NCBI GenBank assembly: GCA_019359445.1 | Contig: JAHHHJ010000002.1 | Location: 62,001-126,000, forward strand | DNA length: 64,000 nucleotides | Reading direction: 5' to 3' | Origin: Kastovskya adunca ATA6-11-RM4 | GTDB lineage: Bacteria > Cyanobacteriota > Cyanobacteriia > Cyanobacteriales > Coleofasciculaceae | In this document: positions 1 through 64,000 of the stretch, piece after piece | How positions within the stretch are numbered: the first letter of the stretch is position 1 | How the letters are laid out: each line of letters opens with the position of its first letter | Notes under the pieces: generated by a model | What the model saw: the letters and a program-made list of their open reading frames with translations, nothing else | What the model was told of the DNA's origin: nothing | Databases searched by the model: none | Translations under genes and position numbers: made by a program

Positions 1-1
1 T

Positions 2-985
2 CTCTATTTAATTGCTTCTCATACTAACCCTGAACAAGTGGTCAGGTTGGTAAAAACAATCAAAATTGGAAGTCTTGATTCTCAAATTTTAATTCATCAT
101 GATTACTCCAGTTCCTACCTGAACATTGCTGATTTTGAAGGCTTGAGCAATGTTCGCGTTATAGAAAATTATGTTCCAGTTACGTGGGGGGATTTTTCTC
201 AAGTAGAAATGGAGCTTAACTGCATCAACTGGTTAATGACTCATTCTATTGAATTTGACTGGTTAGTATTTCTTTCTGGTCAAGACTATCCAATTAAACC
301 ATTGGCTGAAATCGAGCAGTTTCTTGAGAAAACCCGGTATGACGGATTTATGGAGTATTTTTCAGCTAAAGAACCGCCAAAAGAACCGACAGAATATGGT
401 TTGAGGTGGAATAAAAATACTGGAGTAGGGCGATTTTTTTTTCATTACTACAAATTGCCTTCACCCAAAATTATCAAGAGCTTAATATTTAGGATAGGTC
501 GCATTATTAATGGGCGACAGCCACTAATTACTATGATTGCTGATAGAAATGGTGCTCGCTTAGGAGTCCGCTGTTTTTCGACCCCTTTTACGTCAGAATT
601 TCAGTGCTATGCAGGATCTCAGTGGTACACCTTATCCTATCGCTGCATTCAATACATCCATGATTTTGTTCAACATCATCCAGGTTTTGTGAAACATTAC
701 CAAAATACTATTATTCCCGATGAATCTTTTTTTCAAACTATTTTAATTAATAATATTAAACTAAAAATTCTTAATAATAATAAGCGCTACATCCCCTGGA
801 CAAATACCTCCCCGATTGTTTTAGGGATTCAAGATTTTGACAGCCTCATTACATCCGATAAGCACTTTGCCCGTAAATTTGATGTCAATGTAGACGCACA
901 GGTGTTAAAGCGACTAGATCGGTATCTCTCAACTAATCAAGAGCAGCTCTGTAGCGGTTCTTGGTCACAGGAGGCAAAAACCTAA
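2..985 (+). CDS. Core-2/I-branching-type beta-N-acetylglucosaminyltransferase, 5' end outside window
   Basis: The frame is open from base 2, upstream of the first possible start (GTG at 38). The upstream residues LYLIASHTNPEQ fit the N-terminal strand of this family (yLI.aHknPeq), so the true start lies before the window and the gene is partial here. The segment WLVFLSGQDYPIKP is the signature of the Core-2/I-branching enzymes (GT14-like, PF02485), which transfer sugars from UDP-GlcNAc-type donors. A later YAGSQWYTLS segment matches the family's conserved G.qW..L block. No signal peptide or membrane segment is visible in the part seen. It heads a run of glycosyltransferase genes on the same strand, so a role in extracellular polysaccharide assembly is inferred. 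The acceptor cannot be told from sequence. The gene is AT-rich compared with the genes after 3 kb. Confidence 0.82.
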   Translation, partial: LYLIASHTNPEQVVRLVKTIKIGSLDSQILIHHDYSSSYLNIADFEGLSNVRVIENYVPVTWGDFSQVEMELNCINWLMTHSIEFDWLVFLSGQDYPIKPLAEIEQFLEKTRYDGFMEYFSAKEPPKEPTEYGLRWNKNTGVGRFFFHYYKLPSPKIIKSLIFRIGRIINGRQPLITMIADRNGARLGVRCFSTPFTSEFQCYAGSQWYTLSYRCIQYIHDFVQHHPGFVKHYQNTIIPDESFFQTILINNIKLKILNNNKRYIPWTNTSPIVLGIQDFDSLITSDKHFARKFDVNVDAQVLKRLDRYLSTNQEQLCSGSWSQEAKT

Positions 986-1049
986 AGCTGAAGGGCTTGA
1001 AAAACTGGATGACCGCATATTTTTTATGTGAAAACTTCTAGATATCCCC

Positions 1050-1091
1050 ATGATGATCATTACCGTTGTTATTTCTACATATCGCCGTTAA
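1050..1091 (+). pseudogene. Relic of the start of a GT2 glycosyltransferase gene
   Basis: ATG at 1050 opens a short frame reading MMIITVVISTYRR followed by TAA at 1089. It closely matches the start of the intact GT2 gene at 3230 (MMTITVIVPTYRRPEDL), at both DNA and protein level, and stops exactly where the family continues with the P-E-D-L segment. No continuation was recognised in the 130 bases before the next gene. It is best read as the leftover 5' end of a deleted or recombined glycosyltransferase gene. A chance match is possible given the short length. Confidence 0.6.
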
Positions 1092-1220
1092 GCACTACCT
1101 CTGTACGAAGTTTCATACCGCTTTAATTAGAATAAACTTTAACCAAAATACATCAACTTTATTTAACTCTGTGTAAATTTTTAAAATATTATTGCTAATC
1201 TTCATCACCCACTTAAGCTA

Positions 1221-2159
1221 ATGATTTCACCTCAACCTTTAGTTAGTGTTATAGTTAACAACTATAACTATGATTGTTACTTACCAGAGGCGATAGATAG
1301 CGCCATAAATCAGACCTATCCTCGTACTGAGATAATCGTCGTAGATGATGGTTCTACTGATAAATCGCAGCAAATAATTACAAGTTATCAAGATAAAGTT
1401 ATTCCTATTTTTAAAGAGAATGGTGGACAAGCCTCAGCCTTCAATGCTGGATTTGCCGTCAGTCAAGGAGAGATAATTTGCCTCTTAGATTCTGATGATG
1501 TATGGTTGCCACAAAAAGTTGAGCAAGTAGTTGAAGCGGCTCTTGCCTATCCTCAGGCAGCGGTTATTTATCACCGAGTGCAAAACATTAACCAAATTGG
1601 TCTACCAACTGGCAAACCATGGCCGCCTTATAAAGTTATTAAAAAGAACATTGCTAGTCAGGTAGCAAAGACTGGAGGCTGGTGGCCCTTTCCCCCATCA
1701 ACGGGATTAAGTTTTACCCGGAGATTTCTCTCCCAAATTATGCCTATTCCCGCAACAGAGTATCGACTATGTGCTGATACTTATCTTGCCGATCTAGCTC
1801 CATTTTTTGGTGAAGTAATTGGGATAGAACTTGCTCTATCCCAATACCGAATTCATAACGCTAACAACTGGAGTAATTCTTTGAACAAGCAGCTACGAGA
1901 TTTACAGTTTCACGAACTGCGAGTAAAAATATTAAATCAAATTCTCAAGAAATCAGGAATTAATGTGGAAGTAAATTTAGCAGAACACTTGCCCTATCAG
2001 CGTCTGAAATATAAGACTGGGGAAGAAAAAATACCGTTTAAACTTAGCAAGCTAGCCTGGAAAAACCCCTGGGAATTCAGACCAACTTCTAGGTTAAAAG
2101 CCGTTTATCAACTTTGGAGCGAGCTGCCAAAAATCTGGAAGTTAAACCCAAAAGATTAG
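1221..2159 (+). CDS. Glycosyltransferase family 2 (GT-A fold)
   Basis: The N-terminus PLVSVIVNNYNYDCYLPEAI followed by EIIVVDDGSTD is the classic GT2 nucleotide-sugar binding start. LLDSDDVWLPQKVEQV holds the metal-binding D-x-D-type motif at about residues 90-94. The C-terminal third (residues 210-312) has no recognised domain. There is no membrane segment, so it should be a cytosolic or peripheral enzyme adding one sugar to a lipid-linked or growing glycan. ATG 1221 is the only sensible start, with a weak ribosome binding site. Donor and acceptor are unknown. It follows the family-14-like gene and a relic of a lost GT2 gene. Confidence 0.85.
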   Translation: MISPQPLVSVIVNNYNYDCYLPEAIDSAINQTYPRTEIIVVDDGSTDKSQQIITSYQDKVIPIFKENGGQASAFNAGFAVSQGEIICLLDSDDVWLPQKVEQVVEAALAYPQAAVIYHRVQNINQIGLPTGKPWPPYKVIKKNIASQVAKTGGWWPFPPSTGLSFTRRFLSQIMPIPATEYRLCADTYLADLAPFFGEVIGIELALSQYRIHNANNWSNSLNKQLRDLQFHELRVKILNQILKKSGINVEVNLAEHLPYQRLKYKTGEEKIPFKLSKLAWKNPWEFRPTSRLKAVYQLWSELPKIWKLNPKD

Positions 2160-2265
2160 GAAAAAGTTTCTTTGCTTGTTACAGCTACAAAAAATAATTC
2201 GTCAATCAAGCTATGAGACTGAAAAAAACACGGCAATGACAACTTGAACTAAGGAGGTTTTGATA

Positions 2266-3162
2266 ATGGACGCTGATGTAGAAATATCTAAAGAGCCTGC
2301 TAATTTGGTCAGTCTATGCATCTGCACGATGAATAGACCGGATGACTTAAATCGTTGTTTGGAAAGCATCTTTCAAAGTACCCAGAAGCCAGATGAAGTG
2401 ATTGTCAGCGATGATAGTCCTGACCCTTCTTTAACAAAAGAAATTGTAATCAAGTATCCAGGCGTTATATATCAACAAGGTCCGCGTCGCGGACTTGGTC
2501 CCAATCGTAATGCTTGCATCCGCCGTGCCACGGGTAGTTATCTTATCTTCATTGATGATGATGTGCGGGTGCCACCAGAATTTTTTACGGTAGCACGAGA
2601 ATTAATCGACTCTTGTGAGCCAGACACTATCATTACAGGCTGTGAGATGAATCATGGAGGAGGAGGGCGTTGGAAAGGAGAGGTGCGAAAGGTTGCTCCC
2701 CATAACGCTGATTTTTGGGGAATACAACGGGTGCCTGTAGACAAAGAGTATCGAGCAATTGTCATCAACTCAACCCTATTTCCCAGAAATTTGTTCGAGC
2801 AAGCACGGTTCGATGAGCAATTACGCTATGGCTCTGATGAAATAGACATAGCCCGACATGCTACTTCTCTCGATTACCAAATAATTTATCAAGACAATTT
2901 GTATGTCAACCACTATCCTTCTTTAACGAATCGGGAACAGTATAAGAGCTTTGTACATGCCTCTAGGCTGTATGCAACGACAAAGGCTTACTGGCAGTAT
3001 GAACATTCAATTCCTAAAACACTAGCTTACATACTGTTAGCCCCACTACAACTTGCGGGAAGCGGCGCTAAAAAAGGAGACTTACGTGCTGTTTGGGGAG
3101 CTGTTCAAGCTACCGCACTCGCCTATCGTTACCTGTTCACTGCCCTCAAGTCTCAATATTAG
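2266..3162 (+). CDS. Glycosyltransferase family 2 (GT-A fold)
   Basis: Residues about 10-45 read LVSLCICTMNRPDDLNRCLE then EVIVSDDSPD, the GT2 entry strand and first acidic motif. FIDDDVRVPPEF supplies the D-D-D metal and donor site at about residue 90. NACIRRATG precedes it, as in many GT2 enzymes. The start at ATG 2266 is chosen over an in-frame TTG at 2260 because AAGGAGG at 2251-2257 sits 8 bases upstream of the ATG, an ideal Shine-Dalgarno. The protein (298 aa) is soluble by sequence except for a mildly hydrophobic stretch near residues 255-270 (LAYILLAPLQLAG), which may touch the membrane. The exact sugar is unknown. Confidence 0.86.
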   Translation: MDADVEISKEPANLVSLCICTMNRPDDLNRCLESIFQSTQKPDEVIVSDDSPDPSLTKEIVIKYPGVIYQQGPRRGLGPNRNACIRRATGSYLIFIDDDVRVPPEFFTVARELIDSCEPDTIITGCEMNHGGGGRWKGEVRKVAPHNADFWGIQRVPVDKEYRAIVINSTLFPRNLFEQARFDEQLRYGSDEIDIARHATSLDYQIIYQDNLYVNHYPSLTNREQYKSFVHASRLYATTKAYWQYEHSIPKTLAYILLAPLQLAGSGAKKGDLRAVWGAVQATALAYRYLFTALKSQY

Positions 3163-3229
3163 AGCGGGTGCTCACCTGAAAGAGCTTTAGCCGTTGAACA
3201 CTTCTACTATTCGGTACACAGAGCAATCG

Positions 3230-4204
3230 ATGATGACCATTACTGTTATTGTCCCAACTTATCGCCGACCGGAAGACTTAAAACGCTGTTTAGAAGCGCT
3301 GAAAAAGCAAACTCTATTTCCTCGTGAAGTATTAGTAGTCGTTCGTGATACTGATACTGAAACTTGGTCGTTTCTGGAGGTGTTTAATCCTGACCATTTA
3401 CCAGTGCGGATTGTGAAGATCGCTGTTCCAGGACAAGTGGCGGCACTGAATGCAGGTCTTGATGCGGCACAAGGAGATATTATTGCGATTACCGATGATG
3501 ATGCAGCACCACATCCTGAATGGTTAGCCCGTATTGAGACTCACTTTCTGTCAGATGACCGTATCGGCGGTATCGGTGGACGAGATTGGGTGTACCAGGG
3601 AACATCCTTGCTGGATGGTGCTTGTGAGGTGGTAGGCAGAGTCCAGTGGTTTGGACGGGTAGTTGGCAACCATCACCTAGGTATAGGTAAGCTCCGTGAG
3701 GTAGAGCTTCTCAAAGGTGCAAATATGAGCTACCGACGGACTGCCATTGCTAACTTACACTTTGATGAGCGTCTCCGGGGTACAGGAGCTCAGGTACACA
3801 ATGACTTAGCATTTAGCCTAGCGGTGAAGCGGTCAGGGTGGAAGCTGATTTACGATCCAGCGATCGCAGTGGATCATTATCCGGCACAGCGCTTTGATGA
3901 AGATCAACGAGGCAAATTTGATCGCATTGTCCAGATCAATCGAGTACATAATGAAACTCTCCCTTTGCTAGAGTACTTGCCACCTGTACGACGGGCTGCA
4001 TTTCTCTTGTGGGGAATATTAATCGGAACGCGAACTCAACGCGGTTTCGTACAGTGCTTGCGATTTCTGCCTAGCGAAGGCGTCTTGGCAGTGCAAAAAT
4101 GGCTGGCATCTATGCAGGGGCGATGGCAGGGTTGGCAGACTTGGAGAAAGTGCTTGCGTAAAGCCCCGGCGCAAGCATCGCTAGAACCGAGTTGCAATAA
4201 CTGA
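3230..4204 (+). CDS. Glycosyltransferase family 2 (GT-A fold)
   Basis: The protein starts MMTITVIVPTYRRPEDLKRC, a textbook GT2 N-terminus. VLVVVRDTDTE and AITDDDAAPHPEWL give the two acidic motifs, with D-D-D about residue 95. The ELLKGANMSYRR block fits the acceptor-side loop of rhamnosyl- or glucosyltransferase-like GT2 enzymes. A TTG at 3194 would add 12 residues that do not look like the family, so ATG 3230 is preferred. A short hydrophobic stretch (AAFLLWGILIGT) near residue 265 may anchor it to the membrane. The gene ends 24 bases before the next GT4 gene, so co-transcription is likely. A relic of a near-identical start lies at 1050. Confidence 0.87.
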   Translation: MMTITVIVPTYRRPEDLKRCLEALKKQTLFPREVLVVVRDTDTETWSFLEVFNPDHLPVRIVKIAVPGQVAALNAGLDAAQGDIIAITDDDAAPHPEWLARIETHFLSDDRIGGIGGRDWVYQGTSLLDGACEVVGRVQWFGRVVGNHHLGIGKLREVELLKGANMSYRRTAIANLHFDERLRGTGAQVHNDLAFSLAVKRSGWKLIYDPAIAVDHYPAQRFDEDQRGKFDRIVQINRVHNETLPLLEYLPPVRRAAFLLWGILIGTRTQRGFVQCLRFLPSEGVLAVQKWLASMQGRWQGWQTWRKCLRKAPAQASLEPSCNN

Positions 4205-4228
4205 TAGTCATCAGGAGCAGGTTTACCC

Positions 4229-5386
4229 ATGAAGCTAGGCATCGTCACACACCGCGTCATCAAAGGTGATGGTCAAGGCAGAGTCAATTACGAAGTTACC
4301 TGGGAGGCTATCCGTCGTGGTCATCACGTCAGTTTATTAGCAACTCAGGTAGACCCAGAACTGCAACAAAACGACCAGGTGAGCTGGATTCATATCCCAG
4401 TTAAAGGAATGCCAATGGCATTTTTTCGTAATATAGTTTTCTCTTGGCGTAGTGCTGATTGGTTACGTAAACACCGCTGGCAGCTTGACTTAGTAAAGGT
4501 GAACGGGGCAATTACCAGCGCTCCGGGAGATATTAACGCGGTTCATTTTGTCCACAGTTCGTGGTTGCGATCGCCTGTTCATACTTGGCAGCAACGCCGA
4601 GATTTGTACGGTCTGTATCAGTGGCTTTACACGGCTTTGAATGCTAATTGGGAAAAAAAAGCCTTCCGTCAGGCTAAAAGAGTCGTGGCAGTTTCTCAGA
4701 AGGTTGCAAAGGATTTAATAGAAATTGGTGTTTCGCCAGAGTGTATTGAGGTCATCGTCAATGGTGTTGATTTGCAAGAGTTTTATCCTGGTGATGCCGA
4801 CCGCAGCAGATTAGGTTTACCTGAAGGTGTAACTATCGCACTTTTTGTGGGGGACATTCAGACACCTCGTAAGAACTTAGACACAGTGCTACATGCCCTA
4901 GTTCAAGTTCCTCAGTTACACCTAGCCGTGGTGGGTACTACCGAAGGAAGCCCCTATCTTCAGCTAGCTGCAAAGCTAGGATTGAAAGAACGAGTGCATT
5001 TTCTGGGATACCGACGTGATGTGTCAGAAGTCATGCGAGGAGTGGATTTCTTTGTCTTTCCGTCGCGTTACGAGACGTTTGGCTTAGTTGTGCTGGAAGC
5101 GATGGCAACGGGTTTACCCGTGATTACGGCGAGTACAACGGCTGCGGTCGAAATAGTTACATCAGAATCTGGGATAGTCTTACCCGATCCAGATGACACT
5201 CAGGCTTTAGTACAGGCGTTAAGTATGCTAACAAGCGACGCTTGCCTCAGGAGTCAAATGGGTCAAGCGGCAATAGCGATCGCACAACACCATAGCTGGA
5301 GTAGAACGGCGCAGAACTATGTGAACTTATTTGAGAAGCTGAGTGAGTCAGTAAGGAGCGTACAAGAAATAGGCAGCGGAGGGTAG
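4229..5386 (+). CDS. Glycosyltransferase family 4
   Basis: The 385-residue protein has the two-domain GT-B layout. The N-terminal half begins MKLGIVTHRVIKGDGQGRVN with a donor-independent Rossmann domain. The C-terminal half has IVNGVDLQEFYP, then VGDIQTPRKNLDTVLHAL, then the GT4 signature FVFPSRYETFGLVVLEAMA at about 274-292, in which the E-x7-E pair contacts the nucleotide-sugar. The start ATG 4229 has an AGGAGCAGG ribosome site 8-16 bases upstream. It sits tightly between the GT2 gene and the polymerase-like gene (9-base gap), implying one transcript. It probably adds one sugar to a polysaccharide repeat unit. Confidence 0.88.
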   Translation: MKLGIVTHRVIKGDGQGRVNYEVTWEAIRRGHHVSLLATQVDPELQQNDQVSWIHIPVKGMPMAFFRNIVFSWRSADWLRKHRWQLDLVKVNGAITSAPGDINAVHFVHSSWLRSPVHTWQQRRDLYGLYQWLYTALNANWEKKAFRQAKRVVAVSQKVAKDLIEIGVSPECIEVIVNGVDLQEFYPGDADRSRLGLPEGVTIALFVGDIQTPRKNLDTVLHALVQVPQLHLAVVGTTEGSPYLQLAAKLGLKERVHFLGYRRDVSEVMRGVDFFVFPSRYETFGLVVLEAMATGLPVITASTTAAVEIVTSESGIVLPDPDDTQALVQALSMLTSDACLRSQMGQAAIAIAQHHSWSRTAQNYVNLFEKLSESVRSVQEIGSGG

Positions 5387-5395
5387 AAAAGTTGA

Positions 5396-6787
5396 ATGGG
5401 TAAGCAACCGTCAGTTTCCAACATTTCTCAACAAACGGGCTTTCAACTGCAACCTAAACAGGCTTGGGCAGCAATACTAGGGCTAGTCTTATTCACAACG
5501 GTTGGTATTGTAGCAGGGGCAGGCAAAATCCTGAACTTCCTTTGTCCAATGGGTGCATTGGCTGTCGGTGCGCTCCTCTACTTCCGTTATCCCGTTCTTT
5601 ATGTCAGTTTTAGTTGGTGGCTTTGGTTTCTTTCACCACTGATCCGACGTTTAGCTGATTTTCGCAGCAGCTATACAGAATCTAGCCCCATGCTTTTGGC
5701 ACCTTATTTAGTTGCAGGGCTTACGGTGATTACGCTTTGGAAGCATCTGTCAACTGCCCATCGACAAGGGGGATTGCCCTTCGTTCTGTCTTTCTTAGGT
5801 GTCATTTATGGTCTGTTGATTGGACTCGTCACTAGCAAACCTGTTGCCCTCGCAGAACCCTTTTTAGCCTGGTTAATTCCCGTAACCTTTGGTTTCCACT
5901 TGTTCATGAATTGGCGAGAGTATCCCAGCTACCGCCAAAACATCCAGCGCACTTTTCTTTGGGGCGTCCTGATTATGGGAATCTATGGCATCGTACAGTT
6001 TGTCTCTTTACCTGAATGGGATCGGTTATGGCTTGATAATTCAGGACTGGCTTCTGCTGGAACGTCTGAGAACGGCGAAGTGCGTGTGTGGAGCACCATG
6101 AATTCAGGTGAACCCTTTGCAGCCTATATGGCTGGAGGGCTATTGCTGCTATTTAGTTGCCAAAGCCCCTTACTTTTACCTGCCTCAGTATCGGGCTTTT
6201 TATCTTTTTTCCTATCTACAGTACGTTCAGCCTGGCTGGGCTGGTTTGCAGGAGCGATCGCTCTTGCAGCTTTCCTTAAGCAAAGTCTCCAGATTCGCTT
6301 AATTGCAGTCGTTGCGATTATCGCGTTATGCGTTATTCCCTTAACAACAATGGAGCCATTCTCCGAAAAGATCAGTAATCGCATTGAAAGTTTATCCAAC
6401 ATTGAGGAGGATCGTAGTGCGACTGTCAGACGAGATATGTATGACTCACTATTGGGTGTTGCACTAAGCAAGTTTGTAGGAGATGGTTTAGGAAATGGAG
6501 TGGGAGATAGTGGTTTCTTGTCAATGTTCTTCCAAATCGGTTGGTTTGGAGTCATTTTCTATATGGGCGGAATGATTCTGCTAGTTCTAAGACTATTTCA
6601 AGGTTCGGAAGGGAGCTTCGATCTCTTTGCTGCCGCTGCCCGCGCAATTGTTGTAAGTTGCCTAGTCAGATTACCCGTAAATGGTGTGATCGGTGGGGGT
6701 AGCGGTGTCTTGCTTTGGGGATTTATCGGTATAGGAATAGCTGCTAACAAATATTACAAGCATCAACGTCTAGCTAACCGGAGTTAA
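5396..6787 (+). CDS. O-antigen ligase / Wzy-polymerase-like membrane protein
   Basis: The 463-residue protein is strongly hydrophobic with about ten to twelve predicted membrane segments. A periplasmic-type loop follows about residue 200 (LPEWDRLWLDNSG...STMNSGEPFAAYM), and then FLSTVRSAWLGWFAG carries the conserved R-x-A-W-x-G core of the Wzy_C/O-antigen-ligase family. The second large loop with VGDGLGNGVGDSGFLSMF is also typical. Such proteins polymerise or ligate lipid-linked glycan units on the outer face of the plasma membrane. It lies within the glycosyltransferase run and is the only polymerase candidate here. Polymerase versus ligase activity cannot be told apart from sequence. Confidence 0.83.
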   Translation: MGKQPSVSNISQQTGFQLQPKQAWAAILGLVLFTTVGIVAGAGKILNFLCPMGALAVGALLYFRYPVLYVSFSWWLWFLSPLIRRLADFRSSYTESSPMLLAPYLVAGLTVITLWKHLSTAHRQGGLPFVLSFLGVIYGLLIGLVTSKPVALAEPFLAWLIPVTFGFHLFMNWREYPSYRQNIQRTFLWGVLIMGIYGIVQFVSLPEWDRLWLDNSGLASAGTSENGEVRVWSTMNSGEPFAAYMAGGLLLLFSCQSPLLLPASVSGFLSFFLSTVRSAWLGWFAGAIALAAFLKQSLQIRLIAVVAIIALCVIPLTTMEPFSEKISNRIESLSNIEEDRSATVRRDMYDSLLGVALSKFVGDGLGNGVGDSGFLSMFFQIGWFGVIFYMGGMILLVLRLFQGSEGSFDLFAAAARAIVVSCLVRLPVNGVIGGGSGVLLWGFIGIGIAANKYYKHQRLANRS

Positions 6788-6848
6788 CTTTTACCTTAGA
6801 ACCTTTCCAACGTTTGAATAATTGGTTTAAGAGTTTGAGAAAAATGCC

Positions 6849-8042
6849 ATGCAACATAAACCACGAGTCTTATTTATTGTTCGTTTTCTTTGGGGTGATG
6901 AAGGTATTTCTGTCGGCTTGGTGAGACTAGCCAAAGGACTAATGAAGCAAGGCTGGGAAGTGGCGCTCGCCTCAGCGATGGAGGAAAAGACACAAGCTGA
7001 TGGAGAAATTACTCGTGGCCCAGAATGGTTTGAATCTTATGGAATTAAACACTTTTTTGTCCCATTTCCTAACTTCCGCACCTTTAAGGGGAAGAACCCT
7101 AGTGGTGCTGTTCAAGCCTTACTCAAGTTGAATGCAGCCGTTGAACAGTTCAAGCCAGACGTGATTAATGTACATTCGCTTTCCATGTGTCCCTATGCTC
7201 ATGCCATGCGACTTTTCTACAAAATCCCGTTTGTCTCAACGGCTAGAATTGAGCCTGTGTCTAGTCGTCGCAGTGTTCAAATTGGAGCCTTTGTCAATCA
7301 ATATTTTGGTACATTTCTTGGCGATCGCTTTATTGCAATTAGCACAGAGGTCAAAGACGTATACGAACACACATTGAAGGTGCCAAAAGAGAATATCAGG
7401 CTAATCTGTCATGGTGTAGACAATGACCACTTTCGACCTCCTTCTGGGCAAGAGCGACTTGAAGCACGCGAGGCTTTTGAACTAGCCCCTAAGTCTCAGG
7501 TTGTCTGTCTGATTGGTCGCTTAGATCCAGTTAAGGGACATGATGTACTCTACCGTGCCCTGGCGATCCTTAAATCTGGAGGCATCAAGGTAACAGCGCT
7601 TTGTGCAGGAACAGGAGGAAAGTGGAAAGATGAGATTCAAACTTTGGCAACTGAACTTGGTGTTGACGATTGTGTGCGTTTTTTAGGCTTCACCGATACA
7701 CGCCAAGTCCTCTGGGCATCAGATGTTCTCATTCTACCTAGTCGGCGCGAAGGCTTTGGCTGGGTGATTCCAGAGGCCATGTTGTGTGGTGTTGTTCCCC
7801 TCCGAACCCCATCAGCAGGTGCAATCGATCAGATAGAAGATGGCTTGAATGGTTTTATTTTTCCCTTTGACGATGCCGCAGCTCTAGCATTGCGCTTAAA
7901 ACAGCTTTTTGAAAATGAAGCGCTTAGGGGGCAAATGTCAGGGGCGGCTCTTGAGTCTGCTCGACAGAAATTTACAGCAGACAGGATGATAAAAGACACA
8001 ATTGCTGTCTACGAAGAAGTGATTAATAAAGGTAGTGTGTAA
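6849..8042 (+). CDS. Glycosyltransferase family 4
   Basis: This is a GT-B protein of 397 residues. The N-domain begins RVLFIVRFLWGDEGISVGLVRLAKGL. The linker motif ICHGVDNDHFRPP is followed by VVCLIGRLDPVKGHDVLYRAL and by the donor-site signature ILPSRREGFGWVIPEAMLCG near residues 294-313, holding the E-F-G and E-A-M residues of GT4. There is no membrane segment. ATG 6849 fits the family start. It follows the polymerase-like gene by 61 bases on the same strand, consistent with an operon. The donor sugar is unknown; mannosyl or glucosyl transfer is common for this subgroup, but that is only family knowledge. Confidence 0.88.
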   Translation: MQHKPRVLFIVRFLWGDEGISVGLVRLAKGLMKQGWEVALASAMEEKTQADGEITRGPEWFESYGIKHFFVPFPNFRTFKGKNPSGAVQALLKLNAAVEQFKPDVINVHSLSMCPYAHAMRLFYKIPFVSTARIEPVSSRRSVQIGAFVNQYFGTFLGDRFIAISTEVKDVYEHTLKVPKENIRLICHGVDNDHFRPPSGQERLEAREAFELAPKSQVVCLIGRLDPVKGHDVLYRALAILKSGGIKVTALCAGTGGKWKDEIQTLATELGVDDCVRFLGFTDTRQVLWASDVLILPSRREGFGWVIPEAMLCGVVPLRTPSAGAIDQIEDGLNGFIFPFDDAAALALRLKQLFENEALRGQMSGAALESARQKFTADRMIKDTIAVYEEVINKGSV

Positions 8043-8134
8043 CTGGCACAACCACAAAATAGCAATAGACTCTATGTAGCTCCAACAATTACTTGTTTAA
8101 CTTAACTTCTAAGCATCTCAAATTACTCAACAAT

Positions 8135-9262
8135 ATGACGACAAAGAATACTAATACTTCCGTAAGTTTATTCGTTCATTCCCTTCATGGTGGTGGTGCC
8201 GAACGAGTAATGCTCAACCTGGCACAGGGTTTTGCTGAGAAAGGTTTAAAAGTTGACCTGGTACTTACAAAGGCGGTTGGAGCTTATCTAACAAAAATAC
8301 CTCCGGGAGTGCGAGTAGTAGACCTGGGAGCGAAAAAACTGGTATTTATGTCTAAATTGCTTGCCCTGCGGCGTTACCTAAGGCAAGAGCAACCGAAAGT
8401 CTTGATTTCTGCGGTAGACCATATAAACGCAGCCGGATGGGTACAACGTCTGACTGGAGTTCCCACAAAGGTCATAGTCAGCGTACATAATACTCTTTCT
8501 GTTAAATTGGGTAATCAGCCTGGGGTACTTGGAAAGCTTAAGCTACAACTGTTGCAGTTGTGTTACCGTCAGGCAGATGGAATTGTAGCGGTATCACGAG
8601 GCGTAGCTGAGGATCTAGCTCGCGTAACCAAGTTGCCTTTGCGAGACATTCGAGTTATTTACAACCCGGTGGTCATGCCAAACTTATTGGAAAAGGCACA
8701 AGAGCCAGTAGACCACCCGTGGTTTGCTCCAGGAGAACCTCCTGTAATCTTGGGGGTAGGACGGCTTGCTACACCGAAGGATTTCCCGACTCTGATCCGG
8801 GCTTTCAACATATTGCGGCAGCACCATAACGTTCGACTGATGATCGTCGGTGAGGGAGAAAATCGCTCAGAATTGGAGGCTTTGGTACGCGAACTCAACT
8901 TAGAGAGTGAGGTTGCCCTCCCTGGATTTACAGACAATCCTTATGCCTACATGGCTAAGGCAGCAGTGTTTGTCTTATCTTCAGCTTGGGAAGGATTACC
9001 TACGGTACTGATAGAGGCAATTGCTGTGGGAACTCCAGTCGTGTCTACTAATTGTCCGAGTGGGCCTATGGAGATTTTAGAAGATGGCAAGTATGGTCGA
9101 TTAGTGCCTGTAGGAGATGTTGAGGCTCTAGCGAATGCGATCCAAGCCACACTGAGTAATCCCATAGCTCCAGAAATATTGCAACAGCGCGCTAGAGCAT
9201 TTTCAGCAGAAAGAGCGATCGAACAATATCTAGAAGTTTTGCAGGTAGCGCTCAAGATGTAA
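8135..9262 (+). CDS. Glycosyltransferase family 4
   Basis: From ATG 8135 (375 residues) the protein reads MTTKNTNTSVSLFVHSLHGG with the G-G-A-E-R motif at the N-domain entry, characteristic of GT4 enzymes such as GalNAc- and Glc-transferases of the PglA/WbnH type. An in-frame TTG at 8093 would add 14 unrelated residues and is not favoured. The C-domain shows VIYNPVVMPNL, ILGVGRLATPKDFPTLIRAF and FVLSSAWEGLPTVLIEAIA at about 279-297. The last is the nucleotide-sugar signature with E-G-L-P replacing the more usual E-G-F-G, a known variant. It ends 162 bases before the GT39-like gene, and that gap holds a relic of another GT4 gene. Confidence 0.88.
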   Translation: MTTKNTNTSVSLFVHSLHGGGAERVMLNLAQGFAEKGLKVDLVLTKAVGAYLTKIPPGVRVVDLGAKKLVFMSKLLALRRYLRQEQPKVLISAVDHINAAGWVQRLTGVPTKVIVSVHNTLSVKLGNQPGVLGKLKLQLLQLCYRQADGIVAVSRGVAEDLARVTKLPLRDIRVIYNPVVMPNLLEKAQEPVDHPWFAPGEPPVILGVGRLATPKDFPTLIRAFNILRQHHNVRLMIVGEGENRSELEALVRELNLESEVALPGFTDNPYAYMAKAAVFVLSSAWEGLPTVLIEAIAVGTPVVSTNCPSGPMEILEDGKYGRLVPVGDVEALANAIQATLSNPIAPEILQQRARAFSAERAIEQYLEVLQVALKM

Positions 9263-9320
9263 TGATGAGCAGAGTTTGCTTCTTTTCAAAGTCATTAGAT
9301 AACCATGGCTGGAGCCGCAA

Positions 9321-9400
9321 GTTTATAATCGTTTGCGATCGCTTCATCGTCCTCAGCTAAGCCTGCAGCACAATTTTGCCTTAACCATAGCAAAGATGAA
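9321..9400 (+). pseudogene. Relic of a GT4 glycosyltransferase gene
   Basis: This gap between two glycosyltransferase genes aligns almost base for base with positions 11522-11600 inside the intact GT4 gene downstream. The shared core GCGATCGCTTCAT is followed by TCCTCAGCTAAGCCT here against TTCTCAGTAAAGCCT there. In the matching frame it reads CDRFIVLS-stop-ACSTIL, against CDRFIVLSKAFGTIL in the intact enzyme, so a lysine codon has become a stop. One extra T lies just upstream of the HIP1 site. No start, no other domain and no full frame remain. It is a decayed copy of a GT4 gene or the scar of a recombination event. Confidence 0.78.
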
Positions 9401-9424
9401 CGGGTAAAACTCCTGTAATATTTC

Positions 9425-11038
9425 ATGGCAGTGGATATCAAGGGATTTAACTCAGACCTAGATAGCATCGCCAAATATGAGGACAAATCAGTGACAGATC
9501 AGGGTGTGATTCAGCCGCAACGGGTTCAGGATAGCCGAGACAGTTATCAAAACACGAGCTTCAAGATGGCGATCGCTCTATGCATTGGAGTGGGGCTAAT
9601 TTACCTAGCTTTTCTAAAACCGGGCATCTGGGGTATCGATGGAAACGACATGGTGTCTGTTGCCAAGTCTTTAGTTACAGAGCAAAATTTTACTGTCCCA
9701 CCAGAGTACGGAGGTGTAACAGGTCATACTGGGCAGCATTATTCGAGACGATATCCCTTACTTCCTATCCTGGCTACCCCTTTTGTTGCCGTTGGTCTTG
9801 CTCTGAGTCATTGGTTTAACTTACCAGAACACTTTGCGGCGGCTACCTGTGCTTTAGTATTATCCATCTTACTGACAGCCGCCACGACGGCTTTAGTCGC
9901 CCTATTAGCTCTGCGTCTGGGCAGTACGTCACAAGGTGCCTACATAGCCGCATTAAGTTTTGCCTTCGGTACGATAGCGCTGGTATATGGTCATACCTTC
10001 TTTGCCGAACCCCTGCTTGCTTTTCTTACCGTTGCCAGCATCTACCTTGCCCTAGGGCGAACTAGGCAAGAGCTTGCTGGTGCCAGCATCTTAGCTGGGT
10101 TGGCAGCCATCGCTAAACCAACTGGGATTGTAGTTGGACCTATCCTATCCCTTTACTTTCTAGCCAAGAGGCGTCCGCTTCGCCTTATCTTAGGCCCGAT
10201 ACTCGCTCCCACCGTAGCAGCTCTGCTCTACCTCTTTTACAACTACATAAGATTCGGTAATGTACTAACCACGGGGCAGCCGTTATCTAACTTCACCACT
10301 TCAGGAGCGCTCGAACGCTTCTTGGGTTTGCTGTTCAGTCCTGGCGTTGGGGGAGGTTTAATCTGGTACTGCCCGCCAGTGCTCTTAGCAATTATCGGAT
10401 TGCGTCAGGCTCTAAAATCAAGAACCTTAGAGGCACTGGTAATTGTGGGAGTATTTTTAGGTTACTTGCTGCTCCACTCTTTTTGGCTCTGCTGCGGTTG
10501 GGATTGGGGGCCTCGATTTCTAGTGCCTGCGCTGCCAGGACTGATGGCGTTGACAGGACTTGTTGGGAAATCGTGGTGGAAGTGGTTAATTGCCCTAACG
10601 ATAGTGGGGTTCCTCATCAACGCGCCCACTCTGGTCTCGTTTTATCAGCGCTACTATTTCGAGGTAGTTACTGCTGGGGATGGTCAGCATAACATCTGGT
10701 TTTGGGGAAACTTCACCGACGCACCGCTGTTTCATGCTTGGGGCGCTGCTTATCGGCAGGTTAATGATGCTTTGGCAGTTGATATCAGAGATTTAGTCAG
10801 GGAAGCTAGCGCCTCAACAGCGTCAAGTGAGGAAGCGATGCCAGAACTACTGCGGATTGTAGCCGTGTGGTGGTGGGTCTTGCCTGCTGTGGGTATACCC
10901 ATGTGGGTTGGAGTCATAGTCTCGGCTCTTTTAGTCAGCGCTGGGGTGTGGGTGCTACGAAAGATTTGGCGGCATCTCCCCGTGGAACGAGAACTCTCCT
11001 GCGAAAGAGTAGCCAAAAGCAGAATCTTGCTAAAGTAG
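9425..11038 (+). CDS. GT39-like (ArnT/PMT-type) membrane glycosyltransferase
   Basis: The 537-residue protein has a charged 50-residue leader, a first membrane helix (about residues 50-66), then GIDGNDMVSVAKSLV with the acidic residue expected in the first extracytoplasmic loop of GT-C enzymes. The segment GQHYSRRYPLLPIL follows, and then a long series of about ten hydrophobic helices. Loop 1 acidic residues in ArnT/PMT enzymes bind the polyprenyl-phosphate sugar donor; that is family knowledge. The C-terminus ends in a helix and a basic tail. It sits within the polysaccharide run, so sugar decoration of a lipid-linked glycan on the outer face of the membrane is the likely role. No acceptor can be named. 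Confidence 0.72.
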   Translation: MAVDIKGFNSDLDSIAKYEDKSVTDQGVIQPQRVQDSRDSYQNTSFKMAIALCIGVGLIYLAFLKPGIWGIDGNDMVSVAKSLVTEQNFTVPPEYGGVTGHTGQHYSRRYPLLPILATPFVAVGLALSHWFNLPEHFAAATCALVLSILLTAATTALVALLALRLGSTSQGAYIAALSFAFGTIALVYGHTFFAEPLLAFLTVASIYLALGRTRQELAGASILAGLAAIAKPTGIVVGPILSLYFLAKRRPLRLILGPILAPTVAALLYLFYNYIRFGNVLTTGQPLSNFTTSGALERFLGLLFSPGVGGGLIWYCPPVLLAIIGLRQALKSRTLEALVIVGVFLGYLLLHSFWLCCGWDWGPRFLVPALPGLMALTGLVGKSWWKWLIALTIVGFLINAPTLVSFYQRYYFEVVTAGDGQHNIWFWGNFTDAPLFHAWGAAYRQVNDALAVDIRDLVREASASTASSEEAMPELLRIVAVWWWVLPAVGIPMWVGVIVSALLVSAGVWVLRKIWRHLPVERELSCERVAKSRILLK

Positions 11039-11083
11039 CCTGTAATTTATTAATGCCTAGAAGAGAACTCAGTGGGGAATTCC

Positions 11084-12235
11084 ATGAATCAATCTGTTGC
11101 AACCTCTTCCTATATTGTTTGCGTTGGTAATAGTTGGTTTCCCACAATGCCTGGTGGACTCAATCGCTACGTCTACGAACTCACTCATCATTTAGTAGCA
11201 GGACAAGAGCAAGTTGAATTGTGCGGAGTTGGACTACCCCAAACGTCAGCAACTTCTGGTTTAAAACTGACTAATTTAGCTGAGGTTGATAGTCCGATCT
11301 GGAAGCGTCTTTGGTCAACTCGCACTAATTTTTTGCATAGAGAAGCAACTAAACCAGATGCGGTCAACTTGCATTTCGCTTTGTATAGTTTGCCTATATT
11401 GGCAAGTTTGCCAGAAGACGTACCGATTACTTTCACATTCCACGGGCCTTGGGCATTAGAAAGCGAGCGGGAGGGGGCTAAAAAACTGGGTGTATTTGTC
11501 AAGCGATGGATGGAACAAAGAGTCTATGATCGTTGCGATCGCTTCATTGTTCTCAGTAAAGCCTTTGGCACAATTCTGCATCAACAGTATCAAATTCCTT
11601 GGAGCAAAATTCACGTCATTCCCGGTGGTGTCGATACAAGCCGATTTCAACCTAACCTATCTCGTCAACAGGCACGGGAGCAACTCAACTGGCATCAGGA
11701 TCGAACGATCCTATTTACCCCTCGTCGCCTCGTCCATCGCATGGGTATCGATATCCTACTGACGGCTCTAGCTAAAATCAAGTCAAGGATTCCTGATGTT
11801 TGGCTAGCCGTTGCTGGCAAAGGCCCGCTACGGGATTCCCTAGAACAGCAAGTGACAGCATTAGGACTCAATGAGCAGGTTAAATTCCTCGGTTTTTTAC
11901 CCGATGACCAGTTACCTATAGCTTACCAAGCCGCTGATTTAACAGTAGTTCCCAGTCAATCTTTAGAAGGATTTGGATTAATTTTACTCGAATCTTTAGC
12001 TTGTGGAACGCCAGTTTTATCGACTCCGGTAGGAGGGATGCCAGAAATTTTAGCTCCCTTTGCGCCCTACTTGCTTACTGATTCTATAAGTGAGGAGGCG
12101 ATCGCTACACGATTAACCGAATTACTTACCCAAAAAATATCAATGCCTTCTAGAAGTGACTGTCACGAATATGCCTCTACTAACTTTAATTGGCATAAAA
12201 TCGCGCAGCAAGTGCGGCAAGTTCTTTTGACTTGA
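11084..12235 (+). CDS. Glycosyltransferase family 4
   Basis: From ATG 11084 (383 residues) the protein shows FPTMPGGLNRYVYELTHHL, the glycine-rich acceptor-side loop of GT4 enzymes. RCDRFIVLSKAFGTIL, VIPGGVDTSRFQP and FTPRRLVHRMGIDILLTAL follow, then the donor signature VVPSQSLEGFGLILLESLACG at about 288-308. A GTG at 11072 is in frame but adds only four residues. The next gene begins at or just after this stop codon, so the two are translationally linked. A decayed copy of its residues CDRFIVLS lies in the gap at 9.3 kb, showing that the region has had duplications or deletions of this type of gene. Confidence 0.88.
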   Translation: MNQSVATSSYIVCVGNSWFPTMPGGLNRYVYELTHHLVAGQEQVELCGVGLPQTSATSGLKLTNLAEVDSPIWKRLWSTRTNFLHREATKPDAVNLHFALYSLPILASLPEDVPITFTFHGPWALESEREGAKKLGVFVKRWMEQRVYDRCDRFIVLSKAFGTILHQQYQIPWSKIHVIPGGVDTSRFQPNLSRQQAREQLNWHQDRTILFTPRRLVHRMGIDILLTALAKIKSRIPDVWLAVAGKGPLRDSLEQQVTALGLNEQVKFLGFLPDDQLPIAYQAADLTVVPSQSLEGFGLILLESLACGTPVLSTPVGGMPEILAPFAPYLLTDSISEEAIATRLTELLTQKISMPSRSDCHEYASTNFNWHKIAQQVRQVLLT

Positions 12236-12246
12236 AAAATATCGGC

Positions 12247-13407
12247 ATGAAAATCCTGTTCTTAGACCAAAGCGGTAAGTTAGGGGGGGCGGAAATATCT
12301 TTAACAGACGTTGCCAAACCCTATCGAGATCATTGTCTGGTTGGTTTGTTTGCCGATGGTGCTTTTAAAGACCTATTAGAACAACAGCAAATCCCCGTAC
12401 AAGTGCTGACTACCGAGCAAATCAACGTTCGCAAAGAGAGCGGAATCATACAGAGTTTAAGCAGCGTAGGTTCCCTGGCTCCTTTAATTGCTAAAGTAGC
12501 AAAACTAGCCCGTGACTACGATCTAATCTACGCCAACACCCAAAAAGCTTTAGTTGTTGGTGCGATCGCTAGTTTTCTCAGCCGCTGTCCTTTGGTTTAT
12601 CACCTGCGTGACATTCTCTCACCCGACCATTTCAGCCGCACTAACCGTCAGATTATTGTTACTTTAGCTAATAACTTTGCTTCATTAGTCATTGCTAATT
12701 CTCAAGCGACTCGTACTGCTTTTGTTGAAGCGGGAGGACGACATGAGATTGCAGAAGTTGTCTACAACGGCTTTGACCCAAAATTATATCAAAACAATGA
12801 TTTCAACCGCCAACAAGTAAGACAAGAATTAGGAATTAATGGGCAATTTTTAGTCGGTCACTTTAGCCGCCTATCTCCCTGGAAAGGGCAGCATATTTTG
12901 CTCGAAGCACTGGCTTTGTGTCCTGATGAGGTAACAGCAGTTTTTGTTGGCGATGCACTATTTGGCGAACAAGACTATGTCCAGCAGTTACATCAAAAAG
13001 TAGCAGAACTCAAACTTGAGGAGCGGGTACGGTTTTTAGGATTTCGTGGGGATATTGTGCGGCTGATGGCAGCTTGCGATTTAATCGCTCATACTTCAAC
13101 TGCTCCCGAACCCTTTGGGCGAGTGATTGTCGAAGCCATGCTTTGTAGATGCCCCGTCGTTGCGGCGGCGGCTGGAGGAGTGGTGGAATTAGTCGATATC
13201 GGTAAAACTGGATGGCTATTGTCTCCTGGAGATTCTCAGCAACTTGCTCAAATTATCACTACCTGCCGCAATCAGCCACAGCAGGCAGCAATGATTGCCG
13301 ATCAAGCTGAGATTCAAGCAATTCAACGCTTTGAACTCACTGCTATCAACCAGCAGATTTCTCAGCTACTCCACCGAATTTTAGAACCGTCCAAAATTAA
13401 ACGCTAA
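12247..13407 (+). CDS. Glycosyltransferase family 4
   Basis: ATG 12247 starts MKILFLDQSGKLGGAEISLT with the family G-G-A-E loop. A TTG at 12232 overlapping the previous stop by four bases would add MKNIG and cannot be excluded. Later motifs are VVYNGFDPKLY, VGHFSRLSPWKGQHILLEAL and the donor site STAPEPFGRVIVEAMLC (about 282-298) with E-P-F-G and E-A-M. The stop codon overlaps the start of the next gene (TAATG), indicating translational coupling with a hydrolase that is not itself a glycosyltransferase. It is presumably the last sugar transferase of the polysaccharide run. Confidence 0.87.
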   Translation: MKILFLDQSGKLGGAEISLTDVAKPYRDHCLVGLFADGAFKDLLEQQQIPVQVLTTEQINVRKESGIIQSLSSVGSLAPLIAKVAKLARDYDLIYANTQKALVVGAIASFLSRCPLVYHLRDILSPDHFSRTNRQIIVTLANNFASLVIANSQATRTAFVEAGGRHEIAEVVYNGFDPKLYQNNDFNRQQVRQELGINGQFLVGHFSRLSPWKGQHILLEALALCPDEVTAVFVGDALFGEQDYVQQLHQKVAELKLEERVRFLGFRGDIVRLMAACDLIAHTSTAPEPFGRVIVEAMLCRCPVVAAAAGGVVELVDIGKTGWLLSPGDSQQLAQIITTCRNQPQQAAMIADQAEIQAIQRFELTAINQQISQLLHRILEPSKIKR

Positions 13408-15029
13408 TGTTAAAGGTTCAAAAAGAAACGGCATCAATGCTTACCCGTGATGGGATGCGGTTAGATGCGGATATTTATCGCCCGGAGGGAGAGGGAGAGT
13501 TTCCGGTGTTGCTGATGCGGCAACCCTATAGAAGAGCGATCGCCTCTACCGTCGTTTACGCTCATCCCACCTGGTATGCTGCCCAAGGATACATCGTCGT
13601 CATCCAGGATGTCCGGGGACGAGGCACCTCAGAAGGCGAGTTTGAACTGTTCGCCCATGAAGTTGAAGACGGAGTTGATGCCGTTAACTGGGCAGCGAGT
13701 TTACCCGGTAGCACGGGTAGTGTCGGCATGTATGGCTTTTCCTACCAGGGAATGACTCAGCTTTATGCCGCCGTGCAGCGCCCTTTTGCCCTCAAAACTA
13801 TTTGTCCGGCGATGATTGGCTACGACTTGTACAGCGACTGGGCGTATGAAGGGGGAGCCTTTTGCCTGCAAGCCAATCTCGCCTGGGCAATTCAACTCGC
13901 TACAGAAACCGCCCGCTTACGGGGAGATGAGCCAGCCTATCAAGCCTTATATGCCGCCGCGCAGAACCTACCCTTATCTGACTCCATTCCAGCACGCCCT
14001 ACCATCCTCAAGGACTTAGCGCCGGATTCCTTTTACCATACCTGGTTAGATCATCCCCGACCAGGGGAATATTGGGAAAAACTTTCCCCGAAGCATTTGC
14101 TACAAAATGTTGACCTCCCCATGCTCCACATTGGCGGTTGGTTCGACACCTTCCTGCGCGGCACTCTCCACCTATATCAAGAGATGGCAGCTCGCAGTAC
14201 CTGCCCCCAACATCTCGTTATTGGCCCTTGGGCGCACCTCCTCTGGGGGCAAAAGGTGGGGGCAGTGGATTACGGAGAAGAGGCGGTAATTCCCGTAGAT
14301 CGGCTGCAAATTCGCTGGTTTGACCAGTTCCTCAAGGGCATAGATAGCGGATTGGAGAAGGAACCTCCCGTTTCTTTGTTTGAGATGGGGAGCAATGAAT
14401 GGCGCTTCCTGGAGGCATTGCCGAACAAGCCCAAATCCTATTTTCTCGCCAGTACGGGGTTAGCTAGCTTTAACGAAGGTGCATTAGTTGCCACGCCTGC
14501 TGAGGCTTGTCTGGATGATGTGTTTGTACACGATCCCTGGCGTCCCGTTCCTGCTTTGGGAGGTCATGCAGTAGCTCCGGCGGGTTCTTTTGAACGTTCC
14601 CACCTCGACAGCCGCACGGATGTTCTCACCTACACTACTGCTCCTTTGATGGCAGACTTGCACTTAAGCGGGGAGGTAACGGCAGAAATCTACTGTACTG
14701 CTGATGCAGCTAGTTTTGACCTCTGTGCCGTGCTATCGGAGGTTCATCTCGATGGCAGCGTCTACAATCTCACTCAAGGCTACCTGCGGGTGGAATCCCA
14801 GCCAGAAACGACTCCCTTACGCGTATCTTTGCAAGCTACCTGTACCCGTATCCATCAAGGTCATTCTCTGCGCCTTAGCCTCAGTGCTGCCTGCTTTCCT
14901 GCCTATCCCGTTAACTCCGGTACGGGCTTACCTCCGGGAGAAAGCCGCTTGATGGAGGCTGAGGTGATTACGATTGGTGTAAGTTGCGGTGGCGATCGCT
15001 CTTCACGAATATTGCTACCTGTAGCGTAA
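13407..15029 (+). CDS. CocE/NonD-family serine hydrolase (X-Pro dipeptidyl-peptidase S15 fold)
   Basis: The 540-residue protein begins with the family's RDGMRLDADIYRPEGEGEFP strand pair. The catalytic serine lies in GMYGFSYQGMTQL (about residue 115), the acid in HIGGWFDTFLRG (about 249) and the histidine in IGPWAHLLWG (about 278). The C-terminal 180 residues are the jelly-roll domain of S15/CocE enzymes. Known members cleave X-Pro peptides, cocaine-type esters or cephalosporin esters; the substrate here is unknown. There is no signal peptide, so it is cytosolic. Its ATG overlaps the stop of the last GT4 gene by one base, an unusual pairing that may only reflect compact gene order. Confidence 0.88.
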   Translation: MLKVQKETASMLTRDGMRLDADIYRPEGEGEFPVLLMRQPYRRAIASTVVYAHPTWYAAQGYIVVIQDVRGRGTSEGEFELFAHEVEDGVDAVNWAASLPGSTGSVGMYGFSYQGMTQLYAAVQRPFALKTICPAMIGYDLYSDWAYEGGAFCLQANLAWAIQLATETARLRGDEPAYQALYAAAQNLPLSDSIPARPTILKDLAPDSFYHTWLDHPRPGEYWEKLSPKHLLQNVDLPMLHIGGWFDTFLRGTLHLYQEMAARSTCPQHLVIGPWAHLLWGQKVGAVDYGEEAVIPVDRLQIRWFDQFLKGIDSGLEKEPPVSLFEMGSNEWRFLEALPNKPKSYFLASTGLASFNEGALVATPAEACLDDVFVHDPWRPVPALGGHAVAPAGSFERSHLDSRTDVLTYTTAPLMADLHLSGEVTAEIYCTADAASFDLCAVLSEVHLDGSVYNLTQGYLRVESQPETTPLRVSLQATCTRIHQGHSLRLSLSAACFPAYPVNSGTGLPPGESRLMEAEVITIGVSCGGDRSSRILLPVA

Positions 15030-15181
15030 TTTTGGAGGTGGGCGATCGAGAGCAGCGGAATGATTTTCTAGGGCGACGAAAGTATGATGCTGTTGCGGAA
15101 TTAAAGAATGGGATTCCTGGCGATCGCACTGGTGAATAGCCTATATTTCCACAATAATGATGTTTTTTTTAGCTTACGAAG

Positions 15182-16333
15182 TCAAAGGACGGGTACAGCT
15201 AAATCCCGTTTGTTACTGGCATAGTGTTTGTAGATGATTTCAGCGCTATTGCCTACCCATCGCGCTACATCCTTAGCATCCAGTCCTTTTTCCAGACATA
15301 GAGTTATGAAAGTATGGCGGGTAGAGTAAGGGGTTCTATAGGGAATGTCTAGTTTCTGTAGAACCGACTTCCAAGCACGGTTGCAGAAGTTGTGAACATC
15401 TATCAAACCGCCGTTGGGACTGGGAAAGACCAAATAACTTGGCTGACAATCTTCAGGTTTAATTGACTGTAGTAATTCTTGCAATTGAGCATTTACTGGA
15501 AAAGTGCGTTTTTGTTGAGTCTTCAAACCTTTTTTAATCTTGATGCCATCAACAGATATCGTTGCCGCTTGGCAAAAAGTAATATTACGAAAATCTGATG
15601 ATATATCTTGCCACCGTAGAGCAACCGCTTCACTAGGACGACAACCAGTCAGGAAGTAAAACCTTACAAGAGGAGCATAGTAGCTGTAGTAACGGTTATT
15701 TTCAAAGGCAGAAATGATTAAATCTTTTTCATCTGCTGAAAAGGCATCCTGTCTACTTCCTTCTGTATTCCGTTGCAGCTTAATATCGCTTGCCATTGCC
15801 CTAAAAGGGTTGCTTTTGATGTGCTTCGATCTCATACCCCAGTTACAGCAGGCTGAAAGCTGTACTAGGTAGCGCTTGGCTGCATTAGGAGAATAGTTAG
15901 CTATTAGGTAATCTCTGATGCCTATTGCCTGCTCTAGGGACTGATCGGGAAGCTTCTGAATCATGTTCCTAGTCTTCTTATAATCCTTTGCCAAGGTAGA
16001 TTGGGAAACTTGTGGCTTTTTGTACGTTTCGTACATGTCCCACAACTGACTCAAGTTAAGTTCAGGTTTTGGTTTGATTGTCTCAACAACCGTTAGGTGT
16101 GACTTGGGTTTGTACTTAGCTAGGGCAAAGTCAAAGTTATCAGAGATGATGTCCAGTTCAATCTGATGTGCTTTAGCTTCCGCTACTTTACGGTTATCCA
16201 GTGTGTCAGGTAAGCCGAGACTGAAGTATTTTTGCTTACCGCCATAAATTTGCCGAGGTAGTCGTAACCGCAACCTGCCTTGGAACGATTCAATCCCTAC
16301 ACTGCCCTTACTGCTCTTCTGAGGTGTTCCCAT
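15182..16333 (-). CDS. Phage-type tyrosine recombinase (integrase)
   Basis: The 383-residue protein has an N-terminal arm-binding domain (FQGRLRLRLPRQIYGGKQKYFSLG), a SAM-like core-binding domain (about 100-190) and a catalytic domain. Catalytic residues seen are Arg232 (GCRPSEAVALRW), Arg339 in YSTRHTFIT, and nucleophile Tyr371 in IIYKHY. The usual first His of the H-x-x-R box is Tyr here, a tolerated variant. The gene starts 145 bases from the 3' end of tRNA-Phe, the normal place for a tRNA-integrated element. No cargo gene or second attachment site was recognised, so it may be the last survivor of an element. Repeats just upstream of the start could be its own binding sites. Confidence 0.9.
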   Translation of the reverse strand: MGTPQKSSKGSVGIESFQGRLRLRLPRQIYGGKQKYFSLGLPDTLDNRKVAEAKAHQIELDIISDNFDFALAKYKPKSHLTVVETIKPKPELNLSQLWDMYETYKKPQVSQSTLAKDYKKTRNMIQKLPDQSLEQAIGIRDYLIANYSPNAAKRYLVQLSACCNWGMRSKHIKSNPFRAMASDIKLQRNTEGSRQDAFSADEKDLIISAFENNRYYSYYAPLVRFYFLTGCRPSEAVALRWQDISSDFRNITFCQAATISVDGIKIKKGLKTQQKRTFPVNAQLQELLQSIKPEDCQPSYLVFPSPNGGLIDVHNFCNRAWKSVLQKLDIPYRTPYSTRHTFITLCLEKGLDAKDVARWVGNSAEIIYKHYASNKRDLAVPVL

Positions 16334-16335
16334 AG

Positions 16336-16381
16336 TTTTGACTATGAAGCTTGTGTATTCATAGTCAAAGCATAGTCAAAA
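16336..16381. repeat. Repeats at integrase promoter, possible arm/operator sites
   Basis: CATAGTCAAA occurs at 16360-16369 and again at 16371-16380, and in inverted form (TTTTGACTATG) at 16336-16346, directly in front of the integrase start. Direct plus inverted copies of a 9-10 bp word in this place are typical of arm-type integrase sites or a self-regulating operator. Which of these it is cannot be decided from sequence. Confidence 0.5.
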
Positions 16382-16477
16382 CATCGTCAGTTGTATAGAG
16401 GAGTTGCCTCGTCAAAATTTCTCTTAATCACGCTGCGTTCCTTACAGCACATGAATTAGAGATTAAGCAATAAAAAA

Positions 16478-16550
<73 letters not shown>

Positions 16551-16663
16551 GAGCGCGTTTTGGCGCTTAACTAAGGTAACAAACTTATAGGTTCTTTGCA
16601 AGTACCTTTTACTGATTTTTTTTGCCGTCGTGTCAGAAGGGGGGAAATTGCTCCACTATCATC

Positions 16664-16677
16664 TGAGCACCTGTTCA
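16664..16677. promoter_or_regulatory. SmtB/ArsR-type operator candidate
   Basis: TGAGCA-CC-TGTTCA is a 6-2-6 imperfect inverted repeat of the kind bound by SmtB/BxmR-class sensors. It lies 94 bases before the sensor's start, and TATCAT at 16681-16686 could be the -10 element. The same core, flanked by AT and AG, occurs upstream of the metallothionein gene at 61150. Confidence 0.62.
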
Positions 16678-16770
16678 GTTATCATAGTGAATATAGGCAA
16701 CTGAGAATGTTAATCATTTCCATCCGTTAATATTAAAGTGCCAAGTTTTACCTCGCACTCTAGGAGTCAG

Positions 16771-17181
16771 ATGTCACCTCAACCTTCAACTGAGGGGGCT
16801 GTAGTCAGTCTTCAGGCACGCCAAGGTGCTCATTGCACAGCACCCTGCCCAATGGAGATTGAGGAAGTTTCTCAGCTCCAATACAAAATCCTCAGCACAG
16901 AGAAAGCCCAGCGCATGGCGGAATTCTTCAGCTTGCTAGGAGATGCCAATCGCCTGCGGATTGTCTCGCTTTTGGCAGTACAGGAACTATGTGTCTGTGA
17001 CTTAGCAGCAGCGCTAGATATGAGCGAATCTGCTGTATCTCACCAGTTACGGTCTTTGCGCTCAATGCGCCTCGTTCGCTATCACAAGGAGGGGCGCAAA
17101 GTTTTCTACCGCCTCCAGGATAATCACGTTCTTGACCTTTATTATTCGGTGGCAGAACACCTGGATGAGCCGACTGAGTAG
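16771..17181 (+). CDS. SmtB/BxmR-like ArsR-family metal-sensing repressor
   Basis: From ATG 16771 (136 residues, TAGGAG seven bases upstream) the protein has the winged-helix core FFSLLGDANRLRIVSLLAV, with recognition helix SESAVSHQLRSLRSMRLV. Two metal sites can be seen. The alpha-3N type has ELCVCDLA plus an N-terminal HCTAPC. The alpha-5 type has D-x-H near DNHVLDLY and H-x-x-E near EHLDE, with exactly the SmtB spacing (D, +2 His, +13 His, +16 Glu). Having both sets is typical of BxmR of Oscillatoria and unlike SmtB or AztR alone. It should bind DNA without metal and release on zinc, cadmium or copper; that part is inferred from the family. A GTG at 16738 would add eleven residues. Confidence 0.88.
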   Translation: MSPQPSTEGAVVSLQARQGAHCTAPCPMEIEEVSQLQYKILSTEKAQRMAEFFSLLGDANRLRIVSLLAVQELCVCDLAAALDMSESAVSHQLRSLRSMRLVRYHKEGRKVFYRLQDNHVLDLYYSVAEHLDEPTE

Positions 17182-17210
17182 GGAGCGTTGAAGAGTAAAG
17201 GCGCGATCGC

Positions 17211-17240
17211 AAAAAAAACCAGCAGCTCTAACTACTGGTT
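17211..17240 (-). terminator. Rho-independent terminator
   Basis: On the minus strand AACCAG and CTGGTT form a stem around a 12-base loop, followed by a run of eight T. It lies 135 bases beyond the stop of the minus-strand RqcH gene and is the likely end of that transcript. Confidence 0.65.
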
Positions 17241-17374
17241 TAGTGAAATCTAATTGTCGTCGTTCTACTCAAGGAAACCCCAGCCGCACGTTCCCATTCG
17301 GCAGCAGGTGCAATTTCTTAATAAAGATTGTAACAGTAAACACCGATTTTTTAAAAAAATTAACAATTTGCTGA

Positions 17375-19111
17375 TTACAAATCTACCGTTGGATAGTGAC
17401 TTCCTGTTTGAGGACGCCCCCAGATGATGCGTTCTTGCTTGTAGATTGCCATACCAGGTTTTGCACCTTTGGGCTTATAGACGTGTTTCGGTTCAGTGTA
17501 AACCACTGGCACCTGGTCACTTTGACGCGCTCGGCTGTAGTGAGCCGCTAAATCAGCAGCAAACTGTAAATCAGCCTCGTCGGCGACGGCTCCTGGCTCT
17601 AAACGCAAAAGAACGTGACTCCCGGCAATTTCTTGGGTGTGAAACCACAGGTCGTAATCTCCAGCCGTGCGGAAGGTGAGCTGGTCATTTTGCCGATTAT
17701 TACGCCCGATCAAGACTTCAAATCCACTAGGGGCTTGATACTTGTAAGGTTCGGAACCCTCAGAGACATCGCGGCTGCGCTGTTCCGGGGCATCTAAATA
17801 TTTCTGCTGGATCAGCTCCTCGCGGATTTCTTGCAGCGTTTGCAAATCGTCTGGGGTGTTATAGGTATCAAGCTGGTTGAGCGAGGCTTCAACTTGTTCT
17901 AGATAGTTAATTTCCTCCTGCACCTCTTGCAGCAACGGCTCTACGGCGTTGCGGGCACGTTTGAGCTTTTGGTGGCGTTTGTAGAGTGCTTGAGCGTTTT
18001 GAACTGCATTCTTTTCTGGATTTAGGGAAATCTGCACAGGCTTGCCTGTTTCAAAATCGGAAAGTTCAATCACCTGCATTCCCGGTTGCCAAGCTTGGAG
18101 GTGCGCCATCAGTAAGTCAGCTTGTTGCCGATGTAAATCCGCCTCGTCAGATTGCTGCAAGCGCTCTTCAAAGGTTGAGGCTTTGAGACGCAGTTTGGTG
18201 AGAAGGTTGGTAATTTTCTGACTGAGCTGATGGTGCAGCCGCTTAAATTCTTGTTGGTTAAGTTGGTCGGTGTAGTAGCGATTGAGCAGGGTGTGGATAG
18301 TTTGGGCAGGCTTGACTATGCCCCAACCGACAACGGTGTACCCGTCTTCTGTCCAACCTGGCGTGAAATTCTCGGTTTTCAACAATTGCAGCCACTCTTG
18401 CCAGCGCTGAAATAACCGTTGCCAATCGGAGGCGTTTAAGGTTTCGGTGGAACAGTTGGGGTCTAAGTTGGCAGCTTGTGCCATGGAGCTAGCAATGGCA
18501 GGACTTAAGCCGCGATAAGCTTTGAGTAACTGACGCGACAGACGCCCTGGGACAAGGCTGACTCGCTCTTGCCAGCGCTCTGGGGATTCATCGGCGCGGG
18601 GGAAGGTGCCAGTAAGGGCGGGGGGAACTTCGTAGGGTTGCCCAGTTTGTACGGGGCGGATGCTGGATTGCTGGGCACTGACTTGATGAGCAGTGGTAAC
18701 AATTAGATGGTCGGCATCGGTGAGGATGACGTTGCTGTATTTGCCCATGATTTCGGTGTAGAGGTGCCACTGGATCGGGTCACCGGGGCGTCGGGCAAAT
18801 TGCAAATCGAGGACTCGCTCCCACGGCGCGATCGCTTCTATGGCAACGAGTGCCCAACCACTGAGTTGATGGCGGAGTTGGTCGCTAAAGGTAAAGGTAT
18901 CGGGGATACGGGGTGGTGGATCGCCAAGATGCAGGCGGGCGGCTTGGGGATGCCAGGAAATCGTCAGCCAACCCCGTTGTTTGAGGGTTCGTAGTGCAAG
19001 GGCAATAGTATAGCGATCGCGCTGATAAACCTGTTCGACGCGTGCCGGAATCCAGTCAGCCCTTAGCTGACAACAAGCAGCCGTAATTGTCGTGAAATCA
19101 ACAGATTGCAT
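17375..19111 (-). CDS. rqcH: RqcH/NEMF (Rqc2) homologue, ribosome-associated quality control
   Basis: The 578-residue protein matches the NFACT architecture. The NFACT-N domain begins MQSVDFTTITAACCQLRADW. Helix-hairpin and coiled-coil segments cover about residues 290-440, rich in Q, L and E. The C-terminal NFACT-R domain shows YQAPSGFEVLIGRNNRQND and YDLWFHTQEIAGSHVLLRL. Bacterial RqcH binds obstructed large ribosomal subunits and recruits tRNA-Ala to add C-terminal alanine tails; older annotations call it fibronectin-binding protein. The length is normal. It is monocistronic, with a terminator downstream and an 86-base gap to the next minus gene. Confidence 0.9.
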   Translation of the reverse strand: MQSVDFTTITAACCQLRADWIPARVEQVYQRDRYTIALALRTLKQRGWLTISWHPQAARLHLGDPPPRIPDTFTFSDQLRHQLSGWALVAIEAIAPWERVLDLQFARRPGDPIQWHLYTEIMGKYSNVILTDADHLIVTTAHQVSAQQSSIRPVQTGQPYEVPPALTGTFPRADESPERWQERVSLVPGRLSRQLLKAYRGLSPAIASSMAQAANLDPNCSTETLNASDWQRLFQRWQEWLQLLKTENFTPGWTEDGYTVVGWGIVKPAQTIHTLLNRYYTDQLNQQEFKRLHHQLSQKITNLLTKLRLKASTFEERLQQSDEADLHRQQADLLMAHLQAWQPGMQVIELSDFETGKPVQISLNPEKNAVQNAQALYKRHQKLKRARNAVEPLLQEVQEEINYLEQVEASLNQLDTYNTPDDLQTLQEIREELIQQKYLDAPEQRSRDVSEGSEPYKYQAPSGFEVLIGRNNRQNDQLTFRTAGDYDLWFHTQEIAGSHVLLRLEPGAVADEADLQFAADLAAHYSRARQSDQVPVVYTEPKHVYKPKGAKPGMAIYKQERIIWGRPQTGSHYPTVDL

Positions 19112-19197
19112 AGAAAGCGCGGTTTCTACAATTATTTCGTTCTGCCTTCATCCTCTCACAGTCAACCCGACTGAGGATTTTCAACATAGATCTGAGC

Positions 19198-19941
19198 TTA
19201 ACTAACTCGATACAATCGCCCATCCCGTAACTGCACGACTGGCTGATTCGCCATCCGGATTAGCCCGGCGTCATGAGTGGTGACAATCACCGTTACCCCC
19301 ATCCCGTTAAGTTTTTGGAGAATACTCAAGACTTGCCGGGAATTATCAAAATCAAGGTTGCCTGTAGGTTCATCAGCTAGCAATACGGGAGGAGTGCCAA
19401 TGATGGCACGGGCGAGGCTGACTCGCTGCTGTTCTCCCCCAGAGAGTTCTTCAGGAAAGCAGTCCGCTTTGTGCTGCAAACCAACGAGCTTTAGGGTGGG
19501 GAGAATGCGTCGCTGAATGTCTTTGCGGGTGTAGCCCTGCGCCCAGAGAACGAAGGCGATATTTTCTGTAACCGTGCGGCGGGGAATCAGTTTATAGTCT
19601 TGAAAAACAACTCCGATACGGCGGCGCAGTAACGACAGGCGATCGCCTCTCAATTTCCCCACATTAGATCCATCAACAATCACCTCTCCCTGCGTCGGAC
19701 GTTCTGCCCCATACAGCAACTTCAGCAACGTTGACTTCCCTGCACCCGACGGGCCCGTCACAAACAAAAAGCCCCCCCGCCGCACCGTCAGATTGACCTT
19801 ATCCAGCCCCCAACTGCCATTGGGATAGGTTTTCGTTACACCTTGCAACTGCACCATCACCGACGGCTCATCAGTGACGGTATTCGGAGCAACTGGCTGG
19901 TGAGTTTTACTGGAACCAGAATGACCAAAGACTGCGGTCAT
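19198..19941 (-). CDS. FtsE-like ABC transporter ATP-binding protein
   Basis: The ATPase has Walker [16 protein letters not shown]-loop [10 protein letters not shown], signature [15 protein letters not shown], Walker [13 protein letters not shown] and switch histidine TTHD, all intact. The VFQDYKL segment and the short length are characteristic of FtsE, which pairs with membrane protein FtsX to control peptidoglycan hydrolases at division. FtsX is not adjacent here, as is common in cyanobacteria. The frame is open to 20019, but that extension is unlike the family. ATG 19941 (247 residues) still leaves about 30 extra residues before the ABC core. Confidence 0.82.
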
Positions 19942-20056
19942 AGAAACACGATCAAAAAGGATTGGTGAATTTTGACATCCTCCACGACCATAATCAAGGT
20001 GTGGAGTCCCAAAAATCACTATATTGTGGCGGAAGTCTTCCCGTCGAAATGATCAA

Positions 20057-20788
20057 TCACGCCAAGCGCTGCGCTAAGGCTTTGAGGGCAAACTGGGGCA
20101 ACACTAGCATCCGACGCCAGCGCCAGGGTTCTTGGTAGAGCCGATAGAGCCATTCCAAATGATTATCCCGCAACCAGCTTGGCGCACGGGTTTTAATCCC
20201 CCCCCAGATATCAAAGCTACCACCAACCCCAATCCAAACGGAATTAGGGCAAAGGTGACGATTTTCGGCAATCCATAACTCCTGACGCGGAACACCTAAA
20301 CCCACCAAAATAATCTGGGGTTGTTTATCCTGGAGAGTCGTTTTAAGTTCTTGGGTTTCGACATCATTGATATAACCATGTTGCACGCCAGCGATCGCTA
20401 ATTCCGGCAATCTGCTCTGCCATACGTTCACCGCCGCTTGCGCCACACCTGGGGCACCTCCATAGAAAAAGACTGGACAAGCTCCCCACTGTCCCGCCTG
20501 CCGTAATAAAGATTCTGCCAGCTCGATTCCTGGACAACGCTGCTGTCGCTTCCCCTGAAGCCACAAGTAAAATATCACCCCAGCCCCATCTGGAATCACC
20601 AATTCTGCTCGCTGGATAATACTGGCAAGACTGTTGTTGCGTTCTGCCTGCATTGCCATCTCTGCATTCAGCGTCACCACATGACTACCAAGCCTCTGTT
20701 GTACGCGAGTGCCTAACCAATGCCCATAATCATTTAATAAGTGAACTGGTAGCCCCAGCACAGGAAATTTTTCGGGTGCCTCCAACAT
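20057..20788 (-). CDS. WecG/TagA/CpsF-family glycosyltransferase
   Basis: The 243-residue GT26 protein shows VVTLNAEMAMQA (the T-x-N substrate motif), LVIPDGAGVIF with its catalytic aspartate, PVFFYGGAPGVAQ, IILVGLGVPRQELWI and the C-terminal IGVGGSFDIWGG plus RAPSWL and HLEWLYRLYQEPWRWRR. The family adds N-acetylmannosamine or similar sugars to undecaprenyl-PP-GlcNAc for teichoic-acid, enterobacterial-common-antigen or exopolysaccharide precursors. It lies 115 bases downstream of nothing obviously related, and ends 115 bases before the FtsE-like start on the same strand. It could serve the polysaccharide run at 1-13 kb, but that link is inferred. Confidence 0.9.
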   Translation of the reverse strand: MLEAPEKFPVLGLPVHLLNDYGHWLGTRVQQRLGSHVVTLNAEMAMQAERNNSLASIIQRAELVIPDGAGVIFYLWLQGKRQQRCPGIELAESLLRQAGQWGACPVFFYGGAPGVAQAAVNVWQSRLPELAIAGVQHGYINDVETQELKTTLQDKQPQIILVGLGVPRQELWIAENRHLCPNSVWIGVGGSFDIWGGIKTRAPSWLRDNHLEWLYRLYQEPWRWRRMLVLPQFALKALAQRLA

Positions 20789-20867
20789 AGCCTAGGTCTT
20801 TCTTCTCCGATCGTACTATTACTATGAAGGCTATCCGATCCGGACGCTGAAAGCTAGCTGATGATAA

Positions 20868-22244
20868 TTATTCATTCATCGTCTTATAAGTAGCCACCGC
20901 AGAAGGCGAAATCCGATTGAGGTAGCGGAAAATCCAATATTTAATCACAGAATCTAAAATCACTGGGAAAGTGGCAATAAAAAGGAAAATAAAATCTTTA
21001 CTTTCTGGAAGCCCTAAATGTCTAGCAAGCCCTGCTAGAATGACTTCCCAGCCGTGGGGAGAGTGAAATCCCACGAACATATCAGTAAACAAAATAATCA
21101 AAAAAGCCTTAGCACTATCACTCAGACCATATACAACGTCATCAATAAATGATTTTAAAATGGCAATTTCTTTTTTGCTATTAACAATAACTAAACAAAA
21201 AGTAATAGTTGCTAATAAATCAGCAAAAATATTTTTTATAGCATTGAAGCTTCTATTTCGATACTCTTCTGCTAATTCTAAAGCTTCTTCCTGAAGTTGT
21301 GCCTCTATCTCTTCTTGATTGAGTCTAGGGGCAAAACCAAGCAAGGTACGGAACTTTAGCTGTTGTTCAAAGCGTTCTAATTCGACAAAGGCTTCTTCTT
21401 CTAAATCCTGATTTAGGAAGAGAACTGTTTCTTCTTGATTCCGAAAATGATTAACAATTGGACTAACTACGAAGGTTTTGGCAATTTGCTGCGTTAAAAT
21501 AGGGACAATAATTAAAGTTAAAATGAATTTAACCGAAATCACTGTTTTGGTTTGAGAACTGCGGAAATTTTGAACAACTTCTGCTTCTGCATTAGGGTTA
21601 AGGTCTCTTTGCAGTCGATTAACCGTTCTCAAAATCGATCTGGGCAAAACCCCGGTCTTACTGGCAAATGTTTCAGCCTTAGGCCCCACATCTTTAGCGA
21701 AAGTACCTGAAGTTTGTTGAATTTTACTAGTGGTGGGAACTCGCTTAGGGAGATTCCTAGGAACTTCTTGATTAAAATCTTCTTTTGGTTTAGGAACTTC
21801 GACTAAAGCTGAAGATTGAGTAATCAGAGAATTTTTATTTTCATACTTAGCGATAGTTTCATCAATAAAATTTAGTTTTTCAATAATAATTGACGATTTT
21901 TCGTCAAGCTCCATTGCGTAAAAATTAGCCAAGGATTCAGCAGAATTTGCGCGATTGTTTTTAAATCTTTTAGGTTCAACACGGTTGACCATAGAGCGGC
22001 TCATGTTGAATTCTCTCAATCGCGACTTGACAATTTTTAAATATTTTTTTAGCTCAGATTCAAAATAAGAAAAAGCGCTATCCCCATAGTTAGCAGATTC
22101 AGCGGTAATTTTTTTGCCATTAAAATGTTCGTCTTCAATGGCTTTAATCATCAGCGCCGCTTGGTATGCCTGATCTAAAGCCCTCTCCGGCGTATCTGAG
22201 AACCATCGACTAGCATTACGTAAGATCGCGTTTAAGTTCATCAA
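20868..22244 (-). CDS. pxcA: Proton extrusion protein PcxA (CotA/CemA family)
   Basis: The N-terminus MNLNAILRNASRWFSDTPER with DQAYQAALMIKAIEDEHFNG is characteristic of cyanobacterial PxcA. Residues 1-220 form a hydrophilic region. The CemA-like membrane domain follows, with helices at about 235-255, 335-355, 380-400 and 425-445. It contains ILTLIIVPILTQQIAKTFVV and HSPHGWEVILAGLARHLGLP, the latter with the conserved H-S-P-H-G-W motif. The protein is needed for light-induced, sodium-dependent proton extrusion at the plasma membrane and protects photosynthesis; chloroplast CemA is its relative. The second codon is also ATG, so the start could be 22241. The gene is AT-rich relative to its neighbours. 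Confidence 0.93.
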   Translation of the reverse strand: MMNLNAILRNASRWFSDTPERALDQAYQAALMIKAIEDEHFNGKKITAESANYGDSAFSYFESELKKYLKIVKSRLREFNMSRSMVNRVEPKRFKNNRANSAESLANFYAMELDEKSSIIIEKLNFIDETIAKYENKNSLITQSSALVEVPKPKEDFNQEVPRNLPKRVPTTSKIQQTSGTFAKDVGPKAETFASKTGVLPRSILRTVNRLQRDLNPNAEAEVVQNFRSSQTKTVISVKFILTLIIVPILTQQIAKTFVVSPIVNHFRNQEETVLFLNQDLEEEAFVELERFEQQLKFRTLLGFAPRLNQEEIEAQLQEEALELAEEYRNRSFNAIKNIFADLLATITFCLVIVNSKKEIAILKSFIDDVVYGLSDSAKAFLIILFTDMFVGFHSPHGWEVILAGLARHLGLPESKDFIFLFIATFPVILDSVIKYWIFRYLNRISPSAVATYKTMNE

Positions 22245-22356
22245 AACACTGAATTGAATAACACGAAGTATGCCGGGTATTCTTTGACAGGAGAAACTGC
22301 CAGAATAGTTAAAACCACTGTACGTGGTATATTAACAAATTACCTCCCGAAAATTC

Positions 22357-24504
22357 GTGTTGAGTTCATCAATTTGGATTACTGGGCCAACTCGCAGTGG
22401 CAAGACGACTCACCTTGTCCAGGAGTTTTGCCGATGGGTTGATAAAAGAGTGGGTACGCAAGGACGTTCCGGTTCAGCGTCGAGTTGGAACCACCGTCAC
22501 TCGCAGATGGCGTCAGCCGTTTTGGTATTTGCGGCAAACGATGACAACCGTCGCGAACTGGCGGATCGCTTAGCGATCGCAGTCCAAGGGCGCTACCCTG
22601 TTCTATCCAAGACGCCTCTAGGTTTTTTTCAAGATGAGGTGATCCTATTTTGGCCGTTATTGATTCAGCGACTGGATCTGCGGGCACAGTTTCCCCTGCG
22701 GCTACGCCCGGAAACTGAACAGGAATTGGCGACACAGTTATGGCGTCCGGAGTTGGATAGCGATCGCCTACAGTTTGCCGGAGTCAGCGAGTATCGATTA
22801 GTACGACGCATCCTAGACTTATTGCAGTTAGCCGCCGTCAGTGGCATTCCTGTAGAAGATCTTCCCAGCATCCTGGAAGAAGGAATGAGCGAACAGGAGG
22901 GAACGCCCGAACAGTGGGCGCTGATGGGGGAAATGCTGCTGAAATGGCGGAAATGGTGTCTAGAGAGAGGATTTCTCACCTACGGGATTATTTGCGATCT
23001 CTATTGGCGGGAACTACTTGCTGACTCTACTTATTTAGAGCGTTGGCGATCGCGTTATCAAGCGGTGTTTGCCGATGATGTTGATGATTATCCGGCTATT
23101 GCCAAGGATTTATTCGACCATCTGCTTGACCGCGATATCGTTGGCGTGTTTACCTATAATTCCGATGGCAAGGTGAGATTGGGGCTAAATGCTGACCCTG
23201 GCTACCTAGAAAAGTTAGCCTCCCGCTGTCACGTCGAAACCTTATCAGGGTCGCGCTTTGGAAGCTTGGCACACACCGTGAAAGATGCGGTGATAGAATC
23301 AATCGGCGACGCACCCTTGTTTCTCACAGGCTTACCCGCCACAGTGCAGTCACTCCAAACCACCTCACGAGCTGAACTGTTGCGGCAAACGGCTGAAGTG
23401 TTGGCCAGCTTGGTGAAATCAGGGAAGGCTCGTCCAGGGGAAATTGCGGTGATTGCGCCCGGTTTAGATGCGATCGCTCGTTACACCCTCACGGAAATTT
23501 TGACGAACCAGGGCATCCCTGTAGAACCCCTCAACGACCAGCGCCCCTTAATTAGCTCTCCCCTGATTCGTGCCCTGCTGACCCTTTTGGCTTTAGTTTA
23601 TCCAGGTTTGGGACGCTTAGTAGACCGGGATGCCATAGCAGAGATGCTGGTTGTTCTCAGTTCAAAACCCAGCAGCGGTTCTCAGCCAAAGCTGGAGCCT
23701 GCCATCGATCCTGTACGGGCGGGTTTACTTGCCGATTATTGCTACTCCCCTAGTCCCGAACAGCCTCGCTTGCTGTCTGTAGAATCTTTTCCCCGCTGGG
23801 ATAGATTAGGACATCGCGCCACTACTGCTTATTTGGAGATTGTGCAGTGGTTGGAGATACAGCGACAGCAACAAGAACAACGACTTATTTTAAATGCGAT
23901 CGCTCTTCTCGACCGCGCCATTCAACGCTTTTTGGGCAACGCCATCAGTCTTCCCTACGACCAACTTTCCGCCTTGCGGGAACTGATGGAAACTGCCCAA
24001 CACTACTGGGAAGTCGATGGACGCCTGCAAAAAAGCGCCCAAAATACCAGTCTCGACCATTCCACTGTTGCTCAATTTATTCAATTGCTGCGTCGCGGTA
24101 CCGTCACCGCCAACCCCTACCCTGTACGCCGCTTCGCCGCCAACACTAACGATGCCATTACCTTAGCCACGATCTTCCAGTACCGCGCCAGCCGTCGCTC
24201 TCACCACTACCATTTCTGGCTAGACGCCGGATCTCCTCTGTGGTCAAGTGGTGGTGCGGCTATCCTGTTTGGGGCACCTTTATTTCTCAAAGAATGGTCA
24301 GGACGCCCTTGGACAGAAGAAGATAAATTTCAAGCGGATGAGGAACGATTGCGGCGGATTCTGCGAGATTTAATTGGTCGAGTCAGCGAGCAGATTTACC
24401 TGTGTCACAGCGAGTTAGCGGTAAACGGACAGGAACAAACGGGCCCATTGTTAACCTTGGTGAATACAGCCATGCCTTTGACGAGCGGTTTTGTCTCTGT
24501 TTGA
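22357..24504 (+). CDS. UvrD/AddB-like P-loop protein (recombinase-helicase-like)
   Basis: The 715-residue protein begins with Walker A ITGPTRSGKTTHLVQEF. It continues with an Rep-like core: AVLVFAANDDNRRELADRLA (motif Ia-like), a Walker B-like VFADDVDDYP at about residues 238-247, a middle region rich in helices, and a C-terminal motif V-like ITLATIFQYRASRRSHHYHFWLDAGSPLW. Conservation is looser than in active UvrD or PcrA. An accessory role in DNA repair or recombination is the most that can be inferred. The start is GTG 22357 or TTG 22360. It is divergent from pxcA, with a 112-base gap. Cyanobacterial homologues are often annotated only as recombinase family protein. Confidence 0.6.
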   Translation: MLSSSIWITGPTRSGKTTHLVQEFCRWVDKRVGTQGRSGSASSWNHRHSQMASAVLVFAANDDNRRELADRLAIAVQGRYPVLSKTPLGFFQDEVILFWPLLIQRLDLRAQFPLRLRPETEQELATQLWRPELDSDRLQFAGVSEYRLVRRILDLLQLAAVSGIPVEDLPSILEEGMSEQEGTPEQWALMGEMLLKWRKWCLERGFLTYGIICDLYWRELLADSTYLERWRSRYQAVFADDVDDYPAIAKDLFDHLLDRDIVGVFTYNSDGKVRLGLNADPGYLEKLASRCHVETLSGSRFGSLAHTVKDAVIESIGDAPLFLTGLPATVQSLQTTSRAELLRQTAEVLASLVKSGKARPGEIAVIAPGLDAIARYTLTEILTNQGIPVEPLNDQRPLISSPLIRALLTLLALVYPGLGRLVDRDAIAEMLVVLSSKPSSGSQPKLEPAIDPVRAGLLADYCYSPSPEQPRLLSVESFPRWDRLGHRATTAYLEIVQWLEIQRQQQEQRLILNAIALLDRAIQRFLGNAISLPYDQLSALRELMETAQHYWEVDGRLQKSAQNTSLDHSTVAQFIQLLRRGTVTANPYPVRRFAANTNDAITLATIFQYRASRRSHHYHFWLDAGSPLWSSGGAAILFGAPLFLKEWSGRPWTEEDKFQADEERLRRILRDLIGRVSEQIYLCHSELAVNGQEQTGPLLTLVNTAMPLTSGFVSV

Positions 24505-24628
24505 TGTTCGCTTTGCTCAAGTTAGTTGGCAATTCTCTGGACACTTAACTCGAATAATGGCTGAGTCTTTAGATTGCGCCTTCACCGACAACCTATTTAG
24601 ACTTCATCTCCTAGATCGTCTAGGTCAT

Positions 24629-24895
24629 CTACATTTCTTGGATGAAATCTTCGATAGGGCGAGTTTGACCGCGCTCTAGTTCCTCGAAGCCTTGCTGAAT
24701 ACCTGCAATTGTTTCCAACTGCTCGATTAGTTGGCGTACTTTGGTGGGATCGATTTTGGCAGGATCGAGAAAGGTGATGAGAACTTGGGTGCGATCGCCC
24801 TTTGGGCGGTGGCGAAGCCAATCGCTTACATCCTGCGGCAGTTCGACCAGTTCAATTTGTCCGTTCTGATAAATCCCTTCGACAGTTTTTAGCAT
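24629..24895 (-). CDS. Small antitoxin-like protein without a visible toxin
   Basis: From ATG 24895 the 88-residue product starts MLKTVEGIYQNGQIELVEL, the two-strand opening of AF2212/DUF104-like antitoxins, followed by TQVLITFLDP and a C-terminal helical region (RQLIEQLETIAGIQQGFEEL). The frame extends to 24925 but the added ten residues are unlike the family. Such proteins are usually first genes of small toxin-antitoxin operons in cyanobacteria. Downstream on this strand only 124 bases remain before the opposing gene's end, and no toxin frame was found. The function is therefore a guess. Confidence 0.55.
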   Translation of the reverse strand: MLKTVEGIYQNGQIELVELPQDVSDWLRHRPKGDRTQVLITFLDPAKIDPTKVRQLIEQLETIAGIQQGFEELERGQTRPIEDFIQEM

Positions 24896-25350
24896 CGGTA
24901 GCAATAGGGTTGATAGTTCTCTCAATTCTACTGATTCTCCCCTACGCTATCTGTTGCAATCGCCCCATCGATAACCTCTTTCCCCGCATCTTCGTTGACA
25001 ATCTAAAGCGGTGCGATCGCAAGTTTGTCGCCTAGGTAGAGTGAAGCGCGAAACCTACGTTGTTTTTATTTTGGAGAACTGTGGATGATGGAATTTGTGC
25101 CTTAACCTGTGCTATGAGCAGAGAGCGATCGCCAGATGATTTAACGTTCCTGTTGAGCGGCTGCAGGTAGCCTTTAACTCAGCCCCAGCGGCTTGCAACC
25201 GTCCGCTGCAACGCGATTGTTATACTGCTGCTAAGAACCAGAAGATACTAAGGACAAGCAGTGGAATGATTAAATCAAGTACTAACATGAGCAATGCTAA
25301 TGGGGCCTGCTTGTCTGTATTTTGCCTAACCTGATCAACGAAAAAGTGTT
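24896..25350. other. Gap upstream of Wadjet operon with promoter-like and hairpin elements
   Basis: No gene was found. It holds two HIP1 octamers at the left. TGTTATACT at 25218-25226 is a good extended -10 element for plus-strand transcription. The 9-bp inverted repeat GACAAGCAG (25253-25261) with CTGCTTGTC (25307-25315) lies in what would be the leader of jetA. The -35 element is unclear. Confidence 0.4.
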
Positions 25351-26799
25351 ATGGAATATGAACAAATTAAGCGTGAATTAGAAACCTCTGCCACTTTAAA
25401 GCTTTTACGCAGCCGAAATGCTGCCTTAGTTTTAAGTTTTTTACATAAGCAGTTTAAGGTAATTCAACAGGTTTCTGTTGCCCAACTAGAGTTAGAAGAA
25501 AAGTTAGGTGACTATGTGGAATTTTTGCAAGACATTTATCCTGATCTCTGTCCCCGATCGCCTAAAGAGTATCTCAGCGAATGGTGTGATGATCAGCTTT
25601 TGAGAAAAACCTTTGATAATAGTGATGATCCGGTATTTACCCTAACTCCTGCGGCGGAAAAAGCGATCACTTGGTTGGAAGATCTGCAACAACGCGATGA
25701 GTTTGTGGGTACGGAATCTCGCTTTCTGCAAATTTTCTCATTGCTCAAAGAGATTCAAGATCGTAGTACAACTGATGTAGAGACGCGGATTGCTCAGTTA
25801 GAACAAGATCGTGATCGTATCCAGCTAGAAATTGACCACATTCGTCAAACAGGCGTAGTCGAACGATACAGCCAGACGCGGCTGCAAGAACGATTCCTTT
25901 TAGCCAATCAAGTGACTCGTCAACTAATTGCTGATTTTAGAGATGTTGAACAAAACTTTCGTAAGCTGACTCGGACTGTCCAGGAAGCGCAGCTTCAGCA
26001 AGATACTCGTAAAGGGGCAGTGGTTAGCCGAGTATTGGATGCAGATCAAGAGTTGAAGGATTCTGACCAGGGACGTAGTTTCTATACTTTCTGGAATTTT
26101 CTCATGTCAACTAGTAAACGACAGGAGCTGAAATCCTTGATTCAAAACGTTTATCAGCTAGATGAATTGCAACCATTAACCCACGAGTATGAGTTCCTCC
26201 GTCGCATCGAGCGCAGTTTACTGAATGCTGGGGAATACATTGTGCAATCCAATCATCGGCTTACCGAAAAACTGCGTCAGATGTTGGATGAGCGCAATCT
26301 TAGGGAAAATCGACGAGTCGCGGAACTGATTACCGATGTGCAACGCCTTGCCCGAAAAGTGGCGAATGACATGCCAACAGAGCCAGATTTTTGGGTCTTA
26401 GAAGGTGAACCTGCTGTTAATCTAGTGATGGAACGTCCCTTGCATCCGTTGGTAGAGTCGGAAACACCAACATTCTCACTAGATTTCACTAACTTACCAG
26501 AAGTCATGCTGGATGAAGAAATTGCTGAACTTTACCAGCAGTTTTATGTGGATGAAGATTTGTTAGTACAGCGCATTGCTCACGCACTGGAACACTGCTC
26601 AACTATCTCGCTAACAGACTTGATTCAACTTTACCCAGTGACGCAAGGATTGCCCGAAATGGTTGCTTACCTGGCGATCGCCACTCTATCTAATCGCCAT
26701 TTCATCAATACTAGTACAATTGATTCAATCACAATTCCTAGCCTAGAGCCAGAAACACAGCTTCGGCTAACTGTGCCACAGATTATTTTTCGCCGCTGA
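25351..26799 (+). CDS. jetA: Wadjet JetA (DUF3375, MukF/kleisin-like)
   Basis: The 482-residue protein is the first gene of a four-gene operon with the type I Wadjet order. The N-terminal LLRSRNAALVLSFLHKQFK and ISVAQLELEEKLGDYVEFLQ-like helices form the winged-helix part, a coiled-coil middle covers about 150-215, and residues 340-482 are a C-terminal winged-helix region. DUF3375 proteins are the kleisin subunits that bridge the SMC-like ATPase JetC. Wadjet complexes extrude DNA loops and cleave small circular DNA, giving plasmid and possibly phage immunity. No key part appears missing. It precedes jetB by 11 bases. Confidence 0.9.
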   Translation: MEYEQIKRELETSATLKLLRSRNAALVLSFLHKQFKVIQQVSVAQLELEEKLGDYVEFLQDIYPDLCPRSPKEYLSEWCDDQLLRKTFDNSDDPVFTLTPAAEKAITWLEDLQQRDEFVGTESRFLQIFSLLKEIQDRSTTDVETRIAQLEQDRDRIQLEIDHIRQTGVVERYSQTRLQERFLLANQVTRQLIADFRDVEQNFRKLTRTVQEAQLQQDTRKGAVVSRVLDADQELKDSDQGRSFYTFWNFLMSTSKRQELKSLIQNVYQLDELQPLTHEYEFLRRIERSLLNAGEYIVQSNHRLTEKLRQMLDERNLRENRRVAELITDVQRLARKVANDMPTEPDFWVLEGEPAVNLVMERPLHPLVESETPTFSLDFTNLPEVMLDEEIAELYQQFYVDEDLLVQRIAHALEHCSTISLTDLIQLYPVTQGLPEMVAYLAIATLSNRHFINTSTIDSITIPSLEPETQLRLTVPQIIFRR

Positions 26800-26810
26800 C
26801 TGCCCAAATA

Positions 26811-27398
26811 ATGCAACCTCAGCCACCCCAATTCTATGCGCCCGTGATTCTCAAACTCCTGCAAGGGGTAGTTTACAGTGATGACCCACATTGGGATCGG
26901 TTGCAAAGCTACCTAACTCCGATTAAGGAATATTTTGCCAAGATTGGCTTACGAGTCCAAAATTACGAAACAGAAGGATTTGCTTACCTAGAGCAACCCG
27001 ACCCCAATCCCGACGAGCGCAGTGAACCCCTACCCCGCCTAACTGTTCGTCGCCAATTGAGCTTTCGAGTTACTGTTTTATGTGTTTTACTGCGGGAGCA
27101 ATTGCGACAGTTTGATGCCAGCGATGCAACTGGGCGGCTTGTGTTAAGTATTGAAAAAATTCGGGATTTGCTACAACTTTATCTGCCAGAAGGGAACAAT
27201 GAGGAAAGATTTCGGCGTGAGGTAGATGGGTTAGTGAAACAAGCGACAGAACTCGGATTTCTCAAACGTCTATCTGGACAAGATGAAAATTACGAAGTTC
27301 GTCCCATCCTCAAAGCTAAAATTGATGCCGACATGCTTGAACTCTTAAGGCAAAAGCTAGAAGTTTATGCAAATGCTCCTGGATCTAGAACAGACTGA
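26811..27398 (+). CDS. jetB: Wadjet JetB (DUF4194, MukE-like)
   Basis: The 195-residue protein opens PPQFYAPVILKLLQGVVYSD and continues with FAKIGLRVQNYETEGFAYLE and PRLTVRRQLSFRVTVLCVLL, the DUF4194 winged-helix pattern. Its MukE-like role is to bind JetA kleisin as a dimer. The 3' end overlaps jetC by 32 bases in another frame, so the two are translationally coupled. Length is normal for the family. It has no enzymatic motif, as expected. Confidence 0.9.
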   Translation: MQPQPPQFYAPVILKLLQGVVYSDDPHWDRLQSYLTPIKEYFAKIGLRVQNYETEGFAYLEQPDPNPDERSEPLPRLTVRRQLSFRVTVLCVLLREQLRQFDASDATGRLVLSIEKIRDLLQLYLPEGNNEERFRREVDGLVKQATELGFLKRLSGQDENYEVRPILKAKIDADMLELLRQKLEVYANAPGSRTD

Positions 27399-30300
27399 TG
27401 ATTCCCATAAAGCCTTGGCAGGCTTTCGTCTGCAACGGTTTGAAGTCCTGAACTGGGGGACATTTGACCAACACCCTTGGGTGCTAGATTTGCAAGGAGG
27501 GATTGCCTTGCTCACTGGGGCAAACGGTTCAGGCAAATCGACTCTGGTCGATGCCTTATTGACGTTACTGGTTCCAAATAAACGCCGTAACTACAACCAG
27601 GCTTCCAGCGCAACGGGTAAGAGAGAACGGGATGAGAAAAGCTATGTGCAGGGAGCCTATGGTCGCACCCGTGCGGAAGAATCCTATGGCTCAAAACCCA
27701 AGTTACTCCGAGAAAAAGGGAAGCTTTCAGTTTTGCTAGCGTATTTTAGCGATCGCATCAGCAAACAAGAGGTCACGCTGGCACAGGTGTTGTGGATGGA
27801 AGATGGCTCTGTTCGGAAGTTCTTTGTGATTGCCGATGCGGAATTGACCATCGCTACACATTTTGCCCAATGCAGTCGGATTTCAGACTTAAAGAAACAA
27901 TTGAAAGCGATTGGGGCTGAGACGTTTGAAGAATTTGTTAAATACAGCCAGCAACTTCGTAAACGCCTTGGTCTGCAATCTGAAAAAGCACTAGATTTGT
28001 TTAATCAAACTGTCAGCATTAAAGAGATTGGGGGATTGAACGACTTTGTTCGCAACCACATGTTGGAAAAAACAGATGTGCAAACCAAGATTCACGAGTT
28101 GCAAGAAAGTTATGAGAACTTAACTATTTCACACACTGCCATTCAAAAAGCTCGCAAACAGTTAGAGGCACTGTTACCACTCACTGAACAAGCAGAAAAA
28201 TATACAAAATTAAAAAATGAGGTAGCCAACCTACAGCAGCTTCAATCTATTGTTCCTGCATTTTTTGCCAGTAAGAAGCTCAATCTATTAATGCAAGAGT
28301 TACAAGCGATTGAAGAGCAGCTTACTCATGCCCAACATCAGCGTGGTGAAAGCGATCGCCAACTCACAAATCTACGTCAACAAGAGAAGGATCTAGACTT
28401 TTCTATCAAACAAGATAGTGTAGGTCAAAGACGACAAGAACTGAAACGAGAAATTGAACAACATCAGAAAGAAGTAAATATCAAGAAAAAACAGGCAGAC
28501 GAGTATAATCACCTCGCTCAACGCTTAGACCTTCCACAGTATAGCGATAGCAATACTTTCTACACGGCTAGAACAAAAGGAGAAGCCCTGAAGCAAGAAA
28601 TTATTGTTGCCTTACTAACTTTAGAAACGCAACGAGATGAACAAAAGCTGCTGTATGCCGATCTGCAAAAGCAACAGACTAAATTGAAGGACGAGTTAAA
28701 ATCCCTTCGCAGTCGCAAGAGCCAAATTCCTAAAACTAATCTCGATATTCGCGATCGCCTTGTCAATGACCTAAATCTGGATGACAGCGATCTTCCTTTT
28801 ATTGGAGAGCTTTTACAGGTTCGCCCAGAGGTACAGGAATGGGAGGGGGCGATCGAGCGACTGCTGCGAGGTTTTGGATTATGCATTCTTGTTCCTGATG
28901 CCCATTTTGAGGCTGTCAATGCTTATGTCAACCGGACTAATTTGCGAGGACGGTTGATTTATTATCCCGTTAGCCCGATCGCTCCCAATCCAACACAACG
29001 CCCCCTCGATCCCCAACAAGTTCCCTATAAGTTGGAAATCAAACAAGAAAATGAGACATTCTCACAATGGGTGCGAGATCAACTAGTACGCCAGTTTAGC
29101 TACGTTTGTTGCAATGCAGTTGACCAGTTCCAGCATGAAACTCGCGCTATTACTCCCAAGGGCTTAATAAAACATGGTGGAGAACGGCACGAGAAGGACG
29201 ATCGCTCTCAAATTAGCGATCGCAGCAGTTACATTCTGGGTTGGAATAATGCCAGCAAAATCAAAGCTTTAGAGGCAGACTTAAAACAAATTAATCAGCA
29301 ACTCGCACAAATTGACAAACGAGTGCAGTCACTAGAGCAACAGCGCGAACAACGGTCGCAACAAAAATCCTGGTTACAAGATTTGATGAAGTTTGCTGAT
29401 TTCTCTGAGATTGATTGGCGAACAATAGAACGCGATCGCATCGAACTCCAGAAACAACGGCAGCAGTTAGAAGCCAGTTCCGATCGACTTAAGCAACTTG
29501 AAATCCAGCTTAAGGCAACCCAGACAGAAATTACTCAGGCAGATCAACAACGAGAACGCTTGATTCGAGAAATTCAAACCCTTGAAGATCGCCAACGTGA
29601 CGCTAGAAGAGAGCAGAGTGACTGTGAAATGAAGTTGCGCTCGGTTGCAGATTCGGAAGTTGAAGCCTTTGAAAAGTGCATGGCAGCCAAGCTCAGGCAA
29701 TATTCAATGACATTAGAAACGATCGTTCAAGATGAAGAAAACCTGCGCGATTACTTGCAAGAACGGCTCCGCCAACACGAACGACAGCAAGATGACTCTC
29801 GAAGCTCGCTTAATATGCGGATGCTAAATTTTAAGAATGCTTTTCCTGAAACCGTGTCAGAGTTAGGAACTTCGCTGGATTACTTGGATGAATACCTGAA
29901 GCTAAAGGCACAAATCGAGCAAGATGATTTGCCTCGACATGAACAACGATTTAAGCAATTAATGAATGAAAAAGTGATAATTGCCATTTCAATGTTTAAG
30001 AGTTCTTTAGAGAAGCAGGAAGAAGAAATCCAGCAAGCAATTGACGACCTCAATGACTCTCTACGACAAATTGATTACACAGATTCTACCTATATTAAAT
30101 TGTGCTGCGATACGACCCGTAGCTCTGACGTTCGAGGCTTTAAGGAAGATTTGAAAGCCTGTCTCGGTGATGTTGCTCGTCAAACTGCCGAAGATAACGA
30201 AGAACGATTTAAAAGTATTCAAACCCGTCTAATTGAACGCTTCAAATCTGAAGAAAGATGGACTGGCTTAGTCACTGATGTTCGTAATTGGCTAGATTTT

Positions 30301-30723
30301 TCAGTAAGTGAAAGATACCGATCGGATAACACGGAAAAAGAACACCATACAGACTCTTCTGGAAAGTCAGGCGGGCAAAAAGTTAAATTGGCTTACACTA
30401 TTCTAGCATCGGCGATCGCTTATCAATTCGGGTTAAATCAAGACACAATAAAACATAAATCTTTTCGATTTGTTGTCATTGATGAAGCATTTAGCAAGTC
30501 AGATGATGGCAATGCACGTTACGCAATGGAACTCTTCAAAAATCTAAATCTTCAACTCCTAGTTGTTACTCCAAAAGACAAAATAAATGTAATTGAGCCT
30601 TATATTTCTAGCCTTCATTTTGTCTCTAATGTATCAGAAGGAAACTACTCTCGAACTAATTCGATATCGATTGAAGAACATCGTCAAAAACGTCAAACTT
30701 TTCTCCAAAAAAATAGTGATTGA
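27367..30723 (+). CDS. jetC: Wadjet JetC (MukB/SMC-like ATPase)
   Basis: This is an 1118-residue SMC-like ATPase. The N-terminal head has Walker A TGANGSGKSTL at 50-60. Long coiled coils with E, Q and K-rich heptads run at about 250-450 and 640-960, around a hinge-like region near 470-620 (LPFIGELLQVRPEVQEWEGA). The C-terminal head has ABC signature SSGKSGGQKVKLAY at about 997-1010 and Walker B FVVIDEAFSKSDDGNA at about 1035-1050. All ATPase motifs are intact. JetC with JetA and JetB forms the motor that reels in DNA; JetD cuts. The stop overlaps jetD's start by eight bases. Confidence 0.93.
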   Translation: MQMLLDLEQTDDSHKALAGFRLQRFEVLNWGTFDQHPWVLDLQGGIALLTGANGSGKSTLVDALLTLLVPNKRRNYNQASSATGKRERDEKSYVQGAYGRTRAEESYGSKPKLLREKGKLSVLLAYFSDRISKQEVTLAQVLWMEDGSVRKFFVIADAELTIATHFAQCSRISDLKKQLKAIGAETFEEFVKYSQQLRKRLGLQSEKALDLFNQTVSIKEIGGLNDFVRNHMLEKTDVQTKIHELQESYENLTISHTAIQKARKQLEALLPLTEQAEKYTKLKNEVANLQQLQSIVPAFFASKKLNLLMQELQAIEEQLTHAQHQRGESDRQLTNLRQQEKDLDFSIKQDSVGQRRQELKREIEQHQKEVNIKKKQADEYNHLAQRLDLPQYSDSNTFYTARTKGEALKQEIIVALLTLETQRDEQKLLYADLQKQQTKLKDELKSLRSRKSQIPKTNLDIRDRLVNDLNLDDSDLPFIGELLQVRPEVQEWEGAIERLLRGFGLCILVPDAHFEAVNAYVNRTNLRGRLIYYPVSPIAPNPTQRPLDPQQVPYKLEIKQENETFSQWVRDQLVRQFSYVCCNAVDQFQHETRAITPKGLIKHGGERHEKDDRSQISDRSSYILGWNNASKIKALEADLKQINQQLAQIDKRVQSLEQQREQRSQQKSWLQDLMKFADFSEIDWRTIERDRIELQKQRQQLEASSDRLKQLEIQLKATQTEITQADQQRERLIREIQTLEDRQRDARREQSDCEMKLRSVADSEVEAFEKCMAAKLRQYSMTLETIVQDEENLRDYLQERLRQHERQQDDSRSSLNMRMLNFKNAFPETVSELGTSLDYLDEYLKLKAQIEQDDLPRHEQRFKQLMNEKVIIAISMFKSSLEKQEEEIQQAIDDLNDSLRQIDYTDSTYIKLCCDTTRSSDVRGFKEDLKACLGDVARQTAEDNEERFKSIQTRLIERFKSEERWTGLVTDVRNWLDFSVSERYRSDNTEKEHHTDSSGKSGGQKVKLAYTILASAIAYQFGLNQDTIKHKSFRFVVIDEAFSKSDDGNARYAMELFKNLNLQLLVVTPKDKINVIEPYISSLHFVSNVSEGNYSRTNSISIEEHRQKRQTFLQKNSD

Positions 30724-31882
30724 TCCTGCTAAAATCAGACAAAAATCCGAACAACGTTATCCTTTATTTTTAACTTCAATCATTATAGAAAATAGCTTCT
30801 TTCCTATAGAATTTTCAGTAGGTTTTCTTCCAAAAGACTACCTTGCTCTACGCGAAGTAGTTACTCAGTTAATCCAAAAATCAAAACATAATTTAGGGTA
30901 TGGTTACACCCTAGAATTGGAAACTAGAAGAACACAGAAATATGGACAGCAATCTTTACCTAAACGTATTAGCATTGAGACAGAGCAGGATTATTTGAAA
31001 CTGATTAAGAAGGAAAAAGAAGTTTCACAATTTAAGGCAGACATAGACCTGATTCAGCTAGAAATTCCTGAACTAAATGATTGGCTTTCCCGAAACCCTT
31101 TAAAAGTTATTGAGTATAGCGATCGCTGGAATGACTTACTCAAAGTCTGCCAATACTTTCAACATAACCCCAAACCTAATCTCTATATTCGAGAACTACC
31201 CATTCAGGTTCATACAAAATTTATTGAACAAAATAAAGGTATTTTACGGAGCATTCTAGAGGATATTTTACCCGTTAACAAACTTGCGTTTTTAGAAGGC
31301 GAGAAAGAAAATACCTTTGAAAAGCGATTTTCTCTAAAGTATCGCGAGCCTCTCATTCGTCTTAGAATTTTAGATCAAATTTTAAAAATCAAATATGGCT
31401 TTCCTTTTTCTGATGTCAGTGTTCCCCTTTCTGAGTTTAGACAACTGAATTTAGAAACACACCGCTGCTTTATCACTGAAAATCTAATGAATTTTCTGAC
31501 TCTACCCCTTTTAAAAGACAGCTTTGCACTGTTTGGTAGTGGCTATGCTATTCAAACCCTAAAATCTGCTAATTGGCTATCATTCTGCCCTATCTTCTAT
31601 TGGGGGGATTTAGATATCGATGGATTTAAAATACTTTCTCAACTGCGATCTTATTTCCCTCAAACAATATCTATTATGATGGATTCAAAAACATTTGAAA
31701 CCTTTCACGAATTTTCGGTTACTGTTGCAGAAGCGATTGCTGAAACCTTACCTCATCTGACCCCCGAAGAAGAAACTCTATATGCTCATCTTGCACTTCA
31801 TCGAAAACGCCTGGAACAGGAGCGCATTAGTCAAGATTATGCTAATCGGCTTCTACAGAATTTGGTGCAGCAAAGCCCCTGA
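30716..31882 (+). CDS. jetD: Wadjet JetD (DUF3322-DUF2220, topoisomerase VI-like nuclease)
   Basis: The start is set at GTG 30716, which overlaps the jetC stop (GTGATTGA) and gives 388 residues, the normal JetD size. The longer frame from 30593 would overlap jetC by 131 bases. The N-terminal DUF3322 domain begins VIDPAKIRQKSEQRYP. The C-terminal TOPRIM domain holds glutamate in CFITENLMNFL (about 255) and the D-x-D motif in FYWGDLDIDGFK (about 294-305), needed for metal-dependent DNA cleavage. JetD nicks or cuts DNA that the JetABC motor has fully extruded. The active site appears intact, so the system is likely functional. Confidence 0.92.
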   Translation: MIDPAKIRQKSEQRYPLFLTSIIIENSFFPIEFSVGFLPKDYLALREVVTQLIQKSKHNLGYGYTLELETRRTQKYGQQSLPKRISIETEQDYLKLIKKEKEVSQFKADIDLIQLEIPELNDWLSRNPLKVIEYSDRWNDLLKVCQYFQHNPKPNLYIRELPIQVHTKFIEQNKGILRSILEDILPVNKLAFLEGEKENTFEKRFSLKYREPLIRLRILDQILKIKYGFPFSDVSVPLSEFRQLNLETHRCFITENLMNFLTLPLLKDSFALFGSGYAIQTLKSANWLSFCPIFYWGDLDIDGFKILSQLRSYFPQTISIMMDSKTFETFHEFSVTVAEAIAETLPHLTPEEETLYAHLALHRKRLEQERISQDYANRLLQNLVQQSP

Positions 31883-31931
31883 GTAAATGTACGAGCGCGA
31901 TCGCTACAATCACCCGCTAGAACCAATTACC

Positions 31932-32324
31932 TCACGGAATGAAAAGACGACTAACTCCGAGATAGTTTTCAATAGACAACACAATGTCAGCTAGACGGGC
32001 ACTACACTGCTCCCGATACTCTCGCTCAACCAGTCTATCCAGATTTCCAATCGTAATCACGGGCACAGATGTAGAGGTGCCTTCTTCGCGGATTGTTTGT
32101 TCTAGTGAATCCTCACCTTTTGCGTTTCGGTTTGCGGTCAAAAGAAGCATCTGATTGGATTGCGCGAACCGCCAAATTATTCGATCATTGCTGTCAGCAG
32201 CCAGTCCCGCCTCTTTCAGCGTCACAAAACGAATTGAGAGAAGGTCAAGCCAACCGTTAGCGGCTAAAGTCCCTTGAAACAAAACGACATAACCTGTCAA
32301 ATTGTAATCAACCAGAACAATCAT
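31932..32324 (-). CDS. PIN-like toxin candidate (DUF5615-type)
   Basis: The 130-residue protein starts MIVLVDYNLTGYVVLFQGTL with an early aspartate (Asp6). It continues with FVTLKEAGLAADSNDRIIWR and MLLLTANRNAKGEDSLEQTI, resembling the fold-defining acidic and T-x-N positions of PIN-like DUF5615 proteins. Its start overlaps the end of the DUF433-like gene by four bases, the usual layout for this toxin-antitoxin type. It is predicted to act on RNA. Catalytic residues are not proven. It is convergent with jetD, with a 49-base gap. Confidence 0.7.
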   Translation of the reverse strand: MIVLVDYNLTGYVVLFQGTLAANGWLDLLSIRFVTLKEAGLAADSNDRIIWRFAQSNQMLLLTANRNAKGEDSLEQTIREEGTSTSVPVITIGNLDRLVEREYREQCSARLADIVLSIENYLGVSRLFIP

Positions 32325-32701
32325 GCAGTCAGTCCAAGCTGCGCTTTCCAGGCTTGGAGTTTAGCATAAATCTCTTCCTGTCCTGGTTTTGGAGGTATTT
32401 TGGCAATTTCAGCCAAACGTTCCTGATTTTTGTCTTCCCAGTATTCCCGTATCTCTTGGGTTGCTTGTAAGACAGTTTGATATTCTGCTTCTACATCAGT
32501 ACGGTTGGAATCAATGTAGGAGAGTGCTGCATTGAGTTGTTCTTCTGTCAAAGGGAGCCAGTTCAGAATGAGCTTGGGTGTCCATCCTGCTGCAAGATGA
32601 TCCATAACATCGTAGAGGGTGATGCGGGTGCCTGTGATCGTGAGTCCTCGCTCTGTACGAATAATAAATGACTGCTTATTAGTTCCTAGAGTCATGTTCA
32701 T
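32321..32701 (-). CDS. DUF433-type antitoxin
   Basis: The 126-residue protein shows RTERGLTITGTRITLYDVMD followed by HLAAGWTPKLILNWLPLTEEQLNAALSYI, the MerR-like winged helix-turn-helix of DUF433. A long charged helix (residues 75-120) is a likely toxin-binding tail. It precedes and overlaps the PIN-like gene, so this is a two-gene toxin-antitoxin unit with the antitoxin first. A second in-frame ATG two codons downstream (32695) is an alternative start. DUF433 proteins usually bind their own promoter. Confidence 0.82.
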   Translation of the reverse strand: MNMTLGTNKQSFIIRTERGLTITGTRITLYDVMDHLAAGWTPKLILNWLPLTEEQLNAALSYIDSNRTDVEAEYQTVLQATQEIREYWEDKNQERLAEIAKIPPKPGQEEIYAKLQAWKAQLGLTA

Positions 32702-32811
32702 CCCTTACTAAAATCTACTTTTATGATACTTTGCAGAAAAAGCAGGGTGAGCAATGCCCACTCCACGAAACTCAGTTCTCGCTACAGCCTCAAGGAAATA
32801 AGCGATCGCAC

Positions 32812-33366
32812 TCAAGAAAAAAGTCTCTCAACAGATACCTGAACATCGGGAAATGCTAACGGTACAATCGCACCTTCACGAAGAACTTGTTGTGTAACGT
32901 ACCGACCATTCTGAGGCGATCGCAAGACAATTATTCGCTTAGCAGATAAATCCAAAATCCAATACTCTTGAATTTCAGCCGTAGCGTAGATAGAGGTTTT
33001 GAGATCTAAGTCTTTTTTCAGGCTGGTCTTAGCAACCTCTACTACCCAAAAGATATCACCAGGTTCAGGATGGCGATCGTTGTATGCAGACTCCGGCAAT
33101 CTAACAATTGCAATATCCGGTTCTGGTTCAGAGTCAGGTAGTGCAATCGGACCATTGAAACGCACATCGGCTTTACCTGCTAGCAACTCCTCCAGGTATT
33201 TCGCCCCTCGCCTTGCCGTATTGTAGTCAATCGGCGTTTCGGGACTCATTTCAACAATTTCACCCGCTAGCAATTCCACACGGCGATCGCGCAAAATTCC
33301 CGCTTCGATCATGCGATGATAGTCATCCACAGACCATTTGGCTAGCGTCTTCATCGCTCCAATCAC
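32812..33366 (-). CDS. Uma2-family putative endonuclease (DUF820)
   Basis: The 184-residue protein has the Uma2 layout: KWSVDDYHRMIEAGILRDRRVELLAGEIVEMSPETP, then EPDIAIVR (catalytic aspartate), then VVEVAKTSLKKDLDLKTSIYA (E-x-A ... K) and YWILDL. This is the restriction-endonuclease-like PD-(D/E)xK arrangement, with Ala where many members have Ser or Ala between E and K. Uma2 proteins are hugely expanded in cyanobacteria, and their job is not established. The start is GTG 33366 or ATG 33354. It lies between a toxin-antitoxin pair and an HNH relic. Confidence 0.82.
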   Translation of the reverse strand: MIGAMKTLAKWSVDDYHRMIEAGILRDRRVELLAGEIVEMSPETPIDYNTARRGAKYLEELLAGKADVRFNGPIALPDSEPEPDIAIVRLPESAYNDRHPEPGDIFWVVEVAKTSLKKDLDLKTSIYATAEIQEYWILDLSAKRIIVLRSPQNGRYVTQQVLREGAIVPLAFPDVQVSVERLFS

Positions 33367-33513
33367 TCATTCCGTTTGTAGACTTGACTCAATTCTATAT
33401 TCCTTTAGCTGGAGCGAATGCCTACGGCACGATACGCGATCGCACTATCCTCTTCAAATTCCACTCTCCCAAATCTGAAGTAGTACGAGAAGCGATCGCC
33501 TTCTACCCAGCAG

Positions 33514-33708
33514 ACAGTTCCTTTGTTTCATCCTTATCGTCAAGTTTGGGAAGAGCATTTTACCTGGAGTTAGGAGGGTACAGAGTTAGTCGGGTTGACA
33601 CCTATTGGTCGAGCAACAATTGCTGCTCTAAAGATGAATCGTCCCCAGTTGATTCGCGTGCGTCGGATGTGGGTGAAGGTAGGGGAACATCCGCCAAAAT
33701 TTGAGTGA
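33514..33708 (+). pseudogene. Broken HNH-endonuclease C-terminus
   Basis: In one frame this stretch reads TVPLFHPYRQVWEEHFTWS, a TAG stop at 33571, then EGTELVGLTPIGRATIAALK and a tail ending WVKVGEHPPKFE-stop. This is the recognisable C-terminal third of a cyanobacterial HNH nuclease (F-x-P-Y-R-Q-x-W ... T-x-I-G-R-A-T ... R-x-x-W-V). The HNH core itself is absent upstream and no start is present, so the gene is truncated as well as interrupted. The preceding 140 bases hold no recognised domain. Confidence 0.72.
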
Positions 33709-33773
33709 GCGAAGAAGTGCTATGTCGAAAAGGGATTGCGATCGCGCCCTTCCCATAATCACCCCCCTACACC

Positions 33774-35003
33774 TTATTCCTTCCCTGCCGATGTAATGCC
33801 GCGCTTGGTCAGATTCTCTTCGAGATTCCTGATAAACTCCAAGTCCTCTTCAGGTAGAGGCTGACTTCCACTCTCTTTTATGTCCCCACCTATAGAAGGC
33901 TTCTCAAGGAAGGTGAACGCCTGCCGGAACTGATGCGGACTTGCCTCAATAGGTGCGTCAAAGTGGCAGGGAATAATCCGCTGAAACTTCCATAAAGCCA
34001 CCTTGTCTGCCCAGTCGAGGACTTCTCTCGGTGCTTGGTTGAAAATGAACGTCTGTAGAATTGGTGCCACAAATAGACGACCGCCGCCTCGTAGTGCCTT
34101 GAATGACTGCCTCCAGTCGCTCTTCCATCGGAACGGAAACCAACCGAAATACGCCTTTTTTGAGCGATCCGGTGCTTTGAGGGCGTCGCGAAATCCTTGC
34201 CCCAGTCCAATCGTCTCTAAGGTGCTGGGACTGAAATACAAAGCAAACAATGAAATGCGCTGCCATCCCTTGCGGCGGTTCGCCTCACTGTCTTTAACCA
34301 CCTCAAGCCCATTATCCCTAGCGTGAAATAGCAAGGGGTACGGGTTAAGCTGGACAATTTCTGGGGGCAACTCCTGCACAGAAAGCACAGAGTCTGTGAC
34401 TAGTAGAGTGCGCGATCGCTTGTGAAATAAAGCAACTTCTTCAAACGACCCCCGTCCCAGATCAATACTCAGTACTTCGTAGTCAAACTCATCGGCAAAC
34501 GGGGCATCACCGCTAGCCTCAGGGAGTACATGAGTGCGTTTAGTGGGGAAGCCAAGCCAAGCCAGCGGCAAATTCAGCGGGAAACTCCACTGATTCGCCG
34601 TCACGAAAACCTGCGCTTGAGGAAAACATCTAGCAAACGGGCCCACAAAAACCTTATGTTCTAAGCCAGAAGCAGTGGGTAAGATGATGTACTTCACCTC
34701 ACCGTATTTAGCCTCTAACTCCTTAACCAGCCGGATACACTCTCTTGTTGGTGCGACTGGGGCATAAACAAGCAGACCCCCCTTTTCCAGCTTAACCACA
34801 CTCATCCGAATCGGTACAACGGTGTAGAGGATGCCCTGCATCTGGTCAAAAGTCCAGATGGTGTCCTTAACTACTTCTTTGCGGAGTGTCCGCCGCCTAC
34901 CGTAGGGGTAGAGTGGCACAGCCAGCCAGAACCGCCATGACCAGTCCCCAGGATTGAGACTCTCACTACCTTGTTGCCCTTGCTCAAGCGATACGCTCAA
35001 CAT
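33774..35003 (-). CDS. DUF4336 protein
   Basis: The 409-residue protein opens with GDWSWRFWLAVPLYPYGRRRTL, then DTIWTFDQMQGILYTVVPIRMSVVKL, LEKGGLLVYAPVAPTRECI and YIILPTASGLEHKVFVGPFAR. All are hallmarks of DUF4336, a family related to metallo-beta-lactamase-fold hydrolases and common in cyanobacteria and plants. The LPTASGLEHK segment replaces the usual H-x-H-x-D-H zinc motif, so hydrolase activity is doubtful. A late RIIPCHFDAPIEAS gives one conserved His. There is no signal peptide or membrane span. Function is unknown. Confidence 0.8.
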   Translation of the reverse strand: MLSVSLEQGQQGSESLNPGDWSWRFWLAVPLYPYGRRRTLRKEVVKDTIWTFDQMQGILYTVVPIRMSVVKLEKGGLLVYAPVAPTRECIRLVKELEAKYGEVKYIILPTASGLEHKVFVGPFARCFPQAQVFVTANQWSFPLNLPLAWLGFPTKRTHVLPEASGDAPFADEFDYEVLSIDLGRGSFEEVALFHKRSRTLLVTDSVLSVQELPPEIVQLNPYPLLFHARDNGLEVVKDSEANRRKGWQRISLFALYFSPSTLETIGLGQGFRDALKAPDRSKKAYFGWFPFRWKSDWRQSFKALRGGGRLFVAPILQTFIFNQAPREVLDWADKVALWKFQRIIPCHFDAPIEASPHQFRQAFTFLEKPSIGGDIKESGSQPLPEEDLEFIRNLEENLTKRGITSAGKE

Positions 35004-35093
35004 TTGCCTTTGATGTAGTTCTCGATAACCGACTAGTTATCTAAATTCTAGACTTCCATCACAATTGGAGGTTAGGCAACCTTCAACTCATTT

Positions 35094-36038
35094 TCAACGC
35101 TGATGTCCGCTTGCTCCCAACTTTTGCCAAGCCAACTTTGCCGCACCAACCATCCCCGCTTGATTGCCGAGTTCCGCCGTCAGTAGCTGTAAATCCTCGC
35201 GGGAACTAGGCAGCACCCGCCGCTCAATTTCTGCCCACGCAGCGGGAAAGAAAAATTCTGCACTGGCACTTACCCCACCGCCAATCACCACCACTTCCGG
35301 CGTGAGGACATAAATTAGGCTTGCCAACCCTGCCCCTAAGTTGCGCCCGTAGCTTTCCCAAAAGGCGATCGCTTCTGGTTTCCCCTCCCTCGCCATCGCC
35401 CCTAATTCTGCGGGTTCTTTGCCTGTGCTGCGGCGAATCGCTTGAATCGAAAGATACTGCTCTAGAGAACCTTGATTACCACTATTACAGGGTGGCCCAT
35501 CTGGGTTAAGGGTAATTAACCCCAACTCCCCCGCCGCTCCTCTAGCACCCACAAAAAGCTGGTTATCTAAAATAATTGCGCCCCCAACTCCCGTACCGAG
35601 GGTAAGCAAAATCAAATTGCGAAATTTTTGACCTGCTCCTAACCAAGCTTCTCCTAAACCCGCACAATTAGCATCGTTTGCCAATATGGTTGGGCAACCC
35701 AGCCGAGCTTCCAACCAATCAGCTAAGGGCACATCCTTCCACCCTGCCAGATTAATTGCCACTCTGGTAATTCTCCCCTCAGCATCAGCCGGGCCAGGAG
35801 TCCCAATCCCAATCGCCATGGCGGGTTGTGTAGCCGTATTGAGAGACGCGATCGCCTCTACCATCACTTCTACCACCGCTTCTGGAGTCGCAGGTTGAGG
35901 CGTCGGTATCGTCAAGGACTGCAAGCAAGCACCATCCTCAGCAAACCGCCCCAGCTTAATTGCTGTTCCCCCTAAATCAACACCAATGACGGTTCGTGGG
36001 TTGTCTAATGTTGCAAGAACGTTTGGGTCAATGCCCAT
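35094..36038 (-). CDS. ROK-family glucokinase
   Basis: The 314-residue protein has the ROK ATP and sugar-binding motifs: VIGVDLGGTAIKLGRF at the N-terminus, IGIGTPGPAD, ILANDANCAGLGEAWLG with the catalytic aspartate, and LTLGTGVGGAIIL. The ROK zinc motif, normally C-G-C-G-x-x-G-C, is reduced to CNSGNQGS, keeping one Cys. Glucokinases of cyanobacterial type show this loss. It phosphorylates glucose to glucose-6-phosphate, feeding glycogen and pentose-phosphate metabolism. It is a single gene, 90 bases from the DUF4336 gene on the same strand. Confidence 0.85.
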   Translation of the reverse strand: MGIDPNVLATLDNPRTVIGVDLGGTAIKLGRFAEDGACLQSLTIPTPQPATPEAVVEVMVEAIASLNTATQPAMAIGIGTPGPADAEGRITRVAINLAGWKDVPLADWLEARLGCPTILANDANCAGLGEAWLGAGQKFRNLILLTLGTGVGGAIILDNQLFVGARGAAGELGLITLNPDGPPCNSGNQGSLEQYLSIQAIRRSTGKEPAELGAMAREGKPEAIAFWESYGRNLGAGLASLIYVLTPEVVVIGGGVSASAEFFFPAAWAEIERRVLPSSREDLQLLTAELGNQAGMVGAAKLAWQKLGASGHQR

Positions 36039-36208
36039 TGGCTACCAACTATAAGCAAGGTCGGATTTATTTTACAGGGATTGCCCTCTTCCGGTGTCAA
36101 TTTCCCTAAATCCGTTGTACATTCGCAAAACTCAACCAGAGGCTAAAACTAGAATGGTAGAAGGCAATTTTTGCTGCCTGGAGTGTCTACCACCTATTTT
36201 TCACTTGA

Positions 36209-38068
36209 ATGGATGTAGAAACGTTACTACAACATCTAGACCTCGGAGAAGACCAAGACATTGAGTTCAAGTCTGCCGATGGTGGATTACCAAAAGATTT
36301 GTGGGAAACAGTATCCGCCTTTGCCAATACAGACGGAGGCTATATTGTTCTCGGTGTAAGTGAGAGTAAGGGCAGGCTTGTAATTTCTGGGGTACGCAAC
36401 CCCAATGGCGCACAGAAAAACTTCTGGGATATTCATAATAATCCACAAAAGCTCAATGCCCCAATCTGTTCCAACTCTAATGTGCAAGTTTTAAAGGTTG
36501 ATGGACACAGCCTAATCACTATTTGGGTACCCAGAGCTGCACGTACCCAGCGACCTGTGTATATCAACAATAACCCCATGACTGGCACCTACAAGCGTAA
36601 TTATGAGGGAGATTACCGCTGCACTCAAGAGGAAGTGTGGCAGATGCTACGGGATGCCAGTAAGGATGCTCAAGACTTTCAGATTTTAGAAGGGTTTGAC
36701 CTTACTGACCTCGACCAAGAAACATTGAAATCATTTCGCCAACGGTTTAGTTCTAGGGAACCCGATCATCCTTGGCTGGCACTAGACGATCGCAATCTGC
36801 TCTGTCAGCTAGGTGGTTGGCGTCGCGATCGCACTACAGGGAAAGAAGGGCTAACACTAGCTGGTTTACTGATGTTTGGTCGTGAGCGCAGTATCCAAGA
36901 TTTCCTGCCTCACTACCAGATTGATTACCAGGAGCGGCTTTCTGACGACCCAGAGACACGGTGGACTTATCGCCTGACGCTCGATGGAAGATGGGAACCA
37001 AATCTGTTTAACTTTTACTATCGGGTATATGGTCGCTTAGTAAATGACTTAGATGTCCCATTTCAACTTGACAAAGACGCTGTGCGCCGGGGTGAAACCC
37101 ATGTGCATGAGGCACTGCGAGAAGCTTTAGTCAATACTCTCATCCATGCCGACCATCAATCTACACGCCCTATCGTAGTTATTAAAATCTCAGACCGTTT
37201 TTTATTCTCTAATCCCGGTCGTTTGAGAATCCTTCTTCAGCGTCTTTATGAAGGTGGTGTTAGCGATGCTCGTAACCCCAACCTACAAAAAATGTTTCAA
37301 ATGCTGGGCTTAGGAGAGAAGGCAGGCTCTGGCTTCGAGAAAATTCTCCGTGCTTGGAGAGAACAGCAATGGTTGATTCCCCTTGTTTCAGAAAAACTAG
37401 ACCTAGAAGTGACATCCGTTGACCTGCCAATGCTCAGTTTAATTCCTGAAGATGTTGAAAGGGAATTAAAGGAAATTGTGGGGGATGATTATTTTAACTT
37501 GACAGAGATAGACCGAATCGTCCTAGTGCTAGCCCACCGCTCTGGCGAGATTAATAACATGGGTGTTCAGCGTTACACACAAGAGCACCCCAGAGAAATT
37601 GGTGAATGTCTTAAGCGCTTAGTGAATAAGGGCTGGCTTGAACAATTTGGTCGTGGTCGTGGCACCCACTATACTCTCCCAAACCAGCGTCAATCTGATT
37701 TGCTTTCACTGTTCCCAAGCTCCGAACATTACGAGTTAAGCTCCGAACATTACGAGCCAAGCTCCGAACATTACGAGCCAAACTCCGAACACTACAAACG
37801 TTTGCAAGAGATTGCCACTCCTGTCCGTGAGAAAGGTCGCGTAAACAAGAGCTTAGTAGAGAAAGTCATTCTACAACTCTGCTCCGAACATTACCTATCA
37901 CTCCGAACATTAGCTGACCTATTGGAACGCAAACCAGACAGCATCCGGAATCACTATGTAAAGTTCTTGCTCTTACAGGATTTACTGGAACTTAAATATC
38001 CTGACCAACCGAATCATCCTGATCAGGCATATAGAACCAATTCACTTCCAGATGAAAGACTTGAGTGA
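36209..38068 (+). CDS. AlbA_2/Schlafen-like ATP-binding protein with heptad repeat block
   Basis: The 619-residue protein starts with an AlbA_2 (Schlafen-like) domain, DQDIEFKSADGGLPKDLWET and AFANTDGGYIVLGVSE at about 15-50. A GHKL-type ATP-binding region follows (ALREALVNTLIHADHQS and SNPGRLR), then winged-helix segments. Residues about 504-531 are four copies of the seven-residue unit SSEHYEP, encoded by 21-bp DNA repeats. The C-terminus has an HTH-like LRTLADLLERKPDSIRNHYV. Members are usually called transcriptional regulators or ATP-binding proteins and several sit in defence islands. Here it lies close to Wadjet and next to tRNA-Ala. Exact role unknown. Confidence 0.8.
   Translation: MDVETLLQHLDLGEDQDIEFKSADGGLPKDLWETVSAFANTDGGYIVLGVSESKGRLVISGVRNPNGAQKNFWDIHNNPQKLNAPICSNSNVQVLKVDGHSLITIWVPRAARTQRPVYINNNPMTGTYKRNYEGDYRCTQEEVWQMLRDASKDAQDFQILEGFDLTDLDQETLKSFRQRFSSREPDHPWLALDDRNLLCQLGGWRRDRTTGKEGLTLAGLLMFGRERSIQDFLPHYQIDYQERLSDDPETRWTYRLTLDGRWEPNLFNFYYRVYGRLVNDLDVPFQLDKDAVRRGETHVHEALREALVNTLIHADHQSTRPIVVIKISDRFLFSNPGRLRILLQRLYEGGVSDARNPNLQKMFQMLGLGEKAGSGFEKILRAWREQQWLIPLVSEKLDLEVTSVDLPMLSLIPEDVERELKEIVGDDYFNLTEIDRIVLVLAHRSGEINNMGVQRYTQEHPREIGECLKRLVNKGWLEQFGRGRGTHYTLPNQRQSDLLSLFPSSEHYELSSEHYEPSSEHYEPNSEHYKRLQEIATPVREKGRVNKSLVEKVILQLCSEHYLSLRTLADLLERKPDSIRNHYVKFLLLQDLLELKYPDQPNHPDQAYRTNSLPDERLE
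37718..37798 (+). repeat. 21-bp tandem repeat inside the AlbA_2 gene
   Basis: Three close copies and one diverged copy of a 21-base unit beginning AGCTCCGAACATTACGAG lie end to end. The core CTCCGAACATTA recurs twice more at about 37880-37912. The unit is a multiple of three, so copy changes keep the frame. Confidence 0.9.
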
Positions 38069-38227
38069 GTTTTGGACACTTAGCGAATACCCAAACTTAG
38101 TAAGTTTGGTGCACTTAGCGCGATCGCTTCTGCTGCCCTCTCCGCTTCAAATCCTCAGCCGATTGCGAATTACGACACCAATCCGTTAATAGCGACAATA
38201 ATTTGGCGAACGTACAAATTTATTTAA

Positions 38228-38300
38228 TGGAGATTAGCGGACTCGAACCGCTGACATCCTGCTTGCAAAGCAGGCGCTCTACCAACTGAGCTAAACCCCC
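38228..38300 (-). tRNA. trnA: tRNA-Ala (TGC)
   Basis: The minus strand gives a 73-base cloverleaf. The acceptor GGGGGTT pairs imperfectly with AATCTCC, the D arm is AGCTCAGTTGGTAGAGC, the anticodon loop CTTTGCAAG carries TGC, and the T arm contains GTTCGAGTC. CCA is not encoded. Confidence 0.95.
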
Positions 38301-38446
38301 GAAACCTGTCGGTTTTTGAACCCACGATCCCTATTATACCTTTTCCACTGACTTTGGCAAGAAATATCTAGAAAAAACCTGAGAATCGATAAAGTAGATC
38401 TAGTACAAACGGAAGGGAATACTGCAAAAACTGTTTGCAGGCGAGC

Positions 38447-39421
38447 ATGAACCAGGTTGTTGCTACATTTTATAAATTTGTCAAACTGCCGGATTTTGCC
38501 GAGAAGAAAGAACTCCTGCTGTCTTACTGCCAACAGCAGGGCATCAAAGGGACAATCCTGCTGGCGGAAGAAGGCATTAATGGCACGATCGCGGGTTCTC
38601 GTTTAGCAATTGATGCCACCCTCGCCTTTCTGCGTGCTGATCCTCATTTAGCAGACTTAGAAGCGAAGGAGTCTTACACCACGGCTCCTCCCTTTGAGCG
38701 ACTGAAAGTCCGGTTAAAGAAGGAAATTGTCAGTCTCGGCGTCTCAGAAGCTGACCCAACCCAACAAGTAGGAACATATGTCAGTCCGCAAGAGTGGAAC
38801 GACCTGATTGACGATCCTGAGGTAGTCGTGGTTGATACCCGCAACGACTATGAGGTGAAGATTGGCACATTTAAGCGGGCAAAAAACCCGCAAACTGAAT
38901 CCTTTAGAGAATTTCCTGACTACGTTCAAAATCATCTCGACCCGACGCAACATCAAAAGGTTGCCCTCTTTTGTACGGGAGGAATTCGTTGTGAAAAAGC
39001 CACCTCCTATCTACTTAGTCAGGGGTTTGAAGAGGTGTATCACCTCAAAGGCGGAATTCTCAAATACTTAGAAACAATCCCCGCCGCAGAAAGCCTCTGG
39101 GAAGGGGAATGCTTTGTCTTTGATGAGCGCGTTGCTGTTCAGCAAGGTTTGGCAGAAGGAACATACCAACAGTGTCTCAGTTGCGGACATCCGATTTCTG
39201 AGGCTGATCAGGCTTCGCCGAAGTACGAGGAGGGGATTTCTTGCCCTGATTGTTTTGACAGCCTCACGCCGGAAAAGAAAGCGCGTCAGGAAGAGAGACA
39301 GCGGCAGAGGAGGCGGGGGAGCGGGGGAGCGGGGGAGCAGGGGAGCGGGGGAGCAGGGGAGCAGGGGAGCAGGGGAGCAGGGGAGCAGGGGAGCGGGGGA
39401 GCAGGGGAGCAGGGGAGATGA
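38447..39421 (+). CDS. trhO: tRNA uridine(34) hydroxylase TrhO (rhodanese-like), repeat-extended C-terminus
   Basis: ATG 38447 gives [20 protein letters not shown], the family start; a TTG at 38435 is less likely. An N-terminal ferredoxin-like domain (with [19 protein letters not shown]) is followed by a rhodanese domain with [15 protein letters not shown] and active-site Cys176 in [12 protein letters not shown] zinc-finger-like [10 protein letters not shown] ... CPDC block lies near 242-270. TrhO makes 5-hydroxyuridine at tRNA position 34. The native end seems lost: residues about 290-324 are a low-complexity tail (GSGGAGEQ units) encoded by an 8-bp tandem repeat that has run into the gene. 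The enzyme core should be unaffected. Confidence 0.92.
39315..39419 (+). repeat. 8-bp tandem repeat array (GGGGAGCA/GGGGAGCG)
   Basis: Twelve full units of GGGGAGCA or GGGGAGCG and one degenerate unit run through the 3' end of trhO. The AT-rich flank GAGAAAAATT plus an AT-ACG-TAGC-ATTA pattern follows. The same arrangement recurs at 43855, so the two belong to one repeat family. Confidence 0.93.
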
Positions 39422-39470
39422 GGGGGAGAAAAATTAATAACGGCTAGCTATTAGCCATACAGAGTTTGAT

Positions 39471-41144
39471 TTATTCTCGCTTACTTACGGCGTTCTGGCT
39501 GAGATCGGGTTTTGTATTTGCTTGAGTACCTTTTCTCTCGACCATCATCACGGGAATGGCACTGCTTTCCAAAACCGCTTGCGAAACCGACCCCACCAGC
39601 ACATTTTCCCGTTGATGACCACGTTTACCGATGACGACATCAGTGACTCGACGAGCCTCCGCCACACGGACAATCTCCTCTGGTACAGTGCCCGATCGCC
39701 TCATGAATTCGTAGCGAATATCAGATAGGAACAGCTGTGTCTGTTCCCGTAATTCCTTGACGGCTTGCTCGTCTCCCACATTGTCTATATGTAAAACAAG
39801 AATCTCACCATGACTGCGTCGAGCTAGGTCAGCCGCTTTGGTCAAGACATCAGCGGCTAGTGGTGAGGTATCCACCGCTGCTAAAAATACAGGACGGCCT
39901 GTAACCGCTACTTTGGTGGGGTCTACCTCTCCCTTTTCTAGCAGTTTGGGCGCAAAGACGATAGTTGCCCAGGCTCCAAGGGGAGCTGTGGTGAGAATGG
40001 AGAGTGCAGCGATCGCTAAAATAATCTCCCCTCCTGCAATCCCTGCTGCCAGAGGTAATGCACCGATCGCCGCCTGCACCGTTGCTTTCGCCATATTTCC
40101 CGGTAGCAAAAACACCTTTTCCTTCCCAGTCCAATTGCTGCCCACAGTCGAGAGATACCAGCCGATCCCCCGTCCCACCACTAACCCAATCACCAGCAGC
40201 AGCAGACCGGGTAACAGTACATCCCCTAACACCTGAAGCTGAATGCTTGCACCCAGCAAGACAAACAAGACAATCTCTGCTACCGCCCACAGGACATCAA
40301 ACCCACCCCGAATCAATCGAGCCAGTGGAGGATCAAACTCAATTAAAAAAAATCCCATTGCCATCACGGCTAGATAGCCGGAGTAATAGGGAAACACACC
40401 TGTAAACACAACCAGAAATAGCGCCACACTGGCGGCAATGATCATGTCTTGAACGGCATTGCGCGTCCAGTTTTGCTTGACTAACAGCAACACCAGTAAT
40501 TTCGCAGCTAGAAAGCCAGCCGCCAATCCCAAACCAATTTCCAGCACCACCTGAAAGGGTAGGAGCTGCAAGGGAGATAGGCTCAGTCCACCGGGTAATT
40601 TGACTAACTCTGCACCACCTTGCCCTAGGAAGTTGAGCAGCAGAGCAAATACTAACAGCAGCAAGACATCTGACAAAGCACTCCCTGTCAAAATTGCATC
40701 GGGAATGCCTTTTGTCACGCCCCATCCGAGACTTTTGAGCCGCAACATTGCCGGAACAATTACCGCTGGTGATTCTGCCCCAACTACACAGCCCAGTAAT
40801 AGACCAGTGAGAAAGTCAAAGTTGAACATGAACATGGAGGCGATCGCTACTACCACCGCCTCTACGGACGCGGGTAAAAATCCTAACCTCAAGGCGACGG
40901 TTCCCTGCTGTGCCAGTTTCTCCCGGTCTAGTCCCAAGCCTGCTTTCATCAAAATGATCGTGACGGCGACGATTCGCAGATCATCAGCAGCGTCTAAAAC
41001 TTCAGGGGCGATCGCATTGGCAACTTGAGATCCGAGGACAATGCCGATCAAAATCATCCCAATTAGCGGTGGTGCGCCCAATCGTCGGGCAAGTTGCCCC
41101 GCAAAAAAGCCGCCCACCAAAACCCATAGCGCACTGGCTAACAT
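39471..41144 (-). CDS. Cation:proton antiporter (CPA family) with C-terminal UspA domain
   Basis: The first 400 residues form 11-13 hydrophobic helices. Conserved features are GFFAGQLARRLGAPPLIGMI at the start, ILMKAGLGLDREKL, and GCVVGAESPAVIVPAMLRL with the ion-site acidic residue. Residues about 405-545 are a universal-stress domain (VFLAAVDTSPLAADVL through VTDVVIGKRGHQRENVLVGSVS), with the G-x2-G-x9-G-S ATP-binding motif. It should exchange Na+ or K+ for protons at a membrane, with the Usp part as a nucleotide-sensing tail. A fluoride riboswitch on the same strand upstream (41249-41319) indicates that fluoride induces it, probably to counter the cytoplasmic acidification or HF entry caused by fluoride; that reason is inferred. 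Confidence 0.88.
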   Translation of the reverse strand: MLASALWVLVGGFFAGQLARRLGAPPLIGMILIGIVLGSQVANAIAPEVLDAADDLRIVAVTIILMKAGLGLDREKLAQQGTVALRLGFLPASVEAVVVAIASMFMFNFDFLTGLLLGCVVGAESPAVIVPAMLRLKSLGWGVTKGIPDAILTGSALSDVLLLLVFALLLNFLGQGGAELVKLPGGLSLSPLQLLPFQVVLEIGLGLAAGFLAAKLLVLLLVKQNWTRNAVQDMIIAASVALFLVVFTGVFPYYSGYLAVMAMGFFLIEFDPPLARLIRGGFDVLWAVAEIVLFVLLGASIQLQVLGDVLLPGLLLLVIGLVVGRGIGWYLSTVGSNWTGKEKVFLLPGNMAKATVQAAIGALPLAAGIAGGEIILAIAALSILTTAPLGAWATIVFAPKLLEKGEVDPTKVAVTGRPVFLAAVDTSPLAADVLTKAADLARRSHGEILVLHIDNVGDEQAVKELREQTQLFLSDIRYEFMRRSGTVPEEIVRVAEARRVTDVVIGKRGHQRENVLVGSVSQAVLESSAIPVMMVERKGTQANTKPDLSQNAVSKRE

Positions 41145-41214
41145 ATTTTTTCTCTCTCCTCGGTCAACTCGTTACGCATCCTGAGCGCCAGAGGAGTAAG
41201 AGAGTGATTAGACG

Positions 41215-41255
41215 AAAAACCCCCTACTCTCTGGCATACAAACCAGAACAGTAGG
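41215..41255 (-). terminator. Riboswitch-controlled intrinsic terminator
   Basis: On the minus strand CCTACTGTTCTGG pairs with CCAGAGAGTAGG around the loop TTTGTATG, followed by GGG and TTTTT. The left arm overlaps the last bases of the fluoride aptamer, so aptamer folding and terminator formation exclude each other. This is the expected arrangement of an ON switch. Confidence 0.88.
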
Positions 41256-41319
41256 AGCCATCAGCCTGAATAACTAGCGCATCAGCTAGTCTCGGCGGTT
41301 AGGGTGAACTCCATCACCC
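41249..41319 (-). ncRNA. Fluoride riboswitch (crcB motif)
   Basis: The minus strand reads GGGUGAUGGAGUUCACCC, then UAACCGCC, a hairpin (ACUAGC/GCUAGU), then GGCUGAUGGCUCCUACUG. This matches the crcB-motif consensus: a stem GGGUGA/UCACCC around AUGGAGUU, the loop nucleotides GGAG that pseudoknot with CUCC, and the conserved UGAUGGC..CUACUG 3' strand. The known Thermotoga aptamer has the same order and loop sequences. It lies 105 bases upstream of the antiporter start, on the same strand, and overlaps an intrinsic terminator. Confidence 0.94.
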
Positions 41320-41544
41320 GCTAAAAGCGATTTTCGGTGTGCCCTTTGGGCGATCGCGCTTCTCCGGTTTTCTTGAGAAACAAACGCTTTTGAGTAGAGT
41401 ATCACATCTGAAGTGTCTACAGGAGCCTGAATTGAGCCGTCTGGAGGCGAGCCAGCGATCGCTAAGACGACCGGACATTGATCAGGTAGAGCCAGATATA
41501 ACGCCTGCAAGTGAAGACAATCCTCAGGACGTAGCAGCTTATCG

Positions 41545-42978
41545 TTACACAGGCGGGGTAGACAAAATAGATTCCGCTGCCACCTTATACTCTTCCTGCG
41601 GTTCGCTTAAGCGCTCCAAAACCTCCACGATTTCTCGCTCAAACACCACTTGGGCGCGGTTAGTCCTACCACCGACATAGAAGTGATAGCCCTCAGGGGA
41701 TGCTTCGCGATCGCCTTTTTGCAATGCCCAAATCTGAGAATGGGAAACATAGCTCATAATCACGCCCACCATCAGCAAGCCAAAACCCGTATATACAAAG
41801 GGGATGCCCGGATCGGCTTTGATTTGTAAGCCAGTGCTGCCAATAATTTCCTTGACTTTTAAGGTAATTCCGTTAATTTGGGTCTCCATACCAGGGCGAA
41901 CAGTAGACACTAACTGACCTGCGGTGTCATAAATCAGCAGCGTTCCTTGCAAATCTCGCGCCAGTAGAGACACACCTGCACTTAAATCAGGTTTAGTCGG
42001 AACCCAAGTTCCCCAAAGCCGACCTTTTCCGCCAGTATCTAACTGTGCCATTGGCAGGTGGAAAATCGGGCTGTTGTTAAGTTGTATCCGCACAGCCCCT
42101 ACCGCCCAATCAGTCTGGTAGAAGGTAACGCCCTGATAGCGTAGGGGTTTGTTGACGTGAATGGTTTGGCGGTCAACTTCCTGCCCATTTTGATCTAGAA
42201 CCGACAAATCCGAGTAAAACTGGTCGATACCTCCACTTGGAGTGTAGTCAATCCAGAAGCGATTCACCCCGATTCCCCAATCCTTAGGAATTTGCGGTAA
42301 TGCCCAAGGGCCAGCATCAATGATATTTTTGACCTGAAACGCTTTACCACTCTCAACCATTTCCTGAGCCACAAAGCCTGTCATCGCGCCCCAAATTGAC
42401 CCTGCCAAAATAATCAACATGCTGGCATGAACAACAATAGGGCCAATGCGCCCAACAATTCCCTTGCGGGCGTAGAGAGTATTCCCTTCCCGAAATATCT
42501 TGTAGCGCCGTTTTTCTAGTAACTGGGCTAAAGAATCCAAAGACCCTGTCTCTAGTTCAGCACTGAGGGCAAGTTTTTGAAACTGTCGGGGTTCTTTGTA
42601 AAACTGCCAGCGACGAGCCGCTTTTAGGGCGGGAAACTGTCGGGTAAACGTACAAGCCGTGAGGCTGCTACCAAACAACACCAACAGGGCGAGAAACCAC
42701 CAAGTTCGATACACATGGTCTAGCCCTAGGGTTAAAAGAACTTTCCAACTCAGGAAGCCAAATAAGGCGGGGTCTTCAGGATAATTTGCCTGGTAAAACG
42801 CCAGCGACTGACCCTGTTCAATGACGGTGCCACTAATACTAAAAAGCGCGATCGCTAGCAGCAACACAATTGCCAACCGCAAATCTGCCAGCACAGGTAA
42901 AACCTGCTGCCGGAAAAACTGTTGTGGAGCTAACGCCAAGTTAAATAATTTTGTTGAAAACGAATCTTTTAACGTCAT
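41545..42978 (-). CDS. ccs1: Cytochrome c biogenesis protein Ccs1 (ResB)
   Basis: The 477-residue protein has three N-terminal membrane helices. They hold [39 protein letters not shown], and [19 protein letters not shown] with the heme-binding His. A large lumenal domain (about 205-395, with DIQTIHVN-like strands and [13 protein letters not shown]) follows, and a last helix lies near 405-420 ([15 protein letters not shown]), again with a His. Ccs1 works with CcsA in heme delivery and ligation to apocytochromes c in the thylakoid lumen (system II). It lies 78 bases downstream of ccdA on the same strand, so a biogenesis operon is likely. Confidence 0.93.
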
Positions 42979-43056
42979 GACTAATTAAAAACAACAATAG
43001 AACCAACAGGCGCTGCCCTCTCAACAGTTGGCGCTTGCTCATTCTCCTCCATCTAG

Positions 43057-43797
43057 CTAAAAAATCCTGAGAGGAAGCCGAGACAGCAGGGAAAAAACGC
43101 CAAACCCGACCAAAAGTACCCCACTCGCCGGAGTAATCCAACCAGACCAGCGGCGTAATTCTAGCAACTTCTTAATCGATGCCGTAAACGTCCCGGCTAG
43201 AATCAACGGGGCAACATAACCCGCCGTATAAGCCAGCAACATCGCACCACCTAATACTAAATCCTGCGTTCTCGACACCCATGCCAGCAAGGTTATCAAT
43301 ACGGGCGTACTACAAGGAGATGCCACCACTCCAAACGTCAAACCGATTAAATAAGAGCGCACACCTTCTGGCAAATCTTTAGAAATCCATTCCATTCCTC
43401 CAAAGGAAGGCAAGCGTAGGGGTAATGCTTCCAGCAAATTCAACCCCATTAAAATCGCAATCAGACTCACAACAATTGGCAAACCCACCCCAACTTGCCC
43501 ATAAACTCGCCCCAAAGACGCCGCGAGGATACCTAACCCTGCCAGGGTGGTAGCAAGACCGAGAGAAAACCAAGTGGATTGCACAGCGGCTTGCAACCGT
43601 CCTTTGGCTTCGTAGCCGCCGATGTAGCCAATCGTAATTGGCAGCATAGAAAGCATACAAGGCGTCAGGCTCGTAAGCAGTCCCGCCCCAAAAATTACCG
43701 CGACACTGAGCCAACTCAGATGCGTCAGTTGCGTTGAGACGAGAGAATCAGCGAATTGCTCAAGTTCGTAAAGTCGCGTAGAAAGTGTTTCGATCAT
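43057..43797 (-). CDS. ccdA: Thiol-disulfide membrane transporter CcdA
   Basis: The 246-residue protein has six membrane helices. The redox Cys pair lies in SLTPCMLSMLPITIGYIGG (helix 1) and SPCSTPVLITLL (helix 4), the CcdA/DsbD-beta signature. It passes reducing power from cytosolic thioredoxin across the membrane to keep apocytochrome heme-binding cysteines reduced. It directly precedes ccs1 on the same strand, matching the system II maturation pathway. Start ATG 43797; a repeat array lies just upstream of it. Confidence 0.93.
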   Translation of the reverse strand: MIETLSTRLYELEQFADSLVSTQLTHLSWLSVAVIFGAGLLTSLTPCMLSMLPITIGYIGGYEAKGRLQAAVQSTWFSLGLATTLAGLGILAASLGRVYGQVGVGLPIVVSLIAILMGLNLLEALPLRLPSFGGMEWISKDLPEGVRSYLIGLTFGVVASPCSTPVLITLLAWVSRTQDLVLGGAMLLAYTAGYVAPLILAGTFTASIKKLLELRRWSGWITPASGVLLVGFGVFSLLSRLPLRIF

Positions 43798-43854
43798 GCC
43801 GCACTAAATTTGATGAAATGCTCATCCTGCTTGCATTTTAGCTTACAGAAGGTT

Positions 43855-43950
43855 AGGGTGCGGGGAAGCAGGGGTGCGGGGGTGCAGGGGTGCAGGGGTG
43901 CGGGGGAGATGGGCAGCAGGGGTGCAGGGGTGCAGGGGTGCGAGGGAGAG
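43855..43950 (+). repeat. 8-bp tandem repeat array (GGGGTGCA type)
   Basis: About ten units of GGGGTGCA or GGGGTGCG, some degenerate, precede GAGAGAAAAATT and an AT-rich flank like that after the trhO array. It lies in the non-coding gap upstream of ccdA. The spacing of imperfect units rules out a CRISPR. Confidence 0.9.
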
Positions 43951-44042
43951 AAAAATTGATGACGATTAGCCATTACTCCAATCGCCTATTTCATCCTTCA
44001 TACTTCACCCTTTATACTTTCTTCCCACTCAGGACTCAGGAC

Positions 44043-44175
44043 TAGACCTCTTGCAAAAATGTACCAGACCCCTCCCCAACCCTCCCCTTAGTAAGGGGAG
44101 GGGGCAAGATTTCAAGTCTCCCCCCTTAGTAAGGGGGGATTAAGGGGGGTCTATTCGACTTATGCAAGAGGTCTA
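44043..44175. mobile_element. MITE-like element with 13-bp perfect terminal inverted repeats
   Basis: TAGACCTCTTGCA (44043-44055) and TGCAAGAGGTCTA (44163-44175) are exact inverted repeats. Between them are two nested hairpins built on CCCTTAGTAAGGG. The outer TA at each end could be a TA target duplication, as for IS630/Tc1-type elements. It has no coding capacity, so it would need a transposase from elsewhere. Confidence 0.8.
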
Positions 44176-44184
44176 CTCACCGAC

Positions 44185-45330
44185 TCAAGAGCGTGCGACA
44201 AATAACCCGGCTCCGAAGCCTGTGCTGGTGTGGTTTGGGTCAGCCAAAGAGGCGGCAAAGACAATCTCCCCCTGATCGTTGAGGTCGGGTAAGCCGATAA
44301 ACACGGCATTATTGTCCGGTCGTGCTAGGCGCAACTCCCCTTTGTCGGTGGGGACAATATCTCTTGCTGTCACTACTTTATGGAGAGTGATGCCATTACC
44401 TGCCCAGATAGCTCGTAAGCCTGCGGCATCAAAGCCACGGAAAATTACCAAACCTTGATTGTTCAATCGGGGTGGGAAACGCTCGATTTGTGAGAGCTGT
44501 CCGTCCCCTTCAATGGCGATTAATTCTGTTTTGTTGCCATCAAACCGCAAAACGGCACGCTGACCGGATTTTAGGGTAGCGATGAAGGCAATTTTTCCGT
44601 TGTCGTTGAAGTCGAGGCTGTTGTCAAAGCTTTGATAGGGTGAGTCTGCGTCATGATTTTGGTTCGCCACAACCAAGCGGGAATAGCCATCGGCGTCAAA
44701 GATCCGGATTTGATCGGGTCGCTCATCCCCAATTGCTCCTGGTTTCCCTAGGCGTACTTTTGCGGCAATCTGCCCTTGATTATTAAAGGAGGGGAGAAAT
44801 AGAAAGGAATAAATACTGCTGGCGTCTAAGTCCCCTGTCAAGGCAAAAATTGCGGTTGTTTCTGAGGGAGTGGTGTAGGTAGCAAAGCCGTAGGAGCCGG
44901 AAAATTTAGCCCGAAAGGCAATGATCCCCTGATCGTTAAGGGTTGCTGCCGTCCAGCCGCAGCTTCCTTGGGGTTCGCTGGTCAGTTGAGTCGTGGTATT
45001 GGTAGACACCTCGTACTGCCAGATGCCGTTACGATGCGATCGCAACTGTTCCCAAACTAAACATTCCCGGTTATTCAAGGAGACTCCGCTGAAACAAGCG
45101 CCCCTGGCTCCGGTATGGACGATCCTCCCCGTACTTGCACTTCCATACCAAATGGCTTGATTCCAAGCTCCTAATATCTTGAAGGCGACATTCCCGTAGT
45201 TATTAATTGCCGGGGAAATGTTGCCGAAGGAATACCAATCCGGCAAATTGTAAGCTTCCGTGCGATCGCATCGGGCTTGTAGCTGGAATTCGTACTGAAC
45301 CGGAAGGCTTGAGTAAGTCGATTTAAACAT
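44185..45330 (-). CDS. Beta-propeller-like repeat protein (NdxGxIAF-type repeats)
   Basis: The 381-residue protein is made of about seven repeats of the pattern hydrophobic-N-N/D-x-G-x-I-A-F-x-A, for example INNYGNVAFKI, LNDQGIIAFRA, FNNQGQIAAKV, FNDNGKIAFIA, LNNQGLVIFRG and LNDQGEIVFAA. This fits the tandem-repeat family found in many cyanobacterial and planctomycete proteins of unknown function, often predicted to be propellers. There is no signal peptide, membrane span or sorting tail, which is unusual because many relatives are secreted. A GGGGAG ribosome site sits four bases from the ATG. Function unknown. Confidence 0.72.
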   Translation of the reverse strand: MFKSTYSSLPVQYEFQLQARCDRTEAYNLPDWYSFGNISPAINNYGNVAFKILGAWNQAIWYGSASTGRIVHTGARGACFSGVSLNNRECLVWEQLRSHRNGIWQYEVSTNTTTQLTSEPQGSCGWTAATLNDQGIIAFRAKFSGSYGFATYTTPSETTAIFALTGDLDASSIYSFLFLPSFNNQGQIAAKVRLGKPGAIGDERPDQIRIFDADGYSRLVVANQNHDADSPYQSFDNSLDFNDNGKIAFIATLKSGQRAVLRFDGNKTELIAIEGDGQLSQIERFPPRLNNQGLVIFRGFDAAGLRAIWAGNGITLHKVVTARDIVPTDKGELRLARPDNNAVFIGLPDLNDQGEIVFAASLADPNHTSTGFGAGLFVARS

Positions 45331-45744
45331 TCATCTCCCCAGAGGTGCGCGTTGCCTCCCCTATCCCTTTAAAAATACCGAGTTTACGGCGGTTTTCCAC
45401 CACTGGCGTTCCTGAATAGCCGAAACTTGTCAACGTTGTCACCTAAACAGAACCAGCCTTAACGATTTCTTTGCCTCAAGCTGTTAAGGTGCCAGTGAAA
45501 CAATATTGCAACTCAAAGCTATTCCATTATTAAAAAATATCGCTACTTCAGTATTCCTATCAAACGATAGGTTTTACAGGGATCGGGATCGGGTTAGGAT
45601 TAAGCGGAGATTTAGCTTCCGTGCTAGTTCATCAGCCATTAGTGAAGTGCTACGAGCGATCGCGTGGCACGGCACAAAACTCGTCAACAATTTGTTGTAG
45701 TTGCCATCAATCGAGCGGTAACAAGACAGTGCCAACTCAAAATC
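45331..45744. other. Non-coding gap upstream of ppk1
   Basis: No gene or structured element was recognised in this 414-base gap between two divergent genes, beyond one HIP1-like site near 45658. It should hold the promoters of the propeller-like gene and of ppk1. No clear -10/-35 pair or regulator site was found by eye. Confidence 0.5.
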
Positions 45745-47865
45745 ATGCCGAAATCGAAAACGACTGTCACAGAAATTAGCCTTAGAGACCCGCAATACTA
45801 CTTTAATCGGGAACTTAGCTGGCTAGAGTTTAACAACCGAGTCTTACAAGAAGCGATCGACCCTCGGACGCCGCTGTTGGAACGTCTCAAGTTTATGAGC
45901 ATTTTTAGCTCAAATTTAGATGAATTTTTTATGGTGCGTGTTGCAGGTTTGAAGCAACAGGTAGCTGCGAAGGTCAGCAAGCTGACACCGGATGGTCGTA
46001 CCCCCAGTGAACAACTAAAGGCAATTTGTAAGTTGTTGCGTCCGATGGTAACGCAACAGCATCAGCATTTTGAGAAAGTCCTGCGACCCCAACTAATACG
46101 AGAAGGCATTCATCTTCTCGACTACATGGACTTGAACCAGGAACAGCGCACTTATTTGCAAAATACCTTTGAGGAGCAAATTTTTCCGGTTCTGACCCCC
46201 CTAGCGGTTGACCCGTCCCACCCCTTCCCCTACATTTCCAACCTCAGCTTAAATTTAGCCGTGGTGATCAAAGACCCAGAAACAGGAGAAGAGTTATTTG
46301 CACGGGTGAAAGTGCCGAAAGTATTGCCCCGATTTATCCCCTTACCCGAGGAGTTGCGGCAACGGCAAAAGGGTCGTCCTGCCCTCTGGACAGGTGTGCC
46401 TTTAGAACAGGTGATTGCTCATAACCTGGAGGCGTTGTTTCCAGGGATGAACATCCAAGAGTATCACCCGTTTCGTATTACCCGCAACGCTGATTTGGCA
46501 GTCGAAGAAGATGAAGCCGATGATCTGCTGTTGGCAATTGAGCAGGAGTTGCGAAAACGCCGCCTCGGAGGTTCGACTGTCCGTCTAGAAATTCACACCT
46601 CAACACCAGAGCCAGTACGGGTCACTCTGATGCGGGAGCTGGGACTAGCCCAAAAGGATATTTATGAGGTAGAAAGCCTGCTAGGGTTATCCGATTTGAT
46701 GTGCTTTATGGAGTTATCGATTGCGGAACTCCAAGACCCGCCGTGGACTCCTGTGTTGCCACCGCGACTACGACATGCAGAAGCGGATGAAGAGAAAGAC
46801 TTTTTTTCGGTGATTCGCAACTCGGATGTGATGCTGCACCACCCCTATCATTCCTTTTCAGGAACAGTGCAGCGCTTTATCACCACGGCGGCTCATGACC
46901 CGAATGTCTTGGCAATTAAGATGACATTGTACCGGACGTCAGGGGATTCCCCTATTCTCAGTGCCTTGATTGCAGCGGCGGAGAATGGCAAACAAGTTGC
47001 CGTACTGATGGAGTTGAAAGCGCGATTTGATGAAGAAAACAATATTACCTGGGCGCGGAAGCTAGAACGTACTGGGGTGCATGTTGTCTACGGAGTGACG
47101 GGGTTAAAGACACACACGAAGGTGGTGCTGGTGGTGCGTCGCGAAAACAATGAGATTCGGCGCTACGTCCATATCGGCACGGGAAATTATAATCCCAAGA
47201 CAGCGCGGATTTACACCGATATAGGGCTTTTGAGCTGTCGTGAAGACTTAGGAGCAGATTTAACAGATTTATTTAATTTCTTAACGGGTTACTCCCGGCA
47301 ACGGTCTTACCGTAAGCTGATGGTGGCACCTGTCAACTTGCGCGATCGCATGATGTTCTTGATCAATCGGGAAATTGAAAACTGCCGCTCCGGCGCAAGC
47401 GGTCGTATCGTTGCCAAAATGAATGCCTTAGTAGACCCGCAGCTTATTGCCACCCTCTACGAAGCATCTCAAGCAGGTGTCCAAATCGATTTGATTGTGC
47501 GCGGCATTTGCTGTCTGCGTCCCGGTGTTGAAGGAGTCAGCGACAACATTCGTGTCTTGAGCATTATTGGTCGATTCCTAGAACATTCACGTATTTTTTA
47601 CTTTCACAACCGAGGTCAAGAGGAGGTTTATATCGGAAGTGCAGACTGGATGCCCCGGAATCTCGACCGCAGGGTAGAAGCAATTACCCCCGTAGAAGAC
47701 CCAGAAATTGCTAAAGATTTGCAAGAAATTATGGGGATTATGCTAGCAGACAACCGTCAAGCTTGGGATTTGCAACCTGATGGACGCTACATTCAACGGC
47801 ATCCGGCTGACGGAACCAATGCACAAAGCGCTCAACAAATTTTGATGGATACGGCATTGCAATAA
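45745..47865 (+). CDS. ppk1: Polyphosphate kinase 1
   Basis: ATG 45745 gives MPKSKTTVTEISLRDPQYYF and the strictly conserved NRELSWLEFNNRVLQEA (706 residues, normal size). The frame's upstream 27 residues are not family-like. The catalytic domains show AIKMTLYRTSGDSPI, MELKARFDEENNI and the autophosphorylated His in GLKTHTKVVLVVRRE, then RYVHIGTGNYNPKTARIYTD. The enzyme reversibly moves the terminal phosphate of ATP into polyphosphate, a phosphate and energy store. It is followed after 108 bases by glgC on the same strand, coupling two storage polymers in one neighbourhood. Confidence 0.95.
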   Translation: MPKSKTTVTEISLRDPQYYFNRELSWLEFNNRVLQEAIDPRTPLLERLKFMSIFSSNLDEFFMVRVAGLKQQVAAKVSKLTPDGRTPSEQLKAICKLLRPMVTQQHQHFEKVLRPQLIREGIHLLDYMDLNQEQRTYLQNTFEEQIFPVLTPLAVDPSHPFPYISNLSLNLAVVIKDPETGEELFARVKVPKVLPRFIPLPEELRQRQKGRPALWTGVPLEQVIAHNLEALFPGMNIQEYHPFRITRNADLAVEEDEADDLLLAIEQELRKRRLGGSTVRLEIHTSTPEPVRVTLMRELGLAQKDIYEVESLLGLSDLMCFMELSIAELQDPPWTPVLPPRLRHAEADEEKDFFSVIRNSDVMLHHPYHSFSGTVQRFITTAAHDPNVLAIKMTLYRTSGDSPILSALIAAAENGKQVAVLMELKARFDEENNITWARKLERTGVHVVYGVTGLKTHTKVVLVVRRENNEIRRYVHIGTGNYNPKTARIYTDIGLLSCREDLGADLTDLFNFLTGYSRQRSYRKLMVAPVNLRDRMMFLINREIENCRSGASGRIVAKMNALVDPQLIATLYEASQAGVQIDLIVRGICCLRPGVEGVSDNIRVLSIIGRFLEHSRIFYFHNRGQEEVYIGSADWMPRNLDRRVEAITPVEDPEIAKDLQEIMGIMLADNRQAWDLQPDGRYIQRHPADGTNAQSAQQILMDTALQ

Positions 47866-47973
47866 CGCCAAAAAAAAGTGGTGGTGGTTTACTTCCTCCT
47901 GAAGCGATCGCCAACCACTACTCCCAACTCAAACACTGAATTTGAAACTCGACAACTAGTAGAGAGGTTTTTT

Positions 47974-49263
47974 GTGAAGAAGGTCTTAGGAATTATTCTT
48001 GGTGGCGGCGCGGGAACTCGCCTTTATCCCCTGACAAAACTACGGGCAAAACCTGCTGTTCCCCTAGCCGGAAAGTACCGCTTAATTGATATCCCAGTCA
48101 GTAATTGCATCAATTCAGAAATTTATAAAATCTATGTCCTAACCCAATTCAACTCAGCCTCCCTCAACCGCCACATTGCCCGCGCCTATAGCTTTTCTGG
48201 CTTTACCGATGGCTTTGTGGAGGTACTCGCTGCCCAACAAACCGCCGAAAACCCCAGTTGGTTCCAAGGTACGGCTGACGCTGTGCGGCAATATCTCTGG
48301 CTATTCCAAGAGTGGGACATTGATGAGTACTTGATTCTCTCCGGCGACCACCTGTACCGGATGGACTACCGTAAGTTTGTGCAGCGCCACCGCGAAACCG
48401 GAGCAGATATCACACTATCAGTGGTTCCTATCGACGAAAAGCGGGCATCAGACTTTGGTTTGATGAAAATCGATGATACCGGACGAGTTGTCGATTTCAG
48501 CGAAAAACCCAAAGGGGACGCCCTGAAAAAGATGCAGGTTGATACAACAACCCTAGGTCTTGACGCCGAACAGGCGAAAAAAAGTCCTTACATCGCCTCC
48601 ATGGGGATTTATGTCTTCAAACGCGATGTAATGATGAAGTTACTCAATCAGTTTCCCGATCAAACCGACTTTGGTAAGGAAATTCTTCCCGGTGCTGCTG
48701 ACGACCATAATATCCAAGCCTACCTATTTGATGACTACTGGGAAGACATTGGAACCATTGAAGCGTTCTACAACGCTAACTTGGCACTGACACGCCAACC
48801 TCAGCCACCCTTTAGCTTCTACGACGAAAAAGCCCCGATTTATACCCGTGCTCGTTACTTACCTCCCACTAAGCTTCTAGATAGCCGGGTGACAGAATCC
48901 ATCATTGGGGAAGGCTGCATCCTTAAACAATGCCGGATTACTAACTCCGTATTAGGAATCCGTTCTCGTATAGAAGCAGGCTGTACCATCGAAGATGCCC
49001 TGATTATGGGGGCTGACTTCTATGAGCCGTTTGCTGAACGCCAATCCGGTTTACAAGAAGGCGGTGTTCCACTAGGCATTGGCGAAGAAACTACCATTCG
49101 CCGCGCCATTATTGACAAAAATGCCCGTATTGGTCGCCATGTGCAAATTATTAATAAGGACAGAGTTGAGGAAGCCGAACGTGAAGACGAAGGCTTTTTC
49201 ATCCGTAACGGTATTGTCGTTGTGCTGAAGAATGCCAAGATTACCGATGGCACCATCATTTAA
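47974..49263 (+). CDS. glgC: Glucose-1-phosphate adenylyltransferase (ADP-glucose pyrophosphorylase)
   Basis: GTG 47974 with AGAGAGG nine bases upstream gives [20 protein letters not shown] and 429 residues, the standard cyanobacterial length. The longer frame from 47878 adds 32 unrelated residues. Key motifs are [20 protein letters not shown] (nucleotide loop), GDHLYRMDY (catalytic Asp), FSEKPKG and FGKEILPG (glucose-1-phosphate site), with a left-handed beta-helix C-terminus. It makes ADP-glucose, the committed step of glycogen synthesis; 3-phosphoglycerate activation and phosphate inhibition are family properties. A strong terminator-like hairpin follows at about 49361. Confidence 0.96.
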
Positions 49264-49360
49264 CAAGTTGCTCGATAGGAAGATGATTGGTCACATTCTG
49301 AATACAACGCAGTAGACCAAGAATAGGGAAACTAGTGTTGACGCCATGAAGCCCTGACCT

Positions 49361-49410
49361 TAAAGCCCTTTCTCCCTGATTGAGAGGGCTTTAGGGTGAG
49401 GGTTTTTCTT
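49361..49410 (+). terminator. Rho-independent terminator after glgC
   Basis: CCCTGACCTTAAAGCCCT pairs with AGGGCTTTAGGGTGAGGG, followed by TTTTTCTTT. The stem is long and slightly imperfect. The same type of CCCTCACCCTAAAGCCCT repeat is common between cyanobacterial genes, so it may be a dispersed element acting as terminator. Confidence 0.78.
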
Positions 49411-49801
49411 TCCTTCAAGACAATATTGAGCTGTTAGGGCATCAGTAACTCTTTTTTGTTTCATCCTCCTAAAGATAGAAGGCGATTTTATACCCTTTTT
49501 TAGGAGAAATTTGTCTGACACCGACTATAGATTCTAATGTGTAGGATTGTTGTATACATAGCTACAATTAATTCACAGATCAGTCCCCTGCTTTAGGTAG
49601 AAGTCGCAGTGGAAGAGAAAAAGTATTATTCCCTCAGAAGACTATTAAAAGTTTCAATTTTTACTTAGAATTTTATTTAATCTCAGGCATTAGTTTAATT
49701 AAAGTGATTTTCGCCCCAAAAAAGTTACAAAATTAGACTGAGCTTCTTAGGTTTTTTTAGAATGAATTAAGATGTTAATAAGACGTTAGAGATTAAGTAA
49801 G
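49411..49801. other. AT-rich non-coding gap upstream of the Cys-motif membrane protein
   Basis: No gene was found in this 391-base AT-rich stretch after the glgC terminator. It should hold the promoter of the next gene. A single GTA-N8-TAC match at 49552 was judged too weak to call a regulator site. Confidence 0.45.
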
Positions 49802-50179
49802 ATGGAAGGCAAGGAAATTCCAAATCAAGATCTGGCAGGAGAGAATAGTTTTCAGGTAGTAGAGCGGATAGAGGAATCTCCGGCTAAAACAAGTCATGAT
49901 CAGGTGACAATTGCTAATGAAGGGCTTCTGTGGACTCCGCTTTACCTAACGCTAATAGCTTGGGCTTTGCTTTTTCTTGTCCCACTCAATGTATGGAAGA
50001 GCTTACGTAGCAAACCTAATCCCCTAGAAAAGGCTTGCAAGTATCCCTGTTTAAGTTGTCGATTTTTTGAAAATAATCACTATCTTAAATGTGCTGTGCA
50101 TCCCTCTAAAGTTCTCAGTACAGAAGCCAATGAGTGTCCTGATTACTGGTCGCAGAAGAGTAACAAATTTCCTTGCTAA
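49802..50179 (+). CDS. Small single-span membrane protein with Cys-rich C-terminus
   Basis: The 125-residue protein has a hydrophilic, acidic first half, one membrane helix at about 45-63 (YLTLIAWALLFLVPLNVW), and a C-terminal domain CKYPCLSCRFFENNHYLKCA followed by VHPSKVLSTEANECPDYW. That Cys-pattern (C-x3-C-x2-C ... C ... C-P-D-Y) recurs at the end of other small cyanobacterial proteins and could bind a metal. Function unknown. It is monocistronic, with AT-rich non-coding DNA on both sides. Confidence 0.7.
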   Translation: MEGKEIPNQDLAGENSFQVVERIEESPAKTSHDQVTIANEGLLWTPLYLTLIAWALLFLVPLNVWKSLRSKPNPLEKACKYPCLSCRFFENNHYLKCAVHPSKVLSTEANECPDYWSQKSNKFPC

Positions 50180-50633
50180 TTTTTTAAGAAGAAACCGTAA
50201 AATTTACCAATAGTATTGTCAATTTGATTGGTTTAGTTAACCTTGAGTATTGTTTGATTTCTCTAGAAAAAGAGAAATTCATTTCAAAATGAGGCGATCG
50301 CTGCAAATTCCGAAAAGTAAGAAGTAAGTAGGCAACAATAAATCAAAAATTGTGTTGTAAGGTGATTTTTTTAAATTGTTCCGTAGTCAGGGCTAAAGTC
50401 CTGACTACAAGCCTTTAATCATTTACCTTGTCTTACTTAACGCTATATCCCCGTAACAATTGCCAGTAAGCGAGAGATAAAAAGCCGATTTCGGTATCTC
50501 TTGCTATGGCAGTAAATTTTCTATAAAGAACTTATTAGAGACCTAGACAATTTAAGTCTCTAGATAGGGTATTCCTCATAAGAAGTGCATCTAAGCTGAA
50601 GTATCTTTAGTTAACAAAATGGAGAAACTATTT
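50180..50633. other. Non-coding gap carrying one MITE-like element
   Basis: No gene was found. The middle holds the MITE-like repeat of 50314-50440. The right end holds GGAG 12 bases from ATG 50634. Nothing else was recognised. Confidence 0.5.
50314..50440. mobile_element. MITE-like dispersed repeat, copy 1
   Basis: It begins AAGTAAGAAGTAAGTAGGC and ends CTTGTCTTACTTAA, giving rough terminal inverted repeats (AAGTAAG). Internal words GTGTTG, CCTGACTACAAGCC and CTTTAATCATTTACC recur in order in a second copy at 59629. No coding capacity. Confidence 0.6.
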
Positions 50634-50840
50634 ATGCCAGGTGGACAGGCTAGTCATAAAGGTCACTCAGCAAAACCTAATACCAACGCTAATGATAGTC
50701 TTGATATTGCTGCCGGACTTGAAATAGACCCAGAAGAAATTCTTGGTGAAGGAGAGGATGCAAGACGAGCCAGAGAAGAAAGTCCGGAGAATCGTGCGGC
50801 TACTCAGCGAGCTAGTGGGAATGCAGGAGACGAGGAATAA
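50634..50840 (+). CDS. Small acidic, glycine-rich protein of unknown function
   Basis: ATG 50634 (68 residues) is preferred over ATG 50619 because GGAG lies nine bases before it. The product reads MPGGQASHKGHSAKPNTNAN and then a strongly acidic, Asp/Glu-rich part with ILGEGEDARRAREESPENRA. It has no hydrophobic core or cysteines and is likely disordered. It resembles small hydrophilic stress-type peptides only in composition. I do not recognise a family. It is isolated between non-coding stretches and could be non-functional. Confidence 0.45.
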   Translation: MPGGQASHKGHSAKPNTNANDSLDIAAGLEIDPEEILGEGEDARRAREESPENRAATQRASGNAGDEE

Positions 50841-51201
50841 AAGGAGGTTACTGTAAATTCTGGTGGAAATGATGCAAAAGTCTTACCAGGATAAATACCT
50901 TTAACAGGGCGATCGCTCTATCTAAATAAGGAGTATGAGCAAGCAGGCGAAGTTCAATAATGATTGTCACGACGCTAAGGCTGCCACTTTGATTTAGTGC
51001 TACCTTTTTTGCGAACAGTTTAGTTTGCCGCTCCAAACAAAGATAACTGGGCGAGATTTTAAGAGTAGTAGCATTAAATAATTAGAGCGATCGCCAAATT
51101 TCACTAAGTATTTATCCTTACTTTTTATTCCACTACTGCAAAAAACTGATGGTACGTTAGGGAAGACAGAGTTAAGTCTGTATTCTCAGGAGAAGTTATT
51201 A
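50841..51201. other. Non-coding gap
   Basis: No gene, repeat or structured element was recognised here apart from two HIP1-type GCGATCGC sites. A good ribosome site TCAGGAGAAG lies just before the next gene. Confidence 0.5.
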
Positions 51202-52752
51202 ATGCCAAAGCCCGCGATCGCATCGGTTAAAGTTCCCCCGATGGATGTTCATAACCAAACCTTGGTTTCCAACCTTCATCCTCCCGACTGGGTAAACCCC
51301 ATACCAGCACCTCGTTATAACTTAGTAGTAATTGGCGCTGGTACAGCTGGACTGGTAACAGCAGCCGGGGCAGCACTTTTGGGTGCGAAGGTGGCTTTAA
51401 TTGAAAAGCATCTCATGGGCGGCGATTGCACGAATGTCGGTTGTGTGCCTTCAAAGGCAGTGATTCGCTCGGCTCGCGCTGTGGCAGAGGTAGAGAATGC
51501 CCAGCAGTATGGTGTCTGCGTTCCGGAGGGGACAACGGTTGATTTTCCGGCGGTTATGGAACGGCTGCGACGGGTACGTGCGGATATTAGCAGTAACGAC
51601 TCTGCCAAGCGCTTTACGCAGGAGTTTGGCGTCGATGTTTTTCTTGGGGAAGCGCGTTTTTCTGGTTCTGACACGGTAGAGGTGGGGAGGAAAACTCTGC
51701 GCTTTAAAAAGGCGGTAATTGCTACAGGTTCGCGAGCTGTAGAACTGCCCATTGAAGGATTAAAAGAAGTAGGATATCTCACCAACGAGACGGTATTTTC
51801 CCTCACCGAACGTCCCAAACGCCTCGCTATCATCGGCGGCGGTTACATTGGCTGCGAGTTAGCCCAGACGTTTCAGCGCCTAGGTTCCGAGGTGGTGTTG
51901 CTGCAAAAGGGTTCACGCCTACTAGAACGCGTTGATGCAGATGCGGCGGAGATTATCCAACAGACGTTGATTCGAGAAGGCGTTCGGGTCATTTTAAACG
52001 CGAAAACCCAACGCGTTGAACGCCCTGTTGCAGAAAAAGTCCTCCACTACGAAATCGATGGCAAAACTGAAACCGTGACAGTGGACGAGATTTTGGTGGC
52101 TGTAGGACGCGCCCCCAGCGTAGAAGGATTAAATCTTGACGCTGTTGGTGTTGAGTATGACAAGAAAAAGGGTATAACGATCAACGATTACCTGCAAACG
52201 ACCAATCCGCGCATCTATGGGGTTGGTGATGTGGCGATGAAGCAGAAGTTTACTCACGCAGCTGATGCGGCAGCGCGAATTGTCATTCAGAATGCGCTAT
52301 TCTCGGTTTTTGGAATTGGACGCAAAAAACTTAGTTCTCTCGTCATGCCGTGGTGTACTTTCACCGCTCCAGAGATTGCCCATGTGGGGATGTCTGCACA
52401 GGATGCTCAAGAGCAGGGGATGGAGATTGATACCTTCTGCTTTGAGTTAGATGAAGTGGATCGGGCAATTATAGACGGCGAGACGGAAGGATTTGCGAAG
52501 GTACATCTGAAGAAGGGAAGCGACAAGATTTTGGGAGCAACGATTGTCGCCCGTCATGCGGGGGAGATGATTAATGAAGTGACGCTGGCGATGGTTAGTA
52601 AGGTAGGATTGAGCGCGATCGCTAACACGATTCACCCTTACCCAACGCAAGCGGAAGTAATTCGCAAAGCCGCTGACGCCTACCAAAGCAAGAAGTTGTT
52701 CAATCCGTTTGTGAAGAAGCTCACCTCTACTTGGCTGGCTTGGAGGCGTTAG
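51202..52752 (+). CDS. MerA/Lpd-like FAD-dependent pyridine nucleotide-disulfide oxidoreductase
   Basis: The 516-residue protein has the FAD motif YNLVVIGAGTAGLVTAAGAA, redox-active Cys pair in GGDCTNVGCVPSKAVIRS, NAD(P) motif IIGGGYIGCELAQTFQRLG, GVGDVA, and the dimer-interface HPYPTQAEVIRKAADAYQSK with the catalytic His replaced in the usual H-x-Y-P-T form. The mercuric-reductase N-terminal heavy-metal domain and C-terminal Cys-Cys are both missing, so Hg(II) reduction is unlikely despite common annotation as MerA. The substrate is unknown. It is a single gene with a good ribosome site. Confidence 0.88.
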   Translation: MPKPAIASVKVPPMDVHNQTLVSNLHPPDWVNPIPAPRYNLVVIGAGTAGLVTAAGAALLGAKVALIEKHLMGGDCTNVGCVPSKAVIRSARAVAEVENAQQYGVCVPEGTTVDFPAVMERLRRVRADISSNDSAKRFTQEFGVDVFLGEARFSGSDTVEVGRKTLRFKKAVIATGSRAVELPIEGLKEVGYLTNETVFSLTERPKRLAIIGGGYIGCELAQTFQRLGSEVVLLQKGSRLLERVDADAAEIIQQTLIREGVRVILNAKTQRVERPVAEKVLHYEIDGKTETVTVDEILVAVGRAPSVEGLNLDAVGVEYDKKKGITINDYLQTTNPRIYGVGDVAMKQKFTHAADAAARIVIQNALFSVFGIGRKKLSSLVMPWCTFTAPEIAHVGMSAQDAQEQGMEIDTFCFELDEVDRAIIDGETEGFAKVHLKKGSDKILGATIVARHAGEMINEVTLAMVSKVGLSAIANTIHPYPTQAEVIRKAADAYQSKKLFNPFVKKLTSTWLAWRR

Positions 52753-52799
52753 AGAGTGTAGTGCGTTATTAATGCACTTTGAAAGATTGGCGATCGCCT

Positions 52800-53471
52800 T
52801 TAGAACAGAAGCTCGTATGCACCGCCACGTTCCAGCGCCCGCTGGTAAGCCGGACGCCTATGAATGCGATTGAGAAAGTCTATAAGCTGCGGTCGGTTCG
52901 CACCTAAACCTGTCCGCGCGGCTGCCGCCTCCAGAGGGAAGCTCATCTGAACATCGGCTGCGGTGAACTCGTTGCCAGCGAACCACTGACTTTTCCCAAG
53001 CTCTGCCTCCATGTAGTTCAGGTGCCGCGCGATCTCAGGTTCAATGAACGAGCTTTTAGTGCGATTGCTGATCAACCGGGCGACAGGACGCACAAAAAAG
53101 GGCATTGGTCGCTTCTCGATTTGATCAAAGATTAGCTTCAACACCAGAGGGGGCATAGCCGAGCCTTCTGCATAGTGCAACCAATAGGTGTATCGCAGCC
53201 GCTCTGGCGTACCAACCCTGGGGGCGAGCTTTCCATCACCATAGCGCTCGACCAAGTACTCAATAATTGCGCCAGACTCTGCCAAGGTTAATGCACCATC
53301 GGTAATAACTGGCGACTTGCCGAGAGGATGCACCTTGTGCAGCGATGCTGGTGCTAGCAGGGTTTCCGGGTCACGCTCGTAGCGCTTGATTTCATATTTT
53401 AGTCCCAGTTCCTCTAGCAGCCAGAGCACGCGCTGGGAACGGGAGTTGTTCAAATGGTGGACGATGATCAT
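52800..53471 (-). CDS. Glutathione S-transferase
   Basis: The 223-residue protein has the thioredoxin-like N-domain: MIIVHHLNNSRSQRVLWLLE with the catalytic-position Ser/Arg, KVHPLGKSPVITDGALTLAE (the cis-Pro) and SGAIIEYLVERYGDG. The helical C-domain has WFAGNEFTAADVQMSFPLEA, the D-box that caps the fold. It conjugates glutathione or acts as a reductase; the substrate is unknown. It is convergent with the MerA-like gene, about 47 bases between stops. It is not linked to any obvious partner. Confidence 0.9.
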   Translation of the reverse strand: MIIVHHLNNSRSQRVLWLLEELGLKYEIKRYERDPETLLAPASLHKVHPLGKSPVITDGALTLAESGAIIEYLVERYGDGKLAPRVGTPERLRYTYWLHYAEGSAMPPLVLKLIFDQIEKRPMPFFVRPVARLISNRTKSSFIEPEIARHLNYMEAELGKSQWFAGNEFTAADVQMSFPLEAAAARTGLGANRPQLIDFLNRIHRRPAYQRALERGGAYELLF

Positions 53472-53711
53472 CAGAGGGTTTTCTTAGTTGTATATCTAGT
53501 GTCGCATGGCGCAATACTCGCCTGTAAGATTGCTAAGGCGCGTAACGCGGCGGTAGATGGCTTTGAATTTACTACCAGGATCTTTTGCTCGTCAGTATCG
53601 ACTGATTCGCTTACTGGTGCTTCACCCTTGAAGTTGTACATCATATTAAACAAAACTGCTCTTGTAGAAGGCATTATTAATGCGCCCTACAAGAGGTGCG
53701 ATCGCATCTCT

Positions 53712-54542
53712 TTATGAAACAGTCAGGATTTCCACCCCTTCTTCTGTTACAGCAATGGTGTGTTCAAACTGAGCGGAGAGTTTTTTGTCTTTCGTAATCA
53801 CAGTCCAACGGTCAGGCAAAATCCTCATGTCACAGGTTCCTTCATTTAGCATTGGTTCGACTGTGAAGACCATCCCTACACGCAATTTCAAACCGCTGCC
53901 TCGTTTACCGTAGTGAGGAATCCACGGTTCTGTATGAAACTGCCTTCCAACTCCATGCCCGACCATCTCCCGCACAACTGAGAATCCATTCGCCTCGGCA
54001 TATTCCTGAATTGCCGCACCAATATCCCCAACCCTTGCTCCCGGCTTAATTTCAGCAATTCCCCGCATCATGCACTCTTGGGTTACCTCAACCAGTTTCC
54101 GGGCTGATGCTGACGGGTTGCCAACCAGGAACGTTTTAGAAGTGTCACCGTGATAGCCATCTAGAATTGGAGTCACATCGATGTTGATGATATCTCCGTC
54201 TTTAAGGATCTGTTTGGGGTTAGGAATTCCATGACAGACAACCTCGTTGACACTGGTGCAAATTGCACCCATGAAAGGGGGATAACCGGGAGGTGCGTAG
54301 CCCCGTGTGGCGCTGATTGCACCGTTAGCTTGCATCCAACGCTCTGCTTCATCATTTAACGCTTGGGTGCTGACTCCGGGTTTTACCATTGGTTCAAGAT
54401 GCTTGAGTAGAGCCGCAGCGAGTTGTCCAACGCGGCGCATCTTGTCCAATTCTCTAGCAGAGAGCAAGACAATCCCCCGATGAGTTGGCGATCGCAAATT
54501 ATTTCCAGTCATTGAAAGCAAGCTTTGATGGTTCATGACCAA
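53712..54542 (-). CDS. map: Methionine aminopeptidase
   Basis: The 276-residue type I enzyme shows the metal-binding set: VCHGIPNPKQILKDGDIINI, NIDVTPILDGYHGDTSKTFL, MVGHGVGRQFHTEPWIPHYG, TVEPML and FEHTIAVTEEG. These give the two Asp, one His and two Glu ligands. It removes the initiator methionine from new proteins with small second residues. The N-terminal 30 residues before LLSARELDKMRRVG are not conserved, so an internal start (for example the ATG 10 codons in) is possible. It is divergent from a ribbon-helix-helix gene with an inverted repeat between them. Confidence 0.95.
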   Translation of the reverse strand: MVMNHQSLLSMTGNNLRSPTHRGIVLLSARELDKMRRVGQLAAALLKHLEPMVKPGVSTQALNDEAERWMQANGAISATRGYAPPGYPPFMGAICTSVNEVVCHGIPNPKQILKDGDIINIDVTPILDGYHGDTSKTFLVGNPSASARKLVEVTQECMMRGIAEIKPGARVGDIGAAIQEYAEANGFSVVREMVGHGVGRQFHTEPWIPHYGKRGSGLKLRVGMVFTVEPMLNEGTCDMRILPDRWTVITKDKKLSAQFEHTIAVTEEGVEILTVS

Positions 54543-54559
54543 ACTCTTTCTCCCTAATG

Positions 54560-54603
54560 CTAAACCGTGCTAGCACAGCATAGCATAGCACGACACGGTT
54601 TAG
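54560..54603. promoter_or_regulatory. Perfect 10-bp inverted repeat, operator candidate
   Basis: CTAAACCGTG (54560-54569) and CACGGTTTAG (54594-54603) are exact inverses around a 24-base centre containing GCATAGCATAGCA. It sits 53 bases before the ribbon-helix-helix start and 18 bases from the map start, so it could serve as operator for either gene. No T-run is present, so it is not a terminator. Confidence 0.55.
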
Positions 54604-54656
54604 CCCCTTGCTTGTATGCTGGGTATAGGGAAAAACAGTGGAAGCAGGCACTTAGA

Positions 54657-54842
54657 ATGGGTGGAAAGACAGACTTAGATAGAGTGGTAGCCTATGTTCC
54701 TTCCGAGTGGAAAAAGGAACTGGAAGAATGGGCAGAGGAGGAAGAACGTTCGGTTTCCTGGATGGTTGCCAAACTAATCGATAGGGCTTTGCAAGAACGT
54801 CGAAAGCCGGAAAGTCCTTCAAAAGTCGTGAATATGCGTTGA
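54657..54842 (+). CDS. Ribbon-helix-helix (CopG/Arc-like) DNA-binding protein
   Basis: ATG 54657 gives MGGKTDLDRVVAYVPSEWKK and ELEEWAEEEERSVSWMVAKL, the strand-helix-helix shape of CopG/Arc repressors, in 61 residues. The frame extends to 54567 but that part overlaps the inverted repeat and looks non-coding. The strand residues D-R-V-V-A-Y should insert into the major groove. Such proteins are usually antitoxins or plasmid-type repressors. No toxin gene is nearby, so it may be a free-standing regulator of itself or of map; that is inferred. Confidence 0.7.
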   Translation: MGGKTDLDRVVAYVPSEWKKELEEWAEEEERSVSWMVAKLIDRALQERRKPESPSKVVNMR

Positions 54843-55022
54843 AGATAGCGTTTTAGGATAGCACCAGTCTCTCATCACAAAAGGTTGCTCAGTGCTTGTG
54901 AGGGAAAACGCGATCGCCCTTTCAAGTCACTCGGTCATGGCTATCGCACCCTCAACAGAAACAACGAAACGAGGTAGGGAATCAGCGAGCGCTTCAATTC
55001 ATCCAACGTTCCTCACTTGTCT

Positions 55023-56135
55023 CTAACCCTCAACAAGTCGTGTGCCAATTTCTCTTAATAATCCTGCAACCTCTTGTGGGTGTGGTTCAGGTGGATTAAG
55101 TAGTACTTGTTGCGCTATGTTTTTCCACTGGTCAACTCGTAGCTCTGTAATATAATCACTCCCTCTGAGACCCAAGAGCCATTGTGGGGAGATTGCCCTG
55201 AATTCTTCTGCAAGCGCTATGCGGATGCGTTCTTCTTCTGAAAGCACCAATTCACTCAACTGGCGCAGCAGATATCCCTTTTTTTCTGAGCGATAGAGGG
55301 CAGTCGCTAGCAAAAGAATACCCATTGCAAAAAAAGGACATTCTTCGTTATCTACGGGTAGCGATAACATCCGCCAGCACATTAGTTGTAATGCAAACTC
55401 GCAAGCCTCCTGTCCCAGATTTAATACACTTGCAATCAATTGGATAATTGTTTCTGGCTCATTATTAATGTTCGCTGTATCAATGTTTTGCGGTTCAATC
55501 GCCATTCTAAGCAAAACGGCACAGCAAAACGCTCGCATTAGATGTCCAATAGTTTTCTCTGAATCTTGTTGGAAATTCTCTGGCTTTGACCAGCTCATCA
55601 ACTGTAAAACCTCTACTGCCTGATACCAAACAGGTACTAGATCCTCTCCCTTAGATGGACGAACTACCACTTCATTTGACTGCCATGGTTCGTCACGAAC
55701 GCGTTTGAGTACCCGCAGATAGTTTTCAAAATCCATGCCATAGTCAGCTGCTGCTATCTTTTCAAGCATGGCATCATCAATGCGCGATCGCAGCCACACC
55801 CATAACGTATAATCCGATGGATTAAACTGATTGAGCAGTTCGTGCCACTTTGCGTGCAGCGTGACTTCAATTGTTTGCCAATTTGGGTTACGCTCCTCCT
55901 CTTCAGTTGGACACCTAACAGAATCTAGCCATTGGCGATCGCACGCCCCAAAGGCTAGAAAGTTCCGCTGTGCTTGGATTAATCCGATTCCATTAGAACT
56001 TGCGTGTTGCCAAGACCAATCAGCCAAAGAGTCTTCCCAAAAACAGATCGGGCAAATCTCATAACTACCTGGCGGCTCTTTAGTGAGGGTTTTGTAACCA
56101 CAACAGAGACAAGGATATGCTTGGACAGAGTACAT
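55023..56135 (-). CDS. CPCC cysteine-rich domain fused to a long helical region
   Basis: The 370-residue protein begins with a CPCC-family domain: YPCLCCGYKTLTKEPPGSYEICPICFWED, then NFLAFGACDRQWLDSVRCPT. The cysteines could bind zinc. Stand-alone CPCC proteins are near 100 residues, so the remaining about 260 residues (from TLWVWLRSRIDD to the end), largely helical, are an extra region that I do not recognise. CPCC proteins are often found near polymorphic toxin systems, but none is visible here. The first cysteine set reads C-L-C-C rather than C-P-C-C. Function unknown. Confidence 0.6.
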   Translation of the reverse strand: MYSVQAYPCLCCGYKTLTKEPPGSYEICPICFWEDSLADWSWQHASSNGIGLIQAQRNFLAFGACDRQWLDSVRCPTEEEERNPNWQTIEVTLHAKWHELLNQFNPSDYTLWVWLRSRIDDAMLEKIAAADYGMDFENYLRVLKRVRDEPWQSNEVVVRPSKGEDLVPVWYQAVEVLQLMSWSKPENFQQDSEKTIGHLMRAFCCAVLLRMAIEPQNIDTANINNEPETIIQLIASVLNLGQEACEFALQLMCWRMLSLPVDNEECPFFAMGILLLATALYRSEKKGYLLRQLSELVLSEEERIRIALAEEFRAISPQWLLGLRGSDYITELRVDQWKNIAQQVLLNPPEPHPQEVAGLLREIGTRLVEG

Positions 56136-56185
56136 GGAGATGCCGATCTAGCTTTCGTAAGATATAGACTATCGCACTGAATCCC

Positions 56186-56965
56186 TTAACTAGACCGTAA
56201 CAAGTAGCGCCGATTTAACGGCTGAATAGGTCTGGCATTGAGGGGAAAAAGTTTACTAAACTTCTCAATTTGAGCGGTCGATACTTCAACGGGTTGCTCA
56301 AGAACAATCCAACGGACAATTTCCGAGCAAGGTGGAGTCGTCAAAGAACCGAAATAACGGAATGAGTCACGTTCAACAGGCAACATTTGAGCCAGATCGA
56401 TCTGTGTGCCACTAATCGACTTTTCCGGAGATTTTTGCTGAGGTATGGCTGCCCAAACTGGCATCAGGGCTTGATTCTCTGCTCCTTCTTTGAGAAGTAC
56501 CCCCAAAACGGCTAACTCTCCCTTACGGTTTTGGTGAACGAAATGGGCTTCCATCGGGTAGGCTTCTCCCTCAACCGTATGCTCGCTCGGATGATGGAAG
56601 TGGAACTGGAGCAGTTCGTATTCTTCCCCGTTTATGATTAGGCGATTGCCCGGAACCGTATTTACCTGAATAGTTTGACCATTATTGATAATCTTGAGCG
56701 GAACTGAATTATAGCTAATTTCTACATCAGGAAGTTCAGCCTCGATAGCTCCTTGCAAATTGATGGGAGATTGCTGTAAACCAGCTCTACAAGCGCTGTA
56801 GGTTGAAGATAAACTACTCCAATTCTCTGGACCTTCAGCACCAATATAACCCCACTCTATTCCACCTTCTTGTGCGATCGCAGAACGTAATGAAGTAGCT
56901 CCTAAACCAAGCACAGTTCCTGCACCACTAGTTGCTAGGAGCTTAAGCATCGTTCTTCGCTGCAT
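56186..56965 (-). CDS. Alpha-type carbonic anhydrase, secreted
   Basis: From ATG 56965 (259 residues) the protein has a signal region MQRRTMLKLLATSGAGTVLG with twin Arg, so Tat or lipoprotein-like export to the periplasm is likely. The mature enzyme shows EWGYIGAEGPENWSSL, QQSPINLQGAIE, the zinc histidines in LLQFHFHHPSEHTVEGE and MEAHFVHQN, and SLTTPPCSEIVRWIVL. It interconverts CO2 and bicarbonate outside the plasma membrane. A longer frame to 57010 adds 15 residues; AGGAAG supports the shorter one. Family name EcaA in cyanobacteria. Confidence 0.9.
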   Translation of the reverse strand: MQRRTMLKLLATSGAGTVLGLGATSLRSAIAQEGGIEWGYIGAEGPENWSSLSSTYSACRAGLQQSPINLQGAIEAELPDVEISYNSVPLKIINNGQTIQVNTVPGNRLIINGEEYELLQFHFHHPSEHTVEGEAYPMEAHFVHQNRKGELAVLGVLLKEGAENQALMPVWAAIPQQKSPEKSISGTQIDLAQMLPVERDSFRYFGSLTTPPCSEIVRWIVLEQPVEVSTAQIEKFSKLFPLNARPIQPLNRRYLLRSS

Positions 56966-57304
56966 AACTTTCAACTTCCTATTCTGAGTTACAGTGAACT
57001 TAATCGTCACCTTAATAATTTTTTTATCTTCTCATACAGATGTAATAAATATCTAGTCTTTCTGGTTACTTTATTGTGAGTTACTTTGTAAATTATTGTG
57101 CTTACTAACGCATCCTAAACTGTTAGCACTCTCGAATTAATCCCAATCATCTACAAAACGCTGCAATCATGCTTTACTGATTAATTGTGCTGTTTTATAA
57201 ATGAGTTTTACGTAAAGGCTCTTAAGGAGAGTGAATTTATTAAAGGATATCTAAAGCCCTAGATAACCCTTTCTCAACTGATTAGGCAAAAATATAGTGT
57301 TTCT
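56966..57304. other. AT-rich gap between carbonic anhydrase and LCP genes
   Basis: This divergent gap holds no gene or clear structured element. It is AT-rich and should contain the promoters of both flanking genes; none can be fixed by eye. Confidence 0.45.
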
Positions 57305-58321
57305 GTGTGGAACCCTTTCCCAAACGTGAAAATTCATTGGTGGCGTCGGTTATTGCTCGGATTCGGCTTCGGTGGAGTGGTGCTCGTATCAGCATCGATT
57401 GGTGTGTTGTTTGCGCTTTCAGAAGCAACTGCTCCCCTACTCAAACAACCTCTGAGTGTCAGAGAAATCGAGACATTTGCTCAAGATCGCTTTATCGATC
57501 GCGATCGCCTATTCCCAGAGTTGTCTCGACCCGTTAATATCCTGGTGATGGGGATGAGCGTACTAACTTCTGATGTCCCCAACTCACCCGAAGCCTCCCA
57601 AAATTCCGGTTATCTGGCGCAGGTTAACGCCTTTAACGGTTTGTCCGATGTGATGCTGCTGTTGCGCTTTGACCCCCAAACCCAGCAGTTGACGGTTCTC
57701 TCAATTCCGCGCGATACCCGTGTGGTCACTGAGCGAGGGGCGAGCAAGATTAACGCGGCTAATGCCTCCGGTGGCCCCGCGAACAGCGCTCAAAGGGTAA
57801 GCCAGCTCCTCTCCAACATCCCGGTTGACCGCTACCTGCGGGTAAATGTTATGGGGGTGCAACGACTAATCGATGCTTTAGGAGGCGTGACGGTAGATAT
57901 ACCGGAAGACCTGAAGTACACTGATAAGTCCCAACATTTATACATTGACCTCAAAGCAGGAAGACAGCACTTGAATGGGGAGCAAACGCTGCAATTGCTA
58001 CGCTTTCGCCAAGACAGCCAAGCAGATATTGGTCGCATTGGACGGCAACAACTAGTGATGCAGGCACTGCTAGAACAGAAGGTAAATCCGCTCTTGCTCT
58101 TGAGATTACCACAAATTCTGAATGTTGTTGAGTCACACCTAGACAGCAACTTGCAGGGAGATGAGCTGGTGGCGCTGGGTATCTTTTTGACAAATACTAA
58201 CCGCGAAGAGGTAGAGTTATTCACCTTACCCGGTACAGCAACGAGGAACGGCGTCAGCTACTGGCTACCAGATGAGTACAGTATTCAGCAATTGGTAGAA
58301 CAGTATTTTCTGCCAAGGTAG
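57305..58321 (+). CDS. LytR-CpsA-Psr (LCP) family protein
   Basis: GTG 57305 gives a 338-residue protein with a short cytosolic leader, one membrane helix at about 15-36 (LLLGFGFGGVVLVSASIGVL), and an outside domain with NILVMGMSVLTSD, SDVMLLLRFDPQTQQLTVLS, IPRDTRVV (the Arg-Asp pair), and HLNGEQTLQLLRFRQD with its Arg residues. These residues bind the pyrophosphate lipid. LCP enzymes move undecaprenyl-linked glycans onto peptidoglycan or proteins. It is a plausible last step for the polysaccharide run at 1-13 kb, though far from it. Confidence 0.9.
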   Translation: MWNPFPNVKIHWWRRLLLGFGFGGVVLVSASIGVLFALSEATAPLLKQPLSVREIETFAQDRFIDRDRLFPELSRPVNILVMGMSVLTSDVPNSPEASQNSGYLAQVNAFNGLSDVMLLLRFDPQTQQLTVLSIPRDTRVVTERGASKINAANASGGPANSAQRVSQLLSNIPVDRYLRVNVMGVQRLIDALGGVTVDIPEDLKYTDKSQHLYIDLKAGRQHLNGEQTLQLLRFRQDSQADIGRIGRQQLVMQALLEQKVNPLLLLRLPQILNVVESHLDSNLQGDELVALGIFLTNTNREEVELFTLPGTATRNGVSYWLPDEYSIQQLVEQYFLPR

Positions 58322-58339
58322 TAGGGAAACGCAAACCTA

Positions 58340-59041
58340 CTAGCCAAGAGATTTTAGAAGTGTTACTAACCTAGATTTCTCAACTACATATACTTTCTGT
58401 AGTTTCCCAGCCGGAACCGAAACTTTAGCATCAGAAAAAGCCACAATCGGAGTCACAAAACTCAAGTTCTTTTGCTTCTTCACTTGCAAAGCTTGTTTCA
58501 TGGCTTGATCAAGAAAATTTTTTTCGTAGGGATAACTTGTCTTTCCCATACGCCGATACAACTGTTTTCCATCTGTTGTTACTTCACCTCGATGTGACTT
58601 GACATCGATCACATAAGCTTTGTTTTGGGGAGAGATACAAACAATATCAGCATCTCCTAATCGATTACCTAAACGCATACCGTACTCAACTTGCCAGCCC
58701 CCTTGCTCTAGTTGAAATATTTCTTGAGCCGTATCTTCCTCACCTTTAGCACCTTGATCAGCATGATTGGCTCGTTTCCCTAAGAAAACACCATTTGATA
58801 CCATCCCCAAAGCAACAATGACGAGAAATGCATAGAGAATGAGTGGTATTTTTAACAATAGTTGCGGCTGAGAGGGATTTAGAGAAGGAATATCTTTCAA
58901 AAAGCTCTCGAAAGCCTTGAACAAAAAAAATGGAAAGAAGACGACTAACCCTGCTGAGACAAAAGAAAGAATAGCCTTTGCTCGTCTTTTTACTGCCAGT
59001 TTACGAATATTTTGTCCAGCTTGACGGCTTGATTTTGCCAT
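58340..59041 (-). CDS. NERD-domain membrane nuclease-like protein
   Basis: The 233-residue protein has two membrane helices at about 25-45 (ILSFVSAGLVVFFPFFLF) and 65-88 (LLLKIPLILYAFLVIVALGM), then a C-terminal NERD domain: KGEEDTAQEIFQLEQGGWQV, GDADIVCISPQNKAYVIDVKSHRGEV (the D ... D-x-K nuclease core). The NERD fold resembles PD-(D/E)xK nucleases; activity is unproven. It is convergent with the LCP gene, 18 bases between stops. It is not linked to a defence gene. Confidence 0.85.
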   Translation of the reverse strand: MAKSSRQAGQNIRKLAVKRRAKAILSFVSAGLVVFFPFFLFKAFESFLKDIPSLNPSQPQLLLKIPLILYAFLVIVALGMVSNGVFLGKRANHADQGAKGEEDTAQEIFQLEQGGWQVEYGMRLGNRLGDADIVCISPQNKAYVIDVKSHRGEVTTDGKQLYRRMGKTSYPYEKNFLDQAMKQALQVKKQKNLSFVTPIVAFSDAKVSVPAGKLQKVYVVEKSRLVTLLKSLG

Positions 59042-59170
59042 AGGTATTTATTCAAGAGTCTGATGAGGCTTTTGTAAGAATACCCAGAACTACTTTACAA
59101 ATTGCTATGGCAGAACAATCAGGGCTAAAAACTATTTAGCCTGTTACTGTTTGCAGATTTCCACATTTCA

Positions 59171-59578
59171 TCAAGCAATTTTCTTCTTAATTGACTTAAT
59201 TACTAAAACAACTGATAAAAATAGAATACAGCACAATACTAATGCCAGTGTTTCTTTGATTTTTGGTGATATAAATACGATAAATTCGTGGTCTTTAATT
59301 AAAGCAGAAAAGCTTGAAACACAAAATGGCATCAGGTATAATCTGAATGTTTGCCAATTATCTTTCTTGTCAGCCTTGTTAGAAGAAACACTTAATAATA
59401 GACCTGTACCGACTACAGCACTTATACCAACTGAGTTGATCCAGATTTTAAGTGAAGGATCAAAATATAAATAAACTACTACGATGTACCAAATTAAATA
59501 GCACCAAAGAATCGCTTTATTTAATTTTATTTCATAAAAATATTTAATCGCCCCTTTATATCTAAGTGCTTGTTTCAT
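59171..59578 (-). CDS. Hypothetical membrane protein
   Basis: The 135-residue protein starts MKQALRYKGAIKYFYEIKLN and has helices at about 21-38 (KAILWCYLIWYIVVVYLY), 48-64 (NSVGISAVVGTGLLLSV) and 110-128 (ALVLCCILFLSVVLVIKS). The first two lysine/arginine-rich stretches should face the cytosol. No known domain. The minus-strand frame is preferred to the plus-strand one because of the membrane pattern and the ribosome-site context. It is AT-rich. Unknown function. Confidence 0.5.
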   Translation of the reverse strand: MKQALRYKGAIKYFYEIKLNKAILWCYLIWYIVVVYLYFDPSLKIWINSVGISAVVGTGLLLSVSSNKADKKDNWQTFRLYLMPFCVSSFSALIKDHEFIVFISPKIKETLALVLCCILFLSVVLVIKSIKKKIA

Positions 59579-59628
59579 TTTTACCTAAGCTCTGAAGGAA
59601 ATTGCAAAGGGCAGTCAAATGAATTAAA

Positions 59629-59766
59629 GAAGTAAATAAGCGAGAATAAATTAAACTTTGTGTTGCAACGCAAAACTTTAAGGGGGTCGCAGTCAGATTT
59701 TGCGCTCTGTTTTGAGTGCTGAAGCCCTGATTACAGACCTTTAATTATTTACATGTCCTACTTAGT
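59629..59766. mobile_element. MITE-like dispersed repeat, copy 2
   Basis: It matches copy 1 at 50314 in order: AAGTAAATAAGCGAGAATAAAT at the left, GTGTTGCAACG in the middle, CCCTGATTACAGACC and CTTTAATTATTTACATG at the right, ending CCTACTTAG. The ends are roughly inverted (AAGTA/TACTT). It reaches the stop of the cupin gene. Confidence 0.55.
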
Positions 59767-60146
59767 TAGGACGGGAGTGCCAAAGCATCTTCTGGCAAGA
59801 CAAGCTGATATCCAGCATCGGACGGCGACGCGACTGAAATAAAGACTAATGGCTGATCACCAGTGTTGAATACTCCATGCACACATCCGGTATGAGCAAC
59901 TACCACATCTCCTGCGATAATCGGCTGGGTACTGCCTGCTTTGTCCAAATAATATTCGCCCTTTCCGCTTAAAACAGTCCAGGTATCCTGCCCATTAGGA
60001 TGGATATGTGCGGGGATTTCTTGACCTGGCTGAATGTACCAAGCGACAATAACGGCATCCTTTGATTCCGTAACAACCGACCGAATCGGCTCCCCGTCTG
60101 TTGGTTGGAAAAAATTAGAACTGTTGAATATCCTGGTCGTACTCAT
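59766..60146 (-). CDS. Cupin-domain protein
   Basis: The 126-residue protein has the two cupin motifs: IPAHIHPNGQDTWTVLSGKG with two His and Asp/Gln (motif 1) and AHTGCVHGVFNTGDQPLVFI with His (motif 2). These residues normally bind a divalent metal. It is a one-domain cupin without other domains, so isomerase, binding or signalling roles are equally possible. Its 3' end abuts a MITE-like repeat that supplies part of its last codons' surroundings. Confidence 0.82.
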   Translation of the reverse strand: MSTTRIFNSSNFFQPTDGEPIRSVVTESKDAVIVAWYIQPGQEIPAHIHPNGQDTWTVLSGKGEYYLDKAGSTQPIIAGDVVVAHTGCVHGVFNTGDQPLVFISVASPSDAGYQLVLPEDALALPS

Positions 60147-60490
60147 CTTTGTATCGCTATTGAAAATAGACTACGGAAGAATAAACAGTACCGTCCTTGA
60201 GAGCCACCTTTGAAAGTTTTCTTACAGGCAATTGTGTCACTGCTAGTTTCAAAGAATTGTCTCAGCGATAACATAACAACTTGACCCTGAGCACTAACAG
60301 ATCGGGTTTCGGAACGTTGGGATATACGGTTGACTGTGTATTTTTCCCTTCCTAATGGTCAAGCTTTTGCTGAAAGCTGCGTTGATGGGAACTTGTCTAC
60401 AAAACCCCACCTGCTTTCCTCGTCGCCTATACTCGATCGCAGGGATGAGATACCGAACGGGTTAGAACGATAAAGGAGATCGCACTTACT
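60147..60490. other. Non-coding gap
   Basis: This divergent gap of 344 bases holds no gene or recognised structure. AAAGGAGATCGC just before the next ATG is a ribosome site (spacing about 9). Confidence 0.5.
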
Positions 60491-60844
60491 ATGCCTCTAA
60501 TTAAAGTCCAAACTTCGGTTGATGCTCCAGAACCAACGGCTGTTGAGGGGCTGCTGCTCCTACTTTCTGGCAAACTCTCGAAGCATCTCGGCAAATCTGA
60601 ATCTTATGTGATGACGGCGTTTGAGCCTGAGGTAGCAATGACCTTTGGTAGCACTGTGGAGCCTGTATGTTATGTGGAAGTCAAAAACGTTGGCAGCATG
60701 AGTCCTGCCCAAACCCAGGCAATGAGTCAGGACTTTTGCCAGGTGATCAATGAGCATCTCGGTGTACCGATTAACCGGGTTTACATTGAGTTTGCTGATG
60801 CCAAGGGTTCTATGTGGGGTTGGAATGGCTCCACGTTTGGTTGA
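60491..60844 (+). CDS. MIF/phenylpyruvate tautomerase-related protein
   Basis: The 117-residue protein begins MPLIKVQTSVDAPEPTAVEG, with Pro2 as the catalytic base exposed after Met removal, then KSESYVMTAFEPEVAMTFGS and INRVYIEFADAKGSMWGWNG. This matches the macrophage-migration-inhibitory-factor family of the tautomerase superfamily. It should be a small trimeric cytosolic enzyme; the substrate is not known. AAGGAG precedes the start. A strong terminator follows at 60931. Confidence 0.88.
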   Translation: MPLIKVQTSVDAPEPTAVEGLLLLLSGKLSKHLGKSESYVMTAFEPEVAMTFGSTVEPVCYVEVKNVGSMSPAQTQAMSQDFCQVINEHLGVPINRVYIEFADAKGSMWGWNGSTFG

Positions 60845-60930
60845 TTGTCACATCTGCTAGTTCTGGCAGACTAAAGTCTGCATCCGCAGGCTAATTTAAT
60901 TTATGTGAGATAGATGCAAGGGGTTTAATA

Positions 60931-60975
60931 GATAAGGGTTCTAGCTTACTCAGAAGTTAGAACCCTTATCTTTTT
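60931..60975 (+). terminator. Rho-independent terminator
   Basis: GATAAGGGTTCTA pairs perfectly with TAGAACCCTTATC around a 14-base loop, followed by TTTTT. It ends the transcript of the tautomerase-like gene, and on the other strand could also act after the tRNA gene. Confidence 0.9.
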
Positions 60976-60981
60976 AAGTGA

Positions 60982-61063
60982 TGCGGACGAAAGGACTTGA
61001 ACCTTCACACCTTGCGGTACTAGAACCTAAATCTAGCGCGTCTGCCAATTCCGCCACGTCCGC
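60982..61063 (-). tRNA. trnL: tRNA-Leu (TAG)
   Basis: The minus strand gives an 82-base class II tRNA: acceptor GCGGACG/CGTCCGC, a long variable arm, anticodon stem CTAGA/TCTAG with loop TTTAGGT (anticodon TAG), and T arm GGTTCAAGTCC. CCA is not encoded. Confidence 0.95.
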
Positions 61064-61149
61064 GTTTGTTGCGCGATCGCTATCATAGCAAACAAAGCTG
61101 TCACTTGCGTACAGGTTTTTCAAATGTAAAGAAGCATTAAGCTTATATA

Positions 61150-61163
61150 TGAATATCTGTTCA
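61150..61163. promoter_or_regulatory. SmtB/BxmR operator candidate at metallothionein gene
   Basis: TGAATA-TC-TGTTCA is a 6-2-6 inverted repeat in the SmtB-type operator pattern. It lies 40 bases before the metallothionein ATG, next to a TATATA box at 61145-61150. Its right part CTGTTCAG is identical to the site at 16664 upstream of the metal sensor. A further half-site GAACAG follows at 61182. Confidence 0.68.
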
Positions 61164-61203
61164 GGTGTTAAAGTAAATACAGAACAGATAAAGGAAGATT
61201 TTT

Positions 61204-61368
61204 ATGACTACCGTTACCGAAATGAAATGTGCCTGTGAGTCCTGCCTGTGCGTGGTTTCCACCAATGATGCCGTGCAAAAAGACAACAAAAATTACTGCT
61301 CTGAAGCTTGTGCGAACGGTCATACCGATGGTTCAGGCTGCGGTCATACAGGTTGTGAGTGCTCCTAA
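61204..61368 (+). CDS. SmtA/BmtA-type metallothionein
   Basis: The 54-residue frame begins MTTVTEMKCACESCLCVVS and ends GCGHTGCECS. Nine Cys (9, 11, 14, 16, 32, 36, 46, 51, 53) and His 40 and 48 match cyanobacterial SmtA, which binds four zinc ions. The NYCSEACANGH segment forms the zinc-finger-like part that is fixed in the family. It buffers zinc and protects against cadmium and copper. It is too short for the usual length cut-offs and easily missed. Upstream lies an SmtB-type operator; AAAGGAAG is a good ribosome site. Downstream is a hairpin. Confidence 0.95.
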   Translation: MTTVTEMKCACESCLCVVSTNDAVQKDNKNYCSEACANGHTDGSGCGHTGCECS

Positions 61369-61399
61369 GGGGCGATCGCCAAACCTAATCAACGGATTA

Positions 61400-61442
61400 T
61401 TTCCCTCACTGCCAAAGTCTCAAGTCACGGCGGTGAGGGAAA
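61400..61442. terminator. Hairpin after the metallothionein gene
   Basis: TTTCCCTCACTGCC pairs with GGCGGTGAGGGAAA around a 15-base loop with one mismatch. The T-run after it is weak (TTACTTTA), so it is a likely but not certain transcription end. Confidence 0.55.
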
Positions 61443-61545
61443 TTACTTTAAAACGTGAACGTTGTTCTGACTGTACCGATAATCACATCGCTGTTGTTGG
61501 AATCTTGAGCCGCCGCCGCTGATGTTAAAAACCCAAGAGCTATGC

Positions 61546-61569
61546 CAAAAATTGCTGAATAATTCAGCA
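61546..61569 (-). terminator. Rho-independent terminator for the alpha/beta hydrolase gene
   Basis: The minus strand has TGCTGAAT and ATTCAGCA as an 8-bp perfect stem with almost no loop, followed by ATTTTTGG. It lies 41 bases after the stop of the hydrolase gene. Confidence 0.6.
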
Positions 61570-61609
61570 GAAAAATCAAAGTCTTGATGAGCAATGCCCA
61601 CCCAACAAG

Positions 61610-62533
61610 TTACTGTGCGGCGGCGGCTAAGAAGGGCAAAGCCACTTCAACTAACTCGGCGGAGTACTCTTCGTGCAACCCTAACGCACCAGGGAGCGAT
61701 CGCCTCTCAATTCCGGGCAAATCGGCTACGGCTGTCATTTCTGAGCGCGACTTCGGGGGAGCATTTTCCCCGATGACTACCATCACGGGGACAGGGGCGG
61801 GCTGAAACCAAGCGCGAAACTCTGACGCCTCGCGAACGGGGTCGAGTGCGCCTGTAACGAAGGCAGCAGAGGCGTATCTAGCACCGGGTTGTTGCGTGGT
61901 TTCTCGCTTCTGGGTAATGAAGTCTGGGGTTAGGAGGGTATCTTCGGCGTAGACGTGACCCTTGTACATGGTGCGGAGAAATGAGGACGTTGTGTTGAGT
62001 TGGTAGAGGGTTTGACCGAGAATAGGCGATCGCACAATTCCTCTGACTGCACCAGCCACCTGCTGATTAGCCCCCATCGTTGGCAAGGGGCCGCGCCAGG
62101 TTGGTGCTGACAAGACAATCCGGCTCACGGCTTGCGGCATTTTGTGGGCTAGTTGCATGACGTACCCCGCCCCATGACCTGCCGCCATGATGGCAATCGG
62201 GCGGTGGAAGATATCGCCAACAAAATCTTCTAAAAACTGCTGGTACAACTCCCCGCGATACTCCAGAGGCGGACGATCCGATTCTCCAAAACCGGGCCAA
62301 TCTAGAGCCACGACCTGAAATTGAGACGATAGGCGTTTGGCGATATCGCGCATTTCGCCTCTTGTGGAGACGCTACTCAAAGCTGGCAGTAGTAATACGG
62401 GGTTTCCTTCCCCTAGAGTTTCGTAAGCAACGGCTAACGGTTTTCCTTGCCAATTCCAAAGGTATTTTTGTACAATGCCCCCGATATTAAGCTGCGTCGG
62501 GGTGGAGTTTGTAGAAGTTGATTGAGCAATCAT
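61610..62533 (-). CDS. Alpha/beta-hydrolase-fold protein lacking the nucleophile serine
   Basis: The 307-residue protein keeps the fold: VLLLPALSSVSTRGEMRDIA, VVALDWPGFGESDRPPLEY and a late LGLHEEY with the expected His. The nucleophile elbow, normally G-x-S-x-G, reads MAAGHGAGYV at about 117-126, so the serine position is Gly121. No other serine or cysteine sits at the elbow. It may be a non-catalytic member or use a different mechanism. There is no signal peptide. It sits alone with its own terminator. The start is ATG 62533. Confidence 0.82.
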   Translation of the reverse strand: MIAQSTSTNSTPTQLNIGGIVQKYLWNWQGKPLAVAYETLGEGNPVLLLPALSSVSTRGEMRDIAKRLSSQFQVVALDWPGFGESDRPPLEYRGELYQQFLEDFVGDIFHRPIAIMAAGHGAGYVMQLAHKMPQAVSRIVLSAPTWRGPLPTMGANQQVAGAVRGIVRSPILGQTLYQLNTTSSFLRTMYKGHVYAEDTLLTPDFITQKRETTQQPGARYASAAFVTGALDPVREASEFRAWFQPAPVPVMVVIGENAPPKSRSEMTAVADLPGIERRSLPGALGLHEEYSAELVEVALPFLAAAAQ

Positions 62534-62830
62534 CTATTTTCGTTTGAATAAAAATCGTTATGCTTCTATATTCTCTCGGTCACGTCTGAAGGGAGAACCA
62601 TTAGAGCCGCCTGTTGTAGATGCGATCGCTGTCTTTCAGTAATCTGCCTAACTACAGTTGCGGCTTGACTTGCTGTAAGCTAGACGCGACAAAGTTTTTG
62701 CATCTGAGTCGGATTTTTGTTGACTCAGAGCAAATCTAAATCGTATTTTAGAATGATTCTCGTTTTCAAAAACGTTTAAAGAATTTAACGCTCTTTAAAC
62801 CTTAATTAATGGGTGTGAGGAAATTTAAGC
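62534..62830. other. Non-coding gap upstream of the porin gene
   Basis: This gap holds no gene. It carries one HIP1 site and AT-rich DNA just before the porin start (TTTAAGC). A regulator site such as a Fur box was not clear by eye. Confidence 0.45.
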
Positions 62831-64000
62831 ATGTCTAGAACCATGAGATTTAGGCTGATTAGCCCAACTGTTTTGGGTACAACGCTCTTGTTCGGTGCCA
62901 GTGCGATCGCGACAGAAACCACCTCGATTCCCCAAGCAAATCAGCTTTCAACGGCAACAATTTCTGCTACTAATACAAGCGTTGAGGCAGTCCGATCAAA
63001 TCCGATTGAGCACACTCCAGCTGTGGCACCCCTCCGGGTGGACTTAGAAAGAATGGGGGATAAGGATGGACAATTCTCCAGACTTGATATCACTGAGGTC
63101 GCACTGCCAGAAAGCCAGGATGAGCCAGTCGCGTCTAACCCCATTGAAGAGTCTGCACCCTTGACGGATGATGCCAGCGTATTAGAGCAAATCAACCGCT
63201 ATAACAGTGAAGATAACGCTCTTGACCAAGTTACCAACGTCTCTCAACTACGGGATGTTTCTCCCGGAGACTGGGCGTTTGAAGCCCTGCGGGAACTCGT
63301 AGAACGCTACGGCTGTATTGTTGGTTATCCCGATGGCACCTTCCGAGGTAATCGCGCTACGACCCGGTTTGAGTTTGCGGCGGGTTTGAATGCTTGCTTA
63401 AACCAGATTGAGCGTTTGATTGCTGCTTCTACGGCTGATTTTGTTACTCGTGATGATTTAGAAACCCTGCAACGGCTGGTACAAGAGTTTGAAGTGGAGT
63501 TGGCAACTCTAGGAACTCGCGTTGATAACTTGGATGGTCGGGTGGCGTTTTTAGAAGACAATCAGTTTTCTACCACTACTAAGCTCGCAGGTGAAGTCAT
63601 CTTTGGAGTGGCAAGTATCTTCACGGGAGAGAGTGCCGATGGTGGTGAGATTCAAGAAACAACAGTACTGGGCAACCGAACCCGTTTGAATTTGGAAACG
63701 AGCTTTACAGGTCAAGATTTACTCCGCACGCGACTAGCAACGGGTAACTTTCCTGAGTTTGCCGGGGTTACGGGAACGCGGGAAGGGGAGTTTGCCTTTG
63801 CCCAACCGGAAGATAATGATCTCGGTTTAGAAGTTTTGTTGTATAGCTTTCCAATTAGCGATCGCACGCAGGTTGTAGTGGCTGCCCAGGGCGGGGCTTT
63901 CGATGACTTTGCCAGCACAGTTAACTTCCTCGATGGAGACGGAGCTAGTGGTGCATTGTCTGCCTTTGGTACGCGCAACCCGATTTATTACTTAGGTGAT
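62831..64000 (+). CDS. SLH-OprB family iron-uptake porin, 3' end outside window
   Basis: The open frame from ATG 62831 runs beyond the window (390 codons seen). A signal peptide is visible: MSRTMRFRLISPTVLGTTLL ending near a small-residue A-I-A cut site. A Pro/Ser-rich linker follows, then an SLH domain (VSPGDWAFEALRELVERYGC and IVGYPDGTFRGNRATTRFEF), a coiled coil (about 205-240, LETLQRLVQEFEVELATLGT) and the start of a beta-barrel (KLAGEVIFGVASIFTG). It is the major outer-membrane porin type of cyanobacteria; the SLH part binds cell-wall-linked polysaccharide and the barrel lets small solutes or iron through. The full gene is normally about 550-600 codons. Confidence 0.93.
   Translation, partial: MSRTMRFRLISPTVLGTTLLFGASAIATETTSIPQANQLSTATISATNTSVEAVRSNPIEHTPAVAPLRVDLERMGDKDGQFSRLDITEVALPESQDEPVASNPIEESAPLTDDASVLEQINRYNSEDNALDQVTNVSQLRDVSPGDWAFEALRELVERYGCIVGYPDGTFRGNRATTRFEFAAGLNACLNQIERLIAASTADFVTRDDLETLQRLVQEFEVELATLGTRVDNLDGRVAFLEDNQFSTTTKLAGEVIFGVASIFTGESADGGEIQETTVLGNRTRLNLETSFTGQDLLRTRLATGNFPEFAGVTGTREGEFAFAQPEDNDLGLEVLLYSFPISDRTQVVVAAQGGAFDDFASTVNFLDGDGASGALSAFGTRNPIYYLGD

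Follow-up and report, generated by a model that had tools for sequence, protein, structure and literature searches.

The window, by which we mean the whole stretch of 64,000 nucleotides that was analysed, carries on its minus strand a fluoride riboswitch followed by a gene for an antiporter-like protein with a C-terminal Usp domain. The features of this locus, in window coordinates, are as follows.

41245..41327, minus strand: fluoride riboswitch aptamer RF01734, identified by cmscan and present as a single copy in the genome
41309..41312, minus strand: GGAG strand of the pseudoknot, located in the P1 loop, from sequence and column conservation
41254..41257, minus strand: CUCC strand of the pseudoknot, shared with the left terminator arm, from sequence and column conservation
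41215..41258, minus strand: expression platform consisting of hairpin 41258-41220 and T run 41219-41215, from the fold compared with shuffles
41154..41161, minus strand: likely ribosome-binding site GAGGAGAG, located roughly 9 nt upstream of the start codon, assigned from the sequence
39471..41144, minus strand: gene for a 557-aa protein with an NHA-like cation/proton antiporter fold and a Usp domain at its C terminus, from the ORF and Pfam families PF00999 and PF00582
39936..41144, minus strand: membrane domain, residues 1-403, from an AlphaFold2 model and VIA-align
40773-40775, minus strand: ion-site residue E124 (TM4), from the ortholog alignment
40668-40673, minus strand: ion-site residues S158-D159 (TM5), from the ortholog alignment
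40170-40172, minus strand: ion-site residue R325, from the ortholog alignment
40086-40088, minus strand: ion-site residue K353, from the ortholog alignment
39540..39884, minus strand: Usp domain, residues 421-535, PF00582 with E 6.4e-16

Elsewhere in the window, a tandem array of 14 copies of the 8-base unit GCAGGGGA occupies positions 39304-39417, inside the 3' coding end of a rhodanese-like gene at 38435-39421.

A cmscan search matched window positions 41327..41245 (minus strand) to RF01734 (Fluoride, crcB motif) with a score of 49.7 bits (E 9.2e-11), the gathering score being 34. The match is full-length, covering model positions 1-64 of 64 with zero non-standard pairs marked, and lies 15.7 bits above the gathering score. 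Both complementary strands of the pseudoknot are present, GGAG at 41312-41309 and CUCC at 41257-41254 (minus strand), with their pairing predicted from the sequence, and across 54 antiporter-linked aptamers the columns holding GGAG and CUCC show either no variation or at least 90% conservation. This outcome of an Rfam covariance-model check bears out a preliminary description of the locus, which had recognized a complete crcB-type aptamer with a GGAG/CUCC pair on the minus strand. The hairpin at 41258-41220 folds with -22.0 kcal/mol compared with a mean of -8.4 (sd 2.3) for 500 mononucleotide shuffles, and a TTTTT run at 41219-41215 (minus strand) lies directly 3' of it. This hairpin was absent from the output of a simple consensus terminator scan and its assignment as a terminator therefore rests on the fold and the T run. 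Since the CUCC strand of the pseudoknot forms part of the left arm of the hairpin, pseudoknot and terminator are mutually exclusive. The overlap of the terminator with the 3' end of the aptamer is that of an ON-type expression platform, an arrangement common in this riboswitch class though not universal, and terminator-like hairpins overlapping the aptamer were detected at 34 of 55 antiporter-linked loci using a simple rule devised for this analysis. Both an intrinsic terminator taking the last part of the aptamer as its left arm and an ON-switch arrangement had been described previously and are upheld, whilst of the interval then given, 41215-41319, the low edge coincides with the end of the T run and the high edge falls 8 bases short of the 5' end of the aptamer. 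One hundred nucleotides separate the aptamer end from the antiporter start codon. The RNA match and terminator geometry of the riboswitch are established by computation, and from its sequence it probably responds to fluoride in vivo, in which case fluoride would stabilize the pseudoknot, the overlapping terminator would be blocked and the antiporter gene would be transcribed, a mechanism of transcription attenuation.

The product of the ORF at 39471-41144 matches Na_H_Exchanger (PF00999, E 6.9e-23) as well as Usp (PF00582, E 6.4e-16), in agreement with the earlier identification of the controlled gene as an antiporter with a Usp tail. These two families were the only ones returned by a Pfam scan to E 0.001, which gave no match to PF02537 (CrcB) or PF00654 (CLC). 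The nearest solved relative is NHA2/SLC9B2, with E values of 3.1e-28 by sequence and 4.1e-47 by profile. An AlphaFold2 model based on an alignment of 39 sequences reached a pLDDT of 73.4 and a pTM of 0.64, with low confidence (under 50) at residues 125-129 and 139-149, adjoining the ion site; a single-sequence AlphaFold model with a pLDDT of 38.9 was set aside in its favour. VIA-align assigned the CPA fold to the model, the best match being MjNhaP1 (Z 34.7, 369 residues, rmsd 3.1) with bison NHA2 giving Z 29.6 (359 residues, rmsd 3.9), and broken helices were observed at 111-138 and 347-366. By profile, predicted fold and the presence of two broken helices in the model, the protein is a member of the NHA-like branch of the CPA superfamily.

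In place of the DD motif that NHA2 and electrogenic CPA2 antiporters have at positions 6-7, the protein has S158-D159, with S158 found in all 98 full-length orthologs. Residues E124, R325 and K353 are likewise invariant in these orthologs, and D159 is kept in 95 of the 98, with N in the other three, all from genomes without CrcB or CLC-F. When compared with nine aligned paralogs from the same genome, ESP in TM4 and SD in TM5 are peculiar to the riboswitch-linked protein. The acid count at the ion site is unchanged, one acid having been lost in TM5 and one gained in TM4. On this alignment the ion site is rewired, with the same number of acids and hence no proof by itself of a new substrate; because the number of acids is kept, cation/proton exchange is predicted to remain compatible with the changes.

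The host genome assembly (G000; 5.09 Mb in 37 contigs, 99.99% complete) contains one RF01734 copy and 11 Na_H_Exchanger matches, counting the controlled gene and one short fragment. The statement that no crcB gene is present in the window is correct and extends to the entire genome, in which 0 CrcB matches were obtained over the 37 contigs. CLC-F also gave 0 matches at E 1e-30 with a riboswitch-linked CLC-F query. The possibility of a CLC-F acting as the real exporter from elsewhere in the genome was ruled out, as the single CLC match has a GSGVP filter, with CBS and Usp domains following its CLC domain, and is not matched by the CLC-F query at E 1e-30. Genome-wide searches likewise ruled out a further fluoride riboswitch and a crcB gene at a distance, neither being found. 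The CLC protein (L002 91-2781, minus strand), with its CBS and Usp domains, is a second host transporter carrying a Usp tail.

In a class sample of 291 cyanobacterial genomes searched with RF01734 at E 1e-3, a total of 81 matches was observed in 69 genomes. The antiporter is encoded downstream of 55 of the 73 riboswitch loci examined from these 81 matches, the window locus being counted among the 55, and the linked antiporters are 58-87% identical to the window protein. Other downstream genes at the 73 loci were CLC-F (8), CrcB (3), a lone Usp (2) and unclear genes (5). Among riboswitches above the gathering score, 54 of 63 precede the antiporter, and the view that CrcB or CLC-F genes are the usual targets does not apply to the cyanobacteria sampled. 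The distance from aptamer to start codon is 80-119 nt at 52 of the 55 antiporter loci. Related loci were also identified in named GTDB genomes, some of them possibly identical to genomes of the class sample, and a custom model (R1) detected an upstream riboswitch in 52 of the best 80 of 234 such loci, the positive genomes including Fischerella thermalis PCC 7521, Chlorogloeopsis fritschii PCC 6912 and Microcoleus vaginatus HSN003. Rfam's own model at its gathering score detected the riboswitch in 10 of 15 tested loci from these named genomes. These data indicate that the link extends beyond the host genome and that fluoride riboswitches in the sampled cyanobacteria have this antiporter as their main target.

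A search with R1 over 65 further antiporter loci in 61 genomes produced only two riboswitches that had been missed, a strong match in G257 and a weak partial match of 27.6 bits in G091. With G091 included and the loci of 8 genomes with fragmentary matches left out, a riboswitch is located directly upstream of the antiporter in 57 of 124 antiporter genomes. A tendency of the riboswitch to track exporter absence among these genomes was unsupported, with 38 of 79 positive without an exporter compared with 19 of 45 with one. At least 15 riboswitch changes are present on the antiporter tree. In each of two genomes, G186 (L050, L061, L070) and G190 (L049, L063), four fluoride riboswitch matches were obtained, not all of which reach the gathering score, and these precede CrcB and stand-alone Usp genes besides the antiporter and, in G186, also CLC-F. 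The antiporter and riboswitch were also observed in a MAG labelled Methylobacter (L242 4001-5617), likely due to a binning error.

Gene presence in the class sample was scored, fragments included, at thresholds of E 1e-20 for the antiporter, E 1e-3 for CrcB and E 1e-30 for CLC-F, giving 124, 183 and 15 genomes respectively. The antiporter only was present in 79 of the 291 genomes, an exporter (CrcB or CLC-F) only in 150, both in 45 and neither in 17, corresponding to a Fisher odds ratio of 0.065 (p 1.7e-22). As related genomes are not independent, permutation was carried out within families and within genera. The 45 genomes observed with both compare with a mean of 64.8 (sd 3.0) within families (GTDB-style) and 55.2 (sd 1.6) within genera, and the observed value was reached in 0 of 10,000 permutations in each case. 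An earlier stratified test, from which 14 unlabelled genomes with neither gene were left out, leans towards exclusion and is superseded by this fully labelled permutation. Within a single genus of 24 species (g45), seven have the antiporter only, 15 an exporter only, two neither and none both. The 17 genomes with neither, 6 of which are under 80% complete, indicate that life without the antiporter, CrcB and CLC-F is possible.

A second sample comprised 388 genomes from the host's own order and was scored for CrcB alone, such that genomes with neither may include some with CLC-F; the antiporter is present in 147 (E 1e-100 or better) and CrcB in 231. Following removal of 36 genomes common to the class sample, with the overlap taken from listings, approximately 352 new genomes consisted of 28 with both, 100 with the antiporter only, 185 with CrcB only and 39, obtained by subtraction, with neither, an odds ratio of 0.059. 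These strict counts drop 14 genomes whose antiporter matches are weak (E 9e-23 to 4e-99); their inclusion gives an odds ratio of 0.050 for the new genomes. Genera containing both antiporter-only and exporter-only species number six in the class sample and eleven in the order sample. In the host's own family, all seven genomes with the antiporter are without CrcB, 12 have CrcB without the antiporter and one (G509) has neither. The antiporter and the exporters CrcB and CLC-F are thus largely mutually exclusive in cyanobacteria, with the exclusion incomplete (both in 45 of 291), and it could reflect habitat. Amongst the weak matches, those near E 1e-49 in six genomes without CrcB (G314, G333, G350, G365, G380 and G407; family f4, genus g165) would represent a divergent form or a remnant of the antiporter, and those of E 9e-23 to 1e-72 in three genomes with CrcB (G379, G430 and G593; family f7, genus g9) are possibly gene remnants.

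Of the 45 genomes with both, 22 have an exporter gene directly downstream of the antiporter gene on the same strand, the exporter being CrcB in 18, CLC-F in three and, in G004, assigned from coordinates. CrcB genes at these shared loci often occur as a pair, with the nearest within 52 nt, and this spacing suggests that antiporter and downstream exporter are co-transcribed. An upstream riboswitch was not found in 13 of the 22 shared-locus genomes, and when these 13 with an exporter neighbour only are taken together with the 57 with a riboswitch, 70 of 124 antiporter genes are fluoride-linked at their locus. The 22 shared loci also suit an accessory role for the antiporter.

We propose that the host controls the antiporter through an ON riboswitch and that this NHA-like CPA-fold transporter, with its remodelled ion site, would provide fluoride defence in place of CrcB and CLC-F. 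The protein would most likely lower cytoplasmic fluoride directly by proton-coupled exchange, moving F- out and H+ in, with the Usp tail a putative cytosolic regulatory domain. For this account as a whole we estimate a probability of roughly 0.5. Functional substitution for an exporter, suggested by genomic complementarity, is the likelier part, since one clade after another has the antiporter instead of exporters, and it thus appears to do their job. Direct proton-coupled fluoride export is, we think, the simplest version of such a replacement, and we put fluoride as the transported substrate at slightly under even odds. To our knowledge, no CPA-fold protein is known to export fluoride. It is more tentatively suggested that the antiporter constitutes a bacterial fluoride exporter family beside Fluc and CLC-F, with a CPA fold and a rewired ion site, and that it is the only recognized fluoride-defence transporter in 79 of the 291 genomes.

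The preliminary description had suggested that the fluoride response of the organism consists in part of pH or cation homeostasis and not of export. In this scheme an ordinary Na+/H+ or K+/H+ antiporter is induced by fluoride and transports no F-; HF enters the cell and dissociates, and proton uptake reduces the pH difference responsible for trapping F-, or else cation/proton balance is repaired. Characterized relatives of the protein are Na+/H+ or cation/proton exchangers, D159 (95/98) and R325 are kept with E124 preserving the number of acids, antiporter and exporter share one locus in 22 genomes, and a section of a 2024 review that recognizes two bacterial fluoride exporter families presents riboswitch-linked Na+/H+ antiporters as pH helpers (PMC11139923). 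The similar riboswitch frequency in antiporter genomes without and with exporters (38/79 and 19/45), not clearly higher in the former, also counts against export. An accessory pH gene, however, would be expected alongside exporters or irrespective of their presence, and the exclusion holds within genera and in the second sample. Furthermore D159, at the second DD position where part of one study reports aspartate in 94% of CPA sequences (PMC6181914), is N in three exporter-less genomes. Homeostasis thus fits poorly with the exclusion, which looks like exporter replacement, and we regard it as a serious though not favoured possibility.

An ecological origin of the exclusion, in which lineages with low fluoride entry dropped CrcB, kept the antiporter for some other reason and inherited the riboswitch, appears improbable. 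The 17 genomes with neither gene, the repeated riboswitch changes on the antiporter tree (at least 15) and the finding by R1 of a riboswitch in just two of 61 antiporter genomes not already linked are all in its favour. However, the aptamer core is well conserved in the 54 antiporter-linked copies and an exporter follows the antiporter in 22 of 45 genomes with both, and the locus is therefore tied to fluoride; the coexistence of antiporter-only and exporter-only species within six class-sample and eleven order-sample genera is also contrary to this explanation. Degeneration of the riboswitch in the host, or its failure to respond to fluoride, might be argued from the terminator missing from the consensus scan output, yet is barely credible: the aptamer matches RF01734 over its full length, scores 15.7 bits more than the gathering threshold, contains both strands of the pseudoknot and is overlapped by a strong hairpin.

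If the antiporter replaces exporters as proposed, it would be the only recognized fluoride-defence transporter in 79 of the 291 sampled cyanobacteria, approximately a quarter. Should it carry fluoride, it would represent a new exporter family and a case of anion transport in a fold known for cations, and would explain how many cyanobacteria live without CrcB. Should it carry none, this would suggest that proton/cation exchange is by itself enough to stand in for an exporter.

In the literature searched, with most subscription papers lying outside the search, no report was found of an antiporter replacing, or being mutually exclusive with, CrcB and CLC-F in cyanobacteria. Links of this class have been described before, Na+/H+ antiporters being given in part of a review, citing Baker 2012, as the second most common riboswitch-linked genes after exporters (PMC11139923). 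Already known, therefore, are the riboswitch and Na+/H+ antiporters as riboswitch-associated genes, and apparently new within the literature searched is the exclusion between antiporter and exporters. The same review text describes CLC-F and Fluc as usually mutually exclusive, with approximately 3% of strains having both (PMC11139923).

The host RNA shares with the RF01734 class, as described in part of Weinberg 2010, the full-length aptamer, pseudoknot strands and overlapping terminator, whereas the crcB-motif targets named there include mutS, K+ or Cl- transport and formate hydrogen lyase genes (PMC2864571) and the host riboswitch precedes an NHA-like antiporter-Usp fusion. NHA2/SLC9B2 has in common with the host antiporter the fold and the SPAVxVP and KATVQAA stretches, and by alignment NHA2 E214 corresponds to the TM3 glutamate E95 and NHA2 R431 to R325. 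The NHA2 ion site is described, in the section concerned, as containing Asp277 and Asp278, with the Val243 backbone carbonyl taking part in sodium binding in simulations (PMC8850199); counted on the alignment, Asp278 corresponds to Asp159, whereas Asp277 is replaced by Ser158 and Val243 by E124 in the host protein, which also differs in its C-terminal Usp domain. The fluoride operon of Enterobacter cloacae FRM, given in part of its report as ppaC, uspA, eno, gpmA, crcB and orf5249 with a riboswitch upstream (PMC5533749), resembles the host locus in having an upstream fluoride riboswitch and a Usp protein in the regulon, and differs in that its Usp gene is separate, CrcB is included and none of these six genes is an antiporter-Usp fusion. 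The CrcB/Fluc and CLC-F exporters belong by Pfam to other protein families than the host antiporter, for which F- transport is only putative, and share with it riboswitch control, common loci and alternative presence across genomes.
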